Origin: Pedobacter deserti
Lineage (GTDB): Bacteria; Bacteroidota; Bacteroidia; Sphingobacteriales; Sphingobacteriaceae
DNA: 64,000 bases
NCBI RefSeq assembly: GCF_024436415.1
Contig: NZ_JAFMZQ010000001.1
Span: forward strand, 310,001 to 374,000
Reading direction: 5' to 3'
The first letter of the stretch is position 1; every line of letters starts with the position of its first letter. The notes under the pieces are model-generated. The model saw only the letters and a program-made list of their open reading frames with translations. It made no database searches and was not told where the DNA came from. Positions 1 to 64,000 of the stretch are shown here, piece after piece. The position numbers and the translations under genes are program-made.

Positions 1-3000
1 CTACCTCCTTATTAACAGCATTCAGCATGTTTTTAAACAGATTGAAAGCTTCCATTTTATAAATAATCAGCGGATCTTTCTGCTCGTACACAGCGTTCTG
101 CACGGACTGCTTTAACTCATCCATTTCACGCAAATGTTCCTTCCATGACTCGTCGATCAAGGCTAGCACTATTGTCTTTTCGAAAGACTTTGTGACCTCC
201 CGGCCGTTGTTCTCAATCGCTTTCTTTAAACCGACCGGAACCTGGACATGTCTCAATCCATCTGTAAAAGGCACAACAATCTGCTCAATCTGCTCGCCTC
301 TTTCGGCATAAACCTGCTTAAGCACCGGCAAGGCCTGCTCAATAATGGCGTCTGACTTACGTACATAAAACGCGCTCACCTCTTCAAACAGCTTTTCTGT
401 CAGGAGCGCGATGTTTTTAGAACCGAATTCAGCCTCGTCAATAGTTGTATCGGCTGAGAAGTTTTTGATCACCTCCAGCTTAAATCCTTCATAGTTGCCT
501 GCTTCTTTATATTCAGTAACAATATCTTCTGCAACATCAAAAGTCATGTTGCTCATGTCTACATCCAGACGGTCGCCAAACAACGCATTACGGCGTTTTG
601 CATAGATTACCGACCGCTGAGAATTCATGACATCGTCATACTCCAGCAAGCGCTTACGGATACCGAAGTTGTTCTCTTCTACTTTTTTCTGTGCACGTTC
701 TATAGACTTGGTAATCATAGAATGCTGAATCACTTCACCGTCTTCAATGCCCATGCGCACCATGATATTAGAAATCCGTTCCGACCCGAAAAGCCTCATC
801 AGGTTATCTTCCAGGGAGACAAAGAACTGGGAAGAACCGGGATCGCCCTGCCGGCCTGCGCGACCACGCAACTGCCTGTCGACCCGCCGCGATTCATGTC
901 GCTCAGTACCTACAATCGCCAAACCTCCGGCCTCTTTAACGCCCGGGCCCAATTTGATGTCGGTACCACGGCCCGCCATGTTGGTAGCAATGGTAACCTG
1001 ACCCGGTTGACCTGCTTCAGCAACAATGTCCGCTTCCTTCTGGTGCATTTTTGCGTTCAGTACGTTATGCTTAATCCCTCTGAGTTTAAGCATGCGACTA
1101 AGTAACTCGGATATTTCCACAGAAGTGGTACCCACCAGGACCGGCCTGCCTGCTTCAGTCAGTTTTACGATCTCTTCGGCTACGGCGTTATACTTCTCCC
1201 TTACTGTGCGGTATACATAATCCTGATGATCCTTTCTGGAGATTGGCCGGTTGGTTGGTATCTCCACAACGTCCAGTTTATAAATAGACCAGAACTCCCC
1301 GGCCTCCGTTGTTGCCGTACCTGTCATACCGCAAAGCTTGTGGTACATCCTGAAAAAGTTTTGCAGGGTAACCGTTGCGTATGTCTGTGAAGCATCTTCT
1401 ACTTTAACATTCTCCTTTGCTTCGATTGCCTGGTGTAATCCATCAGAATAACGGCGCCCGTCCATAATACGGCCGGTCTGCTCATCAACGATCTTAATTT
1501 TACCTTCATCAATGATATACTCCACATCCTTCTCGAAAAGCGTATAGGCTTTTAACAATTGGTTTACGGAGTGAATGCGTTCTGCTTTGATAGAATAATC
1601 ACGCATCAGGGCATCCTTCTGCGTAATCTTGTCCTCGTTGCTTAATGAAGATTTTTCTATATCGGCGATGGCTGTACCAACATCCGGCAAAACAAAGAAT
1701 TGCGGATCTTCACCTGATTTGGTAATCAGTTCTATTCCCTTTTCTGTCAATTCGACCTGATTATTTTTTTCGTCAATATGAAAATACAGTTCAGCATCGA
1801 CTTTAGGCATATTCTTCGACTGATCTGCCATATAGTGATGTTCCGTTTTTAACAAAGTCTGCTTTACACTGCCTTCACTTAAAAACTTAATGAGTGCTTT
1901 ATTTTTAGGCAAACCGCGATAAGCGCGCAATAATGCAAGTCCGCCTTCCCCTTCTTCGGGGCCGGGTTTACCATCATTGATCAATTTCTTGGCTTCGTTT
2001 AACGCACGTGTAACGAATTCCTTCTGGGCTGTAACCAAGCGTTCAATTCTTGGCTTCAGCTCATAGAACTCATGCTGATCACCAAATGGGACAGGACCTG
2101 AGATAATTAAAGGGGTACGTGCATCGTCGATAAGTACGGAGTCGACCTCATCTACCATGGCAAAATGCAGTTTGCGCTGTACCAACTGATCAGGCGTTTG
2201 CGACATGTTATCGCGCAGATAATCGAAACCAAACTCATTATTTGTGCCATATGTGATGTCGGCCAGATACGCATTTCTGCGTTCCTGAGAGTTAGGTTCG
2301 TGTTTGTCGATACAATCAACTTTTAAACCGTGGAATTCAAACAGCGGACCGTTCCACTCAGAGTCACGACGTGCAAGGTAGTCGTTGACCGTAACGATAT
2401 GAACACCCTGGCCGGCAAGGGCATTAAGGTAAGCAGGTAATGTACTAACCAAGGTTTTACCCTCACCAGTAGCCATCTCAGCAATTTTGCCTTCATGCAA
2501 CACCATACCCCCGATCAGCTGCACATCGTAATGAACCATGTTCCATACTACGTCATTACCTGCGGCTTCCCATTTGTTGGCCCACACGGCTTTATTACCA
2601 CTGATGGTCACGTTTTTCTTCCTGGCAGCATATTCCCGGTCAAAGTCGGTCGCGGTAACCTCTAGGTCGCCTTGAGAAAAACGCCTTGAAGTTTCCTTTA
2701 CCACGGCAAAGGCCTCGGGCAATATCTGCTTTAAGACTACCTCTAACGCTTTATCTCTTTCTTTGGCAAGAGCATCAATCTGGTCGTACAACGCTGTCTT
2801 TTCAGAGAGGCCCTTCTCAGGCTGTTCTGCCTCGTGTTTCAGTACCTCCATTTTGCCATCTATTTCTGTGAGGGCAATGGCGATGGTCTCCTTAAATTCG
2901 GCTGTTTTACTTCGCAACTCGTCATTACTAAGTGTTGCAAGCTTCGCATAAGCTTCGTTGATCTGACTTACTACCGGCTGTATCGCCTTTATATCTCTTT

Positions 3001-3040
3001 CTGATTTACTTCCAAATATCTTGGCTAAAAATCCTAACAT
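1..3040 (-). CDS. secA: Protein translocase ATPase SecA (3' end outside window)
   Basis: SecA is the cytoplasmic ATPase motor that pushes preproteins through SecYEG. Translating the minus strand from the ATG at 3040 gives about 1013 residues without a stop before the window edge. Readable SecA landmarks are the ATGEGKT Walker [15 protein letters not shown] (DEAD-type Walker B), [16 protein letters not shown] and [13 protein letters not shown], followed by the wing/scaffold region containing [12 protein letters not shown]. Bacteroidota SecA is usually about 1100 residues, so roughly the last 90-100 residues, including any zinc-binding tail, lie outside. The start [12 protein letters not shown] is typical of the family. 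It is transcribed away from the small secreted gene and purD. Confidence 0.97.
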
Positions 3041-3161
3041 ATTTTTGTCTTTGTATAAAAATTAAATGATTGCCCACAACAACCAATCCAGTCTGTGAAC
3101 ACCGGTGCCTGAGGGGATTTAACAACCGCCAATGCGGCCACGCCTATCAATGAATAAAGAT

Positions 3162-3467
3162 TTAAGGACTGTTATTTTTGGGCTTAGCCCGAATGGTAAG
3201 GTCGGCGACAATACTATTACGATGCGTATATTTTAGCAGACGAAGCGTTGGCTGAATGCCAATGGTTGACAGTGCGCTGTATGATAAGAAGAAGGGGTAA
3301 GTATGTGCATCGCCACTGCGCTCTGCCCGTGCGGCTACTTCATAAGCTGCAGATTGCTGCTTATTGCAATATTTTTCGGCAACAAGCCTAAGCCCTTCAA
3401 CACGCTCGGCTTTTGCCAAATGTGCAAGACTGAAAAATACAAGAGATAGAGTAACAATATGTCTCAT
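3162..3467 (-). CDS. Small secreted hypothetical protein
   Basis: This 101-residue protein is not recognised. Residues 1-20 form a convincing signal peptide: Arg-His, a hydrophobic core TLSLVFFSLAHLA, and an AKA cleavage site. The mature part is basic at its C-terminus and has one Cys. The gene fills the otherwise empty 515-base gap between secA and purD, and is divergent from purD across a short gap that holds the purD promoter. Codon use looks like the neighbours. No domain could be named. It could be a chance reading frame, but the clean signal peptide argues for a real gene. Confidence 0.45.
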   Translation of the reverse strand: MRHIVTLSLVFFSLAHLAKAERVEGLRLVAEKYCNKQQSAAYEVAARAERSGDAHTYPFFLSYSALSTIGIQPTLRLLKYTHRNSIVADLTIRAKPKNNSP

Positions 3468-3492
3468 GCCGCCGGCAAATCTAATTTTAATC

Positions 3493-3524
3493 TTTCACAT
3501 ACCGAAATCTAAGCGGTATATTTG
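3493..3524 (+). promoter_or_regulatory. Promoter of purD (Bacteroidota type)
   Basis: The -7 element TATATTTG at 3517-3524 fits TAnnTTTG. A TTTC at 3493-3496 sits about 20 bases upstream as a weak -33 element. Transcription would begin near 3529, giving a leader of about 27 bases to the purD ATG at 3556. Confidence 0.5.
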
Positions 3525-3555
3525 CGGTTTAGCGACATTTAAACCACACACACCA

Positions 3556-4827
3556 ATGAATATTTTGTTATTAGGATCAGGAGGCAGAGAAAGCGCATTT
3601 GCGTGGAAAATCAGTCAGTCGGAACATTGCAGTCAATTGTTCATTGCCCCAGGAAACGGCGGCACCGGCGCTTACGGAAAGAATGTCCCCCTGAACATTA
3701 ACGACTTCGAGGCAGTTAAACGTCTCGTAACAAAGGAAAATATTCAAATGGTCGTTGTAGGCCCGGAGGAACCACTGGTTAAAGGCATACACGATTTTTT
3801 CACAAACGATCCGGCAATTGCGCATATTCCTGTAATTGGGCCAAAAAAAGAAGGCGCTATCCTTGAAGGCAGCAAGGACTTCTCTAAGCAATTTATGGCA
3901 CGTCATGGTATACCCACGGCAAGCTCGCGCTCCTTCACTAAGGAAACGCTTGCAGAAGGCATCGCTTATCTGCAGGATCATGCCTTGCCCGTGGTACTGA
4001 AGGCCGACGGACTTGCGGCGGGGAAAGGCGTACTTATTCTGGAAAACACAGCAGAAGCCCAACAGGAACTGGAACTCATGCTTAGCGGCAAATTTGGCGA
4101 GGCAGGCACAACAGTGGTTATAGAAGAATTCCTGACAGGTATCGAATTGTCGGTATTTGTCCTTACAGATGGAGAAAATTATGTGATACTGCCTGAAGCA
4201 AAAGATTACAAGAGGATAGGACAGGGAGACACCGGCCTGAATACCGGCGGAATGGGATCGGTATCGCCGGTTCCCTTCGCGGACGAAGCCTTTCTCAGCC
4301 AAATAGAGCAAAGCATCATCATTCCGACAGTTGAAGGACTTAAGAAAGATGGAATAGACTATACCGGCTTTATATTTTTTGGTTTGATAAAGGTGGGTGA
4401 CAAACCTTATGTGATTGAATACAACTGCCGGATGGGTGATCCGGAAACGGAGAGTGTGATACCGCGTATTGAAAGCGACCTTGTGGAGCTGTTCATGGCG
4501 GCGGCGAAAAAGAACCTCGATAACTTTACATTGCAGATAAGCGATAAGCGAGCAGCGACCGTTATGATTGTTGCAGGTGGATACCCTGGCGATTACGAAA
4601 AAGGAAAGGCTATCTCCGGAATAGAGAACGTAAGGGAATCACTCGTATTTCATGCGGGAACTTCATTGGAAGGCGGCATTGTTAAAACCAATGGAGGCAG
4701 AGTTATTGCAGTAACCAGTTTACAAGACGATCAGTTTCAGGCTTTACAGTCTGCTACAGCGGATGCCGCCCGGATATATTTCGATGGAAAGTATTTTCGT
4801 GAAGATATTGGGTTTGATTTGATATAA
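3556..4827 (+). CDS. purD: Phosphoribosylamine--glycine ligase PurD
   Basis: GAR synthetase joins glycine to 5-phosphoribosylamine with ATP in the second step of purine synthesis. The chosen ATG gives 423 residues beginning MNILLLGSGGRESAFAW, the hallmark PurD N-terminus; a longer upstream reading frame exists but lacks similarity. Visible motifs are VGPEEPLVKGI, the ATP-grasp segment VLKADGLAAGKGV, TGGMGSVSPVP, and the metal-binding YNCRMGDPETE. The length matches the family (about 420-430). It is a lone gene with its own promoter, ending at a strong terminator shared with the convergent TlpA gene. No other pur genes are nearby. Confidence 0.97.
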   Translation: MNILLLGSGGRESAFAWKISQSEHCSQLFIAPGNGGTGAYGKNVPLNINDFEAVKRLVTKENIQMVVVGPEEPLVKGIHDFFTNDPAIAHIPVIGPKKEGAILEGSKDFSKQFMARHGIPTASSRSFTKETLAEGIAYLQDHALPVVLKADGLAAGKGVLILENTAEAQQELELMLSGKFGEAGTTVVIEEFLTGIELSVFVLTDGENYVILPEAKDYKRIGQGDTGLNTGGMGSVSPVPFADEAFLSQIEQSIIIPTVEGLKKDGIDYTGFIFFGLIKVGDKPYVIEYNCRMGDPETESVIPRIESDLVELFMAAAKKNLDNFTLQISDKRAATVMIVAGGYPGDYEKGKAISGIENVRESLVFHAGTSLEGGIVKTNGGRVIAVTSLQDDQFQALQSATADAARIYFDGKYFREDIGFDLI

Positions 4828-4859
4828 AAAAAGCCCTGGTTTCCACCAGGGCTTTTTTT
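4826..4859. terminator. Bidirectional intrinsic terminator
   Basis: A perfect inverted repeat: seven A plus GCCCTGGT (4826-4840), loop TTCC, then ACCAGGGC plus seven T (4845-4859). The A-run and T-run make it work on both strands, ending purD (+) and the convergent TlpA-family gene (-). The purD stop codon overlaps its first bases. Confidence 0.9.
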
Positions 4860-4878
4860 ATATAGAAACTTCGGCAGT

Positions 4879-6021
4879 TTATTTAGACGCTGATGTGCCC
4901 AACACTTCGGCAAGCTTTGTTTGCAGTTCTTCTCCACGTATATCCTTAGCGATGATCTTTCCAGTTGGATCTATCAGAAAGTTAGCCGGAATGGCGCGGA
5001 TACCATACATTTTTGATGCAGCGTTGTCCCATCCTTTTAGATCAGACACATGCGTCCAGGTCAGGCCATCTTTTTCGATCGCAGCCAACCATGCATCTTT
5101 TTTACCAGGATTGTCTAAAGAAACACCCAGGACTGTAAATTTCTTGTCTTTGTAAGTATTGTAGGCTTTTACCACGTTGGGGTTTTCAGCCCGGCAAGGG
5201 CCACACCAAGATGCCCAGAAATCTAACAGGACGTATTGACCTTTGAAATCTGACAGCTTAACCGGCTTATCGTTTACATCATTCTGCGTAAAGTCCATCG
5301 CCATTGCGCCAATGGCTGTCGCTTTACCTGCCGCAAGAAGCTGCGCCAGGTCTTTGCCTGATTGAGTAGCTTTCAATGAAGGGCTAAGCGCAGCGTATGC
5401 CTTTTCTACATCTGCAGCAAGCTCAGGCTCCGACGCAAGTTGCGAAAGCGCGGAGAGGCTGATGTAGGATTTTGGATTGCCTTTTGCAAAATTCAATTGT
5501 ATAGGTTTGACCTGCTCCTGCAGAGACATATACTTATCGCGGAGCACTTTTTCCTGTACCTTGCGCTCTTCGGGAGATAGCGCTGCGTATTGAGCATTCA
5601 CCGCCGCCATTTGATCCGAAAGTGACTTGGTTAAGGCCTTCAGTTTTTTTTCATCATCATTAACAACTGAACCGGTGATTACAATGTTCTTCAGAGAATC
5701 AGCGGCAGTTACTTTCATTGCCGCCGGCTCAATATATAGGGAAGCAAGATCGAGTCTCTCACCCTGGGCCGGCCGGTTTACGTAAGGATTTTTATTAAGG
5801 AACAGATTGCCTCTTGCGGGCTCAGCCAACGTGCCCTTAAAGCCAAACTTTCCGTTGCTTACGACAGCAGAATCTGTGACTTCCTCGCCGGCTGCCCGAT
5901 AAACCAGGTAAACCTTATCTCCGGTTTTCAGCCCTTTAACGTCTCCGTTAATAGTAAAGGGTTTTTGGGCAAGCACCGCTAACGGCAACAATGCCACAGC
6001 GGATAATACTAATTTTTTCAT
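4879..6021 (-). CDS. TlpA-type thiol:disulfide oxidoreductase with DUF4369
   Basis: This is a secreted or periplasmic thioredoxin-fold protein of 380 residues. Residues 1-18 are a signal peptide ending in VLAQ. Residues about 20-110 resemble the DUF4369 domain found in Bacteroidota TlpA proteins. A helical linker rich in Lys/Gln follows (about 120-180). The C-terminal thioredoxin domain (about 240-375) carries the active-site Cys pair in ASWCGPCRAEN (Cys273, Cys276) and a cis-Pro loop RAIPANFLID. The family reduces disulfides in exported proteins, including during cytochrome c maturation in some members; the client here is unknown. It is a single gene with its own promoter and shares a terminator with purD. 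Confidence 0.9.
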   Translation of the reverse strand: MKKLVLSAVALLPLAVLAQKPFTINGDVKGLKTGDKVYLVYRAAGEEVTDSAVVSNGKFGFKGTLAEPARGNLFLNKNPYVNRPAQGERLDLASLYIEPAAMKVTAADSLKNIVITGSVVNDDEKKLKALTKSLSDQMAAVNAQYAALSPEERKVQEKVLRDKYMSLQEQVKPIQLNFAKGNPKSYISLSALSQLASEPELAADVEKAYAALSPSLKATQSGKDLAQLLAAGKATAIGAMAMDFTQNDVNDKPVKLSDFKGQYVLLDFWASWCGPCRAENPNVVKAYNTYKDKKFTVLGVSLDNPGKKDAWLAAIEKDGLTWTHVSDLKGWDNAASKMYGIRAIPANFLIDPTGKIIAKDIRGEELQTKLAEVLGTSASK

Positions 6022-6052
6022 GAGTTATTGTGTTAGTTCTTTTAAGTTAATT

Positions 6053-6060
6053 CAAATATA
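6053..6060 (-). promoter_or_regulatory. -7 promoter element of the TlpA-family gene
   Basis: On the minus strand this reads TATATTTG, an exact match to TAnnTTTG, about 31 bases before the ATG. No clear -33 TTG is visible at the usual distance. Confidence 0.4.
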
Positions 6061-6100
6061 AGTCGGAATCAGCATAATAACGTAAAAATATGCTGTAAAA

Positions 6101-7282
6101 TTATAGTAGCTTTTGATAAGTGCGCCACCACAGATCCGGCATTTCACCTTCTACGGCAAGAGTATAATCCTCATAACGGCAAGGCACGAGATGAAAGCGT
6201 TCATTTTTCGATATTCCGGCAGGATACGGCACCTGCATCCACCAACGATCAGACTTCTTGCTTTTAACAAATAACATTTCACCACTTCCGTCGCTTAAAC
6301 TTGCCCGGTATATCAGATACTGGGATTTCGGCACCAACGGAAAATCTTTTTTCCGATTGTAAAATCCATCGATGAAATACCATATAATCTGCGCCAGCAG
6401 CATGGCAGTTTGCCCATTTTGGTCGAAAACGGGATTAAACTCGTAAAAACCTATTGAGGTAAGCTTATCGCTCATACCCGCATAACGCGAAATCTGGCAG
6501 GCCTGTTCACCATAAAACCCGTTAGGTCCCGCATTGGCATTCGCCGCCGCATCGGATGAGCGAACCGCGCCTATGTCAAAACTGATCATGCTGGCATTTC
6601 TCAGTATCGGCTCAGTAAGTGAGATATCGTCAGAGAACTCTCCAAGGCGGTGAACATCAAAATAGAGCTTACTCATTACTTTCAAACTTTCCTGATTGAC
6701 AAAGTAGGTCTGGTAGCCAATATTGCTGAAGTTGAAGAGGTAATTAGGTTGATGCAGCAGTATTTTATTGAGGTATGTATCGGATCTTGCTGCCAGACCT
6801 TCCCCATCTTCTTCATCCAAATCAAACTTACTGTCAACCACTACGAGATCCACTTTTTGCTCAAGACTTTCATAAGCAAGGTATTGAGCATAGGTGATGT
6901 CCTGCCCGCCGCCGATGATCACGGGAGTAATACTCAGTTTGATAAGTTCAGAAACTGTGGTCTTGACGGCCACATAAGTATCCGATATAGCCGCACCTGC
7001 TTTGATGTTGCCCAGATCGACAATTCTGGTTGGATTGGGTCCTTCATTGAGGCTATAAAATTTCTCCCGGAAATAGTCAGGCCCGAGTGCACAACCCTGG
7101 TTATTCACGGCAGCACGATCATCCTGCACCCCTATAAGCGCAATATCATATTCCCCATCGGAAAGATCAGGAAACTCGCCCGTATAAAATGTCACTTTAG
7201 CACCCATCTGACTCGATAAAAAGCCGCTTCCTGGCGTAAAGCTGTTGATATCCAGTGGTAAAAAAAAATCTGATAATGACAT
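6101..7282 (-). CDS. Degenerate arginase/formimidoylglutamase-family protein
   Basis: The 393-residue protein has the ureohydrolase fold pattern (IGVQDDRAAVNNQG, GPDYFREKFY, IIGGGQDITYAQY, SFDIGAVRSSDA) and is usually labelled formimidoylglutamase or arginase in Bacteroidota. Several canonical manganese ligands are changed. The His of GGGHD is Gln127, the His of DAHxD is Lys152, and the second Asp of SxDxD is Gly238; Asp150, Asp154 and Asp236 remain. A normal binuclear Mn site is therefore unlikely, so it may be a non-hydrolytic or repurposed protein. A roughly 80-residue C-terminal extension rich in Trp follows the fold. It is divergent from the epimerase gene; no histidine- or arginine-catabolic gene is nearby. 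Confidence 0.7.
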   Translation of the reverse strand: MSLSDFFLPLDINSFTPGSGFLSSQMGAKVTFYTGEFPDLSDGEYDIALIGVQDDRAAVNNQGCALGPDYFREKFYSLNEGPNPTRIVDLGNIKAGAAISDTYVAVKTTVSELIKLSITPVIIGGGQDITYAQYLAYESLEQKVDLVVVDSKFDLDEEDGEGLAARSDTYLNKILLHQPNYLFNFSNIGYQTYFVNQESLKVMSKLYFDVHRLGEFSDDISLTEPILRNASMISFDIGAVRSSDAAANANAGPNGFYGEQACQISRYAGMSDKLTSIGFYEFNPVFDQNGQTAMLLAQIIWYFIDGFYNRKKDFPLVPKSQYLIYRASLSDGSGEMLFVKSKKSDRWWMQVPYPAGISKNERFHLVPCRYEDYTLAVEGEMPDLWWRTYQKLL

Positions 7283-7312
7283 ATAAGGCTTAAATGTATG
7301 CGGTCAAATATC

Positions 7313-7320
7313 TATTTTTG
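7313..7320 (+). promoter_or_regulatory. -7 promoter element of the epimerase/serB operon
   Basis: TATTTTTG matches TAnnTTTG exactly, 36 bases before the epimerase ATG at 7357. It lies in the 74-base gap between divergent genes. Confidence 0.45.
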
Positions 7321-7356
7321 GGGGGATATTTTAACAAACATCCTAAAAAAATTGCA

Positions 7357-8325
7357 ATGATATTAGTTACGGGTGCTACGGGATTTCTGGGTGCAGAATT
7401 GATTCATCAGCTTACCCGTTCGGGCGCGTATGTGAAAGCTCTGAAACGAGAGCATTCAACGATTCCTTCTCGCATTGCAAGCAATAACGCGATCGAGTGG
7501 ATAAATGCAGATATCAATGACGTGGCTACCCTTGAAGATGTCTTTAGCGGGGTTACGCAGGTATATCACTGCGCTGCATTAGTATCGTTCAGGCCGGCAG
7601 ACAAAAGCCGTCTGTTCAGGATCAACATAGAGGGAACGGCAAACATTGTAAATCTCTGCCTGCAAAATGGCGTGCGTTTACTTCACGTCAGTTCCGTGGC
7701 GGCACTCGGCGATTCAAAGAGCGGCAAAATGATCACAGAGGAAGACTTCTGGGAATATGGAACAAAAACGCATGCGTATGCTGAATCGAAATACGAGGCG
7801 GAAATGGAGGTGTGGCGGGGAATTGCTGAGGGACTAGACGCAGTGATCGTTAACCCGTCTGTGATCATTGGTGGCGGCGCTGGATTTAACGGCAGCGGCC
7901 AACTGTTTAAGCTTATTAAAGAAGGCTTCAGCTTCTACACAAGGGGGGCGACGGGACTGGTAGATGTCGAAGACGTTGCTAGAATCATGATCCTCGCCAT
8001 GCAAAGCAATCATACTGCCGAACGATATATTATATCGGCCGAAAACTATCTTTATCAAAACCTTTTCAAAGAAATAGCTGATGGATTTGGCGTAAAGCCA
8101 CCAACAATAGAAGCAAAGCCCTGGATGATGAAGGTTGGCTGGATGCTCGGAAAATTCCGGTCATTGCTAAGCGGAAAGTCCTCAAACCTCACCCGCGATG
8201 CGATAAAGAGCAGCATTACCAAAAGCTATTACGACAATGACAAAGCGCGTAAAACTTTTAACATAACGTTTAAGCCGCTAAGCCAGAGCATTGCTGAGAC
8301 ATGCTCGGCACTTCAATTTAAATAA
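7357..8325 (+). CDS. NAD(P)-dependent epimerase/dehydratase (extended SDR)
   Basis: A 322-residue extended short-chain dehydrogenase. The start MILVTGATGFLGAELIHQL places the Rossmann GxxGxxG motif (GATGFLG) at the N-terminus; an upstream in-frame ATG would add 21 unlikely residues. The active-site motif YAESK (YxxxK) follows the conserved HVSSVAALG strand, and INPS-type residues appear as VNPSVIIG. The sequence is closest to the dihydroflavonol-4-reductase/3-beta-HSD-like group; the substrate cannot be deduced. It precedes the serB-type gene by only 4 bases, so the two are very likely co-transcribed. Confidence 0.85.
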   Translation: MILVTGATGFLGAELIHQLTRSGAYVKALKREHSTIPSRIASNNAIEWINADINDVATLEDVFSGVTQVYHCAALVSFRPADKSRLFRINIEGTANIVNLCLQNGVRLLHVSSVAALGDSKSGKMITEEDFWEYGTKTHAYAESKYEAEMEVWRGIAEGLDAVIVNPSVIIGGGAGFNGSGQLFKLIKEGFSFYTRGATGLVDVEDVARIMILAMQSNHTAERYIISAENYLYQNLFKEIADGFGVKPPTIEAKPWMMKVGWMLGKFRSLLSGKSSNLTRDAIKSSITKSYYDNDKARKTFNITFKPLSQSIAETCSALQFK

Positions 8326-8329
8326 CCAC

Positions 8330-9628
8330 ATGAAACAGAGAAACTTTTACATTATCGATTTTGACAGCACCTTCACGCAGGTAGAGGCGCTTGACGAACT
8401 TGCGCGGATCTCACTTAAAAATCATCCTGATCGCGAGGCAATATTCCAAAAAATCGAAGAGTATACGAATATGGCTATGGAAGGCAGGCTCTCCTTCGGG
8501 GAAAGCCTGAGCCAGCGGGTAAAATTGCTTGAGGCAAACGAAGACCACCTTAAACAATTAATCACCCGGCTCAAGAAGAAAGTGTCGGCTTCCTTTTCAC
8601 GAAACGCTGAATTCTTCAGAAAACATGCAGACGAAGTGCTGATTGTTTCGGGCGGATTCAAGGAATTTATAACCCCGGTCGTGAGCCGCTACCATATCAG
8701 GAAAGAAAATATCTATGCAAATACGTTTGTAACGAATGGCGACGGGCAGATCATTGATTATGACCACGCAAATCCACTCAGCGAAGAGGGCGGGAAGGTA
8801 AAACTGATGCAGCAACTTGATCTTAAAGGCGACCTTTACGGGATCGGAGATGGTTATTCGGACTTTCAACTCCGGGAAAGCGGATTAATCAAAAAGTTCT
8901 ATGCATTCACAGAGAACATCTCCAGAGCAAACATCATAGAAAAAGCCGACCATGTTACGCCAAGCTTCGACGAATTCCTATATGTAAATAACCTGCCGAG
9001 GGCTATCTCCTATCCTAAAAACCGAATCCTTTGCCTGGTTCTTGGCGATGCTGATCCGTTGAGCATCGAACTACTCAAGAAAGACGGCTTCTCCATCCGG
9101 CACAAACCTACGTTTGAAGAAAAATACGTCGCAGATGTGCATATGATCTTACTCGCTAATGGCGAAAAAATTGATCCGGAAACACTGAAGCGTGCCGTGA
9201 AACTAAAAACGGTTGGGTATTTGGGCAACGCGCGAAACCGGGTAGATGCTGCGCTCTGCGTACAGCAAGGCGTTGTTCTCTTTGACGACCCTAAGGGCAA
9301 CCCGCGCAACTACACCTTCATACCCAAACGTATGATCGACTTTATGAACACGGGCACCACCTATCTGAGCAGTAACTTTCCGAACCTGCAACTGCCGAGA
9401 ATTGAAAGGTCCCACAGACTGATTCATATTCACAAGAACGTCCCTGGTATAATGGCCAAAATAAACACGGTGTTTGCCAAACATGACATTAACATTGTGG
9501 GGCAGTTCCTGATGACGAATCCGGAGATTGGATATGTGATTACAGATATCAATACTCAATATGACAAGCAGTTATTCAAATCGCTTAAAAAGATTGAACA
9601 TACGATAAAATTCAGGGTTTTATATTAA
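8330..9628 (+). CDS. serB: Phosphoserine phosphatase fused to SerA remnant and ACT domain
   Basis: A 432-residue composite protein. Residues 1-215 are a HAD-IB phosphatase with DFDST (Asp10/Asp12), VSGGF, a Lys in GGKVKL and GIGDGYSDF, all intact as in SerB, which makes L-serine from phosphoserine. Residues about 231-355 read like 3-phosphoglycerate dehydrogenase (SerA) with the NAD-binding domain deleted: TVGYLGNARNRVDAA then NTGTTYLSSNFPNLQLP. Residues 362-432 are a SerA-type ACT domain; His368, Asn370 and Asn388 correspond to E. coli SerA His344, Asn346 and Asn364, which bind the feedback inhibitor serine. Inference: a serine-sensing phosphatase. The ATG at 8330 follows the epimerase stop closely. 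Confidence 0.88.
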   Translation: MKQRNFYIIDFDSTFTQVEALDELARISLKNHPDREAIFQKIEEYTNMAMEGRLSFGESLSQRVKLLEANEDHLKQLITRLKKKVSASFSRNAEFFRKHADEVLIVSGGFKEFITPVVSRYHIRKENIYANTFVTNGDGQIIDYDHANPLSEEGGKVKLMQQLDLKGDLYGIGDGYSDFQLRESGLIKKFYAFTENISRANIIEKADHVTPSFDEFLYVNNLPRAISYPKNRILCLVLGDADPLSIELLKKDGFSIRHKPTFEEKYVADVHMILLANGEKIDPETLKRAVKLKTVGYLGNARNRVDAALCVQQGVVLFDDPKGNPRNYTFIPKRMIDFMNTGTTYLSSNFPNLQLPRIERSHRLIHIHKNVPGIMAKINTVFAKHDINIVGQFLMTNPEIGYVITDINTQYDKQLFKSLKKIEHTIKFRVLY

Positions 9629-9646
9629 GGTTATGCTTCGCTTTGT

Positions 9647-9654
9647 TAACTTTG
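9647..9654 (+). promoter_or_regulatory. -7 promoter element of the tryptophan dioxygenase gene
   Basis: TAACTTTG fits TAnnTTTG, 19 bases before the ATG at 9674, predicting a leader of about 15 bases. No convincing -33 element is visible. Confidence 0.4.
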
Positions 9655-9673
9655 ATGCCACTAACTTATTTAC

Positions 9674-10639
9674 ATGGAGTTAACCCCTCAAATTATTGAA
9701 AAGCTGAATAAGCTTCAGGAGAAGTATGAGGCTATGGGACAGGACATGTCTGCCTACCTGGATGGCCTGCTTTATGCCGATTTTCTTACGTACTGGGATT
9801 ATATACACCTGGATACCCTTCTAAGCCTTCAAAGCCCGAAAACCTCTTTCCCCGATGAAGAAATCTTCATCATGTATCACCAGATCACAGAGCTTTACTT
9901 CAAACTTGCGTTACATGAGTGCAAACAAATATCCGGACATCCGGAACTTAGCGTAAAGTTCTTCACTGATCGGGTGAAGCGGATCAACGCCTATTTCAAC
10001 GCGCTGGTAACGTCCTTTGAGGTCATGGTAAACGGAATGGAGAAAGAGCAATTCCTCAAATTCCGGATGTCTTTACTACCAGCAAGCGGCTTCCAGTCGG
10101 GGCAGTACCGAATGATTGAGATAAGCGCTACTGAATTCATAAGGTTAGTAGACAAGAGTAAGCGGGAGGTGCTAACAGGAGCCTCCATTGATGAGCAGTT
10201 TGAGCACATCTACTGGAAATTTGGTGCTACAGAACTTTCCAGCGGAAAACAGACGCTCACGCTGAAGCAATTTATTGGAAAATATGCAGACCAGTTCCTG
10301 CAACTTGCTAAAGACCGGCAGCATACCAATTTCACAGCGCTTTACCGTAAGCTTGAAAACTCAGGCCAGGATCTATCGGAGCTGGCAGAAGAACTTAGAA
10401 AACTTGACATCTTCGTAAACGTTGAGTGGCCACTGTCTCATTATAAATCGGCCGTGAGGTATCTTGAGCGGGATCCCGTCGACATCGCCGCAACCGGCGG
10501 TACTAACTGGCAAAAGTATCTGCCGCCGCGCTTTCAGAAGCGGATCTTCTATCCTTTTCTTTGGACAGAACAAGAGATGGACGAATGGGGAAAGGGCTGG
10601 GTACTAAGTGTTCTTAAAGATTTAAGGGCTACCAGCTGA
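9674..10639 (+). CDS. kynA: Tryptophan 2,3-dioxygenase
   Basis: A heme enzyme opening the indole ring of L-tryptophan to N-formylkynurenine. The 321 residues carry the TDO signatures MYHQITELYFK (His69, distal-pocket His), SGFQSGQYRMIEI (Arg146, substrate carboxylate), WPLSHYKSAVRYLER (His256, expected heme axial ligand) and ATGGTNWQKYLPPR near the C-terminus. The length is slightly above bacterial TDO (about 280-300). It stands alone with its own promoter between serB and ilvE. Kynurenine formamidase, kynureninase and 3-hydroxyanthranilate genes are not in this window, so the rest of the pathway must be elsewhere or absent. Confidence 0.93.
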   Translation: MELTPQIIEKLNKLQEKYEAMGQDMSAYLDGLLYADFLTYWDYIHLDTLLSLQSPKTSFPDEEIFIMYHQITELYFKLALHECKQISGHPELSVKFFTDRVKRINAYFNALVTSFEVMVNGMEKEQFLKFRMSLLPASGFQSGQYRMIEISATEFIRLVDKSKREVLTGASIDEQFEHIYWKFGATELSSGKQTLTLKQFIGKYADQFLQLAKDRQHTNFTALYRKLENSGQDLSELAEELRKLDIFVNVEWPLSHYKSAVRYLERDPVDIAATGGTNWQKYLPPRFQKRIFYPFLWTEQEMDEWGKGWVLSVLKDLRATS

Positions 10640-10648
10640 GCCAGCTCA

Positions 10649-10679
10649 TTGGTACTTAGGCTATTTATTGTTATTTTTG
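10649..10679 (+). promoter_or_regulatory. Promoter of ilvE
   Basis: TTG at 10649-10651, a 20-base spacer, then TATTTTTG at 10672-10679: one of the best -33/-7 pairs in the window. The ATG at 10699 lies 20 bases further on. Confidence 0.55.
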
Positions 10680-10698
10680 CGCTATATTATTTAAACTC

Positions 10699-11763
10699 AT
10701 GAACGAGACGTTGGACATCACGATCACACAAGCTGATCAAAGCAGATTAACGGGAACTGATTTTTCGCAGTTGCCCTTCGGGAAAGTATTCTCCGATCAC
10801 ATGTTTATTGCTGAATACAAGGATGGCGAGTGGTCAAACCTGCAGGTCCTGCCTTACGGTCCTATTCCAATGAGCCCTGCTATATCTGCCTTGCACTACG
10901 GACAGGCAATATTTGAGGGACTAAAAGCTTATCGCCAGGCCAACGGGAAGATCAATGTTTTCAGAGCCGATAAAAATCACGAACGTTTTAATAAATCCGC
11001 TCACCGCATGGCTATGCCCGCCATCCCCAGGGAGATTTTTATGCAAGGCATCGCTGCGCTTCTTGATATCGACGAAAAATGGATTCCTTCCCAAGATGGA
11101 TATTCCCTGTATATTCGTCCGGTGATGTATGCAACGGATCCTTATTTGGGCGTGAGAGCATCCGAGACCTATACGTTTGCATTGCTTACTACACCCACGG
11201 GACCATATTACAGTCAGCCACTTAAGGTTAAGATTGAAACTGAATATACACGCGCAGACGACGGAGGAGTTGGCTTTGCTAAAACAGCTGGTAATTATGC
11301 CCGCTCTTTATATCCATTTGCGGAAGCCCAAAAAGAAGGTTATGACCAGCTTATCTGGACAGATGCCGCAACACATGAGTATATCGAAGAAGCGGGAACA
11401 GCGAACCTGATATTTGTGATCAACGGCAAGCTTGTCACACCATCAGTAAGAAGCACTGTTCTGGATGGGGTTACCCGCGACACCATTTTGACGCTGGCGA
11501 AGAAAGCAGGAATCGAAGTTGAAGAACGCCGTGTAAGCGTAAAAGAAATCATCGAAGGAATTAACGATGGCTCTGTCACTGACGCCTTCGCCGCAGGTAC
11601 TGCCGCTACGGTTACTCCTATTGGAGAGATTGGGTATCAGGGCTCCCTTTATAAACTTTCTGACCCGGCCTCCCGTACAATCTCATCTGGAATAGCTAAA
11701 ACCCTTAACGACATCCGATACGGCCTCAGTGAAGACGAGCTTGGCTGGAACTGGACGATCTAA
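10699..11763 (+). CDS. ilvE: Branched-chain amino acid aminotransferase IlvE
   Basis: A fold-type IV PLP transaminase interconverting Leu, Ile and Val with their 2-oxo acids using glutamate/2-oxoglutarate. The 354 residues match the long (mitochondrial-like, class II) BCAT: HYGQAIFEGLKAYR, RPVMYAT, the PLP lysine region GFAKTAGNYARSL, EEAGTANLIFVI, VLDGVTRDTILTLA and AFAAGTAATVTPIG. It is a monocistronic gene with its own promoter and a strong terminator directly after the stop. No other ilv/leu genes are linked here. Confidence 0.94.
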   Translation: MNETLDITITQADQSRLTGTDFSQLPFGKVFSDHMFIAEYKDGEWSNLQVLPYGPIPMSPAISALHYGQAIFEGLKAYRQANGKINVFRADKNHERFNKSAHRMAMPAIPREIFMQGIAALLDIDEKWIPSQDGYSLYIRPVMYATDPYLGVRASETYTFALLTTPTGPYYSQPLKVKIETEYTRADDGGVGFAKTAGNYARSLYPFAEAQKEGYDQLIWTDAATHEYIEEAGTANLIFVINGKLVTPSVRSTVLDGVTRDTILTLAKKAGIEVEERRVSVKEIIEGINDGSVTDAFAAGTAATVTPIGEIGYQGSLYKLSDPASRTISSGIAKTLNDIRYGLSEDELGWNWTI

Positions 11764-11780
11764 ACCAAAAACACTTTATC

Positions 11781-11817
11781 ACTCAAAAAGGCGCATTGAC
11801 ATTGCGCCTTTTTGAGT
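11781..11817 (+). terminator. Intrinsic terminator after ilvE
   Basis: Inverted repeat ACTCAAAAAGGCGCA / TGCGCCTTTTTGAGT with a 7-base loop. The G+C core plus T-run follows the ilvE stop by 18 bases. It precedes the peptidase ATG at 11862. Confidence 0.85.
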
Positions 11818-11861
11818 ATTTTAGCCCTTTACTGCCGCAAAACCAAACAAGCCCGCAGCAT

Positions 11862-13928
11862 ATGAAAAGATTCTTTTTGATTTCCTGTATCATGTCTATT
11901 TTAGCATCCCCGGCCTCAGAAGTTCAGGCTCAGAAACGTTTAACACGGGAGCATATTTTTTCTGGCAAGCCCTCGCTAACCAAACGGACCGTCTACGTTG
12001 GCGGCTGGGCGGACGACAATCATTACATCGAAACGGATGCCGACCAGAAACGATATAAGGTGAATGTTAGTACCGGCGAGCGTAGCCCGTATACCTACAC
12101 GCCTGAAAACATTCCGAACGTACCAATAGCCCGGCAAACTGGAGACAAAAACATGACATTTTCGCCCGATGGAAAATACATGGCCTTTACACGCAACAAT
12201 GACCTTTACGCAATTGAAATAAGCACGGGAAAGGAGATTCGATACACAAATGACGGGACCGACGTAATTTACAACGGCTGGTCGTCCTGGGTATATTACG
12301 AAGAGATACTGGGCCGTGCAACCAACTACAAAGCTTTCTGGTGGTCGCCGGACAGCAAGTACCTTGCATTTATGCGTTTCGACGACACCAAGGTGCCCAT
12401 GTTCCCGATCTATGGGTCTACCGGTCAGCACGGCTATACCGAACAAACGCGATATCCAAAAGCTGGCGACCCGAATCCTGCTGTGCGCGTTGGCTTTACG
12501 CCTGCAGGCGGCGGAACTGTTGTTTGGGCGGACTTTAACGAAAAAGACGACCAGTACTTCGGTACGCCATACTGGAGTTACGATGGAACCAGCCTGATGG
12601 TACAATGGATGAACCGGGGACAAGACAACCTGAAATTTTATAGCGTAGATCCAATCTCGGGAGTAAAGAGGGAGATTTACGATGAAAAGCAACAAAGCTG
12701 GGTTGACCTTGACTACGACGAACGTGTGACATACCTCCGCGATAAAAAACACTTCATCATGAAAAGTGATAAAACCGGCTGGGCCCACTTTTATCTTCAC
12801 ACGCTGGACGGCAAACTCGTCAACCCGATTACCAGCGGGAAATGGCAGGTAAGCAGATTGGTACACGCAGATGAAAAGAACAGGGTGGTTTATTTTACAG
12901 CAAGAAAGGAAAAATCTACACAGCAGGACCTCTACCGTGTAGACTACGATGGCAAAAACCTTAAGCGGCTTACTTTTGGGGAGTATACGCATCAGATATC
13001 TATGTCTCCGGGCGGAAAATATTTTATCAGTACCTATTCTAATGTTAGTACGCCGCCTCAAACAACCCTGTTGAGCAATACCGGAAAAGTAATCAGACAA
13101 ATTGCCAACAGCAAAGCCGACGATTTTGACCAATATGCATTTGGAAAAACCGAAATGATTACCATTCCTACTGATGACGGCTACAGTTTGCCTGCAGTCA
13201 TTACCTATCCGACAGATTTTGATCAGACACGGCGTTATCCGGTAATCATGAGTATCTATGGTGGTCCTAACGCTGGCAATGTGAGCAACACATGGAAGGG
13301 AACGGGCAACCAGTGGTGGGCGAATGAGGGCATCATCCAGATATCTGTAGACCACCGCGCATCGGGTCAGTTTGGTAAAGAAGGTGTTGCGCTTATGCAC
13401 CGCAATCTTGGGAAATGGGAGATGAAAGATTACACAACCGCTGCGAGGTGGCTTAAAGCAAAGCCATGGGTCGATAACCGCAAACTCCTCATCACGGGTC
13501 ATAGCTACGGCGGATACATGACTTGTCTGGCGCTCACTATGGGTGCGGAGGATTTTGATTTCGGCTATGCGGGGGCTCCTGTGACCAGCTGGGAGTTGTA
13601 CGATACGAATTACACGGAGAGGTTTATGGACACACCACAGGAAAACCCCGAAGGGTATAAAAATGCCTCGGTGTTGACATACGTAGATCGCTATAAGGGC
13701 CTTTTGCGGATCATGCATGGAGACATGGACGATAACGTACATATGCAAAACACCATTCAGTTGGTTGACAAACTCCAAAATGCCAACAAGCACTTTGAAC
13801 TTATGATCTATCCCGGAGGAAGGCATGGATGGGGTGGAGAGAAGTCAGCACACGACAGGGCTGAACGGATCAGGTTCTATTATCAAAACCTGCTGGAAAA
13901 ACCAGTACCGGAGCACCTATTGAAATAG
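11862..13928 (+). CDS. Dipeptidyl peptidase IV (S9B) family serine protease
   Basis: A secreted exopeptidase predicted to remove N-terminal X-Pro dipeptides. The ATG at 11862 gives 688 residues with signal peptide MKRFFLISCIMSILASP...VQAQ; earlier in-frame starts overlap the ilvE terminator. Residues about 70-440 form the beta-propeller, with the YEE pair (in WVYYEEILG) that anchors the substrate N-terminus in DPP IV. The C-terminal alpha/beta hydrolase has Ser548 in GHSYGGYM, Asp623 in GDMDDNVH and His655 in GGRHGWGG. The family is widely secreted by Bacteroidota and feeds on proline-rich peptides. The gene ends head-to-tail against the convergent AsmA-like gene. Confidence 0.92.
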   Translation: MKRFFLISCIMSILASPASEVQAQKRLTREHIFSGKPSLTKRTVYVGGWADDNHYIETDADQKRYKVNVSTGERSPYTYTPENIPNVPIARQTGDKNMTFSPDGKYMAFTRNNDLYAIEISTGKEIRYTNDGTDVIYNGWSSWVYYEEILGRATNYKAFWWSPDSKYLAFMRFDDTKVPMFPIYGSTGQHGYTEQTRYPKAGDPNPAVRVGFTPAGGGTVVWADFNEKDDQYFGTPYWSYDGTSLMVQWMNRGQDNLKFYSVDPISGVKREIYDEKQQSWVDLDYDERVTYLRDKKHFIMKSDKTGWAHFYLHTLDGKLVNPITSGKWQVSRLVHADEKNRVVYFTARKEKSTQQDLYRVDYDGKNLKRLTFGEYTHQISMSPGGKYFISTYSNVSTPPQTTLLSNTGKVIRQIANSKADDFDQYAFGKTEMITIPTDDGYSLPAVITYPTDFDQTRRYPVIMSIYGGPNAGNVSNTWKGTGNQWWANEGIIQISVDHRASGQFGKEGVALMHRNLGKWEMKDYTTAARWLKAKPWVDNRKLLITGHSYGGYMTCLALTMGAEDFDFGYAGAPVTSWELYDTNYTERFMDTPQENPEGYKNASVLTYVDRYKGLLRIMHGDMDDNVHMQNTIQLVDKLQNANKHFELMIYPGGRHGWGGEKSAHDRAERIRFYYQNLLEKPVPEHLLK

Positions 13929-13933
13929 GTGCT
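13912..13933. terminator. Short hairpin at the convergent junction
   Basis: A 10-bp perfect inverted repeat, AGCACCTATT / AATAGGTGCT with a 2-base loop, overlaps the peptidase stop codon and lies just past the end of the opposing AsmA-like gene. It has no T-run, so it is only a weak candidate for a shared transcription end. Confidence 0.35.
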
Positions 13934-13935
13934 TC

Positions 13936-15279
13936 CTAGTCGCGCTTATGCAATCGCCTTCGTTCCCGTTCGGCTTTCTTCTGATTAAAGCGAGCTACAG
14001 CGGCCTTTATTTCCCGCTCTTTAGCCGGACTTATTCCTATACTAGACTTTATCCCGCTTAGAAGGGCTTTCCATGTAAATTTAAAGAAAGGACTGGCAGT
14101 CACTCTTTCATAGCGAATATTTGCTGTAACAAGTCGACCGGAAGCATCAGGATTGTCTGGGCGAATCACCACCGCATTTGCCAGAAAAGACATCAAACCA
14201 TTTCTTACGAGCCGCTCCTGTTCTCTCTTCAGCAATTTCACAGACAGGTCTTTAAACAAAAGTTTCATGGTTCCGCGGGCTTCCTTATTGTTGGCCTGGA
14301 TATCGAATTCGAGTTTCCCGATATTGCATTTCTTAATTTCGAGCATAGCCAGCGGCTTCGTGATCTGATTAAGCGCCCTTCCATCCATGGGCGCCAGTAA
14401 CCCCTTGTAGCGAAAAGCGCCGTTGTTTGCCCTTAAGTCGAACCGGAAATGCACGTCCAGTTTGCCCTGCCCCATCAGGTAAGTGCTCAGATCAGCCCGC
14501 ATAAACTGCTCGGCCATCGAGGAATTTGTGATATTCCTGATAGTACCGGACGTTTGGGTAAAGGTTATTTTCCCTGTCTGCAGCGTTTTCCTGCTGTATT
14601 CCGCATAACTCACATCAATATGCTCCAGGTTAAGCCGTTTAACCGTAATCTTTTTGTTCAGACGTCTTAGCAATTGATGCGGAAAATACCGCGCAGAAGT
14701 CGTATCGGGAGCAGCAGCTGCCCTATTGTTAAAGACCTCCACTGAACCATTGGAGAGGCTAACATCCCCAATAAACAACTCCCGCTTCCGCAGATAAAGC
14801 GGTAAATTAATGCCCTGCATATGGGCGTCACTTACCCGGATATTAAAATCCTGATGCCTATTGAACATATGGACCACAGCATTTTGTAACGATAGACGGT
14901 CAACATGAAGATCTTTATACTTTAAAAGCGTAAAAGGGTGAAAATCTTCCATGATGATGGACCCGATACTTATTTCATATGTGATTGATGGCTCCGGACG
15001 CTGCTTTGCAGGCTGGGCTGACCTAAGCGTGTCGCGGATGACGCGTATATCCTTCAGTACGGCGCGATGGGTAAGCACATTTGTGCGTATCTCTGAAAAC
15101 TCCACTTTGTACAGACTGTCAGTGGCTTCAGCAACCAGTTGATTAAGGTGTTTCTCGACAACTGACCGGAATTTGATATTAAGGTATACGGTGACCGAAG
15201 CAATGACAACAACCAGCGTGACTAAAGTTATGGCTGCCCATTTCGCCACGCTATGTTTTTTCCATTTTCGTTCAGTCAT
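13936..15279 (-). CDS. AsmA/DUF748-like membrane-anchored protein (short paralogue)
   Basis: A 447-residue protein with one N-terminal transmembrane segment (about residues 14-34, preceded by basic residues). It is followed by a long beta-rich region and a basic, probably coiled tail ending KRD. It resembles the AsmA/DUF748-like group of periplasmic envelope proteins (inference from pattern). It is clearly a paralogue of the upstream gene. Both share a motif just after the membrane segment (SLYKVEFSEI here, GLYRISFEDI there) and a C-terminal stretch GLMSFLAN...FKFTWKALLSGI against GLLSFLAN...FNMMWKSVFIGI. It is last in the minus-strand sigma/TonB unit, 32 bases after its paralogue. Confidence 0.6.
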   Translation of the reverse strand: MTERKWKKHSVAKWAAITLVTLVVVIASVTVYLNIKFRSVVEKHLNQLVAEATDSLYKVEFSEIRTNVLTHRAVLKDIRVIRDTLRSAQPAKQRPEPSITYEISIGSIIMEDFHPFTLLKYKDLHVDRLSLQNAVVHMFNRHQDFNIRVSDAHMQGINLPLYLRKRELFIGDVSLSNGSVEVFNNRAAAAPDTTSARYFPHQLLRRLNKKITVKRLNLEHIDVSYAEYSRKTLQTGKITFTQTSGTIRNITNSSMAEQFMRADLSTYLMGQGKLDVHFRFDLRANNGAFRYKGLLAPMDGRALNQITKPLAMLEIKKCNIGKLEFDIQANNKEARGTMKLLFKDLSVKLLKREQERLVRNGLMSFLANAVVIRPDNPDASGRLVTANIRYERVTASPFFKFTWKALLSGIKSSIGISPAKEREIKAAVARFNQKKAERERRRLHKRD

Positions 15280-15311
15280 GCTTCATTGTCCTTCACCTAA
15301 TATACAGATAA

Positions 15312-17087
15312 TTAGTCACGCTTCTTTTTTTTATCTGCTCTTTCCTTGCGACGGTCCTCCATCTTATCCTTTATCTTCTTCAGCCCCTGTTCGGGGGTTT
15401 TTACGGGCACCACACCCAAGCCTACCGTTTCCCGAATACCGATAAACACACTCTTCCACATCATATTGAAGAAAGAGGCAGCCGGTGTTCTGGTAAAAGC
15501 CACCTGTGCGGTCCTCGGCGCTTCTCCTTTATCCGGGTTCTGATTTTTGATGAGTAGAGTATTAGCTAGAAACGAAAGCAGGCCCTTCTTCTTTTCCGGC
15601 TCGCCATTCTCACTCTCTTTGAGTAGTTTCACCTTCAAATCTGTATAGTAAAAGTTTACCCGCCCCGACGAGCCGCTGAGATTCGCGTTAATATTAAAAT
15701 CTGCACCCTGCATCTTTCCCCGCTCTATTTCTACCAAACCCATGTTTTTAGCCATCGGGTTTAAAATCTTCATATCCATCGGCCCTATTTTCCCTGAATA
15801 GCTGAACGCAGCGTCCTTGTCGTTAAGATTAAAGTTAATCCGCACATCGATCTTGCTGGCCTTCATCACCATGGCGCTCAACCGCGCCACAGCATGGTTA
15901 TTCTGTACCAAGGCTATGCTATCGTTAGTCACGTTCAAAATATCGCCCTTTAGATCCCAGAAATAAATTGTTCCGCGTTTTTGGCTAACAGGATTGTATT
16001 CGGTGTATGAAAGGTTTATGTTGTTTAGCACAACGCTGTCAATCTTTGTCGGAATCGGGATACGTCTTACAGCAACATGAGGAAAATTTCTTCCCTTGTC
16101 TAAGCCAGGAGGGGGCGGTAGTTCACGGTTAACGAAGATCTTAGGCCTGGCCGGACCAAGCTTCAGCTTCCGCACATGGAGCTTGCCGGAACTGTTCAGC
16201 AAACCAAAGTCTACCCCACTCAGCGTTATGGCGTCAAAGCTTAAATCGTAACGATCACGGCCATACCTATATTTACGAGTAAAGGCCAGGTCGGGATACT
16301 TCGGGATCATCCGGAACCCCTTAACGACGATTGACTGGTTGGCCGCCGACCCTCTTATCGTATCTACCTTCATCGTATACATAGTGCTGGAAGAGGCATA
16401 GCCCGCCAGTTTAAAACTGATATCCCTGGTATAATAGAAGCGTGTTGTATCGAACTGCGATAATGAGTCGATCAGTAAATCCCTCACAGTCACATTCAGG
16501 TGTTTTATAGAGTTCATTTTCTTTGCCCTATCCCCGTTTATGTAATCCACGTCTGCATCTATTATCTGAACAGCTTTTACATGGACCGACTTTAACACTG
16601 TTGATATACGTTGATATAAGCTGCGGTCGTCACCAGAGGTATCCGGCCGCTTGACTACCTTATACCGGGTAACACGGACAGAGGGCTGATTCAGTACAAT
16701 CGCATTCATCTCTATCCGCTTTTTAAAATATGCAGTCAGTATCGCCGTGCGGCTAAGCTTCAAATTCTTTAGGCCTACGTCAAATAGATGACCCGGCGCT
16801 CTACCTGTCTTCTTTAGGCGTTCGAAAACCGCCGTATCAGCCGTAAGTTTTACACTATCAAGCACTGCAGTACCGGTTAGCAGGTTTAAATGTATATCTT
16901 CGAAAGATATCCGGTAAAGGCCGTCCGAACCATCATACACCCCGGCTTTGATCTTCTCAGTCAGTATCGGCTTCCACTTTGCGCTGAAATAGAGCGCAAC
17001 GCCTCCTGCCAGCAGAATCACCACTGCCAATACAATCCCGATCCATTTTAGGACTCTGCGTTTCGACGACCTTTTTTTATCCTCCAT
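15312..17087 (-). CDS. AsmA/DUF748-like membrane-anchored protein (long paralogue)
   Basis: A 591-residue protein with a basic N-terminus, one membrane segment (about residues 13-33), a long periplasmic beta-rich region with repeated amphipathic strands, and a Lys/Arg-rich tail (DRRKERADKKKKRD). It shares N- and C-terminal landmarks with the shorter gene downstream, so the pair arose by tandem duplication. The roughly 140 extra residues lie in the middle. AsmA-like proteins are linked to lipid traffic and outer-membrane composition; the role here is unproven. It lies 51 bases after the DUF4249 gene and is probably in the same transcript as the TonB receptor. Confidence 0.6.
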   Translation of the reverse strand: MEDKKRSSKRRVLKWIGIVLAVVILLAGGVALYFSAKWKPILTEKIKAGVYDGSDGLYRISFEDIHLNLLTGTAVLDSVKLTADTAVFERLKKTGRAPGHLFDVGLKNLKLSRTAILTAYFKKRIEMNAIVLNQPSVRVTRYKVVKRPDTSGDDRSLYQRISTVLKSVHVKAVQIIDADVDYINGDRAKKMNSIKHLNVTVRDLLIDSLSQFDTTRFYYTRDISFKLAGYASSSTMYTMKVDTIRGSAANQSIVVKGFRMIPKYPDLAFTRKYRYGRDRYDLSFDAITLSGVDFGLLNSSGKLHVRKLKLGPARPKIFVNRELPPPPGLDKGRNFPHVAVRRIPIPTKIDSVVLNNINLSYTEYNPVSQKRGTIYFWDLKGDILNVTNDSIALVQNNHAVARLSAMVMKASKIDVRINFNLNDKDAAFSYSGKIGPMDMKILNPMAKNMGLVEIERGKMQGADFNINANLSGSSGRVNFYYTDLKVKLLKESENGEPEKKKGLLSFLANTLLIKNQNPDKGEAPRTAQVAFTRTPAASFFNMMWKSVFIGIRETVGLGVVPVKTPEQGLKKIKDKMEDRRKERADKKKKRD

Positions 17088-17138
17088 ATCCCTGATATAT
17101 CCTCAACACCATACAATATCAAGGCCATAATTCCCCCT

Positions 17139-17978
17139 TCAGAGTTCCTTTGCCCGGTACCGGCTGAAATCGACGTCGCATACGGAGAAATAGCCCTGGG
17201 CATTTCCTGAGATATTTCCAGAGATATTGACCGGAACCCCAGAGAAAAGTCCGCTCCAATCCGTTTCCATAAAGGTAGAGTAGAGAAACCTGGCATACCG
17301 CTCAGAGAGAGAAATTTTGTAGATCGTCACATACTCATCCGGTTCCAGGAGGAACTCTCTTTTCAGATTGTCCAGCGGATAAAGCGAATTGGGAGATCCA
17401 AGCAAGTGTGTATAGCTATAATAACGGTTCTGATCAAATCTGGACGGGTTCCAAAAAGGGATATTGCCGTAAGTAATCATCCACTTATTTGGATTGAGAT
17501 ACCCAAACGTATGCTTCGGGATAGTGCCGGCGATCTTGCCGTTAACCGCCCTGGCAGAGAGCGGAAGGAAATCATCCACGATATTAACAAGTTGACGAAG
17601 TGTGTCTACCGCAGTATACATTTTCCCGTTATAGCTAATGGTCAGTTTATAAGCCCCATTGTAGTTCGGCGTGCGCCGGTAAGTGGCCGTATACAATCCG
17701 GGGGTCGACTCTCTGAACACGAGGTCGGCGGTGCCATCGAAAACACTTACTTTGGCGTTACTGATAGGCTCTGGCGAGGAATCCGGATGCGTTGAAGGCT
17801 TCATCAACCGGATAAACTGGCCAGTAGTAAGTGTATTTATACCGCCCTCAACTGCCAGTTCATAAGGTTGCCTGGGCTCATTGAAGAACCCTTCCTGAGC
17901 CTTTTTACAAGCAGAAAGAAACGCGGCCAACGTCATGACCCAAAAAAGTAATTTAACTCTCATCACTAGTGGCATCAT
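17139..17978 (-). CDS. DUF4249 lipoprotein, TonB-receptor partner
   Basis: A 279-residue lipoprotein. A hydrophobic segment ends in the lipobox FLSAC (Cys about residue 24), followed by KK. The body matches the DUF4249 pattern (ELAVEGGINT, ISNAKVSVFDG, GLYTATY, GAYKLTISYNGKMYTA), beta-sandwich lipoproteins nearly always encoded directly after a TonB-dependent receptor in Bacteroidota and thought to sit on the receptor face. Its ATG overlaps the receptor stop as ATGA, indicating translational coupling; internal Met at positions 2 and 6 are alternative starts. The substrate of the receptor-lipoprotein pair is unknown. Confidence 0.8.
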   Translation of the reverse strand: MMPLVMRVKLLFWVMTLAAFLSACKKAQEGFFNEPRQPYELAVEGGINTLTTGQFIRLMKPSTHPDSSPEPISNAKVSVFDGTADLVFRESTPGLYTATYRRTPNYNGAYKLTISYNGKMYTAVDTLRQLVNIVDDFLPLSARAVNGKIAGTIPKHTFGYLNPNKWMITYGNIPFWNPSRFDQNRYYSYTHLLGSPNSLYPLDNLKREFLLEPDEYVTIYKISLSERYARFLYSTFMETDWSGLFSGVPVNISGNISGNAQGYFSVCDVDFSRYRAKEL

Positions 17979-20533
17979 AATTTAAAACTATAAGCCAGCC
18001 ATGGATATATTCCAAAGCCATATTCATAACGATTCCTCCTTCCTCCTGCATCCGGAGAGCCCAGATGGTAATATAATGGATTTTTTCGGTTATAAACATT
18101 GTAAATACCGGCAGAGATCGTATGCAGAAGTCGCCGCCCTTTTAACCCACCAGATTGAAGACGGTACTGTCCGGAAACATCCAGCCGGTTAAAATTTGGA
18201 AAGCGCGACTCATTTCTTCCCTCAAATAGCGGAACGTTTACGCCATCATGCTGATAATAGCCGACAGGAAGGGTAAGCGGCCTTCCTGCTGTGTAAACAA
18301 AAAATGCCTGCACACTCAGTGCCGCGTTAACGTCATACTTGCCCAGCATTTTAAACTCATGCGGGATATCATAGTTCGACACAAACGTATCACCTGAATT
18401 TATTCCGGATATCCGACGCTTTACTTTGGAATACGTGTAAGAAAGCGTGCCTGAAAACCTGCCCTCTGCTTTGCTAACCTCGCCCTCGATACCGTAGGCC
18501 TTAGCAGTGCCAGACCTGAGCTGCCCTCTGATATCCGGGTTCCTGATAATTTGGGCATGCCCTAAGAGCTCGAGTTGATTCAGTTGCAACTTATGATAGC
18601 CCCCCAAACTGAAGCTATATTGCCCTGGCGCATACCTGTAACCAACAGCATAATGATCAGAACGTTGGGGTTTGACCAGGTCTGAAGCAGGAATCCATGG
18701 TTCAAGCGAAGAAAAAGCAAGTACACTGTTCTGAACCAGCTGTAAATATTGAAAGTTTCGGTTGTACGTTACGAAGATACGCTGCGACGTGCTCGGCAGG
18801 TAGCTAAAATTTACCCTTGGCTCCGGGTTTATAAAAGTCTTAAGATCCTCGTCAAACACAGGATTGCCTTTAGCGTCAAAAATATTTCGTCTTTCCTGAG
18901 CATTCCTGAAAGCTCCTAGCCTCAAACCATAGTTCAACTCGAAAGACTTCCCGATGCCGATCTGCTGAGAGAAATATAGCGCAGATTCAATCGAGCGCTC
19001 GCGTGATATATTGAACTCAAAATTGCGCTGCCGATGCATCTCCCCAGGAGAAAACCTGTGGTACGTGGTGGAAGCCCCAAACTTGATCTGGTTATTCGGA
19101 CTACGGTAATAGGTGTAATCAGCCTTTAAAGTTGCGTCGAGAATTTTGGTGTCCCACTGACTTTTCTCGGACAAGGTATCGGCATTCAGATCTAACCCGT
19201 TGCTGTAGTTACTGTAAATGGCTGATATGTTCAGAAATAGTTTCGAACTGATAATATGGTTCCAGCGCAACGTAGATGTAAAATTGCCCCAGTTGTTGGT
19301 ATATGAATTTTCGCTCAAAAGTTTGTCCTGCCCCACATAAAATGAATAATAAAGACTATTGTCACGATTAAGTTTCACGTTCGTTTTGGCGTTTACATCG
19401 TGGTAAACCGAGTTCGGATTAAACAACTTAAACCGGTTTGGAATGATATCAAGTAAACTGCGCCGGTATGCCACCATAAACGAGGCCTTATCTTTCACAA
19501 TTGGCCCCTCCGCAGCCAAACGAGCCGACATTTGGTTCAGCCCTCCGCTTAGGTGAAATTCCTTATTATTGCCCTCAGCCATCCTGTTAACGATTACCGA
19601 AGATAACCTGCCGCCAAAATTAGCCGGCATATAGTCGCGGTAAACCTGCACATTATTCACCACATCAGCATTAAAAACAGACACCAGTCCAAAAAGATGA
19701 GAGGGATTATATACGATAGCTTCATCAAGAAGAATCAGGTTCTGGTCCGAATTGCCTCCTCTCACAAACAATGCGGAACTGCCCTCCGTAATGGTCTTAA
19801 TGCTGCTATGCATTTGCAGTCGCTTCATCACATCCGTTTCGCCCGCATAATAAGGTGCGTTATAAAGCTGACTGCTCGTCAGGTTATATTCATTCATAAG
19901 AATAGGATTGGGCGTAAGCCGCGTGGGCCGTATCACGACCTCCTGCAGATGGTGCGGCTGCAAAGAAAGCTCGATTTCCTGCTGGATACTTCCCGCAAGA
20001 TCAACCATCCTTGCCTGGCGCTGGTATCCCGGATAAGTAATATACAGCTCGTAATTTCCCTCAGGCACAGAGATAGAATAAAAACCATACTGATTGGTTA
20101 CAACGCCTACACTCAGCTCAGGAATCTGCACCGTAGCACCAATAAGCTCCTCACCACTCGAAACGTCGCGTACATAACCATGTATGGTATGAATGTCGGG
20201 CGATTCCGGACCAATCACGATTTCATTACCTATCAGCGAAAACTTAAGCTTACTGCCGGCCAGCAGCATAGTCAAAATGTGGCGCAGCGGAGTCTGATAA
20301 AACTTGAGCGATGCCGTGCGCTTTGAGCGAAGGCGATCCGGATCATAGACAAACCCTGCCTCGGTCTTCCTGTCAATTTCCTGCAATACGCTGATCAGCG
20401 AATCTGCCGGAAGATTAATAGTTATCTTTTGGTTCAGCAGATCCCGGCGCTGAGCAAAGGCGGCTGAACCCGATGTCAGGAGAAAGCAAACAACAAATGA
20501 AACAGAGAGCCATTTATTCTTCCGATAAAACAT
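17975..20533 (-). CDS. TonB-dependent receptor with STN signalling domain
   Basis: An 852-residue outer-membrane receptor. The signal peptide is residues 1-27 (ending AFAQ). An STN domain (about 36-90, beginning ITINLPADSLISVLQEI) would contact FecR. A carboxypeptidase-regulatory-like beta domain follows (about 104-192, HGYVRDVSSGEELIGATV). The plug (about 205-325) contains RGGNSDQNLILLDEA, and a beta-barrel runs to the C-terminal aromatic residues (WLAYSFKL). The STN domain plus an adjacent FecR and ECF sigma indicates a transenvelope signalling receptor that induces its own operon when it binds ligand. The start overlaps the fecR 3' end by 20 bases. The ligand is not deducible; the DUF4249 partner class is not tied to a glycan. 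Confidence 0.9.
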   Translation of the reverse strand: MFYRKNKWLSVSFVVCFLLTSGSAAFAQRRDLLNQKITINLPADSLISVLQEIDRKTEAGFVYDPDRLRSKRTASLKFYQTPLRHILTMLLAGSKLKFSLIGNEIVIGPESPDIHTIHGYVRDVSSGEELIGATVQIPELSVGVVTNQYGFYSISVPEGNYELYITYPGYQRQARMVDLAGSIQQEIELSLQPHHLQEVVIRPTRLTPNPILMNEYNLTSSQLYNAPYYAGETDVMKRLQMHSSIKTITEGSSALFVRGGNSDQNLILLDEAIVYNPSHLFGLVSVFNADVVNNVQVYRDYMPANFGGRLSSVIVNRMAEGNNKEFHLSGGLNQMSARLAAEGPIVKDKASFMVAYRRSLLDIIPNRFKLFNPNSVYHDVNAKTNVKLNRDNSLYYSFYVGQDKLLSENSYTNNWGNFTSTLRWNHIISSKLFLNISAIYSNYSNGLDLNADTLSEKSQWDTKILDATLKADYTYYRSPNNQIKFGASTTYHRFSPGEMHRQRNFEFNISRERSIESALYFSQQIGIGKSFELNYGLRLGAFRNAQERRNIFDAKGNPVFDEDLKTFINPEPRVNFSYLPSTSQRIFVTYNRNFQYLQLVQNSVLAFSSLEPWIPASDLVKPQRSDHYAVGYRYAPGQYSFSLGGYHKLQLNQLELLGHAQIIRNPDIRGQLRSGTAKAYGIEGEVSKAEGRFSGTLSYTYSKVKRRISGINSGDTFVSNYDIPHEFKMLGKYDVNAALSVQAFFVYTAGRPLTLPVGYYQHDGVNVPLFEGRNESRFPNFNRLDVSGQYRLQSGGLKGRRLLHTISAGIYNVYNRKNPLYYHLGSPDAGGRRNRYEYGFGIYPWLAYSFKL

Positions 20534-21512
20534 ACGTATTCTGCACTTTGGTCACCTTACATTGTAAAGATGCAGAAATAACATTTAGCACGCCATCTAA
20601 AGTTTCAGAATGTATTTTTCCCGTCAGTTTCCTTAACCTCAGAGACTCCCCATTAATTTCGATCTTGTAACGGTAAACCCGTTCAATATCTTCAACCACT
20701 TTCTGTAGTGGAGTTTCAATAAACACAAAACGTTTGTCTACCCAGGCTTTATAATTAAGGTTCGTGTTGGTTCCGCTATTCAATTGATCAGTATCAAAAT
20801 GATAAACACCGGTTTTGCCGGCCTCAAGCAACGCGCGTTTACCGGTCTCCCTATTTTGCATAACAACAACACCCTCGTCAACAGTAACAGAAGCCATAGT
20901 CCCCTTCTTCTGTATATTGAATCGCGTGCCTATGTCTTCCACCTCCAGACGGTCCATCTTAATCTTCAACTGGGGTCCGTTGTGCTTTTTAACGTCAACA
21001 AAAACCTCTCCCTCAAGCAACTCAACAACACGATCTTCATTGAAGCGTGCCTTGTTGTATCTGATTTTTGTCTCCAGATTCACCGAAAGTTCCGTACCAT
21101 CGGGCAGCACAAGATGGGAAACCTCCGAATAGGCTTCCGTATTGACATCTACGATTCGGCTGCGCTGAAGAAGAGAAAAGCCCAGGGAAGCGATAAGCAA
21201 AACAGATGCTGCGACCGCATACCAGGCCGATCGCTTCCTGGCAGGCGGCAGTTGAACAACCACAGGCTCCTCAGTCTGTTCAAGCTTGCTTTCCAGCGAT
21301 ACCCACGATATATTCGCATCTCGACGGCTGCGATCATAAAGCCTTTCCATGTTGTGCTGCACGAAAAGCAAATCCTGATAAATCTCCTCATTCCGGTTAT
21401 CCCTTCCCCTCCAGTCCACTAAAATTTTTTGATTAACAGGTGTGATATCGCCTTCTAATTCTTCAATTATCAGCGCGTATATCAGTTCATCCTCTGCTTC
21501 CTGGTTTTTCAT
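20514..21512 (-). CDS. FecR-family anti-sigma factor
   Basis: An inner-membrane sigma regulator of 332 residues. The cytoplasmic N-terminal part (about 1-90) has the sequence ILVDWRGRDNRNEEIYQDL, typical of Bacteroidota FecR proteins. One membrane segment lies at about 96-114 (AVAASVLLIASLGFSLL). A periplasmic FecR beta domain (about 128-225; SHLVLPDGTELSVNLETKI, VELLEGEVFVDV) is followed by a DUF4974-like domain (about 250-330; FVFIETPLQKVVEDIERVY). It receives the signal from the receptor STN domain and holds or releases the sigma factor encoded 10 bases upstream. Confidence 0.92.
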   Translation of the reverse strand: MKNQEAEDELIYALIIEELEGDITPVNQKILVDWRGRDNRNEEIYQDLLFVQHNMERLYDRSRRDANISWVSLESKLEQTEEPVVVQLPPARKRSAWYAVAASVLLIASLGFSLLQRSRIVDVNTEAYSEVSHLVLPDGTELSVNLETKIRYNKARFNEDRVVELLEGEVFVDVKKHNGPQLKIKMDRLEVEDIGTRFNIQKKGTMASVTVDEGVVVMQNRETGKRALLEAGKTGVYHFDTDQLNSGTNTNLNYKAWVDKRFVFIETPLQKVVEDIERVYRYKIEINGESLRLRKLTGKIHSETLDGVLNVISASLQCKVTKVQNTYVLSEE

Positions 21513-21522
21513 AATTTATTAT

Positions 21523-22128
21523 TTAGAGCGTTTTATGTATGAAAAGCATCAACAACATCATGATGCCCTCTTTATTGTTTTCCATATGCTGACGCAGCAG
21601 CTTAAACCCATAAGTGAGATGATTTTTCACAGTTTTTATCGAAATATCCATCTGATCAGCGATCTCCTGCTGTTTAAGCTTTCCAAACCGGCTCAGATAC
21701 ATGACCTGCCGGCATTTTTCGGGAAGCAGTTTTAAACCTTCCTCCAATCTAAGCAGCATCAAATCGTCTTCATCACCCCCCTCAGGCGAACTAACCAGTT
21801 CCGCAGGCTGTGCAGATAGGTAAGCCTCGTGCTTCTGTACAGTCAACTTATCTTTCTTGATCACGTTAAGCGCCGAATTCACTACCGACCTGAAAAGGTA
21901 TCCTTTCATCGTATACTGTATGTTTAATTGTTCCGCCTTATTCCAAACATTGATAAATACATCGTGCACAATCTCCTCGGCAGTCTGCATATGGCCAACA
22001 TACCGGAAAGCCAGCGCAAACAAGCGCTGATAATACAATTTGTACAGCTGCTCAAAGACCACCTTGTCTTGGCGCTTAATAGCCGCTATCAGTTCCTGTT
22101 CAGTTATTCTCAGCTGCCCGCGTTCCAT
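21523..22128 (-). CDS. ECF RNA polymerase sigma factor
   Basis: A 201-residue ECF sigma-70. Sigma region 2 occupies about residues 25-95 (FEQLYKLYYQRLFALAFRYVG, AEEIVHDVFINVWNKAEQL). Region 4 occupies about 130-190 (LPEKCRQVMYLSRFGKLKQQEIADQMDISIKTVKNH). It resembles the Bacteroidota FecI-like family that pairs with FecR/TonB receptors. It starts just after the CHRD lipoprotein stop and is followed by fecR, so the order sigma-FecR-receptor is the usual one. It probably autoregulates the unit; no target promoter could be recognised. Confidence 0.94.
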   Translation of the reverse strand: MERGQLRITEQELIAAIKRQDKVVFEQLYKLYYQRLFALAFRYVGHMQTAEEIVHDVFINVWNKAEQLNIQYTMKGYLFRSVVNSALNVIKKDKLTVQKHEAYLSAQPAELVSSPEGGDEDDLMLLRLEEGLKLLPEKCRQVMYLSRFGKLKQQEIADQMDISIKTVKNHLTYGFKLLRQHMENNKEGIMMLLMLFIHKTL

Positions 22129-22129
22129 T

Positions 22130-22594
22130 TTACTGTTGCTTTAGCGTGAGATAACCCGATATCTCCGGACTCATCAATAACGTGTTCACGGCCACAAACC
22201 ACTGCCCTTTCAGTAAACTCCGTTCCTGTAGCGGTGTTAAACTGAACGATCCCGCAATATCCCTTCCGTCGGGAACTTTATCTTTGCTGTACACCTCTTT
22301 AATGAACAATCCCGATGAGCCTTTCGCTCCGCTCCTTAACGTAATCAACTGGGGTACCACATCATGATATTCCAGGGAATACACCAACACCTTCGTCCCT
22401 TCGTCATACGTGCCCTTTAGCAACGCCGTTCCTTCCGAAGCACTGTTTGTCCCTTTCTTGTCTATACGCGCCACAACAGCATAAGTACGCACAGGCGGCG
22501 CCGTCTTCGCTCCCTCTGCAATCACCTTTTTCTCACATCCCGCCAAAGCAAACAACGCCAGCAGTACTATTGCCCTGCTTTTTTTATTCATCAT
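22130..22594 (-). CDS. CHRD-like lipoprotein preceding the sigma gene
   Basis: A 154-residue lipoprotein with lipobox LFALAGC (Cys about residue 20). The body resembles the CHRD fold: an allele-like start TNSASEGTALLKGTYDEGT, then LITLRSGAKGSSGLF and GSFSLTPLQERSLLKGQWFVAVNT near the C-terminus. CHRD proteins are extracytoplasmic and poorly understood. It ends one base before the sigma start, which makes it the first gene of the sigma/FecR/receptor unit, an uncommon position. It may be an extra signal input or a cargo protein (inference). Confidence 0.6.
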   Translation of the reverse strand: MMNKKSRAIVLLALFALAGCEKKVIAEGAKTAPPVRTYAVVARIDKKGTNSASEGTALLKGTYDEGTKVLVYSLEYHDVVPQLITLRSGAKGSSGLFIKEVYSKDKVPDGRDIAGSFSLTPLQERSLLKGQWFVAVNTLLMSPEISGYLTLKQQ

Positions 22595-22632
22595 CTCTAA
22601 GTATCTTAACCAAAGGCTAAAATACTAAAAGT

Positions 22633-23742
22633 TTAGAAAGCATTCATCACCTCCACCACCCTGTCAATCTCCTCCCGCGCATGGCAAAAAGAGATCGGCA
22701 AACTCAATGTACTGCGATGTATCAGTTCCGATACTGGAAAAGCTCCCTTTAATTTATCCCTCAGCGCATTTTGATGGTGCGGCGGCACCGGATAATGTAT
22801 TTCCGTTTTAATGTTATTCGCTAACAAGTAAGCCCTTAGCTTATCCCTCTCGGGATGCCTCACGGTATAAATATGGTACACGTCCGTGTAACCTTCCTGC
22901 TTTAATGGTTTTATAAAATCAGCTTTCAAACCCTCATCGTATCTAGAAGCAAGCGCCCTTTTATGCGCGTTGATCTGATCGAGCGCAGCCAGCTTTACCG
23001 ATAGAAAGCCAGCCTGTATTTCATCCAGCCGGGAGTTAGTCCCAATATATTCGTTATAATACTTTTCATGGCAGCCGTAGTTACGTAGCGACCTTATCTT
23101 CTCAGCCCTGGAAGTATCAGAGGTGAGCAATGCCCCCCCATCGCCCAGCGCACCCAGATTCTTGGTAGGGTAAAAGCTGAACGCACCAAAATCACCGAAG
23201 GTACCCGTCTTCCGACCCATAAACTCAGCCCCGTGCGACTGAGCACAATCCTCGATCACCCGCAGATCGTGACGTGTGGCAATAGCCATGATTGCCTCCA
23301 TATTGCAAGGCTTGCCATATAAATGCACTACCATAATTGCCCTTGTCCGACTCGTTACAGCGGCCGCCGTCTGCTCCGGATCGATATTATAAGTCGCCAG
23401 GTCGGGCTCAACCAGTACAGGCACCAGCCGGCAGTGATAGATGGCCAGAATTGTAGCGATATACGTATTGGAAGGGACGATGACCTCCGAACCCTCAGGA
23501 AAATCAAAATATTGCAAACCCAGCACCAGCGCATCGAGCCCTGAGGCCACAGAAACGCAGTGCGCACTCCCGTTATACCGGGCAAAGGCCTGTTCAAACG
23601 CACGGACCTTATCACCCAGAACAAACCAGCCCTTGTTCAAACTATCAGTAAAACTTTGCTGATAAGCTTCCATGAACGGCTTATTCAAGGCATGAAGATC
23701 CTCGTAAGCAATGTCCTGGCCGGTAAGCGTAGCGGTTTCCAT
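22633..23742 (-). CDS. DegT/DnrJ/EryC1-type sugar 3-aminotransferase
   Basis: A PLP-dependent sugar aminotransferase of 369 residues. Landmarks are [36 protein letters not shown] (as [13 protein letters not shown]), [16 protein letters not shown] (Lys of the Schiff base) and [27 protein letters not shown]. The pattern fits FdtB/QdtB-like enzymes that aminate dTDP-3-oxo-6-deoxyhexoses. That fits the preceding 3,4-ketoisomerase gene, whose stop overlaps this ATG as TAATG. A start four residues upstream is possible but less likely. Precursor genes (rmlA, rmlB) are not in the window. Confidence 0.87.
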
Positions 23743-24122
23743 TATATGGCGCACTTGATGCGATATGGCGTATAAATGTAATCACTCTGTTCGAAGTAAG
23801 CCGAGGCAAGCACCATCAGGATGGCGTCGTCGCTAAAACTATGCATCGTATGCCAGTCGCATGGCTGTATAATCAAACATTTATCCGGACTATCCAGCAG
23901 ATATGAAGACTCCTCAATACCATTATCATTGTAAATCACGCAGCTACCCCGCAAACAGATCGCGGCCTGAACAGTTTCATGATGCCGGTGCCCGCCACGT
24001 TCAGAATTGTCTACGCCATAGATATAAAAAATGCGTTTGATATCAAAGGGAACGATTTTCTCGATCACGGTCAAATTGCCCCGCGTGTCCGTAAATGTTT
24101 TCAGATTGATCAGTGAAGCCAT
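23742..24122 (-). CDS. dTDP-4-oxo-6-deoxyhexose 3,4-ketoisomerase (WxcM/FdtA-like)
   Basis: A small cupin of 126 residues. It reads [19 protein letters not shown], then [24 protein letters not shown] with the conserved His pair, and [24 protein letters not shown]. This is the pattern of FdtA/QdtA, which shifts the keto group of dTDP-4-oxo-6-deoxy-D-glucose from C4 to C3 before amination. It is directly coupled to the aminotransferase gene (TAATG overlap) and follows the glycosyltransferase by 6 bases. Together they make a dTDP-3-amino-3,6-dideoxyhexose; the exact epimer cannot be told from sequence. Confidence 0.87.
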
Positions 24123-24128
24123 AGCATA

Positions 24129-25136
24129 TCAATTCAAAAAGCCGTAAGTCAGTGCATTTTTCTTGTACAGGTTTTTATAATAGCCACGTAGAAAAAATAC
24201 CAGCGCGCGACCAGGAACAGATTTAATCCACTGCAGATCATCGGTGATTTCATGAGCGTTCACATTTCTGTTGATCAAACGTGCCACCCGTTCCGCCTTA
24301 TTTAACTGTCGGATATATGGCCTGTACACATATTTAACAGCATTCCTGAGGAGCGTATAGCAACTGCCCGAAAGGCTGTAAATGTCTTTAGCTGTATATT
24401 GAAACCCATGGTAATGATAAAAGATGAGGTCGAACGTATTGCCTGATGCAATCTCTTTTCCCCGCAGGCGACCATCCCTTATTGAGAGTTTATATTGCTG
24501 AACATTCCAGGGGGCAACGCCACCCCCCAGATGTTTCAGCACGTGAACGGTACTAAATTTTTGCTGCCAGTCGTCAAGATATTTTTGATCCCCGAATTTA
24601 CCATCCTCACAACGGCTGTAGCACCATTCAATACATTTATTCACCCATTCATCCAGTACCTCCATACCTTCGGGTGTAGATTTAAAAGTCATAAACTGCA
24701 CGCAGTAAACCCCACTCATGGCAGTCTGGTCATACTTAGGCGTATAGCGGTGCGGTGTAATCAACACCGATTTATCCCCCATTTCATTAAGCAGTACCTG
24801 CGGATCACTGAAAAACATCAGGTCAGCATCCACATAGGTGCAGTGGTCCAGCGCATAAGTCTGCAAACAATACTTAATCGTAGACGACGCACAGGTCCAG
24901 CAATATTCCCCAGCTGTGCGGTCATTCTTTACACTCAGCAGGCGCTCATTTTCGAAGGCATTCAGGCTTACAACGGTAGCATGAACAAGTCCGAGTCTGC
25001 TCAGCACCTCATAACAGTGGTCGTCAAATGCAATCACATACAAATGGAAACTTGAACAGTGTTCTTCGAGCGACTGGTACATAGCCAGGCCCCTTGATAA
25101 ATAAGTAGAATTAAAAAGCGTACAGAAATTTAGCAT
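24129..25136 (-). CDS. Glycosyltransferase (GT-A, GT8-like)
   Basis: About 335 residues. The N-terminus MLNFCTLFNSTYLSRGLAMYQSL resembles nucleotide-sugar transferases. The metal-binding DxD motif appears as CTYVDADLMFFSDP, followed by SGVYCVQFMTF, KFGDQKYLDDW and HLGGGVAPWNVQQY, typical of GT8-like enzymes. An in-frame TTG at 25148 overlapping the previous stop (TTGA) is an alternative start. It probably adds a sugar to a surface glycan or glycoprotein; the linked 3-amino sugar genes suggest its donor or a nearby residue in the same glycan. Confidence 0.78.
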   Translation of the reverse strand: MLNFCTLFNSTYLSRGLAMYQSLEEHCSSFHLYVIAFDDHCYEVLSRLGLVHATVVSLNAFENERLLSVKNDRTAGEYCWTCASSTIKYCLQTYALDHCTYVDADLMFFSDPQVLLNEMGDKSVLITPHRYTPKYDQTAMSGVYCVQFMTFKSTPEGMEVLDEWVNKCIEWCYSRCEDGKFGDQKYLDDWQQKFSTVHVLKHLGGGVAPWNVQQYKLSIRDGRLRGKEIASGNTFDLIFYHYHGFQYTAKDIYSLSGSCYTLLRNAVKYVYRPYIRQLNKAERVARLINRNVNAHEITDDLQWIKSVPGRALVFFLRGYYKNLYKKNALTYGFLN

Positions 25137-25144
25137 ACCTATAT

Positions 25145-25948
25145 TCAACTAAGTGGATTCGACGAATTAACCAGATAAAAGCCCTTGCCATAACCCTGCG
25201 GTTTGCCATCAATAAGCAGGTTTTCTTCGCCTTGAACATAAGACGGGAACTCAGCGATCAAGGTATACTGCGAAAAGAAATGTGCTAAAAACCGCTCCTG
25301 GTTAAGGAACCAGGCAGGATACGTTGCCTCATATATCGACGGCGGAACGACCTGCAAAGTAAGCCTGTCACGCTTCACATGATGAACCGCCGTACGGTCG
25401 AACAGCAGGAAAGGAAAACCATATCCGGCCAACCGGTCCAGAAACTCATGCGGATGCTGTAGGTACTGTACAACACCCGAAAGCAGCACCAAATCTACCC
25501 CTGTGCAGGAAAGACATTCCTCAATACTGTTAAAGAATTTTAGTCTTTCATCCTCAAAATCGCGCTTGCCCACCGCAACAAAATGCGGCTGCTCAACCAC
25601 ATTCCAGCTGGCACAGGTCGCCTCCGGCAAATACCGCCTCAACTGAAAGTAGCTGCTTCCCAGCGAACCGCCAAAATCAAGTATATGCAGTGCCCGGCCG
25701 CTCGTTGCCGCACTTGCAAGAATATAACCTAGTATCGAATAAGGAATCTCAGGCTCATCAAACAGCGCAGAATCGCGTTCGTAAACCGCCTCTCCCATCT
25801 TTACCTTCATCAGCGCAGAACCAACCCGGTCAAGAATCACGTCCTGATCATAACCACCAGACAACGCGCTGACAGCGTCCCAGGAAGGGTAGTCGCCAGA
25901 CCAGCCCCAGTCGCTTTTTTTACGCTTTGACAAAAGTGCTTTGAACAT
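25145..25948 (-). CDS. TIGR04325-family putative methyltransferase
   Basis: A 267-residue protein matching the TIGR04325 (LIC12133-like) pattern: GWSGDYPSWDAVSALSGGYD, GEAVYERDSALFDEPE, then the SAM-binding-like HILDFGGSLGSSYFQLRRYL. The rest is a Rossmann-type methyltransferase layout (VDLVLLSGVVQYLQHP, FLLFDRTAVHH). Members occur in O-antigen and other glycan clusters and are presumed to methylate sugars; activity has not been shown as far as I know. It is the first gene of the four-gene sugar cassette, 51 bases from the LLM gene that precedes it on the same strand. Confidence 0.8.
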   Translation of the reverse strand: MFKALLSKRKKSDWGWSGDYPSWDAVSALSGGYDQDVILDRVGSALMKVKMGEAVYERDSALFDEPEIPYSILGYILASAATSGRALHILDFGGSLGSSYFQLRRYLPEATCASWNVVEQPHFVAVGKRDFEDERLKFFNSIEECLSCTGVDLVLLSGVVQYLQHPHEFLDRLAGYGFPFLLFDRTAVHHVKRDRLTLQVVPPSIYEATYPAWFLNQERFLAHFFSQYTLIAEFPSYVQGEENLLIDGKPQGYGKGFYLVNSSNPLS

Positions 25949-25999
25949 ATTTGGTTATGCTTTTACTTAAAGACAACCACATTTGCACAAAGTCCTATA

Positions 26000-27046
26000 T
26001 CACCCAATAAAATTTTTAAAATCGTCAGGATTTAATTCTGTTCCATTGATGCCGGTCATCACCTCGGCAAACAATCGGACAGACTTAATTCTGTCTTCGA
26101 GCGAATATGTCGGACATACGACAATAAGCTCGTCGACCCCGGTGTCCTCAAGAAATTCCCGGACCTGTCGTTCAACCGTTTCCTTACTACCCACAAACGA
26201 GAATTTCAGCATCTGTTGCAGCGAAGGGTGGCTCAGCAACTCAAAGTATTCATCCGTCATATCAGTTGGCGGTTGCAGCGGCTGAGGCATTCCTGTTAAC
26301 ACGCCCATAAACATCCTGATTATGGTGGTAAATAACCTTTGTGCCTCTTCATCCGTATCCGCGACAAAAACATTGATGCCTGCCATGGTATAAGGCGCTG
26401 CCAAAAACTCAGAAGGCTTAAACTCCTCCCTATAGATATCCAGCGCCGTAAAAAGATGTGTAGAAGCAAAATGGCTTGCAAAAGCATAAGGCAAGCCTTT
26501 CTTGGCAGCCAGATGGGCGCTATCCGTGCTAGATCCAAGGAGGTATAATTCCACATCCGTACCCTCTGCAATCGCCGCCCTAACCTTCGAGAACTTATTC
26601 TCTATGGAAAAATAATCCTGAATCTTTTCCAGCTCACGCGGAAAAGCATGCGCAGCCATCATAAAATCTGATCGTATCGCCTCCGCAGTCTCCCGGTCTG
26701 TGCCTGGTGCCCTCCCAATCCCCAGGTCGATGCGCCCGGGATATAAATGAGCAAGCGTACCAAACTGTTCAGCCACCACAAGCGGCGAATGGTTTGGAAG
26801 CATAACACCCCCCGAACCAACCCTTATCTTATCTGTGTTCTCAGCCACATAGCCAATCAGCAACGACGGTGCACTGCTTCCAATGTAACCCGAGTTATGA
26901 TGTTCTGCAAACCAAAACCTTTTATAATCGTACCGTTCCGCCTCTTTCGCTATCACCAGCGAATTGTTCAGCGTCTCCTTTATTGTACTTCCCTTAGGAA
27001 CAATTGCAAGTTCCAAAAGCGAGTATTCCACATGATGTTTAGCCAT
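26000..27046 (-). CDS. LLM-class flavin-dependent oxidoreductase
   Basis: A luciferase-like (beta/alpha)8 monooxygenase of 348 residues beginning MAKHHVEYSLLELAIVPKG; upstream in-frame starts lack similarity. Family features are RFWFAEHHNSGYIGSSAPSLLIG, VGSGGVMLPNHSPLVVAEQFGTL, PGRIDLGIGRAPGTD, LLGSSTDSAHLAAKKGLPYAFASHF and FVGSKETV near the end. It resembles the YhbW/MsnO8-like subgroup annotated in many bacteria without known substrate. It is divergent from the VOC-family gene across a 114-base gap with a short palindrome. Confidence 0.9.
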   Translation of the reverse strand: MAKHHVEYSLLELAIVPKGSTIKETLNNSLVIAKEAERYDYKRFWFAEHHNSGYIGSSAPSLLIGYVAENTDKIRVGSGGVMLPNHSPLVVAEQFGTLAHLYPGRIDLGIGRAPGTDRETAEAIRSDFMMAAHAFPRELEKIQDYFSIENKFSKVRAAIAEGTDVELYLLGSSTDSAHLAAKKGLPYAFASHFASTHLFTALDIYREEFKPSEFLAAPYTMAGINVFVADTDEEAQRLFTTIIRMFMGVLTGMPQPLQPPTDMTDEYFELLSHPSLQQMLKFSFVGSKETVERQVREFLEDTGVDELIVVCPTYSLEDRIKSVRLFAEVMTGINGTELNPDDFKNFIG

Positions 27047-27117
27047 TTCAATAAATCTTCTGCTAGGTAAAGTTCGCCAATAAAATGCCAAAGAAAGCCA
27101 CAGAATTTCAATATTAC

Positions 27118-27130
27118 AGGACTTTGTCCT
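27118..27130. promoter_or_regulatory. Palindrome between divergent LLM and VOC genes
   Basis: AGGAC-TTT-GTCCT, a perfect 5-bp inverted repeat with a 3-base centre, lies about midway between the two divergent starts. It could be an operator for both genes or a chance match. Confidence 0.3.
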
Positions 27131-27160
27131 ACATTAGGGAGAACAATAACCAAGTATATA

Positions 27161-27547
27161 ATGAGCAATTACAAACCAGAAGGATACAACTCCGTTTCGC
27201 CCTATCTTATCGTTACAGGCGCCGAGAAAATGATCAACTTACTGATTGAAGTCTTCGGCGGCGTACCTACCAGAAGATTTAATACACCCGATGGGAAAAT
27301 TATGCATGCAGAAGTCAAGATACAGGACTCCATTATAATGATATCAGAAGCCAGTGCGCAGTATCCGCAAAATAACACCCTTTTGCACGTTTACGTAGAA
27401 AACTCCGACGAAACCTACCAGCGTGCACTTGCCTTTGGCTGCGAAGATCAGGGAGCACCCAAGACAGCCGAAGGCGATTCAGATAAACGCGGCATGTTTA
27501 AAGACTTTGCAGGAAACCTCTGGGCAGTGAGCACTCAGCAGTCCTGA
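27161..27547 (+). CDS. VOC-family (glyoxalase/PhnB-like) protein
   Basis: 128 residues with the paired beta-alpha-beta-beta-beta layout of the vicinal oxygen chelate fold: SVSPYLIVTGAEKMINLLIEVFG, GKIMHAEVKIQDSIIMISEA, LHVYVENSDETYQRALAFGCE, then MFKDFAGNLWAVST. This is the PhnB-like subgroup, of unknown substrate and often linked to stress or detoxification. It is divergent from the LLM flavoprotein, which may share its control. Confidence 0.85.
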   Translation: MSNYKPEGYNSVSPYLIVTGAEKMINLLIEVFGGVPTRRFNTPDGKIMHAEVKIQDSIIMISEASAQYPQNNTLLHVYVENSDETYQRALAFGCEDQGAPKTAEGDSDKRGMFKDFAGNLWAVSTQQS

Positions 27548-27575
27548 TTTTGCAATAATCGAGAACCATAGCGTA

Positions 27576-28220
27576 TTACTCCCAACAATCGACATTAGTG
27601 CTGTCCTTAAGTGCCAGCAACTTATCAAAACCTGCAAGCTTTTTCTCCGAAGGCTTACAATCGACCTCCCGGCTCTTTACTTGCTCCGGCAGTGGGTTAT
27701 CAGATGCATGCGATCTTCGCTCATACGTTTTTTGGAGGCAGAGCGCCAGCTTGCCCCCAACAACATATAAGCGCTTTTCCTTAATATCATCTTTGGTAGC
27801 GCCCTCCGCAGCCTTTCCTGATTCAAAACTCCAGGTCGTCTCAGTCAAATGTGCAAAATATAGCTTGTTGCCACTAACAAAATACTGGTCTACCGCCGAA
27901 AAGTGACTGTATTCACTATAGCTATGCCGAATCATCCGAAGCTCACCCTGTTCAGAAAAATAAGTCACCGTACCCGCCCGTTCTCCAGAACAGTCATACT
28001 CAAACCCGGTCGAATCCAGCACACCCTGCCGCAACTTATGAGCCGTCTGGCTATAAAATTTTTTAACCTCATCAATAGAACGGGGCGTGCCGGCTAGCAA
28101 ACTATCATTAGCTACAGCGGCAACCGAGCTGGTATCAGGAAAAGCCTTAACCTCATCAGCCCCACGCTGTACGCACGAGAAAAGCAAAGGGCACAGCAAA
28201 AAAATCAAATAGTTTTTCAT
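27576..28220 (-). CDS. Hypothetical lipoprotein
   Basis: A 214-residue protein not assigned to a family. The start at 28220 (MKNYLIFLLCPLLFSC) gives a clean lipoprotein signal with Cys about residue 16; a longer reading frame upstream has no signal sequence. The mature part has a region rich in Ala/Ser/Asp, a helical part (SIDEVKKFYSQTAHKLRQG), and beta strands around TVTYFSEQGELRMIRHSYSE. The pattern recalls other uncharacterised Bacteroidota lipoproteins. It is convergent with the VOC gene. Confidence 0.6.
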   Translation of the reverse strand: MKNYLIFLLCPLLFSCVQRGADEVKAFPDTSSVAAVANDSLLAGTPRSIDEVKKFYSQTAHKLRQGVLDSTGFEYDCSGERAGTVTYFSEQGELRMIRHSYSEYSHFSAVDQYFVSGNKLYFAHLTETTWSFESGKAAEGATKDDIKEKRLYVVGGKLALCLQKTYERRSHASDNPLPEQVKSREVDCKPSEKKLAGFDKLLALKDSTNVDCWE

Positions 28221-28273
28221 AGTTAAAAGCTGGTAGCAACAATTAATCCAACTACCACCTTTCTCGTCTGTTC

Positions 28274-28606
28274 TCAAAGAAAATCTTCCCTGTGCGGCGT
28301 AAAGGAGTCTATGAGCACGCCAGGTTCCAGGCAAACACACCCATGAATGGAATTGGGTGGCACATAGTAACCATCGCCCGCTGCAATAACCTGCACCGTA
28401 TCTCCGATCGTCATCTCAAATAAACCACTTGCCACATAGGTAACCTGTGTATGCGGATGTTGATGAAGCTCCCCGACGGCACCCTTTTCAAACTGAGCCT
28501 TTACCAACATGATACTGTCGTTATAGCCGTAAACCTGCCTTTTGATTCCATTTCCTAAATCTTCCCAGGCAATCTCCTTTTCTAACTGAAATAAATCACT
28601 TTGCAT
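28274..28606 (-). CDS. Cupin-domain protein, KdgF-like
   Basis: A single-domain cupin of 110 residues. The metal-binding cupin motif reads GAVGELHQHPHTQVTYVASG, and the second motif is GDGYYVPPNSIHGCVCLE. It ends DSFTPHREDFL, an end shared with KdgF, the enzyme converting unsaturated uronate monomers from pectin or alginate to linear keto sugars. No uronate-pathway genes lie nearby, so the substrate is uncertain. It follows the small membrane-protein gene by 3 bases on the same strand and is likely co-transcribed with it. Confidence 0.75.
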   Translation of the reverse strand: MQSDLFQLEKEIAWEDLGNGIKRQVYGYNDSIMLVKAQFEKGAVGELHQHPHTQVTYVASGLFEMTIGDTVQVIAAGDGYYVPPNSIHGCVCLEPGVLIDSFTPHREDFL

Positions 28607-28609
28607 AAG

Positions 28610-28810
28610 TTAAGATAATGGCGTTGCTTTCGATTTCTTATAAAAGAACCTACCTGCTTCAAAAATAAACAAGGCCAGCATAAACAGCGCAATAATAAAC
28701 CACGATGCGCCCAGTACAAAGCGAAGGAAGAGCACCTCAAAAGTGCTCCAGATCAAAAGTCGCCTAAGCAACTGAACTAAAGGATTAACAGGCTGAAATG
28801 AGTTTTGCAT
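28610..28810 (-). CDS. Small membrane protein
   Basis: A protein of about 66 residues with one or two hydrophobic segments (LLIWSTFEVLFLRFVL, then SWFIIALFMLALFIFEAG) and a basic C-terminus (RFFYKKSK). A second ATG 21 bases upstream would add MFLLNLD. It is directly followed by the cupin gene. No domain recognised; small hydrophobic proteins of this kind are common but rarely studied. Confidence 0.5.
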   Translation of the reverse strand: MQNSFQPVNPLVQLLRRLLIWSTFEVLFLRFVLGASWFIIALFMLALFIFEAGRFFYKKSKATPLS

Positions 28811-28849
28811 ATCTAAATTTAGTAAAAACATTGCATATCTTAGTCGACC

Positions 28850-29296
28850 ATGACAAATTCAGCCATTAACCGACTTGAACGGCTCACTGAGATAATTCCA
28901 AAATTATTAAGAGAAGTAGATGAAGCCGCGTTAAGCGACAAGCCAAACGCTGCAAAATGGAGCAAAAAAGAGATCATTGGGCACCTCATTGACAGCGCGG
29001 CCAATAATCATCAGCGGTTTGTTAGAGGTCAGTTTGAGGATACCCCACGCATAACTTACGACCAAGTTTTGTGGAATATAGCCAATCGTTACCAAGACGT
29101 GAATATTACGCAACTTATCACCTTCTGGGAATCCTACAATAAACAACTCGTAAGTCTGTTAAGGAACATCCCAGGAGACAAGCTCAACAACTGCATAGAT
29201 ACAGGCGGGGAATATCCTTTAACAATCGCCTTCTTGATTGAGGACTATGTCGAACATATGGAGCATCACTTAAAACAGGTCATTCATTATGAATAA
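28850..29296 (+). CDS. DinB-family protein
   Basis: 148 residues with the four-helix DinB/YfiT-like layout: the first helix has RLERLTEIIPKLL, and the His sites typical of the metal centre appear as KKEIIGHLIDSAANNH and EDYVEHMEHHLKQV. The DinB-like fold in Bacteroidota includes thiol-transferases and proteins of unknown role. It is divergent from the small membrane-protein gene and is followed by the secreted lipocalin-like gene. Confidence 0.8.
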   Translation: MTNSAINRLERLTEIIPKLLREVDEAALSDKPNAAKWSKKEIIGHLIDSAANNHQRFVRGQFEDTPRITYDQVLWNIANRYQDVNITQLITFWESYNKQLVSLLRNIPGDKLNNCIDTGGEYPLTIAFLIEDYVEHMEHHLKQVIHYE

Positions 29297-29343
29297 ACCA
29301 CGTAAAATATTTATATATTAGTGTAACCAAATAAAGTACCCAT

Positions 29344-29787
29344 ATGAAATTAAAATTAACGCTTTGCACATTCCTATGCGCACTCCTTTCCGCAACAACC
29401 TTTGCACAATCAGCAACTAAAAACGCTTCCCACATCGGAACCTGGAAACTCATTTCACAAAAAGTCACTTATCCGGACGGGCAGATATTTACAGGCGACA
29501 GCTCAACCGTATTCCAGCGGAAAATACTTACACCAGCCACCTTTGTAGTCGTTATAGAGAAGAAGATGGCAAACTATGACAACAAAAAGCTGGCTACCTC
29601 AGTTGCAGGTGGGCACTATACATTAGTAAACGGCAATTACGAAGAACTCACAGAATACGCCTCCTTCAAAGGGTTCGAAACCATGAAGGTGAACTATAAA
29701 CTCAGTATAGAAGACGGCAAATTGCACACCGTAGGTACAGTTGGCGAAAATATCATATACGACGAGCTGTATATTAAAGAAGATTAG
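29344..29787 (+). CDS. Secreted lipocalin-like hypothetical protein
   Basis: 147 residues. The signal peptide is residues 1-21 (KLTLCTFLCALLSATTFAQ). The mature part begins near HIGTWKLISQKVTYPDGQ, a strand pattern seen in DUF4488 and other lipocalin-like domains of Bacteroidota, and contains AGGHYTLVNGNYEELTEY. The ligand is unknown. It lies 47 bases after DinB on the same strand and 34 bases before a small membrane gene. Confidence 0.55.
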   Translation: MKLKLTLCTFLCALLSATTFAQSATKNASHIGTWKLISQKVTYPDGQIFTGDSSTVFQRKILTPATFVVVIEKKMANYDNKKLATSVAGGHYTLVNGNYEELTEYASFKGFETMKVNYKLSIEDGKLHTVGTVGENIIYDELYIKED

Positions 29788-29821
29788 TCTCTGCAACCAC
29801 AAGTTCCTAAAACGTGATCGA

Positions 29822-30205
29822 ATGCAATTAGGAAATTCAAAATACACGCTCCAGCAAATCATGAGTAGCCGCACGCAGTGGGAGCACCTCATCATCATCA
29901 CGGGCGCTTTTACGCTTTCGATGTATCTCATGTATTTCCTTTTGGGACCCTTTATATTCTGGGCGATTTATATCGGTGACACGAACGGAAATCACCCGTT
30001 GGTTCATTCAATAACCAACCTCATCGGCGACCGCCTTGCCTTCATGTTGCCGCTCATATTCTTAAGCTATCGCTTATACAGAAATCTGACAAAAAACAAC
30101 CTATCCCGGGCAAAATCCTATTTTTTAGCCTCCGTTTTGCTAGTAACATTTCATCTGTTCAGAGCGTATGCCTTGAATTTTGTTTTAACACCACTAATAT
30201 ATTGA
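29822..30205 (+). CDS. Hypothetical membrane protein
   Basis: A 127-residue protein with three predicted membrane segments (HLIIITGAFTLSMYLMYFLLG; LAFMLPLIFLSYRLY; YFLASVLLVTFHLFRAY). A longer in-frame start upstream overlaps the previous gene and looks spurious. No family recognised. It follows the lipocalin-like gene closely. Confidence 0.45.
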   Translation: MQLGNSKYTLQQIMSSRTQWEHLIIITGAFTLSMYLMYFLLGPFIFWAIYIGDTNGNHPLVHSITNLIGDRLAFMLPLIFLSYRLYRNLTKNNLSRAKSYFLASVLLVTFHLFRAYALNFVLTPLIY

Positions 30206-30378
30206 CGACGAAATTTAGTGACTTAGAACTTCCCCGCAGTTAACCTGCCCGCTTACTCCGGGCACGATTGCGTAAATATTTCCAGGCTGCTTCGCTTCTT
30301 TCTGTACATTTATCACCTACATTCGTCAGGGATCATCTAAAGCTACGCAACAAATAACCAATTAATTTTTAGCTCTTT

Positions 30379-31473
30379 ATGAAAAACGACTTAAAAACCT
30401 GCTTCCTGTTACTGACTTGCCTGGTCATGGTAGCAAATACGGCATCAGCACAAAGTAAAAAACGTAACGCACTGTCTGCAACGCCCTGTATGGAGGTGCT
30501 TCACCTGTTCACCGCAGCCAATGTGCCGTCTATGGCGCCGCAGGAAGAAGCTTCGGTAATTATCACCCCGGGTGAGGAAGCGCCCGCAAACCTGCCCGGC
30601 AAAGGCCTGGCTCAGCATTCCATGCTGTATGTAGGCGAAAACAATACCCGCATGTGTTTAGTCCATAATGGCAAAGTAATTTGGACTTATCAGACCGGTA
30701 AGGGATATGAGTACGACGACGTGTGGATGATCTCCAACGGAAACATTCTCTTTACCCGGATGAAGTACGTGGCGGTGATTACACCCGACAAAAAAGTGCT
30801 CTGGAAAAAAGATTTTGCAGAAAGCGGCCCGGATCATGCTGAAGTGCACAGCTGTCAGCCCATTGGTCTTGACAAGATCATGTTTATCGTCAACGCGGCT
30901 AAACCAAAGCTGTATATCGTTAATTACATCACCGGAAAAACCGAGGTCGAACGTGAAATACCCTATCAAAATGCTGATGTGCGTGGTGTGCATGGCCAGT
31001 TCAGACGTGGCAGGGTAACGGCACAGGGAACTTATCTGCTTTCGTATTTAAGTCAGGGAAAGGTTGTGGAATACGATAAGGATTTTAAGGAAATCTGGCG
31101 TTATAAAACTCCAAAACCCTGGGCAGCCATTCGCCTGAAAAACGGTAATACCCTGATCACTGACGAGAACGAGTGGCGCAGTTTCGAGGTCACCGCCAAA
31201 AAGGAAACGATTTGGGAGTTCAATTGCAAAACTGACCTGCCGACAAAGTATCAGTTTGCTTCAGCTCCCCAAACCTGCACCCGGCTGGCCAATGGCAACA
31301 CCATATTCACCTCGCGCGGACAAAACGGCAAGGGTCCGCAGATGATCGAGGTTACAAAAGACAAGAAAGTGGTTTGGGTACTGCATGATTGGAAATCCGT
31401 TGGCGACGGGACTGCCGTACAGGTACTGAATGATCCGGGCGTCCCTGAAATACCCGGTCAGTCAGAGCATTGA
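30379..31473 (+). CDS. Secreted PQQ-like beta-propeller protein
   Basis: A 364-residue protein. The signal peptide is residues 1-25 (LLLTCLVMVANTASAQ). After a Pro/Glu-rich stretch, repeated blade-like motifs appear: HNGKVIWTYQTGKGYEYDDV, VITPDKKVLWKKDFAE, YDKDFKEIWRYKT, RLKNGNTLITDENE, RLANGNTIFTSR and VTKDKKVVWVLHD. The repeat pattern fits PQQ/WD-type propellers that bind ligands or act as secreted scaffolds. A 170-base empty gap precedes it; it is convergent with the sugar-porter gene. Confidence 0.75.
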   Translation: MKNDLKTCFLLLTCLVMVANTASAQSKKRNALSATPCMEVLHLFTAANVPSMAPQEEASVIITPGEEAPANLPGKGLAQHSMLYVGENNTRMCLVHNGKVIWTYQTGKGYEYDDVWMISNGNILFTRMKYVAVITPDKKVLWKKDFAESGPDHAEVHSCQPIGLDKIMFIVNAAKPKLYIVNYITGKTEVEREIPYQNADVRGVHGQFRRGRVTAQGTYLLSYLSQGKVVEYDKDFKEIWRYKTPKPWAAIRLKNGNTLITDENEWRSFEVTAKKETIWEFNCKTDLPTKYQFASAPQTCTRLANGNTIFTSRGQNGKGPQMIEVTKDKKVVWVLHDWKSVGDGTAVQVLNDPGVPEIPGQSEH

Positions 31474-31546
31474 TCTGCTGTTCACAGGAAATCACCAATT
31501 ATCCTGCAAAATCTCCCGCCTGCTGCTTGCTGACAGCAAAAAGTCT

Positions 31547-32857
31547 TTAATGCCCCACAAATTTCTCTTCGATCTGCTCTAATGATTGTCCTTTGGTTTC
31601 GGGCAACATGCGATACACAACAATAAAGGCTATCAAACAAAAGAAGGCGAAGAACCAGAAAGTATTGGCTGTGCCCACATTCCGCAGTAGCATTGGTGTT
31701 AATTGGCCAACAATGGTATCGGCAACCCACATCACCATAATGCTGATGGCCATTGCCCTGCCTCGGATCTTTCCGGGAAAAATCTCCGAAGCTACGACAA
31801 ACTTCAGCGGTCCTATCGAAAAGGCAAAACACGCAAGGAATGCCAGCACACAAATGAGGAGCACAAGACTGGTGGTTGCCCCCATATAAAAGCAAAGGCC
31901 AGTCAGAAACAGCGCAACGGTAGCGCCGATCGTGCCGAAGATATACAATGGCCTGCGCCCCCAGCTATCCACTTTCCAAATAGCAACTAGCGTAAACAGC
32001 ATGTTTGCCAGTCCCAGAATGATCTGGCTCATCAGGGAGTTGCTCAGGCTGAGTCCCGCATCGCTTAATATGCTCGGCCCGTAATAAATAATGGCGTTGA
32101 TACCGCTGAACTGTGAAAACAAAGGCAGAAAAATACCTATCAGCAATGCTTTACGCATTCCGGGTGCAAGGAGTTCTTTATAGCTTCCCTGTGGTTCGCC
32201 AGAGGAATGCCTCGACTGAAGCCACCTCGGACTTTCAGGCACGTATAATAAGCCGACCAGGAAAAGCAGCGCCGGTATCAGCGCCACACCGAACATTCCA
32301 CGCCAGACCTCGTCTATAAATAACCAGGCGAAGGTACCCCCCTGTGAGGCGTCATTGGCAAGCGCATAATTCAACAGTCCCGCATTGGTCAGATAAGCGA
32401 GCAGTATCCCAAAAGTCAGCGCAAGCTGATAATAGGTTACCAGTCGCCCCCTGATATTCGCGGGGGCAATTTCAGAAATATATAACGGCACCACGTTAGA
32501 AGCTATCCCTATGCCTATACCTCCGAGCAGGCGACAAGCAATCACCGTTGAAAGTGAAGGCATAAAGGCACAGCCGGCAGCGGAGACCAGGAACAGGACG
32601 GCCGACATAAGCAACAGGGTTCGTCGGCCAAACCGGTCGGCCAGTTCACCGGAACCGGCAACGCCGATAATACAGCCCAGCAGTGCGGACGACACAAACC
32701 AGCCCTCCTGGACGGAGTTAAGTACAAACTGCTTCTGCACAAGTGGCAATACACCCGAAACAACGGCCATATCAAAGCCGAAAAGCAGTCCGCCCAGCGA
32801 TGCCACGGCGGTGATCAGACCCAGGTTAGGGATCTTGGTTGTGTTGTTCATATCCAT
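31547..32857 (-). CDS. Sugar porter (MFS, XylE/GLUT-like)
   Basis: A 436-residue, 12-helix major facilitator. The sugar-porter signature motifs are present: ASLGGLLFGFDMAVVSG (helix 1), ADRFGRR, PESPRWL, and PETKGQSLEQIE at the C-terminus. It resembles the xylose/galactose proton symporters. It follows the mannose-6-phosphate isomerase-like gene by 32 bases and ends the three-gene sugar operon, whose glycosidase and isomerase suggest uptake of a hexose released outside or in the periplasm. Met3 is an alternative start. Confidence 0.9.
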   Translation of the reverse strand: MDMNNTTKIPNLGLITAVASLGGLLFGFDMAVVSGVLPLVQKQFVLNSVQEGWFVSSALLGCIIGVAGSGELADRFGRRTLLLMSAVLFLVSAAGCAFMPSLSTVIACRLLGGIGIGIASNVVPLYISEIAPANIRGRLVTYYQLALTFGILLAYLTNAGLLNYALANDASQGGTFAWLFIDEVWRGMFGVALIPALLFLVGLLYVPESPRWLQSRHSSGEPQGSYKELLAPGMRKALLIGIFLPLFSQFSGINAIIYYGPSILSDAGLSLSNSLMSQIILGLANMLFTLVAIWKVDSWGRRPLYIFGTIGATVALFLTGLCFYMGATTSLVLLICVLAFLACFAFSIGPLKFVVASEIFPGKIRGRAMAISIMVMWVADTIVGQLTPMLLRNVGTANTFWFFAFFCLIAFIVVYRMLPETKGQSLEQIEEKFVGH

Positions 32858-32889
32858 GTTATATTTGGTTTAGGTTTTGGCTTGTCTGC

Positions 32890-34713
32890 TTAAAGCTGAC
32901 TGAAATCCGGTTTTACAAAAGCTTTTACCACCTTGGCTCTCTGCCCCCCTTCATTGTGCAGGGTATAGCTCAAGGCCGCAGCTGGAACAGCGAAAGTTTC
33001 GGCATAATGGAAGCGCGATGCCGTGCCGTCTGCCGTAGTGATGGTGAGGCTTGTGCCCTCCACCAGCATCAGGATATGGCACAGACCATTTGTTTCCACC
33101 ACTATCGTGCTGTCGAATTCCAACCGGTGTACATCGTAAAAATGCTCCGCGTGTGTAGGCAGATGCACCAGTTGCCAGTCAGCTCCTTCATTAATCACCT
33201 GTGGCTTACTGATCAGCTCATCCTGCACCTTATTGCCCTTGCGGCTAAAATCAAGGTTTTTAAACGCATGATCGATATTGATCGGCCGCGGCATTCCAGA
33301 AAGATCCAGCCTCACCCAATCGTATACCTTAAAGGTAAAAATGTAAGGCGTCGCGCTGATCTCCAGCACCAGATTATTTGCGGCAGCACTATGCACTGTA
33401 CCGTTCGGGATTAAAAAGAAATCATGTTTCTTAGCCGGATGAAGCTGCACGTAGTTAAGCACGTCTATCTCTTCATTGTGAGCCAGACTGTATTCGAGTT
33501 TCTCCCTGAATTGCTCAGGCTTGATATCTTCCGTAAAACCAAGGTAAACACCCGCATCTTCCTTGGCGTCTAAAATATAATATGTCTCGTCCTGCGTAAA
33601 GTTCTCCCCAAAGGTTTCCCGGATATAGTTTTTAGACGGATGGCATTGAATCGAAAGGTTGCCTCCATCCCAGGTATCCAGAAAATCGAAACGGATCGGA
33701 AACTCTGTTTTAAACACATCGGCATGCTTGCCCAAAACAGCCTTGTGATCGTGGAACATCAAACAGTCGAACGATACCTCCAGCAAATTGCCATCACTCT
33801 CAAACACGATCCCGTTCTCAGGAACGATCATCTCGAACGACCAGGCGTAGTTTACTTCCGACTTGTCCAGTCCCTCAATCCTCTCCTGCATCCAATGCCC
33901 ACCCCAGGCGCCAGGCTCAAACCACGGCCGCACCCGGAATACCGAGCGACTAAGTTTGGTCAGACCGTCGGCCAGATCAGGGTAAAGCAGCCAATTCACC
34001 GACTGATCCCATTGGGTGTCGGCCATTACAGCAATCTTAGAAAGCAACTGCTGCTTATAGTTATTAAGTACCACCCAGTCCACAAAATAGGCCCGCTTAT
34101 ACATGTGTCCGGATTCTTCTGCCCGCGCTGCACCAAAATTTGTAGCTTTGCCAGCCCGCATACGGTATTGCAAGACGTTTTTAGGCAAATCGATATATAC
34201 CACCGGTGCCTCCCAGCCTGCCAATGTGGCTCCTGTGCCAACAACGATGTTCAGGTCATATCCTTCGGCCGGGCGCACTGCTTTAAAAGCATCCATATCA
34301 AAGAAATCTTGTATCTGCAGGGTCGACTTAGTCCCCCACACAGAATCACCGCTGCCCAGGAAGGGTTGCACCATTCTGTCTATTTCCCCAGCGGCACGCA
34401 TGAAATCCGCAGCCAGCACCCAGTTCACTCTTTTTCCGATACGCTCAAATGCATTATCCAGTTCATGCTGAACTACGGCCCAGAAAACACCGTTAAACCC
34501 GTCGATCACAACGGCATCATAACCGCTCATCCAGGCAGCCAGGCCGTCATAGCCAGAATGAATTTTACCAGAGCCAAGCTTGTGGAATGGGAAAATATCG
34601 TAGGCTGCGATGTCTGATCTGTTTGAAATGTTCTGTGGTAATGTGGGTTTTCGATCAACCTCCTTGTCAGCCGAAGCTGGGTTGTTACTTTCTGCTTGTG
34701 CTATGTCGTACAT
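32890..34713 (-). CDS. Class I mannose-6-phosphate isomerase-like protein with N-terminal extension
   Basis: A 607-residue protein from the first ATG; an in-frame TTG at 34761 could lengthen it. The C-terminal part (about 265-600) is a type I phosphomannose isomerase: GAWGGHWM near its start, NLSIQCHPSKNY (Gln356, His358 as metal ligands), ETYYILDAKEDA, and LIPNGTVHSAAANNLVLEIS (His441). These enzymes interconvert mannose 6-phosphate and fructose 6-phosphate. The first 260 residues are not ManA. They look like a nucleotide-kinase-type alpha/beta domain (VVIDGFNGVFW, YIDLPKNVLQYR, YFVDWVVLN) with no Walker A motif; this part of the assignment is inference. Second gene of the glycosidase-isomerase-porter operon. 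Confidence 0.75.
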   Translation of the reverse strand: MYDIAQAESNNPASADKEVDRKPTLPQNISNRSDIAAYDIFPFHKLGSGKIHSGYDGLAAWMSGYDAVVIDGFNGVFWAVVQHELDNAFERIGKRVNWVLAADFMRAAGEIDRMVQPFLGSGDSVWGTKSTLQIQDFFDMDAFKAVRPAEGYDLNIVVGTGATLAGWEAPVVYIDLPKNVLQYRMRAGKATNFGAARAEESGHMYKRAYFVDWVVLNNYKQQLLSKIAVMADTQWDQSVNWLLYPDLADGLTKLSRSVFRVRPWFEPGAWGGHWMQERIEGLDKSEVNYAWSFEMIVPENGIVFESDGNLLEVSFDCLMFHDHKAVLGKHADVFKTEFPIRFDFLDTWDGGNLSIQCHPSKNYIRETFGENFTQDETYYILDAKEDAGVYLGFTEDIKPEQFREKLEYSLAHNEEIDVLNYVQLHPAKKHDFFLIPNGTVHSAAANNLVLEISATPYIFTFKVYDWVRLDLSGMPRPINIDHAFKNLDFSRKGNKVQDELISKPQVINEGADWQLVHLPTHAEHFYDVHRLEFDSTIVVETNGLCHILMLVEGTSLTITTADGTASRFHYAETFAVPAAALSYTLHNEGGQRAKVVKAFVKPDFSQL

Positions 34714-34749
34714 CTCTCTATTGTATCGGGTTATTTTAAACGATTTTGC

Positions 34750-34812
34750 ATGTATGTACAAACATAAAGACTATGGAATCAAAAACAAATTTTAATTTAT
34801 GTTTATACATAC
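34750..34812. promoter_or_regulatory. Two operator-like palindromes forming a long inverted repeat
   Basis: The site at 34750-34765, ATGTATGTACAAACAT, is palindromic except for one base pair (half-sites 7/8 matching). A weaker copy at 34799-34814 centres about 49 bases away. Together, 34752-34768 and 34796-34812 are 17-base arms complementary except for one G-U pair, separated by 27 bases around the glycosidase stop codon. This looks like a GntR/LacI-type operator pair upstream of the isomerase gene, or an mRNA hairpin; both are inference. Confidence 0.45.
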
Positions 34813-36093
34813 GTTATTGTTTAAGTCCCTGATGGCGGTCCACAGCACCCCCGCTTCTCCCCTGAAACTGGAAGAACCTTTAGGCTGATTATCGGGCGTG
34901 TACCACTCATAAAAGCCCTTGTTTTTGATTACCCTTTCCAGCATCGGTGTGATGGCTTCCCTGGCCTCGTCCAGGAGGCCGTAGCGGATCAGTTGTATCA
35001 CCATCCGACCGCCAAACCAGGTCCAGTCGCCACCATTCTGATAGGAATAAGGTACCATGCCCGTGTTCTTGAAGGTGCCCACTGGATATACCGGATAGAT
35101 GGTGAGGCCAATAGAGGAAGCATTTGCCTTCCTGACATTCTCCTGCATTCTGACATAAGCTTCCCTGATTTCCTTTTTAGTAAGCAAATCTGCTTCAATC
35201 GCAGTGGCAGTTCCACCGTGATAGTACACCTCCGACTCATCGAAATCGGCCGGAAACGGAGAGCCCTCAAGATAAATATGCGGCCTGAACTTCCTTTTTT
35301 GCTTGTCCCATAAATGCTTACGGATGTTTGTCTTAAAGCTTGCCAGTATACGCTGCCAGTACCTGCGATCATTTGAGTTCAATTCTGCGAATTCCAAATA
35401 GTCCCTGAGCGCTATGAGGAACATGGCATTATCGTAGATATCGATGCTTCTATGTGAACTGCTGTCTAACACCACGCCCCAGTTATGCTCAGGCTGTACA
35501 TCGCCCCAGTCTACAGTCGTTGCTCCCCAGAGCAGGCCATGCTTTTTATCGAAACGTTCCTTCAAGAGAAATTTAAGGGCATTCGCCAGCCTGCCCTGAA
35601 CGCTGGCACCCGCGATGTGCTCCGAAAGAATACTTCGGTCGCCAGTAGCCCGGATATACTTGGCAATAGCCTGTATCAGCGAAGTCTCCTGGTCTGTTTC
35701 CACCGTATTCTTGTGCCCGGCATACTGCGGAAGCAGGTCAGAATAGTAGTATGCATATCCTCCGTTCTTGGTCTTAGGGATATAGCCATCCAGGATAGCA
35801 CCATCGGGCTGCTGAAATTTAAGAAAATTTAGCAGGTGTACCTTATTCGCATCGCGGTCGTTGACTATGCAAGAAACCTCAATAAAGGTATTCAGATCTC
35901 GGATCCAAACCTCCCCGTATCCGTCGCCCGCTGTAAACCCGGTCCTGACCAGGCGCTCGGCCATCACTTTAACCGAATCTGCCATCTGTCGTAGCGGCGT
36001 CTGGGCCGCAACCTGCGCAAAGGCCGCCTGAAATGTGGCCAGCCCGATAAAGGTGGCCATTAAACGTAATGACATGCTCTGTACTTTTCTCAT
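34792..36093 (-). CDS. Secreted (alpha/alpha)6-barrel glycosidase-like protein
   Basis: A 433-residue exported protein. The signal peptide covers residues 1-26 (RLMATFIGLATFQAAFAQ). The sequence pattern is that of a six-hairpin glycosidase: YGEVWIRDLNTFIEVS, FQQPDGAILDGY, NTVETDQETSLIQAIAKYIRATGD, LLWGATTVDWGDV, VPYSYQNGGDWTWFGGRMV and FRGEAGVLWTAIRDL. The exact GH family cannot be fixed by eye; relatives include debranching, trehalase-like and mannosidase groups. It heads the operon with the ManA-like and porter genes, so its product is likely a hexose. Catalytic acids are probably among the Asp/Glu of IRDLN and the VETDQE segment (inference). Confidence 0.7.
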   Translation of the reverse strand: MRKVQSMSLRLMATFIGLATFQAAFAQVAAQTPLRQMADSVKVMAERLVRTGFTAGDGYGEVWIRDLNTFIEVSCIVNDRDANKVHLLNFLKFQQPDGAILDGYIPKTKNGGYAYYYSDLLPQYAGHKNTVETDQETSLIQAIAKYIRATGDRSILSEHIAGASVQGRLANALKFLLKERFDKKHGLLWGATTVDWGDVQPEHNWGVVLDSSSHRSIDIYDNAMFLIALRDYLEFAELNSNDRRYWQRILASFKTNIRKHLWDKQKRKFRPHIYLEGSPFPADFDESEVYYHGGTATAIEADLLTKKEIREAYVRMQENVRKANASSIGLTIYPVYPVGTFKNTGMVPYSYQNGGDWTWFGGRMVIQLIRYGLLDEAREAITPMLERVIKNKGFYEWYTPDNQPKGSSSFRGEAGVLWTAIRDLNNNVCININ

Positions 36094-36418
36094 CAGTATT
36101 ATTTTAGTAAACGATGCTTCCTGAAGAACGTAACCTCGCCCTAACTCGCAGGCTGAGTGGCATATCTAGCTTTTCGTCCGACGCGTCGGCTTCTAAACAG
36201 TTCCCCGTGCGCCTTTTCATCAGATAAAACTTACCATCAACCGACACAATGTTCGGACATTTAAACATACAACTAAAGTTAAAGCTTTCACATACAAAAA
36301 CCAGCATGATATGAGCTTATAAGAGAAAGGCTTGTAAGCTTAAGGCAAACCGAGGACCAGCAAACTCAGAACGTCTACTGCCTCTTAAGGCTTGCTGCAA
36401 AAAAAGAAGTCAGGAAAT
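36094..36418. promoter_or_regulatory. Upstream region of the glycosidase operon with repeated half-sites
   Basis: This 325-base stretch has no convincing gene. It holds two direct copies of ACATACAA (36265-36272 and 36290-36297), 25 bases apart. They resemble the half-site ACAxACAT of the palindrome at 34750-34765. They probably mark regulator binding upstream of the operon; the minus-strand TAACTTTA between them is a near match to the -7 element. Confidence 0.35.
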
Positions 36419-37093
36419 TTAAAGATTTATCAGAGCATCATTGCTCAACTCCGCATTCTTAACAGAGACATTTACCGTATAGGTATCCCAATCAATGCTG
36501 AGTATCTTGTCGGTTGGTATGGCAACGTGCTCGCTGCCGGAAGCAAATACACCGTCGAGAACCAGGTAAGGGACCGACCAGTCGGCGGTATCAATAAGGA
36601 GATCCTTCACGCGGCCGACTAAGCCCTCCTCATTATGAACTTCATATTGAGATACATGCCGGAAACTGCGCAGGTGGGGATCAAAGTTTGCCTGATTTTC
36701 TATCTTATTGTAGAAGGCTGAGGCCCCTTTCAGCATTCCTGAGGTTGGATAGCCCATCCCGGCCCGGCCGTTCGATGGCCAGGAATAATAGTCGAACAAA
36801 CTGGATTCCTGCTGCCTCGATACAGGCATGTCCATATCAATGTCGGGACTGTCTTTTACCTGTTCCTTGCTTAGTTTTACAGGAAGTTTACCCTGACTGA
36901 CTTGCTGCCCCCCATCAACCGCAACCGGCGAGATCAGCACCTTGCGCTGAAAAAGCCAGTTTCCGGTATCCACCACGAAGTAACGCAATGTCCAGTTATG
37001 ATCGTCGAAATAAACGTCCTTTACGCTACCAATCTCCCCGTCGGAAGCCGAGAGCGTAAACTTTAAAAGCTGGTGTGCATATACTAACATCAT
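36419..37093 (-). CDS. PRC-barrel domain protein (two PRC barrels)
   Basis: A 224-residue cytoplasmic protein. The N-terminal PRC barrel (about 5-70) reads FTLSASDGEIGSVKDVYFDDHNWTLRYFVVDTG. The second (about 140-215) reads YEVHNEEGLVGRVKDLLIDTADWSVPYLVLDG. They are joined by a polar Ser/Gln/Asn-rich linker. Such paired PRC-barrel proteins are common stress-associated small proteins in Bacteroidota; function unknown. It lies just after infC on the same strand, where rpmI and rplT would be expected. Confidence 0.85.
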   Translation of the reverse strand: MMLVYAHQLLKFTLSASDGEIGSVKDVYFDDHNWTLRYFVVDTGNWLFQRKVLISPVAVDGGQQVSQGKLPVKLSKEQVKDSPDIDMDMPVSRQQESSLFDYYSWPSNGRAGMGYPTSGMLKGASAFYNKIENQANFDPHLRSFRHVSQYEVHNEEGLVGRVKDLLIDTADWSVPYLVLDGVFASGSEHVAIPTDKILSIDWDTYTVNVSVKNAELSNDALINL

Positions 37094-37111
37094 ATTCTTT
37101 TTAATTAAAGA

Positions 37112-37678
37112 CTATTTTTTGCTGCCTTTAGGTGCAAGGGTCAAAAACATACGCTTTCCTTCAAGTTTCGGCATAAGTTCAACTTTGCCGTATTCTTCAA
37201 GCGCCTGGGCAAATTGCAGCAGCAAGATCTCACCGCGCTCCTTATAAACAATTGAACGACCCCGAAAGTGTACAAAAGCTCGAACTTTTTCTCCGCTCTG
37301 CAGAAAAGACATGGCATGCTTAAGTTTAAATTGAAAATCGTGATCGTCGGTGTTCGGACCGAAGCGGATGTCTTTAATGACCGTTTGCTTGGTTTTTGCC
37401 TTGATTTCCTTGTCTTTCTTTTTCTTCTCGAACAGGAATTTATTGTAGTCGATGATGCGGCAAACGGGAGGTACCGCTTTAGGGGAAATCTCTACCAGGT
37501 CGAGTCCCTGCTCTTCTGCCATTGTCCTTGCGGTAGTTATTGGGTACACCGCTGGTTCTACATTATCACCCACTATCCGCACTTCTGTTGCGGTGATGTG
37601 TTGGTTAATTTTGTGTTCTGCTTCTCGCTTTACGGGAATACGTGGTCCCCTGTTTACAGGTTTTCTTTTTAAAGCCAA
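37112..37678 (-). CDS. infC: Translation initiation factor IF-3
   Basis: IF-3 binds the 30S subunit and checks start-codon and initiator-tRNA pairing. The 188-residue product reads (M)[12 protein letters not shown]..., [27 protein letters not shown], a Lys-rich linker, then [20 protein letters not shown] and [16 protein letters not shown]. The start is a TTG at 37678, matching the ALKRKP start of related IF-3s; upstream ATGs at 37744 and 37732 would add 18-22 implausible residues. Rare start codons are known in infC and allow autoregulation by IF-3 in E. coli. thrS, rpmI and rplT are not adjacent, unusual for this gene. Confidence 0.93.
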
Positions 37679-37854
37679 ATTGAATGATTTAGTGGTTAAC
37701 AAAAAAATTAATAATTCCCCCACATTAGCCATCGTATAAAACATGTAACTGCGGGAGCTGCCCTATTCAAGGAGGGGCAATTTGGAGTGCTTCTTAAGCC
37801 GATAATTACAAATATAGCATTTTTCCCGGAATTTGTAGCCACCGCGTAGCTAGT

Positions 37855-37927
37855 GAGTCCGCCATGAGTCCGCCATGAGTCCGCCATGAGTCCGCCTTTT
37901 CCCTGAAAAAAGGCGGACTCATGGCGG
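37855..37927. repeat. Tandem 11-bp repeats ending in a 20-bp hairpin
   Basis: GAGTCCGCCAT is repeated in tandem at 37855, 37866, 37877 and, truncated to 9 bases, at 37888. The last copies pair with an inverted copy at 37908-37927, giving a perfect 20-bp stem (37881-37900 with 37908-37927) and a 7-base loop CCCTGAA. It lies between the ClC stop and infC start. Function unknown; it might end ClC transcription. Confidence 0.9.
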
Positions 37928-37945
37928 TACCATTATGGTGGCAAA

Positions 37946-37983
37946 GCGCAGTCACCTGCCACCAGGTGGCTACCTAACTGCGC
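37946..37983. terminator. Hairpin overlapping the ClC stop codon
   Basis: Outer arms GCGCAGT (37946-37952) and ACTGCGC (37977-37983) enclose an inner GCCACC-A-GGTGGC palindrome. It overlaps the ClC stop codon (TAG at 37974-37976, minus strand). No T-run follows, so it is a weak candidate for a transcription end. Confidence 0.35.
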
Positions 37984-39341
37984 GTTGGAGGATCATCAGT
38001 TTGAAGATCCGCGATATACTGATTCTTCAAATGATGGTAAAACGAATGTTTGTCGATAAGGATGGCAGCTACACTGGAGGTCATTGCAGCCAGGATGAGG
38101 TGGAATATTACGCCGTGTCGGTCGGTCATTTCCAGCACCAGGATAGCAGAGGTGAAGGGCGACCGTGTTACACCGGTCAAAAATCCGACCATCCCGGAAA
38201 GGATCATCAGATTGGTATTGCTTTCACTGAGTTCCATCCAGCCCGACAGTACTGAGCCGATACTGGCCCCCGATGCAAGCGAGGGCGCGAAGATACCGCC
38301 TGCAGCACCGGTAGTGAAGGAAAGTACCGGGCCAATTACACGCAGAACGGGCGTATACCAGGGCAGGTACTTACTGTCGGTGAACAGCGTGTGCTGCATA
38401 ATCTCCTTGCCCGAACCGAGTACATCATAGCTGACCAGCGTGGCCAGTGTGCCTAAAACTAAAGCAACGGCACCTATGTAAAGTACATGCTGGTGGGTAA
38501 ATTTGAGCTTCGCTTTCCACTTCATGCCCCATAGTATAAGTTTAGACATGATAGCACCCAGCATTCCGGCAAGCACGGCAACTAAAACGATGGCCAGAAA
38601 GATGAGTTTGGAGGCCTCCGATACTTTTGGATAACCGAGATAAAGATAAGGCCCTATGATGGCCTGGGCCGTGAGGCCTGCAATGATTACAGAAGAGAAG
38701 ATAGCCGTCTTAAAATAACTGAAATGCGTTTTGGTAAGCTCCTCGATAGCAAACACAATACCTCCGAGCGGCGTGTTGAAGGCAGCAGCAAGTCCGGCCG
38801 CAGCGCCGGTGGTGATCATGTTTTTGCGGGCAATCTTGGGCCACCAGGGAGGAAGAAGTTCGTTGACCTTTCGGAATAGCGAAGACGCAATTTGTATGGT
38901 GGGGCCCTCCCGACCTATTGCGCCGCCGCCGGCTGCCATAATGAGGCTGGAGGCGATCTTCACAATGATAATTTTAACGCTGAGCAGGCGGTCAACCTTG
39001 TCTTCCGTTTTTGCTCCGGTTATTTCTATGGCAGCAATAACCTGCGGTATGCCGCTACCCTTCGCATTGGGCGCATAGCGGAGCACGATCCACCAGGCCA
39101 GGAGAAAACAAAAGGGCATTAAAATAAAAAGTGCCCAGGGGGCATAGCTAATAATGATTTTCGATACCGATTCTGCAAGTCCGAACAGTTCAGCATATGC
39201 CACCGCAATCAGGCCGGTAAGCACCGATGCGATCCAAAAGGGAATAGCCTGCAGTATCGTACGCTTATACGCCTGATTATTGACCCGGTCGAAAGCATTT
39301 TTGAGATGCTGGCGTATTTTCTGGAACAGGGATCCCGACAT
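37974..39341 (-). CDS. ClC-family chloride/proton antiporter
   Basis: A 455-residue membrane transporter. All three anion-pathway signatures are intact: KGSGIPQ, GREGP with the gating glutamate Glu145, and GGIFAPSLASG. Glu200/Glu201 in FNTPLGGIVFAIEEL match the inner proton glutamate pair of E. coli ClcA, which supports Cl-/H+ exchange rather than a channel. No CBS domains are seen at the C-terminus. Many predicted helices are evident. It is a single gene on the minus strand between clpS and infC. Confidence 0.92.
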   Translation of the reverse strand: MSGSLFQKIRQHLKNAFDRVNNQAYKRTILQAIPFWIASVLTGLIAVAYAELFGLAESVSKIIISYAPWALFILMPFCFLLAWWIVLRYAPNAKGSGIPQVIAAIEITGAKTEDKVDRLLSVKIIIVKIASSLIMAAGGGAIGREGPTIQIASSLFRKVNELLPPWWPKIARKNMITTGAAAGLAAAFNTPLGGIVFAIEELTKTHFSYFKTAIFSSVIIAGLTAQAIIGPYLYLGYPKVSEASKLIFLAIVLVAVLAGMLGAIMSKLILWGMKWKAKLKFTHQHVLYIGAVALVLGTLATLVSYDVLGSGKEIMQHTLFTDSKYLPWYTPVLRVIGPVLSFTTGAAGGIFAPSLASGASIGSVLSGWMELSESNTNLMILSGMVGFLTGVTRSPFTSAILVLEMTDRHGVIFHLILAAMTSSVAAILIDKHSFYHHLKNQYIADLQTDDPPTRS

Positions 39342-39383
39342 ACGTGTAAAGGTAATAAAAACCGGGCCAAGTGTTCCGCGAAC

Positions 39384-39665
39384 TCAGTCGACCGAAACCG
39401 TGAGTCCTTCCTGCTGCAGGATTTTACGGTATATTTCCATTTCTGTAAAAGAGCCTTCCAATACGGCGCATTTGCCTTCATTGTGCACTTTCCATGCAAT
39501 CTTCTCGGCCTGGTTTTCGGAATAATCAAGGTACTTCATCATGCAGAAGATGACATGATCGAAGGTGTTGATGTCGTCATTCCACAGGATCAGGCGGTGG
39601 ACGGTCTTCAGCGAAGTCAGGATTTCCTCAAGGGTAAAGGTTTCTTCTTTGGTTTCTGTAGACAT
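39384..39665 (-). CDS. clpS: ATP-dependent Clp protease adaptor ClpS
   Basis: A 93-residue adaptor that hands N-degron substrates to ClpAP/ClpCP. The core reads HRLILWNDDINTFDHVIFCMMKYLDY, then KIAWKVHNEGKCAVLEGSFTEMEIYRKILQQEGL. The conserved Asn-Asp-Asp and Lys/His residues that shape the N-terminal-residue pocket are present. The ATG at 39665 is preferred over an in-frame GTG two codons upstream. It is divergent from fabH; the gap is short and carries promoters for both. No clpA is nearby. Confidence 0.93.
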   Translation of the reverse strand: MSTETKEETFTLEEILTSLKTVHRLILWNDDINTFDHVIFCMMKYLDYSENQAEKIAWKVHNEGKCAVLEGSFTEMEIYRKILQQEGLTVSVD

Positions 39666-39670
39666 GCACA

Positions 39671-39678
39671 CAAAATTA
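39671..39678 (-). promoter_or_regulatory. -7 promoter element of clpS
   Basis: The minus strand reads TAATTTTG, an exact TAnnTTTG match, only 5 bases before the clpS ATG. Transcription would begin at or within a base or two of the start codon, so the mRNA may be leaderless. Confidence 0.4.
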
Positions 39679-39683
39679 CTTTA

Positions 39684-39717
39684 TTTGAAAACAATATCAC
39701 AGGGAAAGTTATTTTTG
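39684..39717 (+). promoter_or_regulatory. Promoter of fabH
   Basis: TTTG at 39684-39687 and TATTTTTG at 39710-39717 with a 22-base spacer fit the Bacteroidota -33/-7 pair. The fabH ATG follows 24 bases later. Confidence 0.5.
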
Positions 39718-39741
39718 CGTAAACGACAACTCCAACCAAAT

Positions 39742-40791
39742 ATGATGCAACGTTCTAAAATTGCCGGCATCGGCTACTATGTCCCTGATCATGTGTATAC
39801 GAATAACGACCTCGCCCGGTTTATGGATACCGACGATGCTTGGATACAGGAACGCACTGGTATTAAGGAACGGCGTTTTGCGGACCGGATGGGGGAAACC
39901 ACCACGACCATGGGCATCGAAGCAGCGAAGATCGCCATCGGTCGGGCTGGCATCACTCCTCAGGATGTGGATTTCATCATTTTTGCGACGCTTAGTCCCG
40001 ATTATTATTTTCCCGGCTGCGGGGTATTGCTGCAACGGGAAATGAAGATGCGGGAGATCGGCGCGCTGGACATCCGTAACCAGTGTTCTGGTTTTGTGTA
40101 CGCGCTTTCGGTGGCCGACCAATTTATACGCACGGGGATGTACAAAAACGTTCTCGTGGTGGGCAGTGAAAAGCATTCTTTTGCAATGGACTTTGAGACG
40201 CGAAGCCGTAACGTCTCCGTAATTTTTGGTGATGGGGCGGGCGCAGTAGTGCTGCAGCCGGCAATGGAAGAGGGTCAGGGTATACTTAGCACACACCTGC
40301 ACAGCGATGGTGCTGAAGCCGAACTTCTGGCCATGTATTACCCCGGTTCGCATGCGAATAAATGGCTGGAAGGGAAGCCCGGCTTTCCAAACCAGGAATT
40401 GGGCGGACTGTTTCTTACGCCTGAACAACTGGAGCAGGGCGCAGCGCTGCCGTATATGGACGGGCCGGCCGTGTTTAAAAAAGCTGTGGTTAAATTTCCG
40501 GAGGTGATTAAGGAAGCGCTGAGCGCAAATGACCTCTCCCCGGCCGACATCGACCTGCTGGTGCCACATCAGGCCAACCTTAGAATCAGTCAGTATGTAC
40601 AGCAATTGCTGGGTCTGCGTGACGCACAGGTATTCAATAACATTCAGAAGTACGGCAATACCACGGCAGCCTCGGTACCCATTGCTCTATGTGAAGCCTG
40701 GGAAGCAGGGCTCATCAATGATGGCGACCTCGTTTGCCTTGCGGCTTTCGGATCAGGCTTTACCTGGGGGAGTGCGCTTATCCGCTGGTAG
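39742..40791 (+). CDS. fabH: 3-oxoacyl-ACP synthase III-like (FabH)
   Basis: A thiolase-fold condensing enzyme joining acetyl-CoA to malonyl-ACP to start fatty acid synthesis. The 349 residues start MMQRSKIAGIGYYVPDHVYT (the second ATG at 39745 is equally possible). The catalytic triad is clear: Cys115 in NQCSGFVYAL, His276 in VPHQANLRI, Asn306 in YGNTTAASVP. It is longer than typical FabH (about 320) because of an insert around residues 200-240 rich in Gly/Pro (LEGKPGFPNQELGG), which marks a KAS III paralogue. Its 3' end overlaps the convergent dienoyl-CoA reductase gene by 39 bases. Confidence 0.87.
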   Translation: MMQRSKIAGIGYYVPDHVYTNNDLARFMDTDDAWIQERTGIKERRFADRMGETTTTMGIEAAKIAIGRAGITPQDVDFIIFATLSPDYYFPGCGVLLQREMKMREIGALDIRNQCSGFVYALSVADQFIRTGMYKNVLVVGSEKHSFAMDFETRSRNVSVIFGDGAGAVVLQPAMEEGQGILSTHLHSDGAEAELLAMYYPGSHANKWLEGKPGFPNQELGGLFLTPEQLEQGAALPYMDGPAVFKKAVVKFPEVIKEALSANDLSPADIDLLVPHQANLRISQYVQQLLGLRDAQVFNNIQKYGNTTAASVPIALCEAWEAGLINDGDLVCLAAFGSGFTWGSALIRW

Positions 40792-41634
40792 AAAGCTGTC
40801 CCACATCTCATCCGGAATAGCTTCCATACCGTTAAACTGACCTGCGCCCTGCAGCCACTCACCTCCGTCTATGGTGATCACCTCCCCGTTAATATATCCG
40901 GCAAAATCGCTGATGAGAAAGGCAGCCAGATTGGCCAGCTCCTGGTATTCGCCCACACGCTTCAAAGGCACGCGGTTCTTAAAATCAAACTTCTCCGCCA
41001 AATTGCCGGGCAGCAAGCGGTCCCATGCTCCCTTGGTAGGAAACGGGCCCGGCGCAATAGCATTGGTGCGGATGCCATACTTGCCCCATTCTACGGCGAG
41101 CGAGCGCGTCATGGCCAGTACCCCGCCTTTGGCGCAGGCCGAGGGCACCACATAGGCCGAGCCTGTGAAGGCATAGGTGGTTACGATATTGAGCACGCTG
41201 GCTGGCTGCTGTTGGCCAATCCAGTGCTTCCCAAAGGCCAGAGTACAGTTCACAGAGCCTTTTAGCACAATATCAATGACAGAGGAAAAGGCGTTGGCCG
41301 ACAATCGCTCGGTGGGTGAGATAAAATTACCCGCCGCATTATTCAACAGCGCATCAACCCTGCCGAAAACACGCAGGCTTTCACTGAGCACATGCTCAAC
41401 CTGTGCGTAGTCGCGCACATCACAGGCAATGGCCAGTACTTTCCCGTCGGTAGCTTCTTCCATTTCGGAGGCTGTTTGCTGCAATACATCCAGCTTTCGG
41501 CTGGTGATGACCAGGTTGGCGCCAAGCTTTAGAAAGTAGGTGCCCATGGCTTTGCCCAAGCCTGTGCCACCGCCGGTTACCACAATGGTTTTTCCCTTAA
41601 GGGCGTCTTCACGCAGCATAGGTTCGTTATACAT
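40753..41634 (-). CDS. 2,4-dienoyl-CoA reductase (DECR-type SDR)
   Basis: A 293-residue NADPH-dependent SDR. GGGTGLGKAM is the cofactor motif; the segment NFISPTERLSANAFSSVIDIV and the Tyr154/Lys169 pair in TTYAFTGSAYVVPSACAK (15 apart) match the mitochondrial/peroxisomal DECR group better than ordinary YxxxK SDRs. The enzyme reduces 2,4-dienoyl-CoA to 3-enoyl-CoA in the oxidation of unsaturated fatty acids with double bonds at even positions. Its last residues contain the sequence overlapping fabH. The enoyl-CoA isomerase that would act next is the neighbouring upstream gene, 2 bases away. Confidence 0.87.
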   Translation of the reverse strand: MYNEPMLREDALKGKTIVVTGGGTGLGKAMGTYFLKLGANLVITSRKLDVLQQTASEMEEATDGKVLAIACDVRDYAQVEHVLSESLRVFGRVDALLNNAAGNFISPTERLSANAFSSVIDIVLKGSVNCTLAFGKHWIGQQQPASVLNIVTTYAFTGSAYVVPSACAKGGVLAMTRSLAVEWGKYGIRTNAIAPGPFPTKGAWDRLLPGNLAEKFDFKNRVPLKRVGEYQELANLAAFLISDFAGYINGEVITIDGGEWLQGAGQFNGMEAIPDEMWDSFLPADKRTPPGKA

Positions 41635-41636
41635 GG

Positions 41637-42398
41637 CTATTTACGCTGAAGGTTGTCGATGATAGTTTTCAGGATGCTTCTTGTGGCGGGCGACCACCAC
41701 TGCTGCAGCATGGCCGACAGCTCTTCACTTTGGTCGGCCCTCAAGGCGCTGATCAGATCTTTCCGGATATGCATTTTGCTTTGCGACCAGGTGTTGCCTT
41801 CCATGGCCATGTACCTGCGGGCGCGCCGCTCAGCCGCGGTGATGATACTGTCAGGGTTCACGACCTCGTCTACCAGTCCTACTTCGAGCGCCTCGGCGGG
41901 ACTAAACAGCCGGCCGTCCAGCAGGCTTTGTGAGGCTCGCGCCTCACCAAGCCAGAAGGCGTAAAGCCTGAAGATGCTGTTCGGCACAATGATGCCTACG
42001 GGCACTTCGTTGAGCCCAATAATAAACTGGCCTTCGGCCATCACCCTGTAATCGCAGGCCAGCGCAATGATGCAACCGCCTGCAGGGCTATGTCCGTTTA
42101 TGGCAGCTACCAGGGGCTTTTTGAATGCTACGATTGCAGCGGCGAAGTTCAGGAACTGTTTCCAGAACTGCTCGGCCTCGGTCGCCGTATAGTTGTAAAG
42201 CTCGATGAGATCCAGTCCGGCCGAGAAGAAGTTATCTTTTCCCCGTATGATCGCCCCGCCAATAGCGGGGTCGCTGTCTATATTCTTCAGCATGTCCGCC
42301 AGTTCGCCAATCATTTCGCCGTTCAGGGCGTTAGACTTGCCCCGGTTGAGCGTGATCATAGCTAGGCGGTCTTTTATGGTTACTTGTATATTCTTCAT
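41637..42398 (-). CDS. Delta3,Delta2-enoyl-CoA isomerase-like (ECI1-like)
   Basis: A crotonase-fold protein of 253 residues. The oxyanion-hole segments FFSAGLDL and INGHSPAGGCIIALACDYR and the catalytic Glu131 in IGLNEVPVGIIVP align with mammalian mitochondrial enoyl-CoA isomerase ECI1 (GLNE..LGI). The other glutamate that hydratases use (in the GGGCE segment) is Ile here (AGGCII), arguing for isomerase rather than hydratase. It converts 3-enoyl-CoA to 2-trans-enoyl-CoA. It sits directly upstream of the DECR-type gene on the same strand; the two act consecutively on unsaturated fatty acids. Confidence 0.82.
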   Translation of the reverse strand: MKNIQVTIKDRLAMITLNRGKSNALNGEMIGELADMLKNIDSDPAIGGAIIRGKDNFFSAGLDLIELYNYTATEAEQFWKQFLNFAAAIVAFKKPLVAAINGHSPAGGCIIALACDYRVMAEGQFIIGLNEVPVGIIVPNSIFRLYAFWLGEARASQSLLDGRLFSPAEALEVGLVDEVVNPDSIITAAERRARRYMAMEGNTWSQSKMHIRKDLISALRADQSEELSAMLQQWWSPATRSILKTIIDNLQRK

Positions 42399-42403
42399 CG
42401 TTG

Positions 42404-44845
42404 CTACTTTACTTCGTAATGGTATATGCTCCGGGCCAAATTTCCTTCCAGGTCAATCCCCTCAACCACAATACGGTAAATGCCTGGCTTGCTGCTGTTG
42501 TAAAAACCAAAAGCTCCGCGGCCTTCATTGTCGGTAGACACATGTGGTTGCCAGTATACGGTAGTCCGGAGATCTGCCGCTGCCTGAGGGGTTCCGTACT
42601 TAGGTACATAGAACTCCCGGGGGGTGTAATACCCTTTAGCGGAATATGTAGTAATGCCCGGCGCCGCTACCAGACGGGCAGAGCCACCGCCGCGCTTAGT
42701 TGTGATCACGAGCACACCGCCGCCGCCTTGCAGACCGTATATTGCGGTATAATTGATGCTTTTGAGTACCTCTATGCTTTCGACGTCGAAGGGGTTAATA
42801 TTGTCCAGAAAATCGGGTTCCATCATCATACCATCCAGCATGATCCGCATGGGCTGATTGCCGTTTCTTAGCAAATAGGCCATGCCATTACGGATCATCA
42901 GTCCGGCTACACGGCCTTGCAGGCATTGGGACAAGGTATTGCACATAGACAACTGCTCGCCCGTGATGATGGCGTCGGCATTGCCCGCTCCATTCAGGTT
43001 GGATGAGTTCTTCGCTTCGTTTTTCTTCTGCACAATGTTGACCTCGTCGAGCACGATGGCCTTCTGGATGAGTCCGCGTTTTCTAAGTTCATCGAACACA
43101 TTACTGCTTGCTTTCAGGTAGGCCGACAAGGCGTCCTGTATGTTGGATGTGATATCGCCACGATTTTTATTCCTGGTTACGGGCTGTCCGGGCTGAGGGT
43201 CCATGCGGATCTCGACATTAGCTCGGTTCTTTGCATTTCTGGCCTGAACCACAAAGGTTGTACTGTCGGGAAAAGCCATCCCCTTGAAACTAAACCGCCC
43301 CTGGGCATCTGTAACCGTATCGGCCGCAAAGAATCCGCCGGTGGTAGAGAATAAGGAGACTGTACTTTGTGGGGAGGGCTTGCCTCCAAGAGTAACAACA
43401 CTGCCGCTTACCTGCAGGTCCTTTTCTGGTTTGAATGCCATCACTGGCTCAGGGCCATTGATAATATCGCCCCAGCGGAAACGCCTCCAACCCTGAGTAA
43501 GCATCAGGTGATCCAGTCGCTGCGCTGTTTCCTCATCGTCTTCAAGAAAATAGCTGTTTGGTTGCTCGATGTAACCGGGAAGGTCTGACGACAAAAGCAG
43601 GCTGGTCAGAATATTCGTCTCGTTCGCTTCATCAGGCGGCACTACCGAAGTGTTAGTAACTGACACCGAAAAACTTCCCTGTACTGGTTTGCCTGAAATA
43701 CTTGCGCGGAGCTGAACCGAGACGCTGTCGGCACCCTCGTATTGCTTTTTTGCCGTATTCACCTGCAGGTCGATGCGATTATTATTGTTCTTCACAAACA
43801 CCAGCCGCTCGCAAACGGGTTGATTTGCAGGGTTGAAAAGAGTTAACTGTACAATTCCGGTCGGTAGGTCCTTTTTGGGGATATTTGCCGTGAAGAGTTG
43901 CTTTTCGGCATTGGAGCGTGCAGTAAAATATACGTTGCCGTTATGCTGGGTAACCAGTTTAAGCTCGCCGGCGACCTGCATTCCGGCACTAATAAGGACA
44001 CGTACGCTGATGGCTTGAGGTGTTTGGTTTACGGAAAGCACGTAGCCGTTGGCCAGCGCACGTGGCAATCTGACCCGCTGCTCTTGTCGGCCGCTGTCGG
44101 ACCGGACGATCGCAGTGTATTCCTGGCCCGGCTGAGGGTTCAGCATAAAACTGCCCATGCCGAGATGCGCTGTCCGGAAACTGGAAATTTCATTACCGCG
44201 GGCGTCTACAATCACACCACTGATGTCCTCGCCCCTGCCAGATGGGTTTAAGGCCTTAACGCCCACTTTGCCGGGCAGGTTTTCGACCAGATTGCCGCCT
44301 TCAGGGAAAAACTGGACATCGATTTTGGGGGCATTGCCGGTTTGAGGTGATTTTACTGCACTGCTGTGGGGCGATGAAGCACCAGAGACCGCCGCGCTTG
44401 CTTGTCCTATCTTTATTGTTTTGTCGAAGAAGTATTCCGGGCCTGCATTGCGCATCCAGCGGGTATAGGCTCTGATGCGATAGTTGCCCGCGGCAAGTGA
44501 ATCGGGGAGTTTAAAATCTCCCCAGCCAATGCCAGATGTGAGGGCCACTTTGCGCTGCTGCCTGATTGAATCAGATTCGCTGATCAGCTCGACATAAAGC
44601 GCAGCACTGATGGTTGATAAGGCGGACGTACGTGCGTTTATGACATAGGCTTTAAACCATATATCTTCACCGGCGGTATAGTAGGGCTTATCGAGGTGAA
44701 GGTGTACTTTTTCCTGAGCATACTGTTCGTTATAAGCCGCGAGCCTTGAAAGCAGCGCCGTAAATGGATCGTCCTGTATCTTTCCCGCGAAAGCCAGACA
44801 AAGGCTCAGGGAGATCAGCGCTGCTAATGCTGGCTTAAATTTCAT
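42404..44845 (-). CDS. TonB-plug/macroglobulin-like secreted protein without barrel
   Basis: An 813-residue exported protein. The N-terminus (MKFKPALAALISLSLCLAFAG) is a signal peptide. Residues about 45-160 resemble a macroglobulin (MG2) domain (VHLHLDKPYYTAGEDIWFKAYV). Further beta domains follow, including a carboxypeptidase-regulatory-like one. Residues about 600-720 carry a TonB-receptor plug signature (LNGAGNADAIITGEQLS, AIYGLQGGGGVLVITTKRGG). It then ends in a short C-terminal beta domain with no 22-strand barrel. Such barrel-less plug proteins are common in Bacteroidota and of unknown function. It lies 5 bases upstream of the enoyl-CoA isomerase gene, so it may share its transcript. 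Confidence 0.8.
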   Translation of the reverse strand: MKFKPALAALISLSLCLAFAGKIQDDPFTALLSRLAAYNEQYAQEKVHLHLDKPYYTAGEDIWFKAYVINARTSALSTISAALYVELISESDSIRQQRKVALTSGIGWGDFKLPDSLAAGNYRIRAYTRWMRNAGPEYFFDKTIKIGQASAAVSGASSPHSSAVKSPQTGNAPKIDVQFFPEGGNLVENLPGKVGVKALNPSGRGEDISGVIVDARGNEISSFRTAHLGMGSFMLNPQPGQEYTAIVRSDSGRQEQRVRLPRALANGYVLSVNQTPQAISVRVLISAGMQVAGELKLVTQHNGNVYFTARSNAEKQLFTANIPKKDLPTGIVQLTLFNPANQPVCERLVFVKNNNNRIDLQVNTAKKQYEGADSVSVQLRASISGKPVQGSFSVSVTNTSVVPPDEANETNILTSLLLSSDLPGYIEQPNSYFLEDDEETAQRLDHLMLTQGWRRFRWGDIINGPEPVMAFKPEKDLQVSGSVVTLGGKPSPQSTVSLFSTTGGFFAADTVTDAQGRFSFKGMAFPDSTTFVVQARNAKNRANVEIRMDPQPGQPVTRNKNRGDITSNIQDALSAYLKASSNVFDELRKRGLIQKAIVLDEVNIVQKKNEAKNSSNLNGAGNADAIITGEQLSMCNTLSQCLQGRVAGLMIRNGMAYLLRNGNQPMRIMLDGMMMEPDFLDNINPFDVESIEVLKSINYTAIYGLQGGGGVLVITTKRGGGSARLVAAPGITTYSAKGYYTPREFYVPKYGTPQAAADLRTTVYWQPHVSTDNEGRGAFGFYNSSKPGIYRIVVEGIDLEGNLARSIYHYEVK

Positions 44846-44860
44846 ATTCAGTGCATCAGG

Positions 44861-45397
44861 TTAAAACTTATTTTTCCACATCATACTTTCCACAGGCCTG
44901 GTGGTCTTGTTGTTATATTTTGCGTTGCTTTTGGTATTATACATAGTGGCAATATCGCCCTCTACCTTAAAATAGATCAGTTGTCCAATTGGCATCCCGG
45001 CATATACGCGTACCGGCTGCGCACAGGATATTTCCAGTGTCCAGGTATTGCAAAAGCCCACGTCGCCTTTACCTGCTGTAGCATGGATGTCGATACCCAG
45101 CCGGCCGGTGCTCGACTTGCCTTCCAGGAAAGGTATGTGTTTGTGCGTTTCTGTATACTCTAACGTAACGCCCAGATATAAAGTGCCCGGCTGAAGGACA
45201 TATCCCTCTTTTGGTATCTCGAAATGATCGATCTGATTATGTGCTTTGGCATCCAGTACGCGGTCTTTATAGGTAGCGAGGTACTTTCCGAGGTGTACAT
45301 CGTATGAATTGGTGCCAAGGCACTCTATCTTAAAGGGTTCTATAATGATGTTCCCGTTGTCAATTTCTTCAAGAATGCGTTTGTCAGATAGTATCAT
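44861..45397 (-). CDS. dcd: dCTP deaminase
   Basis: Converts dCTP to dUTP for dTMP synthesis. The 178 residues read MILSDKRILEEIDNGNIIIEPF, GTNSYDVHLGKYL, PGTLYLGVTLEYTETHKHIPFLEGKSSTGRLGIDIHATAGKGDVGFCNTWTLEIS and GMPIGQLIYFKVEG. These match the Dcd trimer family, with the catalytic Glu in TLEIS. The GKSSTGR and GQLIYF segments are the nucleotide-binding parts. It is divergent from the phosphopantetheinyl transferase gene. The next gene on its strand, the TonB-plug protein, follows 15 bases downstream. Confidence 0.92.
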   Translation of the reverse strand: MILSDKRILEEIDNGNIIIEPFKIECLGTNSYDVHLGKYLATYKDRVLDAKAHNQIDHFEIPKEGYVLQPGTLYLGVTLEYTETHKHIPFLEGKSSTGRLGIDIHATAGKGDVGFCNTWTLEISCAQPVRVYAGMPIGQLIYFKVEGDIATMYNTKSNAKYNNKTTRPVESMMWKNKF

Positions 45398-45461
45398 TTT
45401 ACAAGTATTTGGACGAAATTATGATTAATTTAAGATACTTTTGCATAGATTTCTAAAAGAG

Positions 45462-46103
45462 ATGCCGGTAGTTTTTAATAAAGATATCGACGATGATACC
45501 ATGCTCGCCGTATGGAAAATCGAAGAAACGGAAGCTGAACTTCTTGCGAGCCTCCAGCTCAGACAGCACGAGCACGATGTTATTGCAACCCTGAATCATG
45601 GCAAACGTTTGCTGCACTGGCTGAGCACGCGAGTGCTGCTCAGGAAAATGCTCAACACTGCTGAATATATTGATTGCCAGCTTGATGAGCATGGCAAACC
45701 TTACCTGCCGGGTTTGGGCTATCATATTTCACTGAGCCATTCTTACGATTATGCCGCCGTAATGGTAGGCAAAACGCGGAAAGTTGGTGTGGATATAGAA
45801 CTTATCAAACACAAGATCAAAGGCATACGCCATAAATTTCTTTCGGATTCGGAACTGTCGCAAAAGCAGATTGGGGACAATACGGAGGGTTTGTATGTAT
45901 GCTGGTGCGCGAAGGAAGCCATTTACAAGTGGAATGGACGTAGGGGTCTGGAGTTTAAGCAGGACATCCACATAAAACCTTTCAAGTTGAAACAGGAAGG
46001 TACGCTCCGGGCTGTGGCCGACTTACCGGAGGGACCGGCAGAACTTGAAGTGACATATTTTAAAATGGGCGGGGATTATATGCTGGGCTATGTCGTCGGT
46101 TAA
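45462..46103 (+). CDS. 4'-phosphopantetheinyl transferase (Sfp-like)
   Basis: Attaches the phosphopantetheine arm of CoA to carrier proteins. 213 residues; the ATG at 45462 is chosen because an in-frame TTG seven codons upstream lacks support. The two signature motifs are present: KVGVDIELI (Asp111/Glu113, magnesium) and WCAKEAIYKWNGR (Lys151/Glu152). The length and motifs fit the Sfp/EntD subfamily, broad in carrier specificity. Its stop overlaps the start of the LipB fusion by 14 bases, so the two are translationally linked. LipB takes octanoyl groups from acyl carrier protein, which gives a functional theme. Confidence 0.9.
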   Translation: MPVVFNKDIDDDTMLAVWKIEETEAELLASLQLRQHEHDVIATLNHGKRLLHWLSTRVLLRKMLNTAEYIDCQLDEHGKPYLPGLGYHISLSHSYDYAAVMVGKTRKVGVDIELIKHKIKGIRHKFLSDSELSQKQIGDNTEGLYVCWCAKEAIYKWNGRRGLEFKQDIHIKPFKLKQEGTLRAVADLPEGPAELEVTYFKMGGDYMLGYVVG

Positions 46104-47439
46104 CAAAGAGGTTAATTTCTTGGACTGGGGACTGCTGGACTATCAGGAGGCCTGGGACCGGCAGGAGGAACTTTTTAATGCAACGGTAGCTTTGAAGACA
46201 CGCAACCGGACGGAGCAGCTTGCGTTACAAACACCCAATTACCTGGTATTTTGCGAGCATCCGCATGTATATACACTGGGTAAAAGCGGTAGCCCTGAAA
46301 ACCTGCTGCTGGACGAGTTTGGACTTAGGGAAAAGCAGGCAACCTATTATAAGATCAACCGGGGCGGTGATATTACCTATCACGGACCAGGTCAGATTGT
46401 GGGCTACCCTATTCTGGATCTGGACAATTTCTTTACGGATATCCATCTTTACCTTCGAACGCTGGAAGAGGCGGTGATCCTGACCTTGGCCGACTATGGT
46501 ATTGAAGCCGGCCGGTACCCGGGTTACACCGGCGTGTGGCTGGATGCCGACAATGAGCGGGCGCGAAAGATCTGCGCTATGGGGGTAAGGTGCAGCCGCT
46601 GGGTAACCATGCATGGCTTTGCATTTAACGTGAATGCGGATCTGGACTATTTCAGACATATTGTTCCCTGCGGTATAGACGACAAAGATGTAACCTCTAT
46701 GCAGCGGGAACTGGGCAGGCAGCTTGATATGGAAGAGGTGAAGATCCGGCTCAGAGGCCATATTGCCAGCTTATTTCACATGAGGCTGGTTGACACTAAG
46801 ACTAAGGGTCAGACGCGGGGCGGTCGGTTGAACTATCTTGCGCTCGGCGATTCCTATACGATTGGCGAAGCTGTAGCATCCGACAAGAATTTTCCGAGCC
46901 AGTTCGTGGATTTGATGGCCGATACGGAATGGCAGATTAGTGAACCTAGGATTATAGCTACTACAGGCTGGACCACGAGTGAACTGCAGGAAGCCATCGA
47001 CGCCGCACAGCTTGTGTCCGGTTACGATATAGTGACCTTACTGATTGGGGTGAACAACCAGTATAGGGGCGAAGACCTGGAGAGTTACCGCCAGGAATTC
47101 AGGTTGCTACTGGAAAGGACGCTTAGCCTTGCCGGAGGGAAAAAGTCGGGGGTGTATGTGATTTCCATTCCTGACTGGGGCCTTACTCCTTTCGCTAGAG
47201 AAAGTGGTCGAGATCTGGATCAAATCAGCACGGAAATTGACGCTTTTAATGCGGTTAACAGGCAAGAGACGCAAGATTTGGGCCTCAGCTATATTGACAT
47301 CACACCAGATTCCCGGCTGGCCAAAAGCGATTTGTCGCTCCTGGCTCCGGATGGTCTACACCCTTCGGAAAAAATGTATGCCGCCTGGGCGGGGAAACTC
47401 GCGTCGGTTGTTTTAACTGCGCTCAGGTCAGCGCAGTAA
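46090..47439 (+). CDS. lipB: Octanoyltransferase LipB fused to SGNH hydrolase
   Basis: One continuous 449-residue frame with two enzymes. Residues 1-235 are LipB, which moves octanoyl from ACP to lipoyl domains: GGDITYHGPGQ, Lys160 in ARKICAMGVR and Cys194 in IVPCGIDDKDVTS are the expected catalytic features. Residues about 247-449 are a complete SGNH/GDSL hydrolase: LNYLALGDSYTIGE (Ser255), IGVNNQY (Asn block) and APDGLHPSE (Asp421, His424). Only about 12 linker residues separate the domains. A TTG at 46828 (residue 247) lies exactly where stand-alone SGNH proteins start, so internal initiation is possible. It overlaps the phosphopantetheinyl transferase 3' end. Confidence 0.9.
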   Translation: MSSVNKEVNFLDWGLLDYQEAWDRQEELFNATVALKTRNRTEQLALQTPNYLVFCEHPHVYTLGKSGSPENLLLDEFGLREKQATYYKINRGGDITYHGPGQIVGYPILDLDNFFTDIHLYLRTLEEAVILTLADYGIEAGRYPGYTGVWLDADNERARKICAMGVRCSRWVTMHGFAFNVNADLDYFRHIVPCGIDDKDVTSMQRELGRQLDMEEVKIRLRGHIASLFHMRLVDTKTKGQTRGGRLNYLALGDSYTIGEAVASDKNFPSQFVDLMADTEWQISEPRIIATTGWTTSELQEAIDAAQLVSGYDIVTLLIGVNNQYRGEDLESYRQEFRLLLERTLSLAGGKKSGVYVISIPDWGLTPFARESGRDLDQISTEIDAFNAVNRQETQDLGLSYIDITPDSRLAKSDLSLLAPDGLHPSEKMYAAWAGKLASVVLTALRSAQ

Positions 47440-48154
47440 GGTGGTTATAGTCTTTCACCAGGGTTCTGAGGAACTGCAATTCATTCATGCCTTCGGGAAG
47501 CGACAGTCCTAATTTAGTACTTACTCTGCCTGCCATAGCGAGTACGATACCAGGGTTTTTAGATAATTCGTAGGTACGGATGACTTCGTGAATCAATTCA
47601 ATATCCCGGTCGCCCAGTTCGGTGACCACACTAAACACTGGCTGGTAATCCTGCGCGTCTTCCTGAAGAAAAGCGATCTGTCCGATTTCTGTCCGCTTTT
47701 CGGTTTTTATGACCGTTGTTCCAGCCGCAATGTCCCCTATACGTTGCTTTTTTTCGGAAAGCGCTACACAGATAAGTCCCCCCACCTGCGCGGTAAGCAC
47801 GAAGTCGACAATCCTGAACAGCCAGCGTAGCAGGTATTGACCCAGGGTGGGTTGACCGCCGTCCAGGCTGATCACTTTGATCTTCATGATCCGCTTACCT
47901 ACACTTTGCCCGTTCATAAAGATCTCGCACAGCAGATTGTAGAATACGTAGCATGCATAGAAAGCAATCATGAGGCCGATAGCCAAATATCCCGAGCCCT
48001 GGGTTTTGGCGGTAACGCCACCGATCATTAGCGCTATAAAACCGGCGATAAACATGGCCAGATCTATTAATCTTGCAACGATTCTTTCGCCCAGTCCGGC
48101 CACAGGATAGTCAATCCTGACGTGCTGCGCTGTATTAACGTGTACGGTTTCCAT
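47423..48154 (-). CDS. RDD-family membrane protein
   Basis: A 243-residue protein. The start METVHVNTAQHVRIDYPVAG is typical of Bacteroidota RDD proteins; a TTG-like upstream frame is not used. The RDD domain (about 18-150) has GLGERIVARLIDLAMFIAGF, a second helix pair, and GQSVGKRIMKIKVISLDGG with the conserved Arg and Asp residues. The C-terminal part is soluble. Its 3' end overlaps the LipB fusion by 17 bases (convergent). It is divergent from spoIIM and probably belongs to the same functional locus. Confidence 0.85.
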   Translation of the reverse strand: METVHVNTAQHVRIDYPVAGLGERIVARLIDLAMFIAGFIALMIGGVTAKTQGSGYLAIGLMIAFYACYVFYNLLCEIFMNGQSVGKRIMKIKVISLDGGQPTLGQYLLRWLFRIVDFVLTAQVGGLICVALSEKKQRIGDIAAGTTVIKTEKRTEIGQIAFLQEDAQDYQPVFSVVTELGDRDIELIHEVIRTYELSKNPGIVLAMAGRVSTKLGLSLPEGMNELQFLRTLVKDYNHLTALT

Positions 48155-48181
48155 GAAACCAAACTTAAAATTTTTTAGTTG

Positions 48182-48196
48182 CAAAAATAATTTTTG
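48182..48196. promoter_or_regulatory. Overlapping divergent promoters of RDD and SpoIIM genes
   Basis: CAAAAATA at 48182-48189 reads TATTTTTG on the minus strand, a perfect -7 element for the RDD gene. The plus strand reads TAATTTTTG at 48188-48196, one base longer than the consensus, for spoIIM. The two overlap by two bases, so they could not fire together. Confidence 0.4.
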
Positions 48197-48225
48197 TGCT
48201 TATTTTAACGGAATAAAACGCCCTT

Positions 48226-49194
48226 ATGAGAGAAGCTCTTTTTGTTAAGCAAAATTCCGGTAAATGGAAGCGCTATGAGCAAATGGAAGCTGCTACGCCG
48301 GACGAGCTTGCGGAGCGTTTCGTAGAAATCACGAACGATCTGGCTTATGCCAAAACTTTCTACCCGCAATCTAAAACCACGGCTTATCTTAATGGCGCTG
48401 CCTCCTTACTACACCAGTCGATCTATAAAAACAAAAGGGAACGTTCGTCACGTATTTTAAAATTCTGGACGGCAGAGCTTCCGCAGCTTTTCTACAAACA
48501 CCGTCTTGAACTGTTGTATGCCTTCATCTTTTTCATGGTATTCAATGCTGTTGGCGTGCTGTCGGCAGCCTATGACGACACTTTCGTTCGCCTGATTATG
48601 GGTGATGCTTATGTAAATATGACGCTGGAAAACATCGCTGCAGGTGATCCTTTCGGCGTTTACAAACGCTCCGGGGAAATCGCCATGTTTCTGCGCATTG
48701 CGGCAAACAATGTCCAGGTTTGTCTTATGACTTTTGTTGCCGGAATCTTTTTCTCGATTGGTACGCTCGGTATCCTTCTTCGCAATGGCGTAATGATAGG
48801 TTCCTTTCACTGCTTTTTCTTTAGCCAGGGCCTGGGCGCGGAAAGTATTCTTGTGATCTGGATTCACGGGGTGCTGGAGATATCTGCTATTATTTTGTCG
48901 GGAGCGGCTGGCCTGGTGCTGGGCAGGGGACTACTGTTCCCCGAAACCTACAACCGGCGGCAGGCATTTATGCGCGGAGCGAAGGAAGGCATCAAGATCG
49001 CAATTGGTATTGTGCCGATCGTTATTGCCGCAGCATTTTTAGAGGGCTTCGTGACCAGGCACACAGAGATGCCATTAGGTTTAAGCATCAGTATCCTGGC
49101 TTTGTCGTTTATCTTTATATTATGGTATGTTGTTATATACCCCTGGAAGCTGGCAAAAAAGACTAAAACGCTATATCATGCAAAACAAGATTGA
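48226..49194 (+). CDS. SpoIIM-like membrane protein (stage II sporulation M family)
   Basis: A 322-residue protein with an N-terminal soluble helical part (about 1-95) and five or more membrane helices. The family pattern is visible: FYKHRLELLYAFIFFMVFNAVGVL, NNVQVCLMTFVAGIFFSIGTLGILLRNGVMIG, and ESILVIWIHGVLEISAIILSGAAGL. In non-sporulating Bacteroidota these are routinely encoded with MoxR ATPases, DUF58, RDD and DUF4129 proteins. The role is unknown. It is the first plus-strand gene of the locus, and its 3' end overlaps the next gene by 17 bases. Confidence 0.85.
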   Translation: MREALFVKQNSGKWKRYEQMEAATPDELAERFVEITNDLAYAKTFYPQSKTTAYLNGAASLLHQSIYKNKRERSSRILKFWTAELPQLFYKHRLELLYAFIFFMVFNAVGVLSAAYDDTFVRLIMGDAYVNMTLENIAAGDPFGVYKRSGEIAMFLRIAANNVQVCLMTFVAGIFFSIGTLGILLRNGVMIGSFHCFFFSQGLGAESILVIWIHGVLEISAIILSGAAGLVLGRGLLFPETYNRRQAFMRGAKEGIKIAIGIVPIVIAAAFLEGFVTRHTEMPLGLSISILALSFIFILWYVVIYPWKLAKKTKTLYHAKQD

Positions 49195-50026
49195 ATTTAA
49201 GAAGGCCCGCGACTTTGGGGAAATGATCGGGGACACGTTTGTTTTTATCAAACAGAACTTTAAGCCGCTCATGCGCACACTCCTGTATCTTACCGGATTC
49301 TTCTTTCTGGCCGCGATTCTGGCGACGATGTTTCAACAACTGGATATGCGCAAGGAGGTTTGGGGCAGCGGTTATATGGATCCGACGAATCTTTCCATGG
49401 GCATGGCGGTAAAGTCTCTGACGGCGATGGTGTTTATGCTTCTTACTTATACAGCGCTTTACGTAACTGTTTTGAGTTATGTTGATCTCTATGTGCAAAA
49501 AGGAAATGTTGCCCCTGATAATTCAGAGGTTTGGGCTTATTTCAGATATTATTACTTTCGCCTGCTGGGCAGCAGCTTACTGTGGACCATCATACTGGTC
49601 ATTGCCTTTGTTTTGCTTGTTATACCAGCAATATATTTGTGGCCGATCATGGTTTTGTTCATGCCAGTGATGGTGATGGAAAATACTAGTTTTGACAAGG
49701 GCATGAGCCGTTCTTTCAAATTGCTGAAAGGGCAATGGTGGGCAAGCGCCGGCACATTACTCGTTTCTTTTCTTATCACGGCGGCCACGAGTCTTGTGGT
49801 GTCGGTGCCGAATTCCTTTCTGAATATTTTGAATACTTTTTCCCCGGAATCACGCGGGGGCAGTAACCTGACAATCATCCTGTCGTCTATCCTTCAACAC
49901 CTTCCTGCATTGTTTTCCGTCATACCAATCATTACTTCAGCCTTGCTTTACTATAGCCTGGTGGAGAAGCAGGAAAATGCAGGATTGCTTGACCGAATAG
50001 ATAAGTTTGGTGAAGAGCCTTTATGA
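49178..50026 (+). CDS. Hypothetical membrane protein of the MoxR locus
   Basis: A 282-residue protein with about six predicted membrane segments (LLYLTGFFFLAAILATMF; SLTAMVFMLLTYTALYVTVLSY; WTIILVIAFVLLVIPAIYLWPIMVLFMPVMVM among them). The start MQNKIEFKKARDFGEMIGD is chosen because it overlaps spoIIM in the usual coupled way; an earlier in-frame start would extend far into spoIIM. Near the middle, FDKGMSRSFKLLKGQWWASAG recalls a motif in DUF975-like membrane proteins, though this is uncertain. It is followed by the DUF4129 gene in the same transcript, overlapping it by 4 bases. Confidence 0.7.
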   Translation: MQNKIEFKKARDFGEMIGDTFVFIKQNFKPLMRTLLYLTGFFFLAAILATMFQQLDMRKEVWGSGYMDPTNLSMGMAVKSLTAMVFMLLTYTALYVTVLSYVDLYVQKGNVAPDNSEVWAYFRYYYFRLLGSSLLWTIILVIAFVLLVIPAIYLWPIMVLFMPVMVMENTSFDKGMSRSFKLLKGQWWASAGTLLVSFLITAATSLVVSVPNSFLNILNTFSPESRGGSNLTIILSSILQHLPALFSVIPIITSALLYYSLVEKQENAGLLDRIDKFGEEPL

Positions 50027-50739
50027 TGCGTAACGTTCTCCTGGCATTCATACTGTTCAGCTTTTTTTCTGGGAGCAGCGCCTGGTTGCACCCGGCCCGG
50101 ACGGCAACGGCTCTGCCCGTGCCGCCGGAGCGCATTCTTTTGCGAGAGTTCGATAAAAAGCGGATCGACACGTACCGCTTGCAAAAGGATTTCCGGTACG
50201 ATGGGCAGGTACCGCTGAATGAAAACCTTCTTCAGAAGCTATGGCGGAAACTTCAGGAGCAGTTAGACAGATTCGGAGCCAAAACCGGAATCTTTACATG
50301 GCTTTACTATGTGGTATGGGCAACGGCTGTTCTGGTTTTCGTTTACCTGGTTCTTCGAATTTCAGGGCTGAATCTGCACCTGTTTACCCATACACCTAAA
50401 ATTACAGCTGTGCCTTATCGGGAGGCAGAAGATAACATCCATGAAATTGATTTCGATCAGGAAATAGCGCAGGCGATTGATAGGGGGAACTACCGGGTGG
50501 CGGTACGTTTGTATTATCTGCTTAGCCTCAAAAAGCTTAATGAACGCGAACTGATCAGCTGGCAGGCCGACAAAACGAACCAGGTTTATCTGCGCGAACT
50601 TCAGGACGAGGCCAACAGGACGGCTTTCGGCCGGCTGACCAGCCGATTCGAGTATGTTTGGTACGGCGGTTTTGGCGTTGAAAAGTCAGATTTCGCACAA
50701 CTCAAAACAGAGTTCGACCAATTTCACCGGAGCTTATGA
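50023..50739 (+). CDS. DUF4129 membrane protein
   Basis: 238 residues. The N-terminus is a signal-anchor (NVLLAFILFSFFSG), followed by a proline-containing stretch, then a membrane segment (about 92-114) YVVWATAVLVFVYLVLRI. The cytoplasmic DUF4129 part (about 140-238) reads IDFDQEIAQAIDRGNYRVAVRLYYLLSLKKLNE and ends with FEYVWYGGFGVEKSDFAQLK. Such domains occur with transglutaminase or MoxR systems. It overlaps the previous gene by 4 bases and the next by 4 bases, so translation is coupled through the block. Confidence 0.88.
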   Translation: MMRNVLLAFILFSFFSGSSAWLHPARTATALPVPPERILLREFDKKRIDTYRLQKDFRYDGQVPLNENLLQKLWRKLQEQLDRFGAKTGIFTWLYYVVWATAVLVFVYLVLRISGLNLHLFTHTPKITAVPYREAEDNIHEIDFDQEIAQAIDRGNYRVAVRLYYLLSLKKLNERELISWQADKTNQVYLRELQDEANRTAFGRLTSRFEYVWYGGFGVEKSDFAQLKTEFDQFHRSL

Positions 50740-51914
50740 ACGGACAGCGTTTATATTTCATTGGGGGCTCTATCTTTGTGGTGGTATACCTGTTGGTACA
50801 ATTTGCAATGCCAAGGCCTACCGACTGGTCGCCAACTTACCTCAAGGACGATAAGATCCCGTTTGGCTTATATATCCTGCGCAAAGAGTTACCTTCCATA
50901 TTTCCGGGCGCGGATATAGTTGTTTCGAGAAATCCGGCTTACAACACCTTGAAAGAACGTCGTGGCCCCAAACTGAGTGTGGCCTACCTCGTCATCTGTC
51001 AGCAACTGAAATGGGCGGATACCGATTTTGAGGCGTTGAGATCGTTCATACACCGCGGAAACCATGTATTTATCGCAACCGCCAATTTCGGAAGGAATTT
51101 AAGCGCCCGGTTGAATATAAGTGTTGATATGCTCGGAATAGTTAGTTCTGGTAAGCCCTTCAACTTTACAGATTCTGCCCTCCGGGAGGCAAAGCCGTTC
51201 GTGTTTGACCGTGGCGTAGGAGGTGGATATTTCGCACAGCACAATAAGAGCGCTAGGGTTTTGGCCCGGAATGAGGACGGAAACGCGACCTTTCTACGCT
51301 ACAACATAGGCAAAGGCTCACTTCTTTTACTGGCCGACCCGAGATTACTGAGCAATTTCAGTTTTATTCAGCCGCGTGGCGCTGATTTTGTAGCTAAGGC
51401 ACTTTCACACGTACCGCAGGTGGGCACAGTAATATGGGATGAAAACAATACCCGCGGCAATGTCGACAATAGCGCCGTACTCAGGGTGATCTTTAAGTAT
51501 CCCTCGCTTCGCTGGGCGTACTGGTTGGCTGTATCCGGCCTGCTGCTTTATGTGCTCTTTGAAATGAAACGACGGCAGCGGGTGATTCCGGTGATCGAAA
51601 AGCCGGCTAACAGTACAGTGGACTTCGTGACGACTGTAGGCCGCGTTTATTACGAGCGGCGCGACAACAACGATATCGCCCTTAAAAAGATCAATTACCT
51701 GCTCGAATTTATCCGCAGCCGTTATAGTCTTAAAACAAATCATATTAACGCTGAATTTGCAGGGACACTGGCCAGAAAATCAGGTGTACCTGATGCAGAA
51801 ACCAGCCGGATGGCTGAACAGATCATTGAAATCCAGCAGGCTGACCGCGTTAATGATGTGATGCTTAGCAGTCTGAATAAAACTATAGAAAATTTTTATA
51901 AAAAAGCGCAATAA
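50736..51914 (+). CDS. DUF4350 membrane protein
   Basis: 392 residues with an N-terminal membrane segment (about 7-25) and a second near 265-285 (WLAVSGLLLYVLFEM). The large region between them is extracytoplasmic and shows the pattern of the DUF4350 fold (FGLYILRKELPSIFPGA, DFEALRSFIHRGNHVFIATANFG, GSLLLLADPRLLSNFSF), related to GATase-like domains of ABC-associated proteins. The cytoplasmic C-terminus is helical. It lies between DUF4129 and MoxR genes. Confidence 0.82.
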   Translation: MNGQRLYFIGGSIFVVVYLLVQFAMPRPTDWSPTYLKDDKIPFGLYILRKELPSIFPGADIVVSRNPAYNTLKERRGPKLSVAYLVICQQLKWADTDFEALRSFIHRGNHVFIATANFGRNLSARLNISVDMLGIVSSGKPFNFTDSALREAKPFVFDRGVGGGYFAQHNKSARVLARNEDGNATFLRYNIGKGSLLLLADPRLLSNFSFIQPRGADFVAKALSHVPQVGTVIWDENNTRGNVDNSAVLRVIFKYPSLRWAYWLAVSGLLLYVLFEMKRRQRVIPVIEKPANSTVDFVTTVGRVYYERRDNNDIALKKINYLLEFIRSRYSLKTNHINAEFAGTLARKSGVPDAETSRMAEQIIEIQQADRVNDVMLSSLNKTIENFYKKAQ

Positions 51915-51919
51915 AAGCA

Positions 51920-52894
51920 ATGGAGGAAGTATATCAGCAAAGAACAGATTTAACGCAGCTTAAGGAAGCCGTGAGCCAGATCAGGTCTAGCTTAAGCAGA
52001 GTGATTGTAGGTCAGCAAGAGGTGATTGACTTTTTAATCGCCGGACTTCTCGCCGATGGGCATATTCTTTTGGAAGGGGTGCCGGGTGTAGCGAAAACAC
52101 TCAGTGCCAAACTTGTAGCAAGAAGCATCGATGCTTGTTTTTCAAGGATACAGTTTACGCCAGACCTGATGCCGTCTGATGTTATAGGAACTTCAGTTTT
52201 TGATCCGCGTACTGCTTCTTTTGAGTACCGCAAAGGGCCTGTTTTTGGCCATATTATCCTGGTTGACGAAATAAACCGGGCGCCGGCAAAGACCCAGTCT
52301 GCGCTTTTTGAAGTGATGGAAGAACGGCAGGTCACGGTAGACGGAACTACGCACCCGATGGAAGAACCATTCCTGGTTCTGGCTACACAAAATCCTGTGG
52401 AACAGGAAGGTACTTACCGATTGCCTGAGGCACAGCTTGACCGCTTCCTATTCAAGATTGTGGTGGGATACCCAACACTTGAGGAGGAGACGGCCATACT
52501 GGTGAACCAGCATCAGCAAAAGCTTGAGGAGCAACTTGCCGCGGTACATCCGGTACTCAGCATCGCACAAGTCATGGCCAGCCGTGCCGTAATCAGGTCG
52601 CTGCATGTAGAACCTAAACTTCTGGAATATATTGCGGCCATTACGCATGAAACGCGCATCAACAAATCGCTTTATCTCGGCGCGTCGCCGCGCGCCTCGC
52701 TGGCTATGGTGAACAGCGCCAAAGCCTTTGCCGCGATGAATGGTCGCGATTTTGTAACACCGGACGACGTGATCCGCGTGGCTGCACCGGTGCTTGCACA
52801 CCGCATCTTACTTACACCCGACAAGGAGATGGAAGGGCTTACTGCGGCAGACGTAGTTGCACAGATCATTCAAAAAATAGAGGTACCCCGATAA
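51920..52894 (+). CDS. MoxR-family AAA+ ATPase
   Basis: A 324-residue AAA+ ATPase of the MoxR Proper group. Walker A is LEGVPGVAKTLSAK, Walker B and the following helix are ILVDEINRAPAKTQSALFEVMEERQVT, sensor-like ATQNPVEQEGTYRLPEAQLDRFLFKI follows, and a C-terminal lid domain contains YLGASPRASLAMVNSAKAFA. Such ATPases act as chaperones with VWA/DUF58 proteins. It sits between DUF4350 and DUF58 genes. Confidence 0.93.
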   Translation: MEEVYQQRTDLTQLKEAVSQIRSSLSRVIVGQQEVIDFLIAGLLADGHILLEGVPGVAKTLSAKLVARSIDACFSRIQFTPDLMPSDVIGTSVFDPRTASFEYRKGPVFGHIILVDEINRAPAKTQSALFEVMEERQVTVDGTTHPMEEPFLVLATQNPVEQEGTYRLPEAQLDRFLFKIVVGYPTLEEETAILVNQHQQKLEEQLAAVHPVLSIAQVMASRAVIRSLHVEPKLLEYIAAITHETRINKSLYLGASPRASLAMVNSAKAFAAMNGRDFVTPDDVIRVAAPVLAHRILLTPDKEMEGLTAADVVAQIIQKIEVPR

Positions 52895-52897
52895 CCG

Positions 52898-54256
52898 ATG
52901 CGTGTGCAGCTCAAGGAAATTTTTATCAGGTACTATCAGGACCTCTTCCTGAGCAGGCGACTCTATGCGGGGATAGCTTGTACAGCAATGCTGTTCCTGC
53001 TAACATTCTTCCTCCCCGCCCTGAGCCGGCTGCCGGAATTGTTGTTCTTGGTGTTTATTATTTTGATAGCGGCAGACTTCATATTACTTTATGCTCAGCG
53101 CAAAACGATTTTCGTGGTCAGGGAGCTCCCCGAGCGACTAAGTAATGGCGATGAAAATGAGCTATCGATCTATCTGGAGAACTTTTATACCTTCCGGGTT
53201 AAGGTGGGAATCATCGACGAAATACCCGCTCAGTTCCAAAAGCGTGATCTTTGGTTCGAGACCATTTTAACTGCTGGCGAAAAAAAGCATATACAATATC
53301 TTCTCAGGCCAACTACGAGGGGAGAATATGTTTTTGGGCGGGTCCGTCTGTTCTTACGTTCACCCCTCGGTTTGATTGTGAGAAGGTTCAATTTTGGTGA
53401 GGACACCGCGGTTGCGGTATACCCATCGTTCCTGCATTTAAGAAAATATGAACTCATGGCAATATCTGACCGTTTGAGTGAGATCGGCATTAAAAAGATC
53501 AGGCGTGTGGGCCATAGTCTGGAATTTGATCAGACGAGAACCTATGTTAAGGGCGACGATTACCGTACTGTTAACTGGAAAGCCACTGCGAGAAGAGGGG
53601 AATTGATGGTGAATGCCTACACGGATGAAAAAGCCCAGCATGTTTACTGCTTAATTGATAAGTCGCGCAGTATGAAAATGCCATTTGAAGGTATGACACT
53701 GCTCGACTATGCCATCAACGCCAGCCTGGTCTTGTCGAGCGTTGCAATGGTTAAGCAAGATAGAGCCGGATTGATCACCGTGGCGGAACAGTCGGGTAGT
53801 GTGCTTGCAGCAGACAGGAAGCCTGTACAGCTTGGGAAGATTATGGCTATGCTCTATAGAGAGCAAACCAGGTACCTCGAGCTAAACATCGAGGCACTTT
53901 ATACAAATGTAAGGCAAACGATAAAACAGCGCAGTCTGCTTATCTTTTTCACGAATTTTGAAAGTATGTCGGCCTTGAAGCGCCAGCTCCCTTATCTACA
54001 GCGCCTGGCGAGACACCATTTACTGCTGGTAGTCTTTTTTGAGAACACGGAATTACACCAGCTTATCATGGACCCGGCCTCTACAGTGGAGGACATCTAT
54101 ATCCAGACCATAGCGGAGAAATTTGCTTATGAGAAGAAACTAATGGTGATGGAATTGGCCAGACACGGCATACTCAGTATACTCACCCAGCCTAAAAACC
54201 TCACGGTTAACGTGGTGAACCGTTACCTCGAAGTTAAAGCCAGGCAAAGAATATAA
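52898..54256 (+). CDS. DUF58 protein with VWA-like domain
   Basis: A 452-residue protein. Two N-terminal membrane segments (about 22-68) are followed by a beta-rich domain, then the DUF58 signature YVKGDDYRTVNWKATARRGELMVNAYTDEKAQHVYCLIDKSRSMKMPF. The DKSRS motif fits a MIDAS metal site of a von Willebrand A domain. DUF58 proteins are usual MoxR partners. It follows moxR by 3 bases and ends the locus; the next gene on the opposite strand is csaA. Confidence 0.9.
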   Translation: MRVQLKEIFIRYYQDLFLSRRLYAGIACTAMLFLLTFFLPALSRLPELLFLVFIILIAADFILLYAQRKTIFVVRELPERLSNGDENELSIYLENFYTFRVKVGIIDEIPAQFQKRDLWFETILTAGEKKHIQYLLRPTTRGEYVFGRVRLFLRSPLGLIVRRFNFGEDTAVAVYPSFLHLRKYELMAISDRLSEIGIKKIRRVGHSLEFDQTRTYVKGDDYRTVNWKATARRGELMVNAYTDEKAQHVYCLIDKSRSMKMPFEGMTLLDYAINASLVLSSVAMVKQDRAGLITVAEQSGSVLAADRKPVQLGKIMAMLYREQTRYLELNIEALYTNVRQTIKQRSLLIFFTNFESMSALKRQLPYLQRLARHHLLLVVFFENTELHQLIMDPASTVEDIYIQTIAEKFAYEKKLMVMELARHGILSILTQPKNLTVNVVNRYLEVKARQRI

Positions 54257-54276
54257 GTTATACCGTAGCCAGACCA

Positions 54277-54615
54277 TCAAGCCATTTTTGATCCGTTGGG
54301 GACTTTGCCAAGCAGGGTGGTTAGTACGATATCTCCATGCTCATCTGCGAAGCCGGTCACCAGAAATTCAGACATGAACTTCCCAATCTGCTTCTTTGGA
54401 AAATTAATAACGCCAACGATCTGCCTGCCGATCAGTTCATGCTTCTGGTAGTGGCTTGTAATCTGTGCGCTGCTCATTTTAACACCAAAGTCGCCAAAGT
54501 CGACCTTTACTTTATACGCAGGTTTCCTAGCCTCGGGAAAATCATATACCTCCAGTATGGTTCCTGCTCTTAATTCCACCTTTTCAAAGTCGCTCCAATC
54601 TATTTCTTCCGCCAT
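54277..54615 (-). CDS. csaA: tRNA-binding/CsaA-like chaperone
   Basis: A small OB-fold protein of 112 residues. The sequence reads EIDWSDFEKVELRAGTILEVYDFPEARKPAYKVKVDFG, then KMSSAQITSHY, LIGRQIVGVINFPKKQIGKFMSEFLVTGF and DIVLTTLLGKVPNG. This matches CsaA, a dimeric tRNA-binding-domain protein with chaperone activity suggested for secretion in Bacillus. It is convergent with the DUF58 gene and divergent from miaB. Confidence 0.88.
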   Translation of the reverse strand: MAEEIDWSDFEKVELRAGTILEVYDFPEARKPAYKVKVDFGDFGVKMSSAQITSHYQKHELIGRQIVGVINFPKKQIGKFMSEFLVTGFADEHGDIVLTTLLGKVPNGSKMA

Positions 54616-54648
54616 GCTGTAAATCTACAAATCTTTGGTCTCTGCCAC

Positions 54649-54681
54649 TTTGTCATTTGCAATTATTTTTTTGTATTTTTG
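54649..54681 (+). promoter_or_regulatory. Promoter of miaB operon
   Basis: TTTG at 54649-54652, a 21-base spacer and TATTTTTG at 54674-54681 give a good Bacteroidota -33/-7 pair. The ATG at 54707 is 26 bases downstream. It would serve miaB and, through short gaps, the genes to secG. Confidence 0.5.
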
Positions 54682-54706
54682 AACTTTTCAATATCTAAAA
54701 ACCATT

Positions 54707-56110
54707 ATGATTGATTTACAGCTGACAGACAAGACACATGATGAAGCGAGGCAGGGTGAGGCTTTAGTCATCGAGCCGCCGCGTTCGCGCAATGGACGAA
54801 AACTGTATATCGAAAGTTATGGCTGCCAGATGAATTTTGCAGACAGCGAAATCGTCGCTTCGATATTATTTGATCAGGGCTTTGAAACTACCGGTGACTA
54901 TCAGGAAGCTGACGTAGTGTTTATCAACACCTGTTCTATCCGCGAGAATGCGGAGCAGCGGGTTCGCAACAGACTGTCGCAGTTTGGCGCGGTAAAACGA
55001 CGTAATCCAAAGCTGATTGTAGGCGTACTTGGCTGTATGGCTGAACGTCTTAAATCGAAGTTTTTAGAAGAGGAAAAGCTTGTTGATGTGGTTGTTGGTC
55101 CTGATGCTTACCGCGACCTCCCTCAATTGATCGGACAGGTTGAAGAAGGCCAGAAGGCAATCAATGTGTTGCTGTCGCGCGAGGAGACCTATGCGGACAT
55201 CAGTCCGGTACGGCTGAACGGCAACGGGATAACCGCGTTCATATCGATTATGCGCGGCTGTGACAACATGTGTTCTTTCTGTGTTGTCCCCTTCACCAGA
55301 GGCCGGGAAAGGAGCCGGGATCCGGAGTCGGTTGTGGCAGAAGCCCGGGAACTTGTTAGCCAGGGCTATAAGGAGGTGACGCTGCTGGGTCAGAATGTAG
55401 ACTCCTATAAGTGGAACGGTATTGTCAATTTTGCACAACTCCTGGAAATGGTAGCTCTGGTAAGCCCGGACCTTCGTGTTCGGTTCTCGACCTCCCATCC
55501 TAAAGATATCACGGACGAGGTGCTTTATACTATAGCGCGGCATGACAATATTTGTAATTATATTCATTTGCCTGTGCAGTCGGGCAATACACGTATCCTT
55601 GAACTGATGAACAGGACGTATACACGTGAGTGGTATATGAACCGCATCGACGCGATAAGAACGATCATTCCTGACTGTGCAATTTCTACAGATATCATTG
55701 CTGGTTTTTGCACGGAAACTGAAGAAGAACATCAGGATACGTTAAGTATGATGGATTATGTGAGGTATGACTATGGCTTCATGTTCTGTTATTCGGAACG
55801 TCCGGGAACGCTGGCGGCACGTAAACTCACTGACGATGTTCCGGAAGAGGTGAAAAAAAGAAGGCTGAGCGAGATTTTGGTAAAACAGCAGGAATCTTCG
55901 CTGTTCCGCTTGCAGCAATTCGTGGGAAAGACGGTGAGAGTGCTGGTTGAAGGCCCGTCAAAAAAGTCGGAAAAGGATCTTTGCGGCAGGAACGACCAGA
56001 ATGCGATGGTGGTATTCCCTGCCACTGACGGCATTGAGGCCGGACAGTACGTATATGTGCAGGTAGACCGCTGCACATCAGCTACCTTGCTTGGCACAGC
56101 ATTAATTTAG
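54707..56110 (+). CDS. miaB: tRNA-2-methylthio-N6-dimethylallyladenosine synthase MiaB
   Basis: A radical-SAM methylthiotransferase modifying A37 of tRNAs that read UNN codons. The 467 residues contain the UPF0004 domain ([48 protein letters not shown]), giving three cluster cysteines. The radical-SAM motif [21 protein letters not shown] follows, and a TRAM domain closes the protein. The length matches MiaB (about 450-480). It leads a block conserved in Bacteroidota: miaB, sigma54 activator, lptE, TPR protein, secG. Confidence 0.95.
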
Positions 56111-56119
56111 ATTAGACAC

Positions 56120-57352
56120 ATGGATGTACAAGATATAAAGAACCGTTTTGGTATTATAGGGAATTCTCCGCTGCTCAATCGGGCCATAGATATTGCCAGA
56201 CAGGTGGCGCCTACAGATATGTCTGTGCTGATTACCGGTGAAAGCGGAAGCGGTAAAGAAGTGTTCTCGCACATCATCCATCATATGAGCGCACGGAAGC
56301 ACGGAACTTTTATCGCGGTAAACTGTGGCGCAATACCTGAGGGAACGATTGATTCGGAACTTTTTGGCCATGAAAAAGGCTCTTTTACCGGCGCTCATGA
56401 AGCGCGCAAGGGTTATTTTGAGGTAGCAAACGGGGGGACTATATTTTTGGATGAGGTAGCTGAATTGCCGCTTGGTACTCAGGCACGCCTGCTCCGGGTT
56501 TTGGAAAGCGGGGAATACCTGAGGGTCGGCTCGTCGAAAGTACAAAAAACTGATGTACGCATTATAGCTGCTACGAACGTTGATGTGTATGAGCGGGTAA
56601 GATCGGGCAAGTTCCGTGAAGACCTTTATTACAGGCTAAATACCGTCCCGCTGCGTATTCCGGCCTTGCATGAGCGTAAAGAAGACATCTATCTGTTGTT
56701 CAGGAAGTTTTCGGCCGACTTTAGTGATAAGTACCGTAGCCCTGGCATTCATCTGGAGCCGGACGCTATTCAGATTCTTACGAATTACAGCTGGCCTGGT
56801 AACGTCAGGCAACTTAAAAACATCGCCGAACAGGTTTGTGTTCTGGAAAAGGACCGTGATGTAAATGGCACCGCGCTGCTCAATTATATTCCAAATGAAA
56901 GTGGGGCCAATTTGCCAATGGCAATAGGAAACAAGGGCGGCGGGGACGATTTTTCTGAGCGCGACATTCTCTACAAGGTTTTGTTTGACATGAAAAAGGA
57001 TATGATGGAGCTTAAAAAGCTGGTCGCCGAGATTATTCAAAGTGGGGGCAATACGTCACATATCGTCGCTGAGAATCCGCATTATATCAATCAGTTGTAC
57101 AGGGAGGTAGACCAACCTATGGGACTGGAGCCTGCGATGACCATACAGAAACCGATGCAGCCAGGTCCTGTAGACTATAATTTTACGCACGAGGCCGAAG
57201 AAGTGGAGGAATCGCTGTCACTGCTTGAAAAGGAGTCTGACCTGATAAAAAAGGCACTAAAAAAGCATAAAGGGAAGCGCAAATTTGCTGCGCAGGAGCT
57301 TGGCATATCTGAGCGTACCCTATACAGGAAAATTAAAGAACTGAACTTATAA
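56120..57352 (+). CDS. Sigma54-dependent activator without receiver domain
   Basis: A 410-residue enhancer-binding protein. The AAA+ domain (about 10-245) starts at once, with GESGSGKEVFSH (Walker A), ELFGHEKGSFTGAHEARKG (the sigma54-contact loop, GSFTGA instead of the usual GAFTGA), GGTIFLDEVAELP (Walker B) and RLNTVPLRIPALHERKEDI. A helical, polar linker leads to a C-terminal Fis-type HTH (KRKFAAQELGISERTLYRKIKEL). There is no receiver, GAF or PAS domain, so its activity may be set by level or partner proteins. It lies 9 bases after miaB; lptE follows. Confidence 0.92.
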   Translation: MDVQDIKNRFGIIGNSPLLNRAIDIARQVAPTDMSVLITGESGSGKEVFSHIIHHMSARKHGTFIAVNCGAIPEGTIDSELFGHEKGSFTGAHEARKGYFEVANGGTIFLDEVAELPLGTQARLLRVLESGEYLRVGSSKVQKTDVRIIAATNVDVYERVRSGKFREDLYYRLNTVPLRIPALHERKEDIYLLFRKFSADFSDKYRSPGIHLEPDAIQILTNYSWPGNVRQLKNIAEQVCVLEKDRDVNGTALLNYIPNESGANLPMAIGNKGGGDDFSERDILYKVLFDMKKDMMELKKLVAEIIQSGGNTSHIVAENPHYINQLYREVDQPMGLEPAMTIQKPMQPGPVDYNFTHEAEEVEESLSLLEKESDLIKKALKKHKGKRKFAAQELGISERTLYRKIKELNL

Positions 57353-57361
57353 GGTTATACC

Positions 57362-57877
57362 ATGAGATATTTGTGTGCTATTGTTGTTTTGTTGGTTGTG
57401 GCCGGTTGTAAAATAGGCCTCAACGGCGCGTCTATACCGCCGGACATGAAGACTGTGAATGTACTGGTATTTGAGAACAATGCGCCCCTGGTGGTTGCAT
57501 CGTTAAGCTCCCAGTTTACCGAGGAATTAAAAACACGAATCAGGAACCAGACCTCCCTAAGCATAACCCCTAACGATGCGCATGCGGTGTTTTCAGGAAA
57601 CATAACCGGCTACGATATCAGGCCTGTGGCACTCCAGGACAATAACAACACAGGAAGAGGCAACCAAGCGCTGGCAGGTGCCAACAGACTTTCTATTCGT
57701 GTGCAGGTAAAGTACACGAACAACCTGAATCCGCAGCAAAGTTTTGAGCAGTCATTTGAACGGTATAAGGACTATAAGCCCCAGGGCAACCCGCAGGTAC
57801 AGGAAACCGCTATCATTAGGGATGTCACCGCACAGCTAACTGAGGATATTTTTAATGCAGCTTTTGCGCAATGGTAG
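57362..57877 (+). CDS. lptE: LptE-like LPS-assembly lipoprotein
   Basis: A 171-residue lipoprotein with lipobox LVVAGC (Cys about residue 16). The pattern is that of Bacteroidota LptE: MKTVNVLVFENNAPLVVASLSSQFTEELKTRIRNQTSLSI, NAHAVFSGNITGYDIRPVAL (read as NDAHAVFSGNITGYDIRPVAL), then RLSIRVQVKYTNNLNPQQSFEQSF. LptE plugs the LptD barrel that places LPS on the cell surface. It sits in the conserved miaB-activator-lptE block and overlaps the next gene by 7 bases. Confidence 0.82.
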   Translation: MRYLCAIVVLLVVAGCKIGLNGASIPPDMKTVNVLVFENNAPLVVASLSSQFTEELKTRIRNQTSLSITPNDAHAVFSGNITGYDIRPVALQDNNNTGRGNQALAGANRLSIRVQVKYTNNLNPQQSFEQSFERYKDYKPQGNPQVQETAIIRDVTAQLTEDIFNAAFAQW

Positions 57878-58947
57878 AGGAGGAAGCATATAACCATCTT
57901 GACTTTGGGCGGCTGATAGACAATCCCGGACAAGCGGCTCGAGATGATGTTGATGGGCTACAAGCATTCGTTAGTCGGTATCCGTATTTCCGGGCTACCC
58001 ACCTTTTGCTTGCGAAAGCTACTTCGGGCCGGTCAATCCACAACAGCCAGCTTGCGACCGCAGCGCTCTATAATGGAGGGGCTTTGGTACACGATATAAT
58101 CTACAACCCGGATCAGCTGCGTAACTTTAGCTTTGTTTCAGAAAAGGCGCAGCCGGAACAACTTAAAACAGAACTTGCTGAGACGGATGTTATTGACGAG
58201 GTATATGAAGAAATTGCTGAGGTAGATATTCATTCCTTCCAATCGGCCGAAAGCGATGATATTGCCGACAGCCTGCCTGAAGGCGTTAGTAAGGCGGATC
58301 CAATGCTGGAAAACATCGTAACGTCGGATTTTTTTGCTTTTCAGGAGAATTTCAAACCGGAGCCCGCTAGCGCGGAAGCCCAGCCGGAAGCTCCTGAAAT
58401 TGAAGAATATTCCATTGAAGCTGAACTGGAGCAGGACACAGTAATTAGTAAGTATGACGATGACCGTCTTCCTTATACCTTTCTATGGTGGCTGGCCAAA
58501 ACAAGGAAAGAGCATGAGCAGATCTTTCAGCCTTATGCAGCGCCGCGACAGGATGCCTCAGGCGGAGCGAAAGCAACTGCGTCAGCCGGCCCTTTGCAAC
58601 AGCAGTATGTGGAGCATATTTTTCACCTGCAGGGGCCGATGGTGGATGATGATAGGCCAGCACCTGCAGCACAAAGGAGACATAAGGGGGATGAGATCAT
58701 TGAAAACTTTATTAAAAGCGAGCCTCAGATTACTCCACCCCGGCCTGAGCAGATCAATGTAGAGAATAAAGCTAAAAAGAGTGCCGAAGACCACAATGAC
58801 CTGGTTTCGGAAACGCTCGCAAAAATATATATTGAGCAGATGCTTTACGATAAAGCCATTGATACTTATCAAAAATTAAGTTTGATGTTTCCGGAAAAAA
58901 GCCGTTACTTTGCCGACCTTATCCAATCTATAGAAAAGAAAATATAA
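57871..58947 (+). CDS. Acidic protein with C-terminal TPR-like helices
   Basis: A 358-residue soluble protein. The N-terminal part (about 1-90) is folded (RLIDNPGQAARDDVDGLQAFVSRYPYFRATHLLLAKA, reminiscent of a TPR-like hairpin). The middle is rich in Glu/Ala/Asp (about 95-210) and likely disordered. The last 50 residues read SETLAKIYIEQMLYDKAIDTYQKLSLMFPEKSRYFADLI, a tetratricopeptide-like motif. It is a conserved Bacteroidota gene between lptE and secG; role unknown. The start overlaps the lptE stop. Confidence 0.8.
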   Translation: MVEEEAYNHLDFGRLIDNPGQAARDDVDGLQAFVSRYPYFRATHLLLAKATSGRSIHNSQLATAALYNGGALVHDIIYNPDQLRNFSFVSEKAQPEQLKTELAETDVIDEVYEEIAEVDIHSFQSAESDDIADSLPEGVSKADPMLENIVTSDFFAFQENFKPEPASAEAQPEAPEIEEYSIEAELEQDTVISKYDDDRLPYTFLWWLAKTRKEHEQIFQPYAAPRQDASGGAKATASAGPLQQQYVEHIFHLQGPMVDDDRPAPAAQRRHKGDEIIENFIKSEPQITPPRPEQINVENKAKKSAEDHNDLVSETLAKIYIEQMLYDKAIDTYQKLSLMFPEKSRYFADLIQSIEKKI

Positions 58948-58959
58948 AAAATATACGTT

Positions 58960-59304
58960 ATGGTGTTTTTAATCATATTGCTGATCGTTGTTTGCGTCGC
59001 ACTAGGTTTATTTGTTTTGGTGCAAAACCCTAAGGGTGGCGGTTTAGCTACCGGCGGGGCCGGAAGTAACATGTTTGGTGTGCAACGTACCGGCGATGTT
59101 CTTGAAAAAGGCACCTGGGTGCTGCTGGCCCTGATTGTAGTGATCAGTTTATCCATCACAACAATAGCTCAATCCGGCGGTGGTTCATCTGCAGGGAGCT
59201 CGAAGATTCAAGAGCAGCTTGATAAGACACCAACCCCTTCTCCTATTGGGAGTGGACTAAAGCCAGCTAACACAGCGCCGGCGGCCGGAGATACTGCTAA
59301 ATAA
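58960..59304 (+). CDS. secG: Preprotein translocase subunit SecG
   Basis: A 114-residue membrane protein. Two segments (FLIILLIVVCVALGLFVLV and WVLLALIVVISLSITTIA) flank the typical SecG loop QNPKGGGLATGGAGSNMFGVQRTGDVLEKGT. A polar, low-complexity tail follows. SecG assists SecYE; secA starts this window, 56 kb away. It ends the miaB-lptE-secG block with a terminator. Confidence 0.92.
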   Translation: MVFLIILLIVVCVALGLFVLVQNPKGGGLATGGAGSNMFGVQRTGDVLEKGTWVLLALIVVISLSITTIAQSGGGSSAGSSKIQEQLDKTPTPSPIGSGLKPANTAPAAGDTAK

Positions 59305-59324
59305 TAGATAACCAACGATACTGG

Positions 59325-59357
59325 GCCCGATCATTAAGTTAATGATCGGGCTTTTTT
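59325..59357 (+). terminator. Intrinsic terminator after secG
   Basis: GCCCGATCATTAA and TTAATGATCGGGC form a 13-bp perfect inverted repeat with a 1-base centre (in practice a slightly shorter stem and larger loop), followed by six T. It closes the miaB-secG block before groES. Confidence 0.88.
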
Positions 59358-59422
59358 ATGTCTGCATGACACTCTGACACTAAAAATTCAGGGCGCGCAC
59401 GGCCATAGCTGACATAGTCGTG

Positions 59423-59430
59423 TAAATTTG
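59423..59430 (+). promoter_or_regulatory. -7 promoter element of groES-groEL
   Basis: TAAATTTG fits TAnnTTTG, about 95 bases before the groES ATG. No CIRCE repeat (TTAGCACTC-N9-GAGTGCTAA) was found in the upstream region, so the usual HrcA control is not evident. Confidence 0.4.
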
Positions 59431-59524
59431 GCAAATGAGCTTGCTTGGCATAATAACTGATATATTAGGGCTGCGTCTGGAGGCGCATTAATGTTAAACT
59501 AAAAAAATAAATTAATATCAAGTT

Positions 59525-59815
59525 ATGGCTTTAAACCTTAAACCCATTTCAGGCACATCCAACAGAGTAATTGTTGAGCCTGCTGCGGCAGAAGAAAAGA
59601 CAGCTTCAGGGATCTATATTCCTGATACTGCAAAAGAAAAACCATCAAAAGGAACTGTAGTGTCTGTGTCAGAAGAAGATTCAGAGGGAAAGAAACCAAC
59701 AGTTAAGGTTGGCGATGTGGTAATTTATGGTAAATATGGCGGTACTGAGTTTCCATATGAAGGCAAAGATTATTTAATTATGCGTGAGACTGACATCTAC
59801 GCAGTGGTATCTTAA
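59525..59815 (+). CDS. groES: Co-chaperonin GroES
   Basis: A 96-residue heptameric lid of the chaperonin. Reads LKPISGTSNRVIVEPAAAEEKTASGIYIPDTAKEKPSKGTVV (mobile loop), VGDVVIYGKYGGTEFPYEGKDYLIMRETDIYAVV. The length and pattern are standard. It is followed 32 bases later by groEL, in the same operon, and has its own promoter. Confidence 0.97.
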   Translation: MALNLKPISGTSNRVIVEPAAAEEKTASGIYIPDTAKEKPSKGTVVSVSEEDSEGKKPTVKVGDVVIYGKYGGTEFPYEGKDYLIMRETDIYAVVS

Positions 59816-59847
59816 GGACATTTTATTAATTTAAGTTTTAAAGACAA

Positions 59848-61491
59848 ATGGCAAAACAAGTAAAATATAACGTTGAAGCACGCGATGCGCTTAAGAGAGG
59901 TGTTGATACCCTGGCAAACGCAGTAAAAGTGACGCTTGGTCCAAAAGGACGTAACGTAATTATCGATAAGAAATTCGGTTCTCCTGCTGTGACCAAGGAC
60001 GGTGTTACGGTAGCAAAGGAGATCGAACTTAAAGATCCGATCGAAAATATGGGCGCTCAGATGGTGAAAGAAGTTGCATCTAAGACTGCGGATATTGCGG
60101 GTGATGGAACTACTACCGCAACTGTATTGGCTCAGGCTATCGTAACTGCAGGTATCAAAAACGTAGCTGCAGGTGCTAATCCTATGGATTTGAAGCGTGG
60201 TATCGATAAGGCGGTAGCTGCGATTGTTGATAACCTGAAATCTCAGTCGCAGACTGTAGGCGAAGACAACAACAAGATCAAGCAGGTTGCCTCAATCTCT
60301 GCAAACAATGACGAAGTGATCGGTTCACTGATCGCTGAAGCCATGGGTAAAGTCGGCAAAGATGGTGTAATAACCGTTGAGGAAGCAAAGGGTACAGAAA
60401 CTGAAGTGAAGACTGTAGAAGGTATGCAGTTTGATCGTGGTTACCTTTCTCCGTATTTTGTAACAAATGCCGACAAAATGGAGGCTGAGTTGGAGAATCC
60501 TTACATCCTGATCTATGATAAGAAAATCAGCAACATGAAAGAATTGCTTCCTGTTCTTGAAAAACAAGTGCAGACTGGCAAACCTTTGCTGATCATTGCT
60601 GAAGACCTTGATGGTGAAGCTTTAGCTACGCTAGTGGTTAACAAGATCCGCGGATCACTGAAAGTTGCTGCTGTTAAAGCTCCTGGATTCGGCGATCGCA
60701 GAAAGGCGATGCTTGAAGATATCGCTATCCTGACCGGTGGTACGGTGATCTCAGAAGAGAGAGGCTATAAACTTGAAAACGCGGACCTGTCTTACTTAGG
60801 TACTGCAGAGAAAGTTGTGGTCGACAAAGACAATACAACGGTGATCAATGGCTCTGGTCAGACAGAAGATATCAAAGCCCGCGTTAACCAGATCAAAGCT
60901 CAGATTGAAACAACTACATCTGACTACGACAAAGAGAAACTGCAGGAGCGTTTAGCTAAATTGGCTGGCGGTGTGGCAGTACTTTATGTTGGTGCGGCTT
61001 CTGAGGTTGAAATGAAAGAGAAAAAAGATCGCGTTGATGATGCTTTACATGCGACACGTGCTGCGGTTGAAGAAGGTATCGTAGCTGGTGGTGGTGTTGC
61101 CTTCATCCGCGCTATCGAGTCATTAGAAGGCATGAAAGGTGCTAACGATGACGAGACTACAGGTATCGCTATCGTGAAGCGTGCTGTTGAAGAGCCTCTT
61201 CGTCAGATCTGCCAAAACGCAGGCATTGAGGGTTCAATCGTTGTACAAAAGGTTAAAGAAGGAACAGCTGATTTTGGTTATAATGCTCGTACAGATGCTT
61301 ATGAAAACCTGATCGCTGCTGGTGTAATCGACCCGACCAAAGTGGGCCGTGTAGCACTCGAAAACGCAGCCTCTATTGCAGCAATGTTGCTGACAACTGA
61401 GTGTGTTTTAGCGGACGATCCGGAAGATGCTCCTGCAGCTGGTGCTGGTATGCCTCCAATGGGCGGCGGCGGCATGGGCGGCATGATGTAA
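59848..61491 (+). CDS. groEL: Chaperonin GroEL
   Basis: The 547-residue ATP-driven folding chamber. Landmarks are [63 protein letters not shown] and the Gly/Met-rich tail ending GGMGGMM. It has full length and no disrupted motifs. It is co-transcribed with groES and followed by a strong terminator. Confidence 0.98.
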
Positions 61492-61510
61492 TATCATTTC
61501 AGATAAATAC

Positions 61511-61544
61511 AAAAAGCCTGCATCTTCTGGTTGCAGGCTTTTTT
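61511..61544 (+). terminator. Intrinsic terminator after groEL
   Basis: AAAAAGCCTGCA and TGCAGGCTTTTT pair around a 9-base loop; the T-run follows the stem. It lies 19 bases after the groEL stop. Confidence 0.88.
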
Positions 61545-61583
61545 GTATGCAAGTATTTAGAGTGGAATAACAATAAAACTGCT

Positions 61584-61591
61584 TAGTTTTG
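61584..61591 (+). promoter_or_regulatory. -7 promoter element of sdaA
   Basis: TAGTTTTG is an exact TAnnTTTG match, ending 4 bases before the sdaA ATG. With the usual spacing, transcription would begin at the start codon, predicting a leaderless mRNA. No clear -33 element is visible. Confidence 0.4.
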
Positions 61592-61595
61592 CGGG

Positions 61596-63023
61596 ATGCA
61601 AAGGGAACAGATCTCGGTATTTGATATTTTTAAGATTGGTATTGGTCCGTCGAGCTCACATACGCTTGGCCCATGGCGCGCTGCACAGCAATTCACAACC
61701 TCGCTTAAGACTCAGGGCGCACTTGAGCAGGTGGAGCAAATAAAGATTCTTTTATATGGCTCGCTTGCTAAAACAGGTAAAGGCCACGGTACTGATATTG
61801 CTATTCTTCTTGGGTTAGCTGGCGGCGATCCGGTGACTTTTGATGTCAATGCCATTGATTCGACCATTGCTGCAATCCGGAACGACCAGCTACTTAAGCT
61901 GGCAGGAGAAAAATTACTTAGCTTCGATTATGAGACCGATCTGATCTTTCTTTTTACAGAAAGCCTCCCCTTCCACCCTAATGCAGTCACCTTCCAGGCG
62001 TTTTTGAACACAGGAAGAGCGATATCGGAAACCTACTATTCCATTGGCGGTGGTTTCGTTATTAAAGAAGGCGAGGACAGAAACGAGAAAGAACAGGTGG
62101 AGCTTCCTTTCCCGGTTGAAAAAGCGGCGGACTTGCTACACTGGTGCCTCACTACCGGGTTGAAGGTGTCTGAGGTCGTAATGGAAAATGAACTTGCTTG
62201 GCGGCCTGAAGCAGAAACGCGCAAAGGAATTCTACAACACTATACCGTGATGCGGGACTGCATATACCGTGGCTGCCATACCCCGGGATTTCTACCTGGA
62301 GGGCTGAGCGTAGCACGCAGGGCGGTAGCTTTAAATAAGCGCCTCATGAGCGGGCGGAGTTACACCGACTATGAAAGCTGGGTACAAGCCATTAGATCGG
62401 GCGGAAACGGCTTTAATTATACACTTGATTGGGTAAGCTGCTTTGCATTGGCAGTCAACGAAGAGAATGCTTCTTTCGGCCGTGTGGTTACCGCACCTAC
62501 GAATGGGGCGGCCGGTGTGATTCCCGCGGTGCTTCAATACTACATTACTTTTTGTAATGGCTTTTCGGATGAGAGGATCACGCAGTTTATTGCCTGTGCT
62601 TCCGAAATAGGAAGCATTTTTAAAAAAGGTGCGACAATTTCGGCTGCAATGGGCGGATGTCAGGCAGAAATTGGAGTGTCGTCTGCTATGGCAGCCGCAG
62701 CGCTTACGGAATGCCTCGGAGGATCGCAGCGACAGGTGATGATGGCTGCTGAGATAGCAATGGAACATCATCTGGGGCTGACCTGCGATCCGATTGGCGG
62801 GCTGGTTCAGATTCCCTGCATTGAACGGAACACGATGGGTGCTATCAAAGCCATCACCGCAAGCCAGCTTGCGCTTCAGAGTAACCCGGATAAAGCCAAA
62901 GTAAGCCTGGATGCCGTAGTCAACACCATGTGGGAGACCGCCTTAGACATGAACTCCAAGTATAAAGAAACCTCCGACGGGGGTCTTGCTACCAATATCC
63001 CGCTTAGTTTGCCGGAATGTTAA
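61596..63023 (+). CDS. sdaA: L-serine ammonia-lyase (serine deaminase)
   Basis: A [4Fe-4S] enzyme turning L-serine into pyruvate and ammonia. The 475 residues are the single-chain type: N-terminal [22 protein letters not shown] (substrate site), [19 protein letters not shown], then [25 protein letters not shown] and [21 protein letters not shown], which supply the cluster cysteines. The last quarter is the C-terminal domain with [20 protein letters not shown]. The -7 element lies nearly at the ATG. It may oppose the SerB-type enzyme at 8330 in serine balance, though the two genes are far apart. Confidence 0.95.
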
Positions 63024-63121
63024 TATTAATGCCTTGATTCGGTAATAAAATAGTTACTGCTTTCTTTTTTAAACGAACTGGCCGTTTCTTTGTCCCTCTA
63101 AAACACAAACGGGAGACCTAG

Positions 63122-64000
63122 ATGAATAAAAAGACAATTAAGACACTATTACATTTCCTTATACTATTCTGCTTTGCCGGCGCAGTCCAGGCTTTTGCCC
63201 AAGCGCCTGCAGATGGTTCAATATCTGCTAAGGTCACCGACGCCTCTACCGGAGAGACGGTACCTTTTGCCTCTGCCGTTATACTTAACAGACAGACTAA
63301 AGCTGTAGTGAAGGGTGCTCAGTCTGACGCAAACGGCAATTTGAACATCGTCGGAATTCCTGCCGGTATTTATACTTTCAAAATTAGTTACGTAGGGTAT
63401 CAAACCATGGTGCGCGATTCTGTCGCTATTGGTACCACACCGGTGAATCTTGGGACCATCAAGATGAAACCATCAGCCGGCACGGTGTTGAATGAAGTCA
63501 ACGTTACCGCACAAAGGGCTACTATGCAACTGGGCATTGACAAGAAAGTATTTTCAGTTGATCAAAGTTTGGTTAGCGAGGGCGGGTCGGCCTCTGATCT
63601 GCTCCAAAACGTACCTTCGGTACAAACGGACATAGACGGGAATGTAAGTCTCAGGGGCTCAAGCGGCGTACGTGTGCTGATCGACGGTAAGCCTTCTGCA
63701 ATAGCAGGAGGTAATGTCGCCCAAATTCTGCAATCGATACCTGCCAGCTCCATCGAAACAGTGGAGCTTATCACGAATCCTTCGGCGAAATACGATGCCG
63801 AGGGCCAGTCTGGCATCATCAATATTGTTCTTAAGAAGAATAAAAAACTTGGCCTTAACGGATCTGTTGCCTTAACTGCAGGAAATCGAGACAATTATAA
63901 CGGGAATGCGAGCCTGAGTTTCCAAAATGGCAAAATTAATGTATACGGAAACTACGGTTATCGCTACGGAAACCGTTTAGGAGGAGGATATAGCAACGTG
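63122..64000 (+). CDS. TonB-dependent receptor / outer-membrane beta-barrel protein (5' part)
   Basis: The frame opens at the ATG at 63122 and runs 293 codons to the window edge. A signal peptide (HFLILFCFAGAVQAFAQ) is followed by a carboxypeptidase-regulatory-like beta domain (ISAKVTDASTGETVPFASAV, residues about 35-120). Then comes a plug with SASDLLQNVPSVQTDIDGNVSLRGSSGVRVLIDGK, and barrel strands begin. There is no STN domain. The pattern is the outer-membrane-protein family with DUF-type barrels common in Bacteroidota; the ligand is unknown. The rest lies beyond 64000. Confidence 0.88.
   Translation, partial: MNKKTIKTLLHFLILFCFAGAVQAFAQAPADGSISAKVTDASTGETVPFASAVILNRQTKAVVKGAQSDANGNLNIVGIPAGIYTFKISYVGYQTMVRDSVAIGTTPVNLGTIKMKPSAGTVLNEVNVTAQRATMQLGIDKKVFSVDQSLVSEGGSASDLLQNVPSVQTDIDGNVSLRGSSGVRVLIDGKPSAIAGGNVAQILQSIPASSIETVELITNPSAKYDAEGQSGIINIVLKKNKKLGLNGSVALTAGNRDNYNGNASLSFQNGKINVYGNYGYRYGNRLGGGYSNV

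Follow-up and report, generated by a model that had tools for sequence, protein, structure and literature searches.

A predicted phosphoserine phosphatase of Pedobacter deserti carrying a gutted phosphoglycerate dehydrogenase and its ACT domain

The window analysed here is a stretch of 64,000 nucleotides from Pedobacter deserti and harbors, on the forward strand (8330–9628; ATG at 8330, stop codon at 9626–9628), a gene whose 432-residue product consists of a phosphatase followed by the substrate-binding domain and the ACT domain of the 3-phosphoglycerate dehydrogenase SerA. We think it rather probable that this product is the phosphoserine phosphatase of the cell, carrying the remnant of a type II phosphoglycerate dehydrogenase (PGDH) that was first fused to it and then gutted, and that it is slowed by serine through the ACT domain. 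ACT-regulated phosphatases and serine-inhibited dehydrogenases are already known, each separately. What is unusual is a bifunctional fusion followed by the precise loss of the catalytic domain of one partner, with the sensor kept on the other, and that the states before and after the deletion both survive in living lineages. One small protein poses here a general question, namely whether a deletion can re-aim an allosteric unit at a new catalytic domain. A search of open-access full text, which is weak evidence since most subscription journals lie outside it, returned no description of the full SerB-SerA fusion or of the gutted form.

Domain organization and identity of the phosphatase

The first 226 residues (8330–9007) form a HAD-IB phosphatase domain, as indicated by Pfam HAD (residues 9–181, 34.1 bits, cut-off 27), TIGR01488 for HAD-IB family phosphatases (64.6 bits, above the cut-off of 45), the fold, and invariant motifs. 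They are followed by the fusion junction SYPKNRI (residues 227–233, 9008–9028) and by the first part of the SerA substrate-binding domain (residues 230–327, 9017–9310), detected with Pfam 2-Hacid_dh (residues 236–326, 26.7 bits, cut-off 24.6) and by its fold, which spans residues 230–342. Set against the usual domain boundaries of SerA, residues 327 and 328 (9310/9311), which align with residues 111 and 305 of E. coli SerA, directly adjoin, with no NAD-binding domain between them. Beyond this site, the returning helix of the substrate-binding domain (residues 327–341 in the AlphaFold2 model) and the linker NTGTTYLSSNFPNLQLP extend up to residue 360 (9311–9409), and the ACT domain occupies residues 361–432 (9410–9625), supported by Pfam ACT_AHAS_ss (residues 364–427, 49.8 bits, cut-off 27) and fold.

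For the NAD-binding domain itself (2-Hacid_dh_C), no Pfam match was obtained in the 432-residue protein. The NCBIfam SerA model NF008759 matched with an E-value of 4.2e-44 and its best stretch at residues 330–432, while phmmer against the PDB aligned E. coli SerA (2p9c) in two stretches flanking the NAD core, namely residues 226–328 on chain positions 4–112, weak alone (i-Evalue 0.16) but backed by Pfam and fold, and residues 333–432 on chain positions 310–410. The Pfam substrate domain went unrecognised at E 0.001 in 22 of the 79 alignment members. A preliminary description of this gene had followed SerA from the substrate domain straight to the linker and ACT domain, with the NAD core missing, and fold and alignment agree with it. 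Chance resemblance or an assembly error could be dismissed, as the protein occurs in 249 of the 250 genomes searched from the order and 117 of 121 distinct proteins have the same deletion bounds; a decaying pseudogene was likewise dismissed based on a whole-protein dN/dS of 0.020. Rfam revealed no RNA element in the window at gathering thresholds.

The phosphatase half displays the motif residues DFDST (10–14), Glu19, Arg63, Ser107, Lys156, and GDGYSD (173–178). HAD phosphatases are characterized by a set of four motifs, and D10, D12, S107, K156, D174, and D178 were invariant in all 121 gutted proteins, in line with the active site having been called complete at the outset; the motif residues are also invariant in the 25 full fusions. 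Glu19 and Arg63, which we take to be the substrate-recognising residues of phosphoserine phosphatase, align with Glu and Arg of the human enzyme and were found in 79 of 79 alignment rows. In the AlphaFold2 model, residues 4–222 superpose on the phosphoserine phosphatase-like protein 3kd3 (Z 28.2) and residues 3–225 on human phosphoserine phosphatase 6q6j (Z 26.0).

With the SerB equivalog model TIGR00338, the protein scored 61.3 bits, below the cut-off of 144.15; across 24 genomes a single match passed this cut-off, and it was neither a fused nor a gutted protein. When the genome of the window was searched with the SerB model, the gutted protein was the only strong match (66.5 bits), the two others being a 785-residue frame at 22.8 bits and a 677-residue frame at 22.6 bits. 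No other SerB was found in this genome, which is 95.3% complete, so that the absence is not certain; two complete genomes of the same genus (G080, G138) have one match each to the whole protein. The gene probably encodes the phosphoserine phosphatase of the cell, with hydrolysis of phosphoserine as its predicted reaction. In the rows of GapMind Table 1 considered here, a prototrophic Pedobacter strain has only a lysine gap and no serine gap (PMC7311316), so that its SerB may already be counted there. Among the NCBIfam models listed, 'HAD-IB family phosphatase' is the single one whose cut-off the gutted protein exceeded; for three full fusions, the cut-offs exceeded were this one and that of 'phosphoglycerate dehydrogenase', with no others. 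Annotation is affected, since the phosphoserine phosphatase step goes unnamed in gutted and full proteins alike. One genome that also encodes a full fusion has a further SerB-like phosphatase within a frame of 498 residues (G190:C19:16448-17095, L158).

Distribution of the two forms and loss of the dehydrogenase core

The same architecture was sought across Bacteroidota, a check already named in the preliminary description. At E 1e-10, 87 of 395 sampled genomes of the phylum matched the protein: 12 carried the gutted form from end to end and 25 a SerB-SerA fusion of 627–635 residues (L013–L030, L133, L171–L176), aligning with approximately residues 1–331 and then 329–432 with about 190 residues between; six matched through an unfused phosphatase, four of these also through a separate SerA ACT domain, and 44 by the ACT end only. 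In the order of the window, 249 of 250 genomes matched, each with a best E-value of at most 4.8e-175, and were taken as gutted because the best full fusion reaches E 3.6e-98. The sole genome of these 250 without a match to the protein (G484) belongs to the same genus. According to record titles, which cover 80 of the 123 loci encoding a relative (all 80 gutted, 429–439 residues), the relatives comprise Pedobacter, Daejeonella, Nubsella, and others mostly of the Sphingobacteriaceae or Sphingobacteriales. In family f2, to which G269 belongs, 6 of 195 genomes, spread over two genera, harbor the gutted gene. Though 110 plasmid records gave a match, none covered 80% of the protein in one place, and carriage on plasmids was therefore rejected.

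The AlphaFold2 model, built on a 79-row alignment, reached a pLDDT of 92.9 and a pTM of 0.85. Its residues 229–432 superpose as one unit on E. coli SerA (1psd, 7..410; 203 residues, 1.7 A, Z 26.4), so that the two SerA pieces re-form one substrate-binding fold, with the ACT domain keeping its SerA position relative to it. The SerA-like nature of the middle region, first noticed by reading along the sequence, is therefore recovered by modelling and superposition on SerA, and the N-terminal part superposes on phosphoserine phosphatases.

When 121 distinct gutted proteins were aligned with 25 full ones, the deletion was seen to run from residue 111 to residue 305 of E. coli SerA, with the same bounds in 117 of the 121, and 192–193 residues are missing relative to the full fusions. 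E. coli SerA residues 112–304 have no counterpart in the gutted proteins. The catalytic residues Arg240, Glu269, and His292 fall into the gap in all 121, and the position of the pocket arginine, R60, is occupied by A, G, or D in every one of them. From the alignment, the SerA substrate pocket of the gutted proteins is judged lost, which points to a SerA half that has become nothing more than sensor and lever. K141, R240, E269, and H292 (E. coli numbers) are present in every one of the 25 full fusions, which thus should be active dehydrogenases; if so, a single polypeptide should catalyse both the first and the last step of serine synthesis.

Alignment columns without variation among the full fusions have kept their residue in the majority of gutted proteins to an extent that differs between the three domains (phosphatase 41/41, substrate domain 14/32, ACT domain 23/24). 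The same contrast appeared in dN/dS, which, over 18 independent close pairs of 59, amounted to 0.012 for the phosphatase, 0.040 for the substrate domain, and 0.010 for the ACT domain; these are counting estimates, good for the contrast between domains and not as exact values. Comparison of the sequences supports strong purifying selection on the gutted protein since the deletion.

With respect to its origin, no variation was seen at five junction residues (S227, Y228, P229, R232, and I233) in any of the 79 alignment rows (54 gutted proteins, 25 full ones). In a tree computed from the phosphatase part (69 rows, midpoint root, with L182 of G365 and L176 on very long branches), all 36 gutted rows fell into one clade (support 100/99) adjoining the two full fusions of family f47 (support 99/93). 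This single clade beside full fusions, together with the common junction, indicates that gutting took place after fusion. The preliminary description had a phosphatase absorbing an already gutted SerA; the full fusions in 25 of 395 genomes, the junction, and the clade point to the reverse order. One clade and one junction also disfavor repeated independent fusions of a SerA fragment, and an insertion of the NAD domain into a gutted ancestor is disfavored by the fused dehydrogenase being collinear with SerA over its whole length (NF008759 4–410 in L013). The gutted rows of family f2 are placed in the tree such that four changes of label are required, a sign of horizontal transfer.

Unfused neighbors were also encountered. 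In G706 (L238), the serB stop codon is followed by three bases and then the serA ATG, and the SerA start MDTTLSFPKNKINVLLLENVHP resembles the fused junction; in G781 (L239), serB and serA lie two bases apart, and the SerA reading frame of G365 is open right from the stop codon of serB. The pairs of G706 and G781 fall within an unresolved group with full fusions, only rows of families f48 and f55 lying outside, so that these abutting genes represent either a state before fusion or a later split.

The second SerA and its association with serC

Besides the gutted protein, the genome of the window encodes a 316-residue protein beside serC, which we call SerA because of this position and its PDB matches. 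It has no ACT domain and passes no NCBIfam equivalog cut-off; the other dehydrogenase of the SerA superfamily in this genome is a 308-residue frame. A whole-protein search of the genome for a second ACT domain of the SerA kind returned, up to E 1, only the gutted protein itself, although at 95.3% completeness the absence of another sensor is not certain either. Thus, the one SerA-type serine sensor found for the pathway sits on its last enzyme. A review describes type III PGDHs as not regulated by serine (PMC6300728), and a family survey places ACT-less PGDHs of type IIIK in Bacteroidetes (PMC6303947).

Using SerC (P0002) and the short SerA (P0003) of this genome as probes, we searched 43 genomes. 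Both the 11 gutted genomes from the window's family and the nine f4 genomes with a full fusion have, without exception, a short SerA beside SerC. For the remaining 16 full-fusion genomes (families f8, f9, f10, and f47), no such pair was detected at the thresholds used, and in 14 of them the fusion itself was the best match to the short SerA. In the other two, both of family f47, a separate dehydrogenase of 324–325 residues slightly outscored the fusion, so that these may also hold a second SerA, without SerC found nearby. As a correlation, this reads as a series from the fusion alone, via the fusion plus a second SerA, to the gutted fusion plus a second SerA, though the f47 dehydrogenase weakens it. 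Since the short SerA occurs in the gutted genomes and in one full-fusion family, the fused dehydrogenase could have become redundant before its loss.

The gutted protein is not always the only sensor: G269, a gutted genome outside the window's family, has a 384-residue SerA beside SerC with its own ACT-like end of another type (L244:1872-3026 (-)), and four of the six gutted genomes of family f2 keep a separate SerA-type ACT match. As a minor observation, G186 harbors near its full fusion an aminotransferase-like frame (L184:2838-3914 (-)) that is about 25% identical to the usual SerC and is possibly an alternative SerC.

Serine pocket, proposed control, and rival explanations

Three residues of the ACT domain, His368 (codon 9431–9433), Asn370 (9437–9439), and Asn388 (9491–9493), align with His344, Asn346, and Asn364 of E. 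coli SerA, which confirms the correspondence to the serine ligands that had been read from the sequence before; none of the three varies among the 121 gutted or the 25 full proteins. In E. coli SerA, the carboxylate of serine is bound by His344 and its amino group by Asn346 and by Asn364 of the neighboring chain, and upon binding the unit of substrate-binding and ACT domains rotates against the nucleotide domain (PMC6300728); exchange of His344 and Asn346 for alanine relieved the enzyme of serine inhibition according to a strain-engineering paper (PMC9612172). Given these conserved ligands, the gutted protein would be expected to bind serine. The Gly-Gly hinge of E. coli SerA (336–337) is not conserved, with Arg and Ser in its place, and three ACT residues that never vary among the full fusions, Gly367, Tyr369, and Val379 in E. 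coli numbering, show more variation among the gutted proteins.

Compared with known systems, the nearest relative of the gutted form is the full SerB-SerA fusion of Bacteroidota, which has the phosphatase, junction, substrate domain, and ACT domain in common with it and differs in retaining the NAD domain and the catalytic residues of the dehydrogenase at 627–635 residues. With E. coli SerA, a type II PGDH, the gutted protein shares the mutual arrangement of substrate-binding fold and ACT domain as well as the three serine ligands; unlike that enzyme, it lacks the NAD domain, the catalytic residues, and the pocket arginine and is joined to a phosphatase. Mycobacterial SerB2, whose activity is inhibited and whose oligomer is shifted by serine (PMC10564941), likewise combines a phosphoserine phosphatase fold (M. 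avium SerB, e.g., 5jlp, Z 22.6) with ACT domains. In contrast to the two N-terminal ACT domains of SerB2 (PMC4270767), the gutted protein possesses one C-terminal ACT domain of SerA type (361–432), separated from the phosphatase by a SerA substrate domain; a tandem N-terminal ACT is absent, the phosphatase beginning at residue 1. A further fusion within the three-step serine pathway is the PGDH-PSAT protein of oomycetes and brown algae, which differs in being eukaryotic and joining steps one and two, with no loss of a catalytic core described in the part of that paper considered (PMC5715807).

Based on these features, the following course may be proposed. Comparison supports its first part: serB and serA were joined into one bifunctional protein, and an ancestor of the window's family later lost the NAD-binding core of about 193 residues in frame, the phosphatase retaining a closed substrate-binding fold and the ACT domain. 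Two ACT domains would pair and, in the manner of E. coli SerA, hold L-serine between them, with one chain contributing His368 and Asn370 and the other Asn388; serine would then move the substrate-binding/ACT unit or alter the oligomer. As the NAD domain against which this unit formerly moved is absent, the movement would act on the phosphatase and slow it. Inhibition is favored over activation by analogy, since serine inhibits both E. coli SerA and mycobacterial SerB2. Counting against this course is that the SerA mechanism rotates the unit against the very NAD domain that is absent here, and that the Gly-Gly hinge is missing too; serine could also activate, or act merely by product inhibition at the active site. 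The score below the SerB equivalog cut-off, the additional sensors of family f2 and G269, and the more variable ACT residues speak against it as well. For the wider proposal, i.e., that this family moved serine feedback from the first to the last enzyme by excision of the core, with an unregulated ACT-less SerA taking over step one and the SerA unit serving as lever, we see the arguments as evenly balanced. If true, it would be the phosphoserine pool that grows under an ample supply of serine.

Among the other explanations, it is unlikely, though worth keeping in view, that the SerA remnant is only a scaffold, holding a phosphatase dimer or tetramer together via ACT-ACT contacts, with serine exerting no allosteric effect. 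The dead substrate pocket and the missing hinge would fit this, and ACT domains of PGDHs are not always functional according to a review; the same review, however, describes altered ACT residues in the serine-insensitive mammalian PGDHs (PMC6300728), whereas here all three serine ligands are invariant and the ACT domain is, by dN/dS, as constrained as the catalytic domain. That the ACT domain senses a ligand other than serine, e.g., a branched-chain amino acid, seems improbable. Its best Pfam model is that of acetohydroxyacid synthase small subunits, and the gene at 10699–11763 (+), presumably encoding a branched-chain aminotransferase-like protein, lies downstream in 64 of 66 named loci, but the pocket has the His344/Asn346/Asn364 set of SerA, and the closest PDB sequences to the ACT stretch are SerA.

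The superposition of the substrate-ACT unit on SerA and the lack of an ACT domain in the short SerA would also suit a regulation in trans, in which this unit docks on the ACT-less SerA of the cell and confers serine control, the phosphatase being a mere carrier. We regard this as highly improbable, since the gutted genomes of family f2 have other SerAs, as seen from the separate ACT matches and the ACT-bearing SerA of G269, and since the columns facing the lost domain, as far as their orientation can be deduced, have drifted. Finally, the failed SerB equivalog cut-off might be taken to mean that the phosphatase is not the SerB of the pathway and acts on another substrate, e.g., histidinol phosphate, and annotated phosphoserine phosphatases were indeed proposed to be histidinol phosphatases in four other bacteria (PMC5764234). 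This appears extremely improbable for a protein that has a common origin with SerA-fused proteins, gives the sole strong SerB match of a genome that also has serC and serA, and finds its nearest folds among phosphoserine phosphatases; the GapMind rows without a serine gap for the prototrophic Pedobacter strain (PMC7311316) argue in the same direction.

The surroundings of the phosphatase gene are conserved as well. The upstream gene (7294–8325, +) ends four bases before the ATG, so that both are likely on the same transcript. All 66 named loci tested have it on the strand of the phosphatase gene, and in most of them it is the immediate upstream neighbor; we assume its product to be SDR-like. 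In all 66 named loci, the gene at 6101–7282 (-), whose product we presume to be arginase-like, is likewise located near the phosphatase gene.
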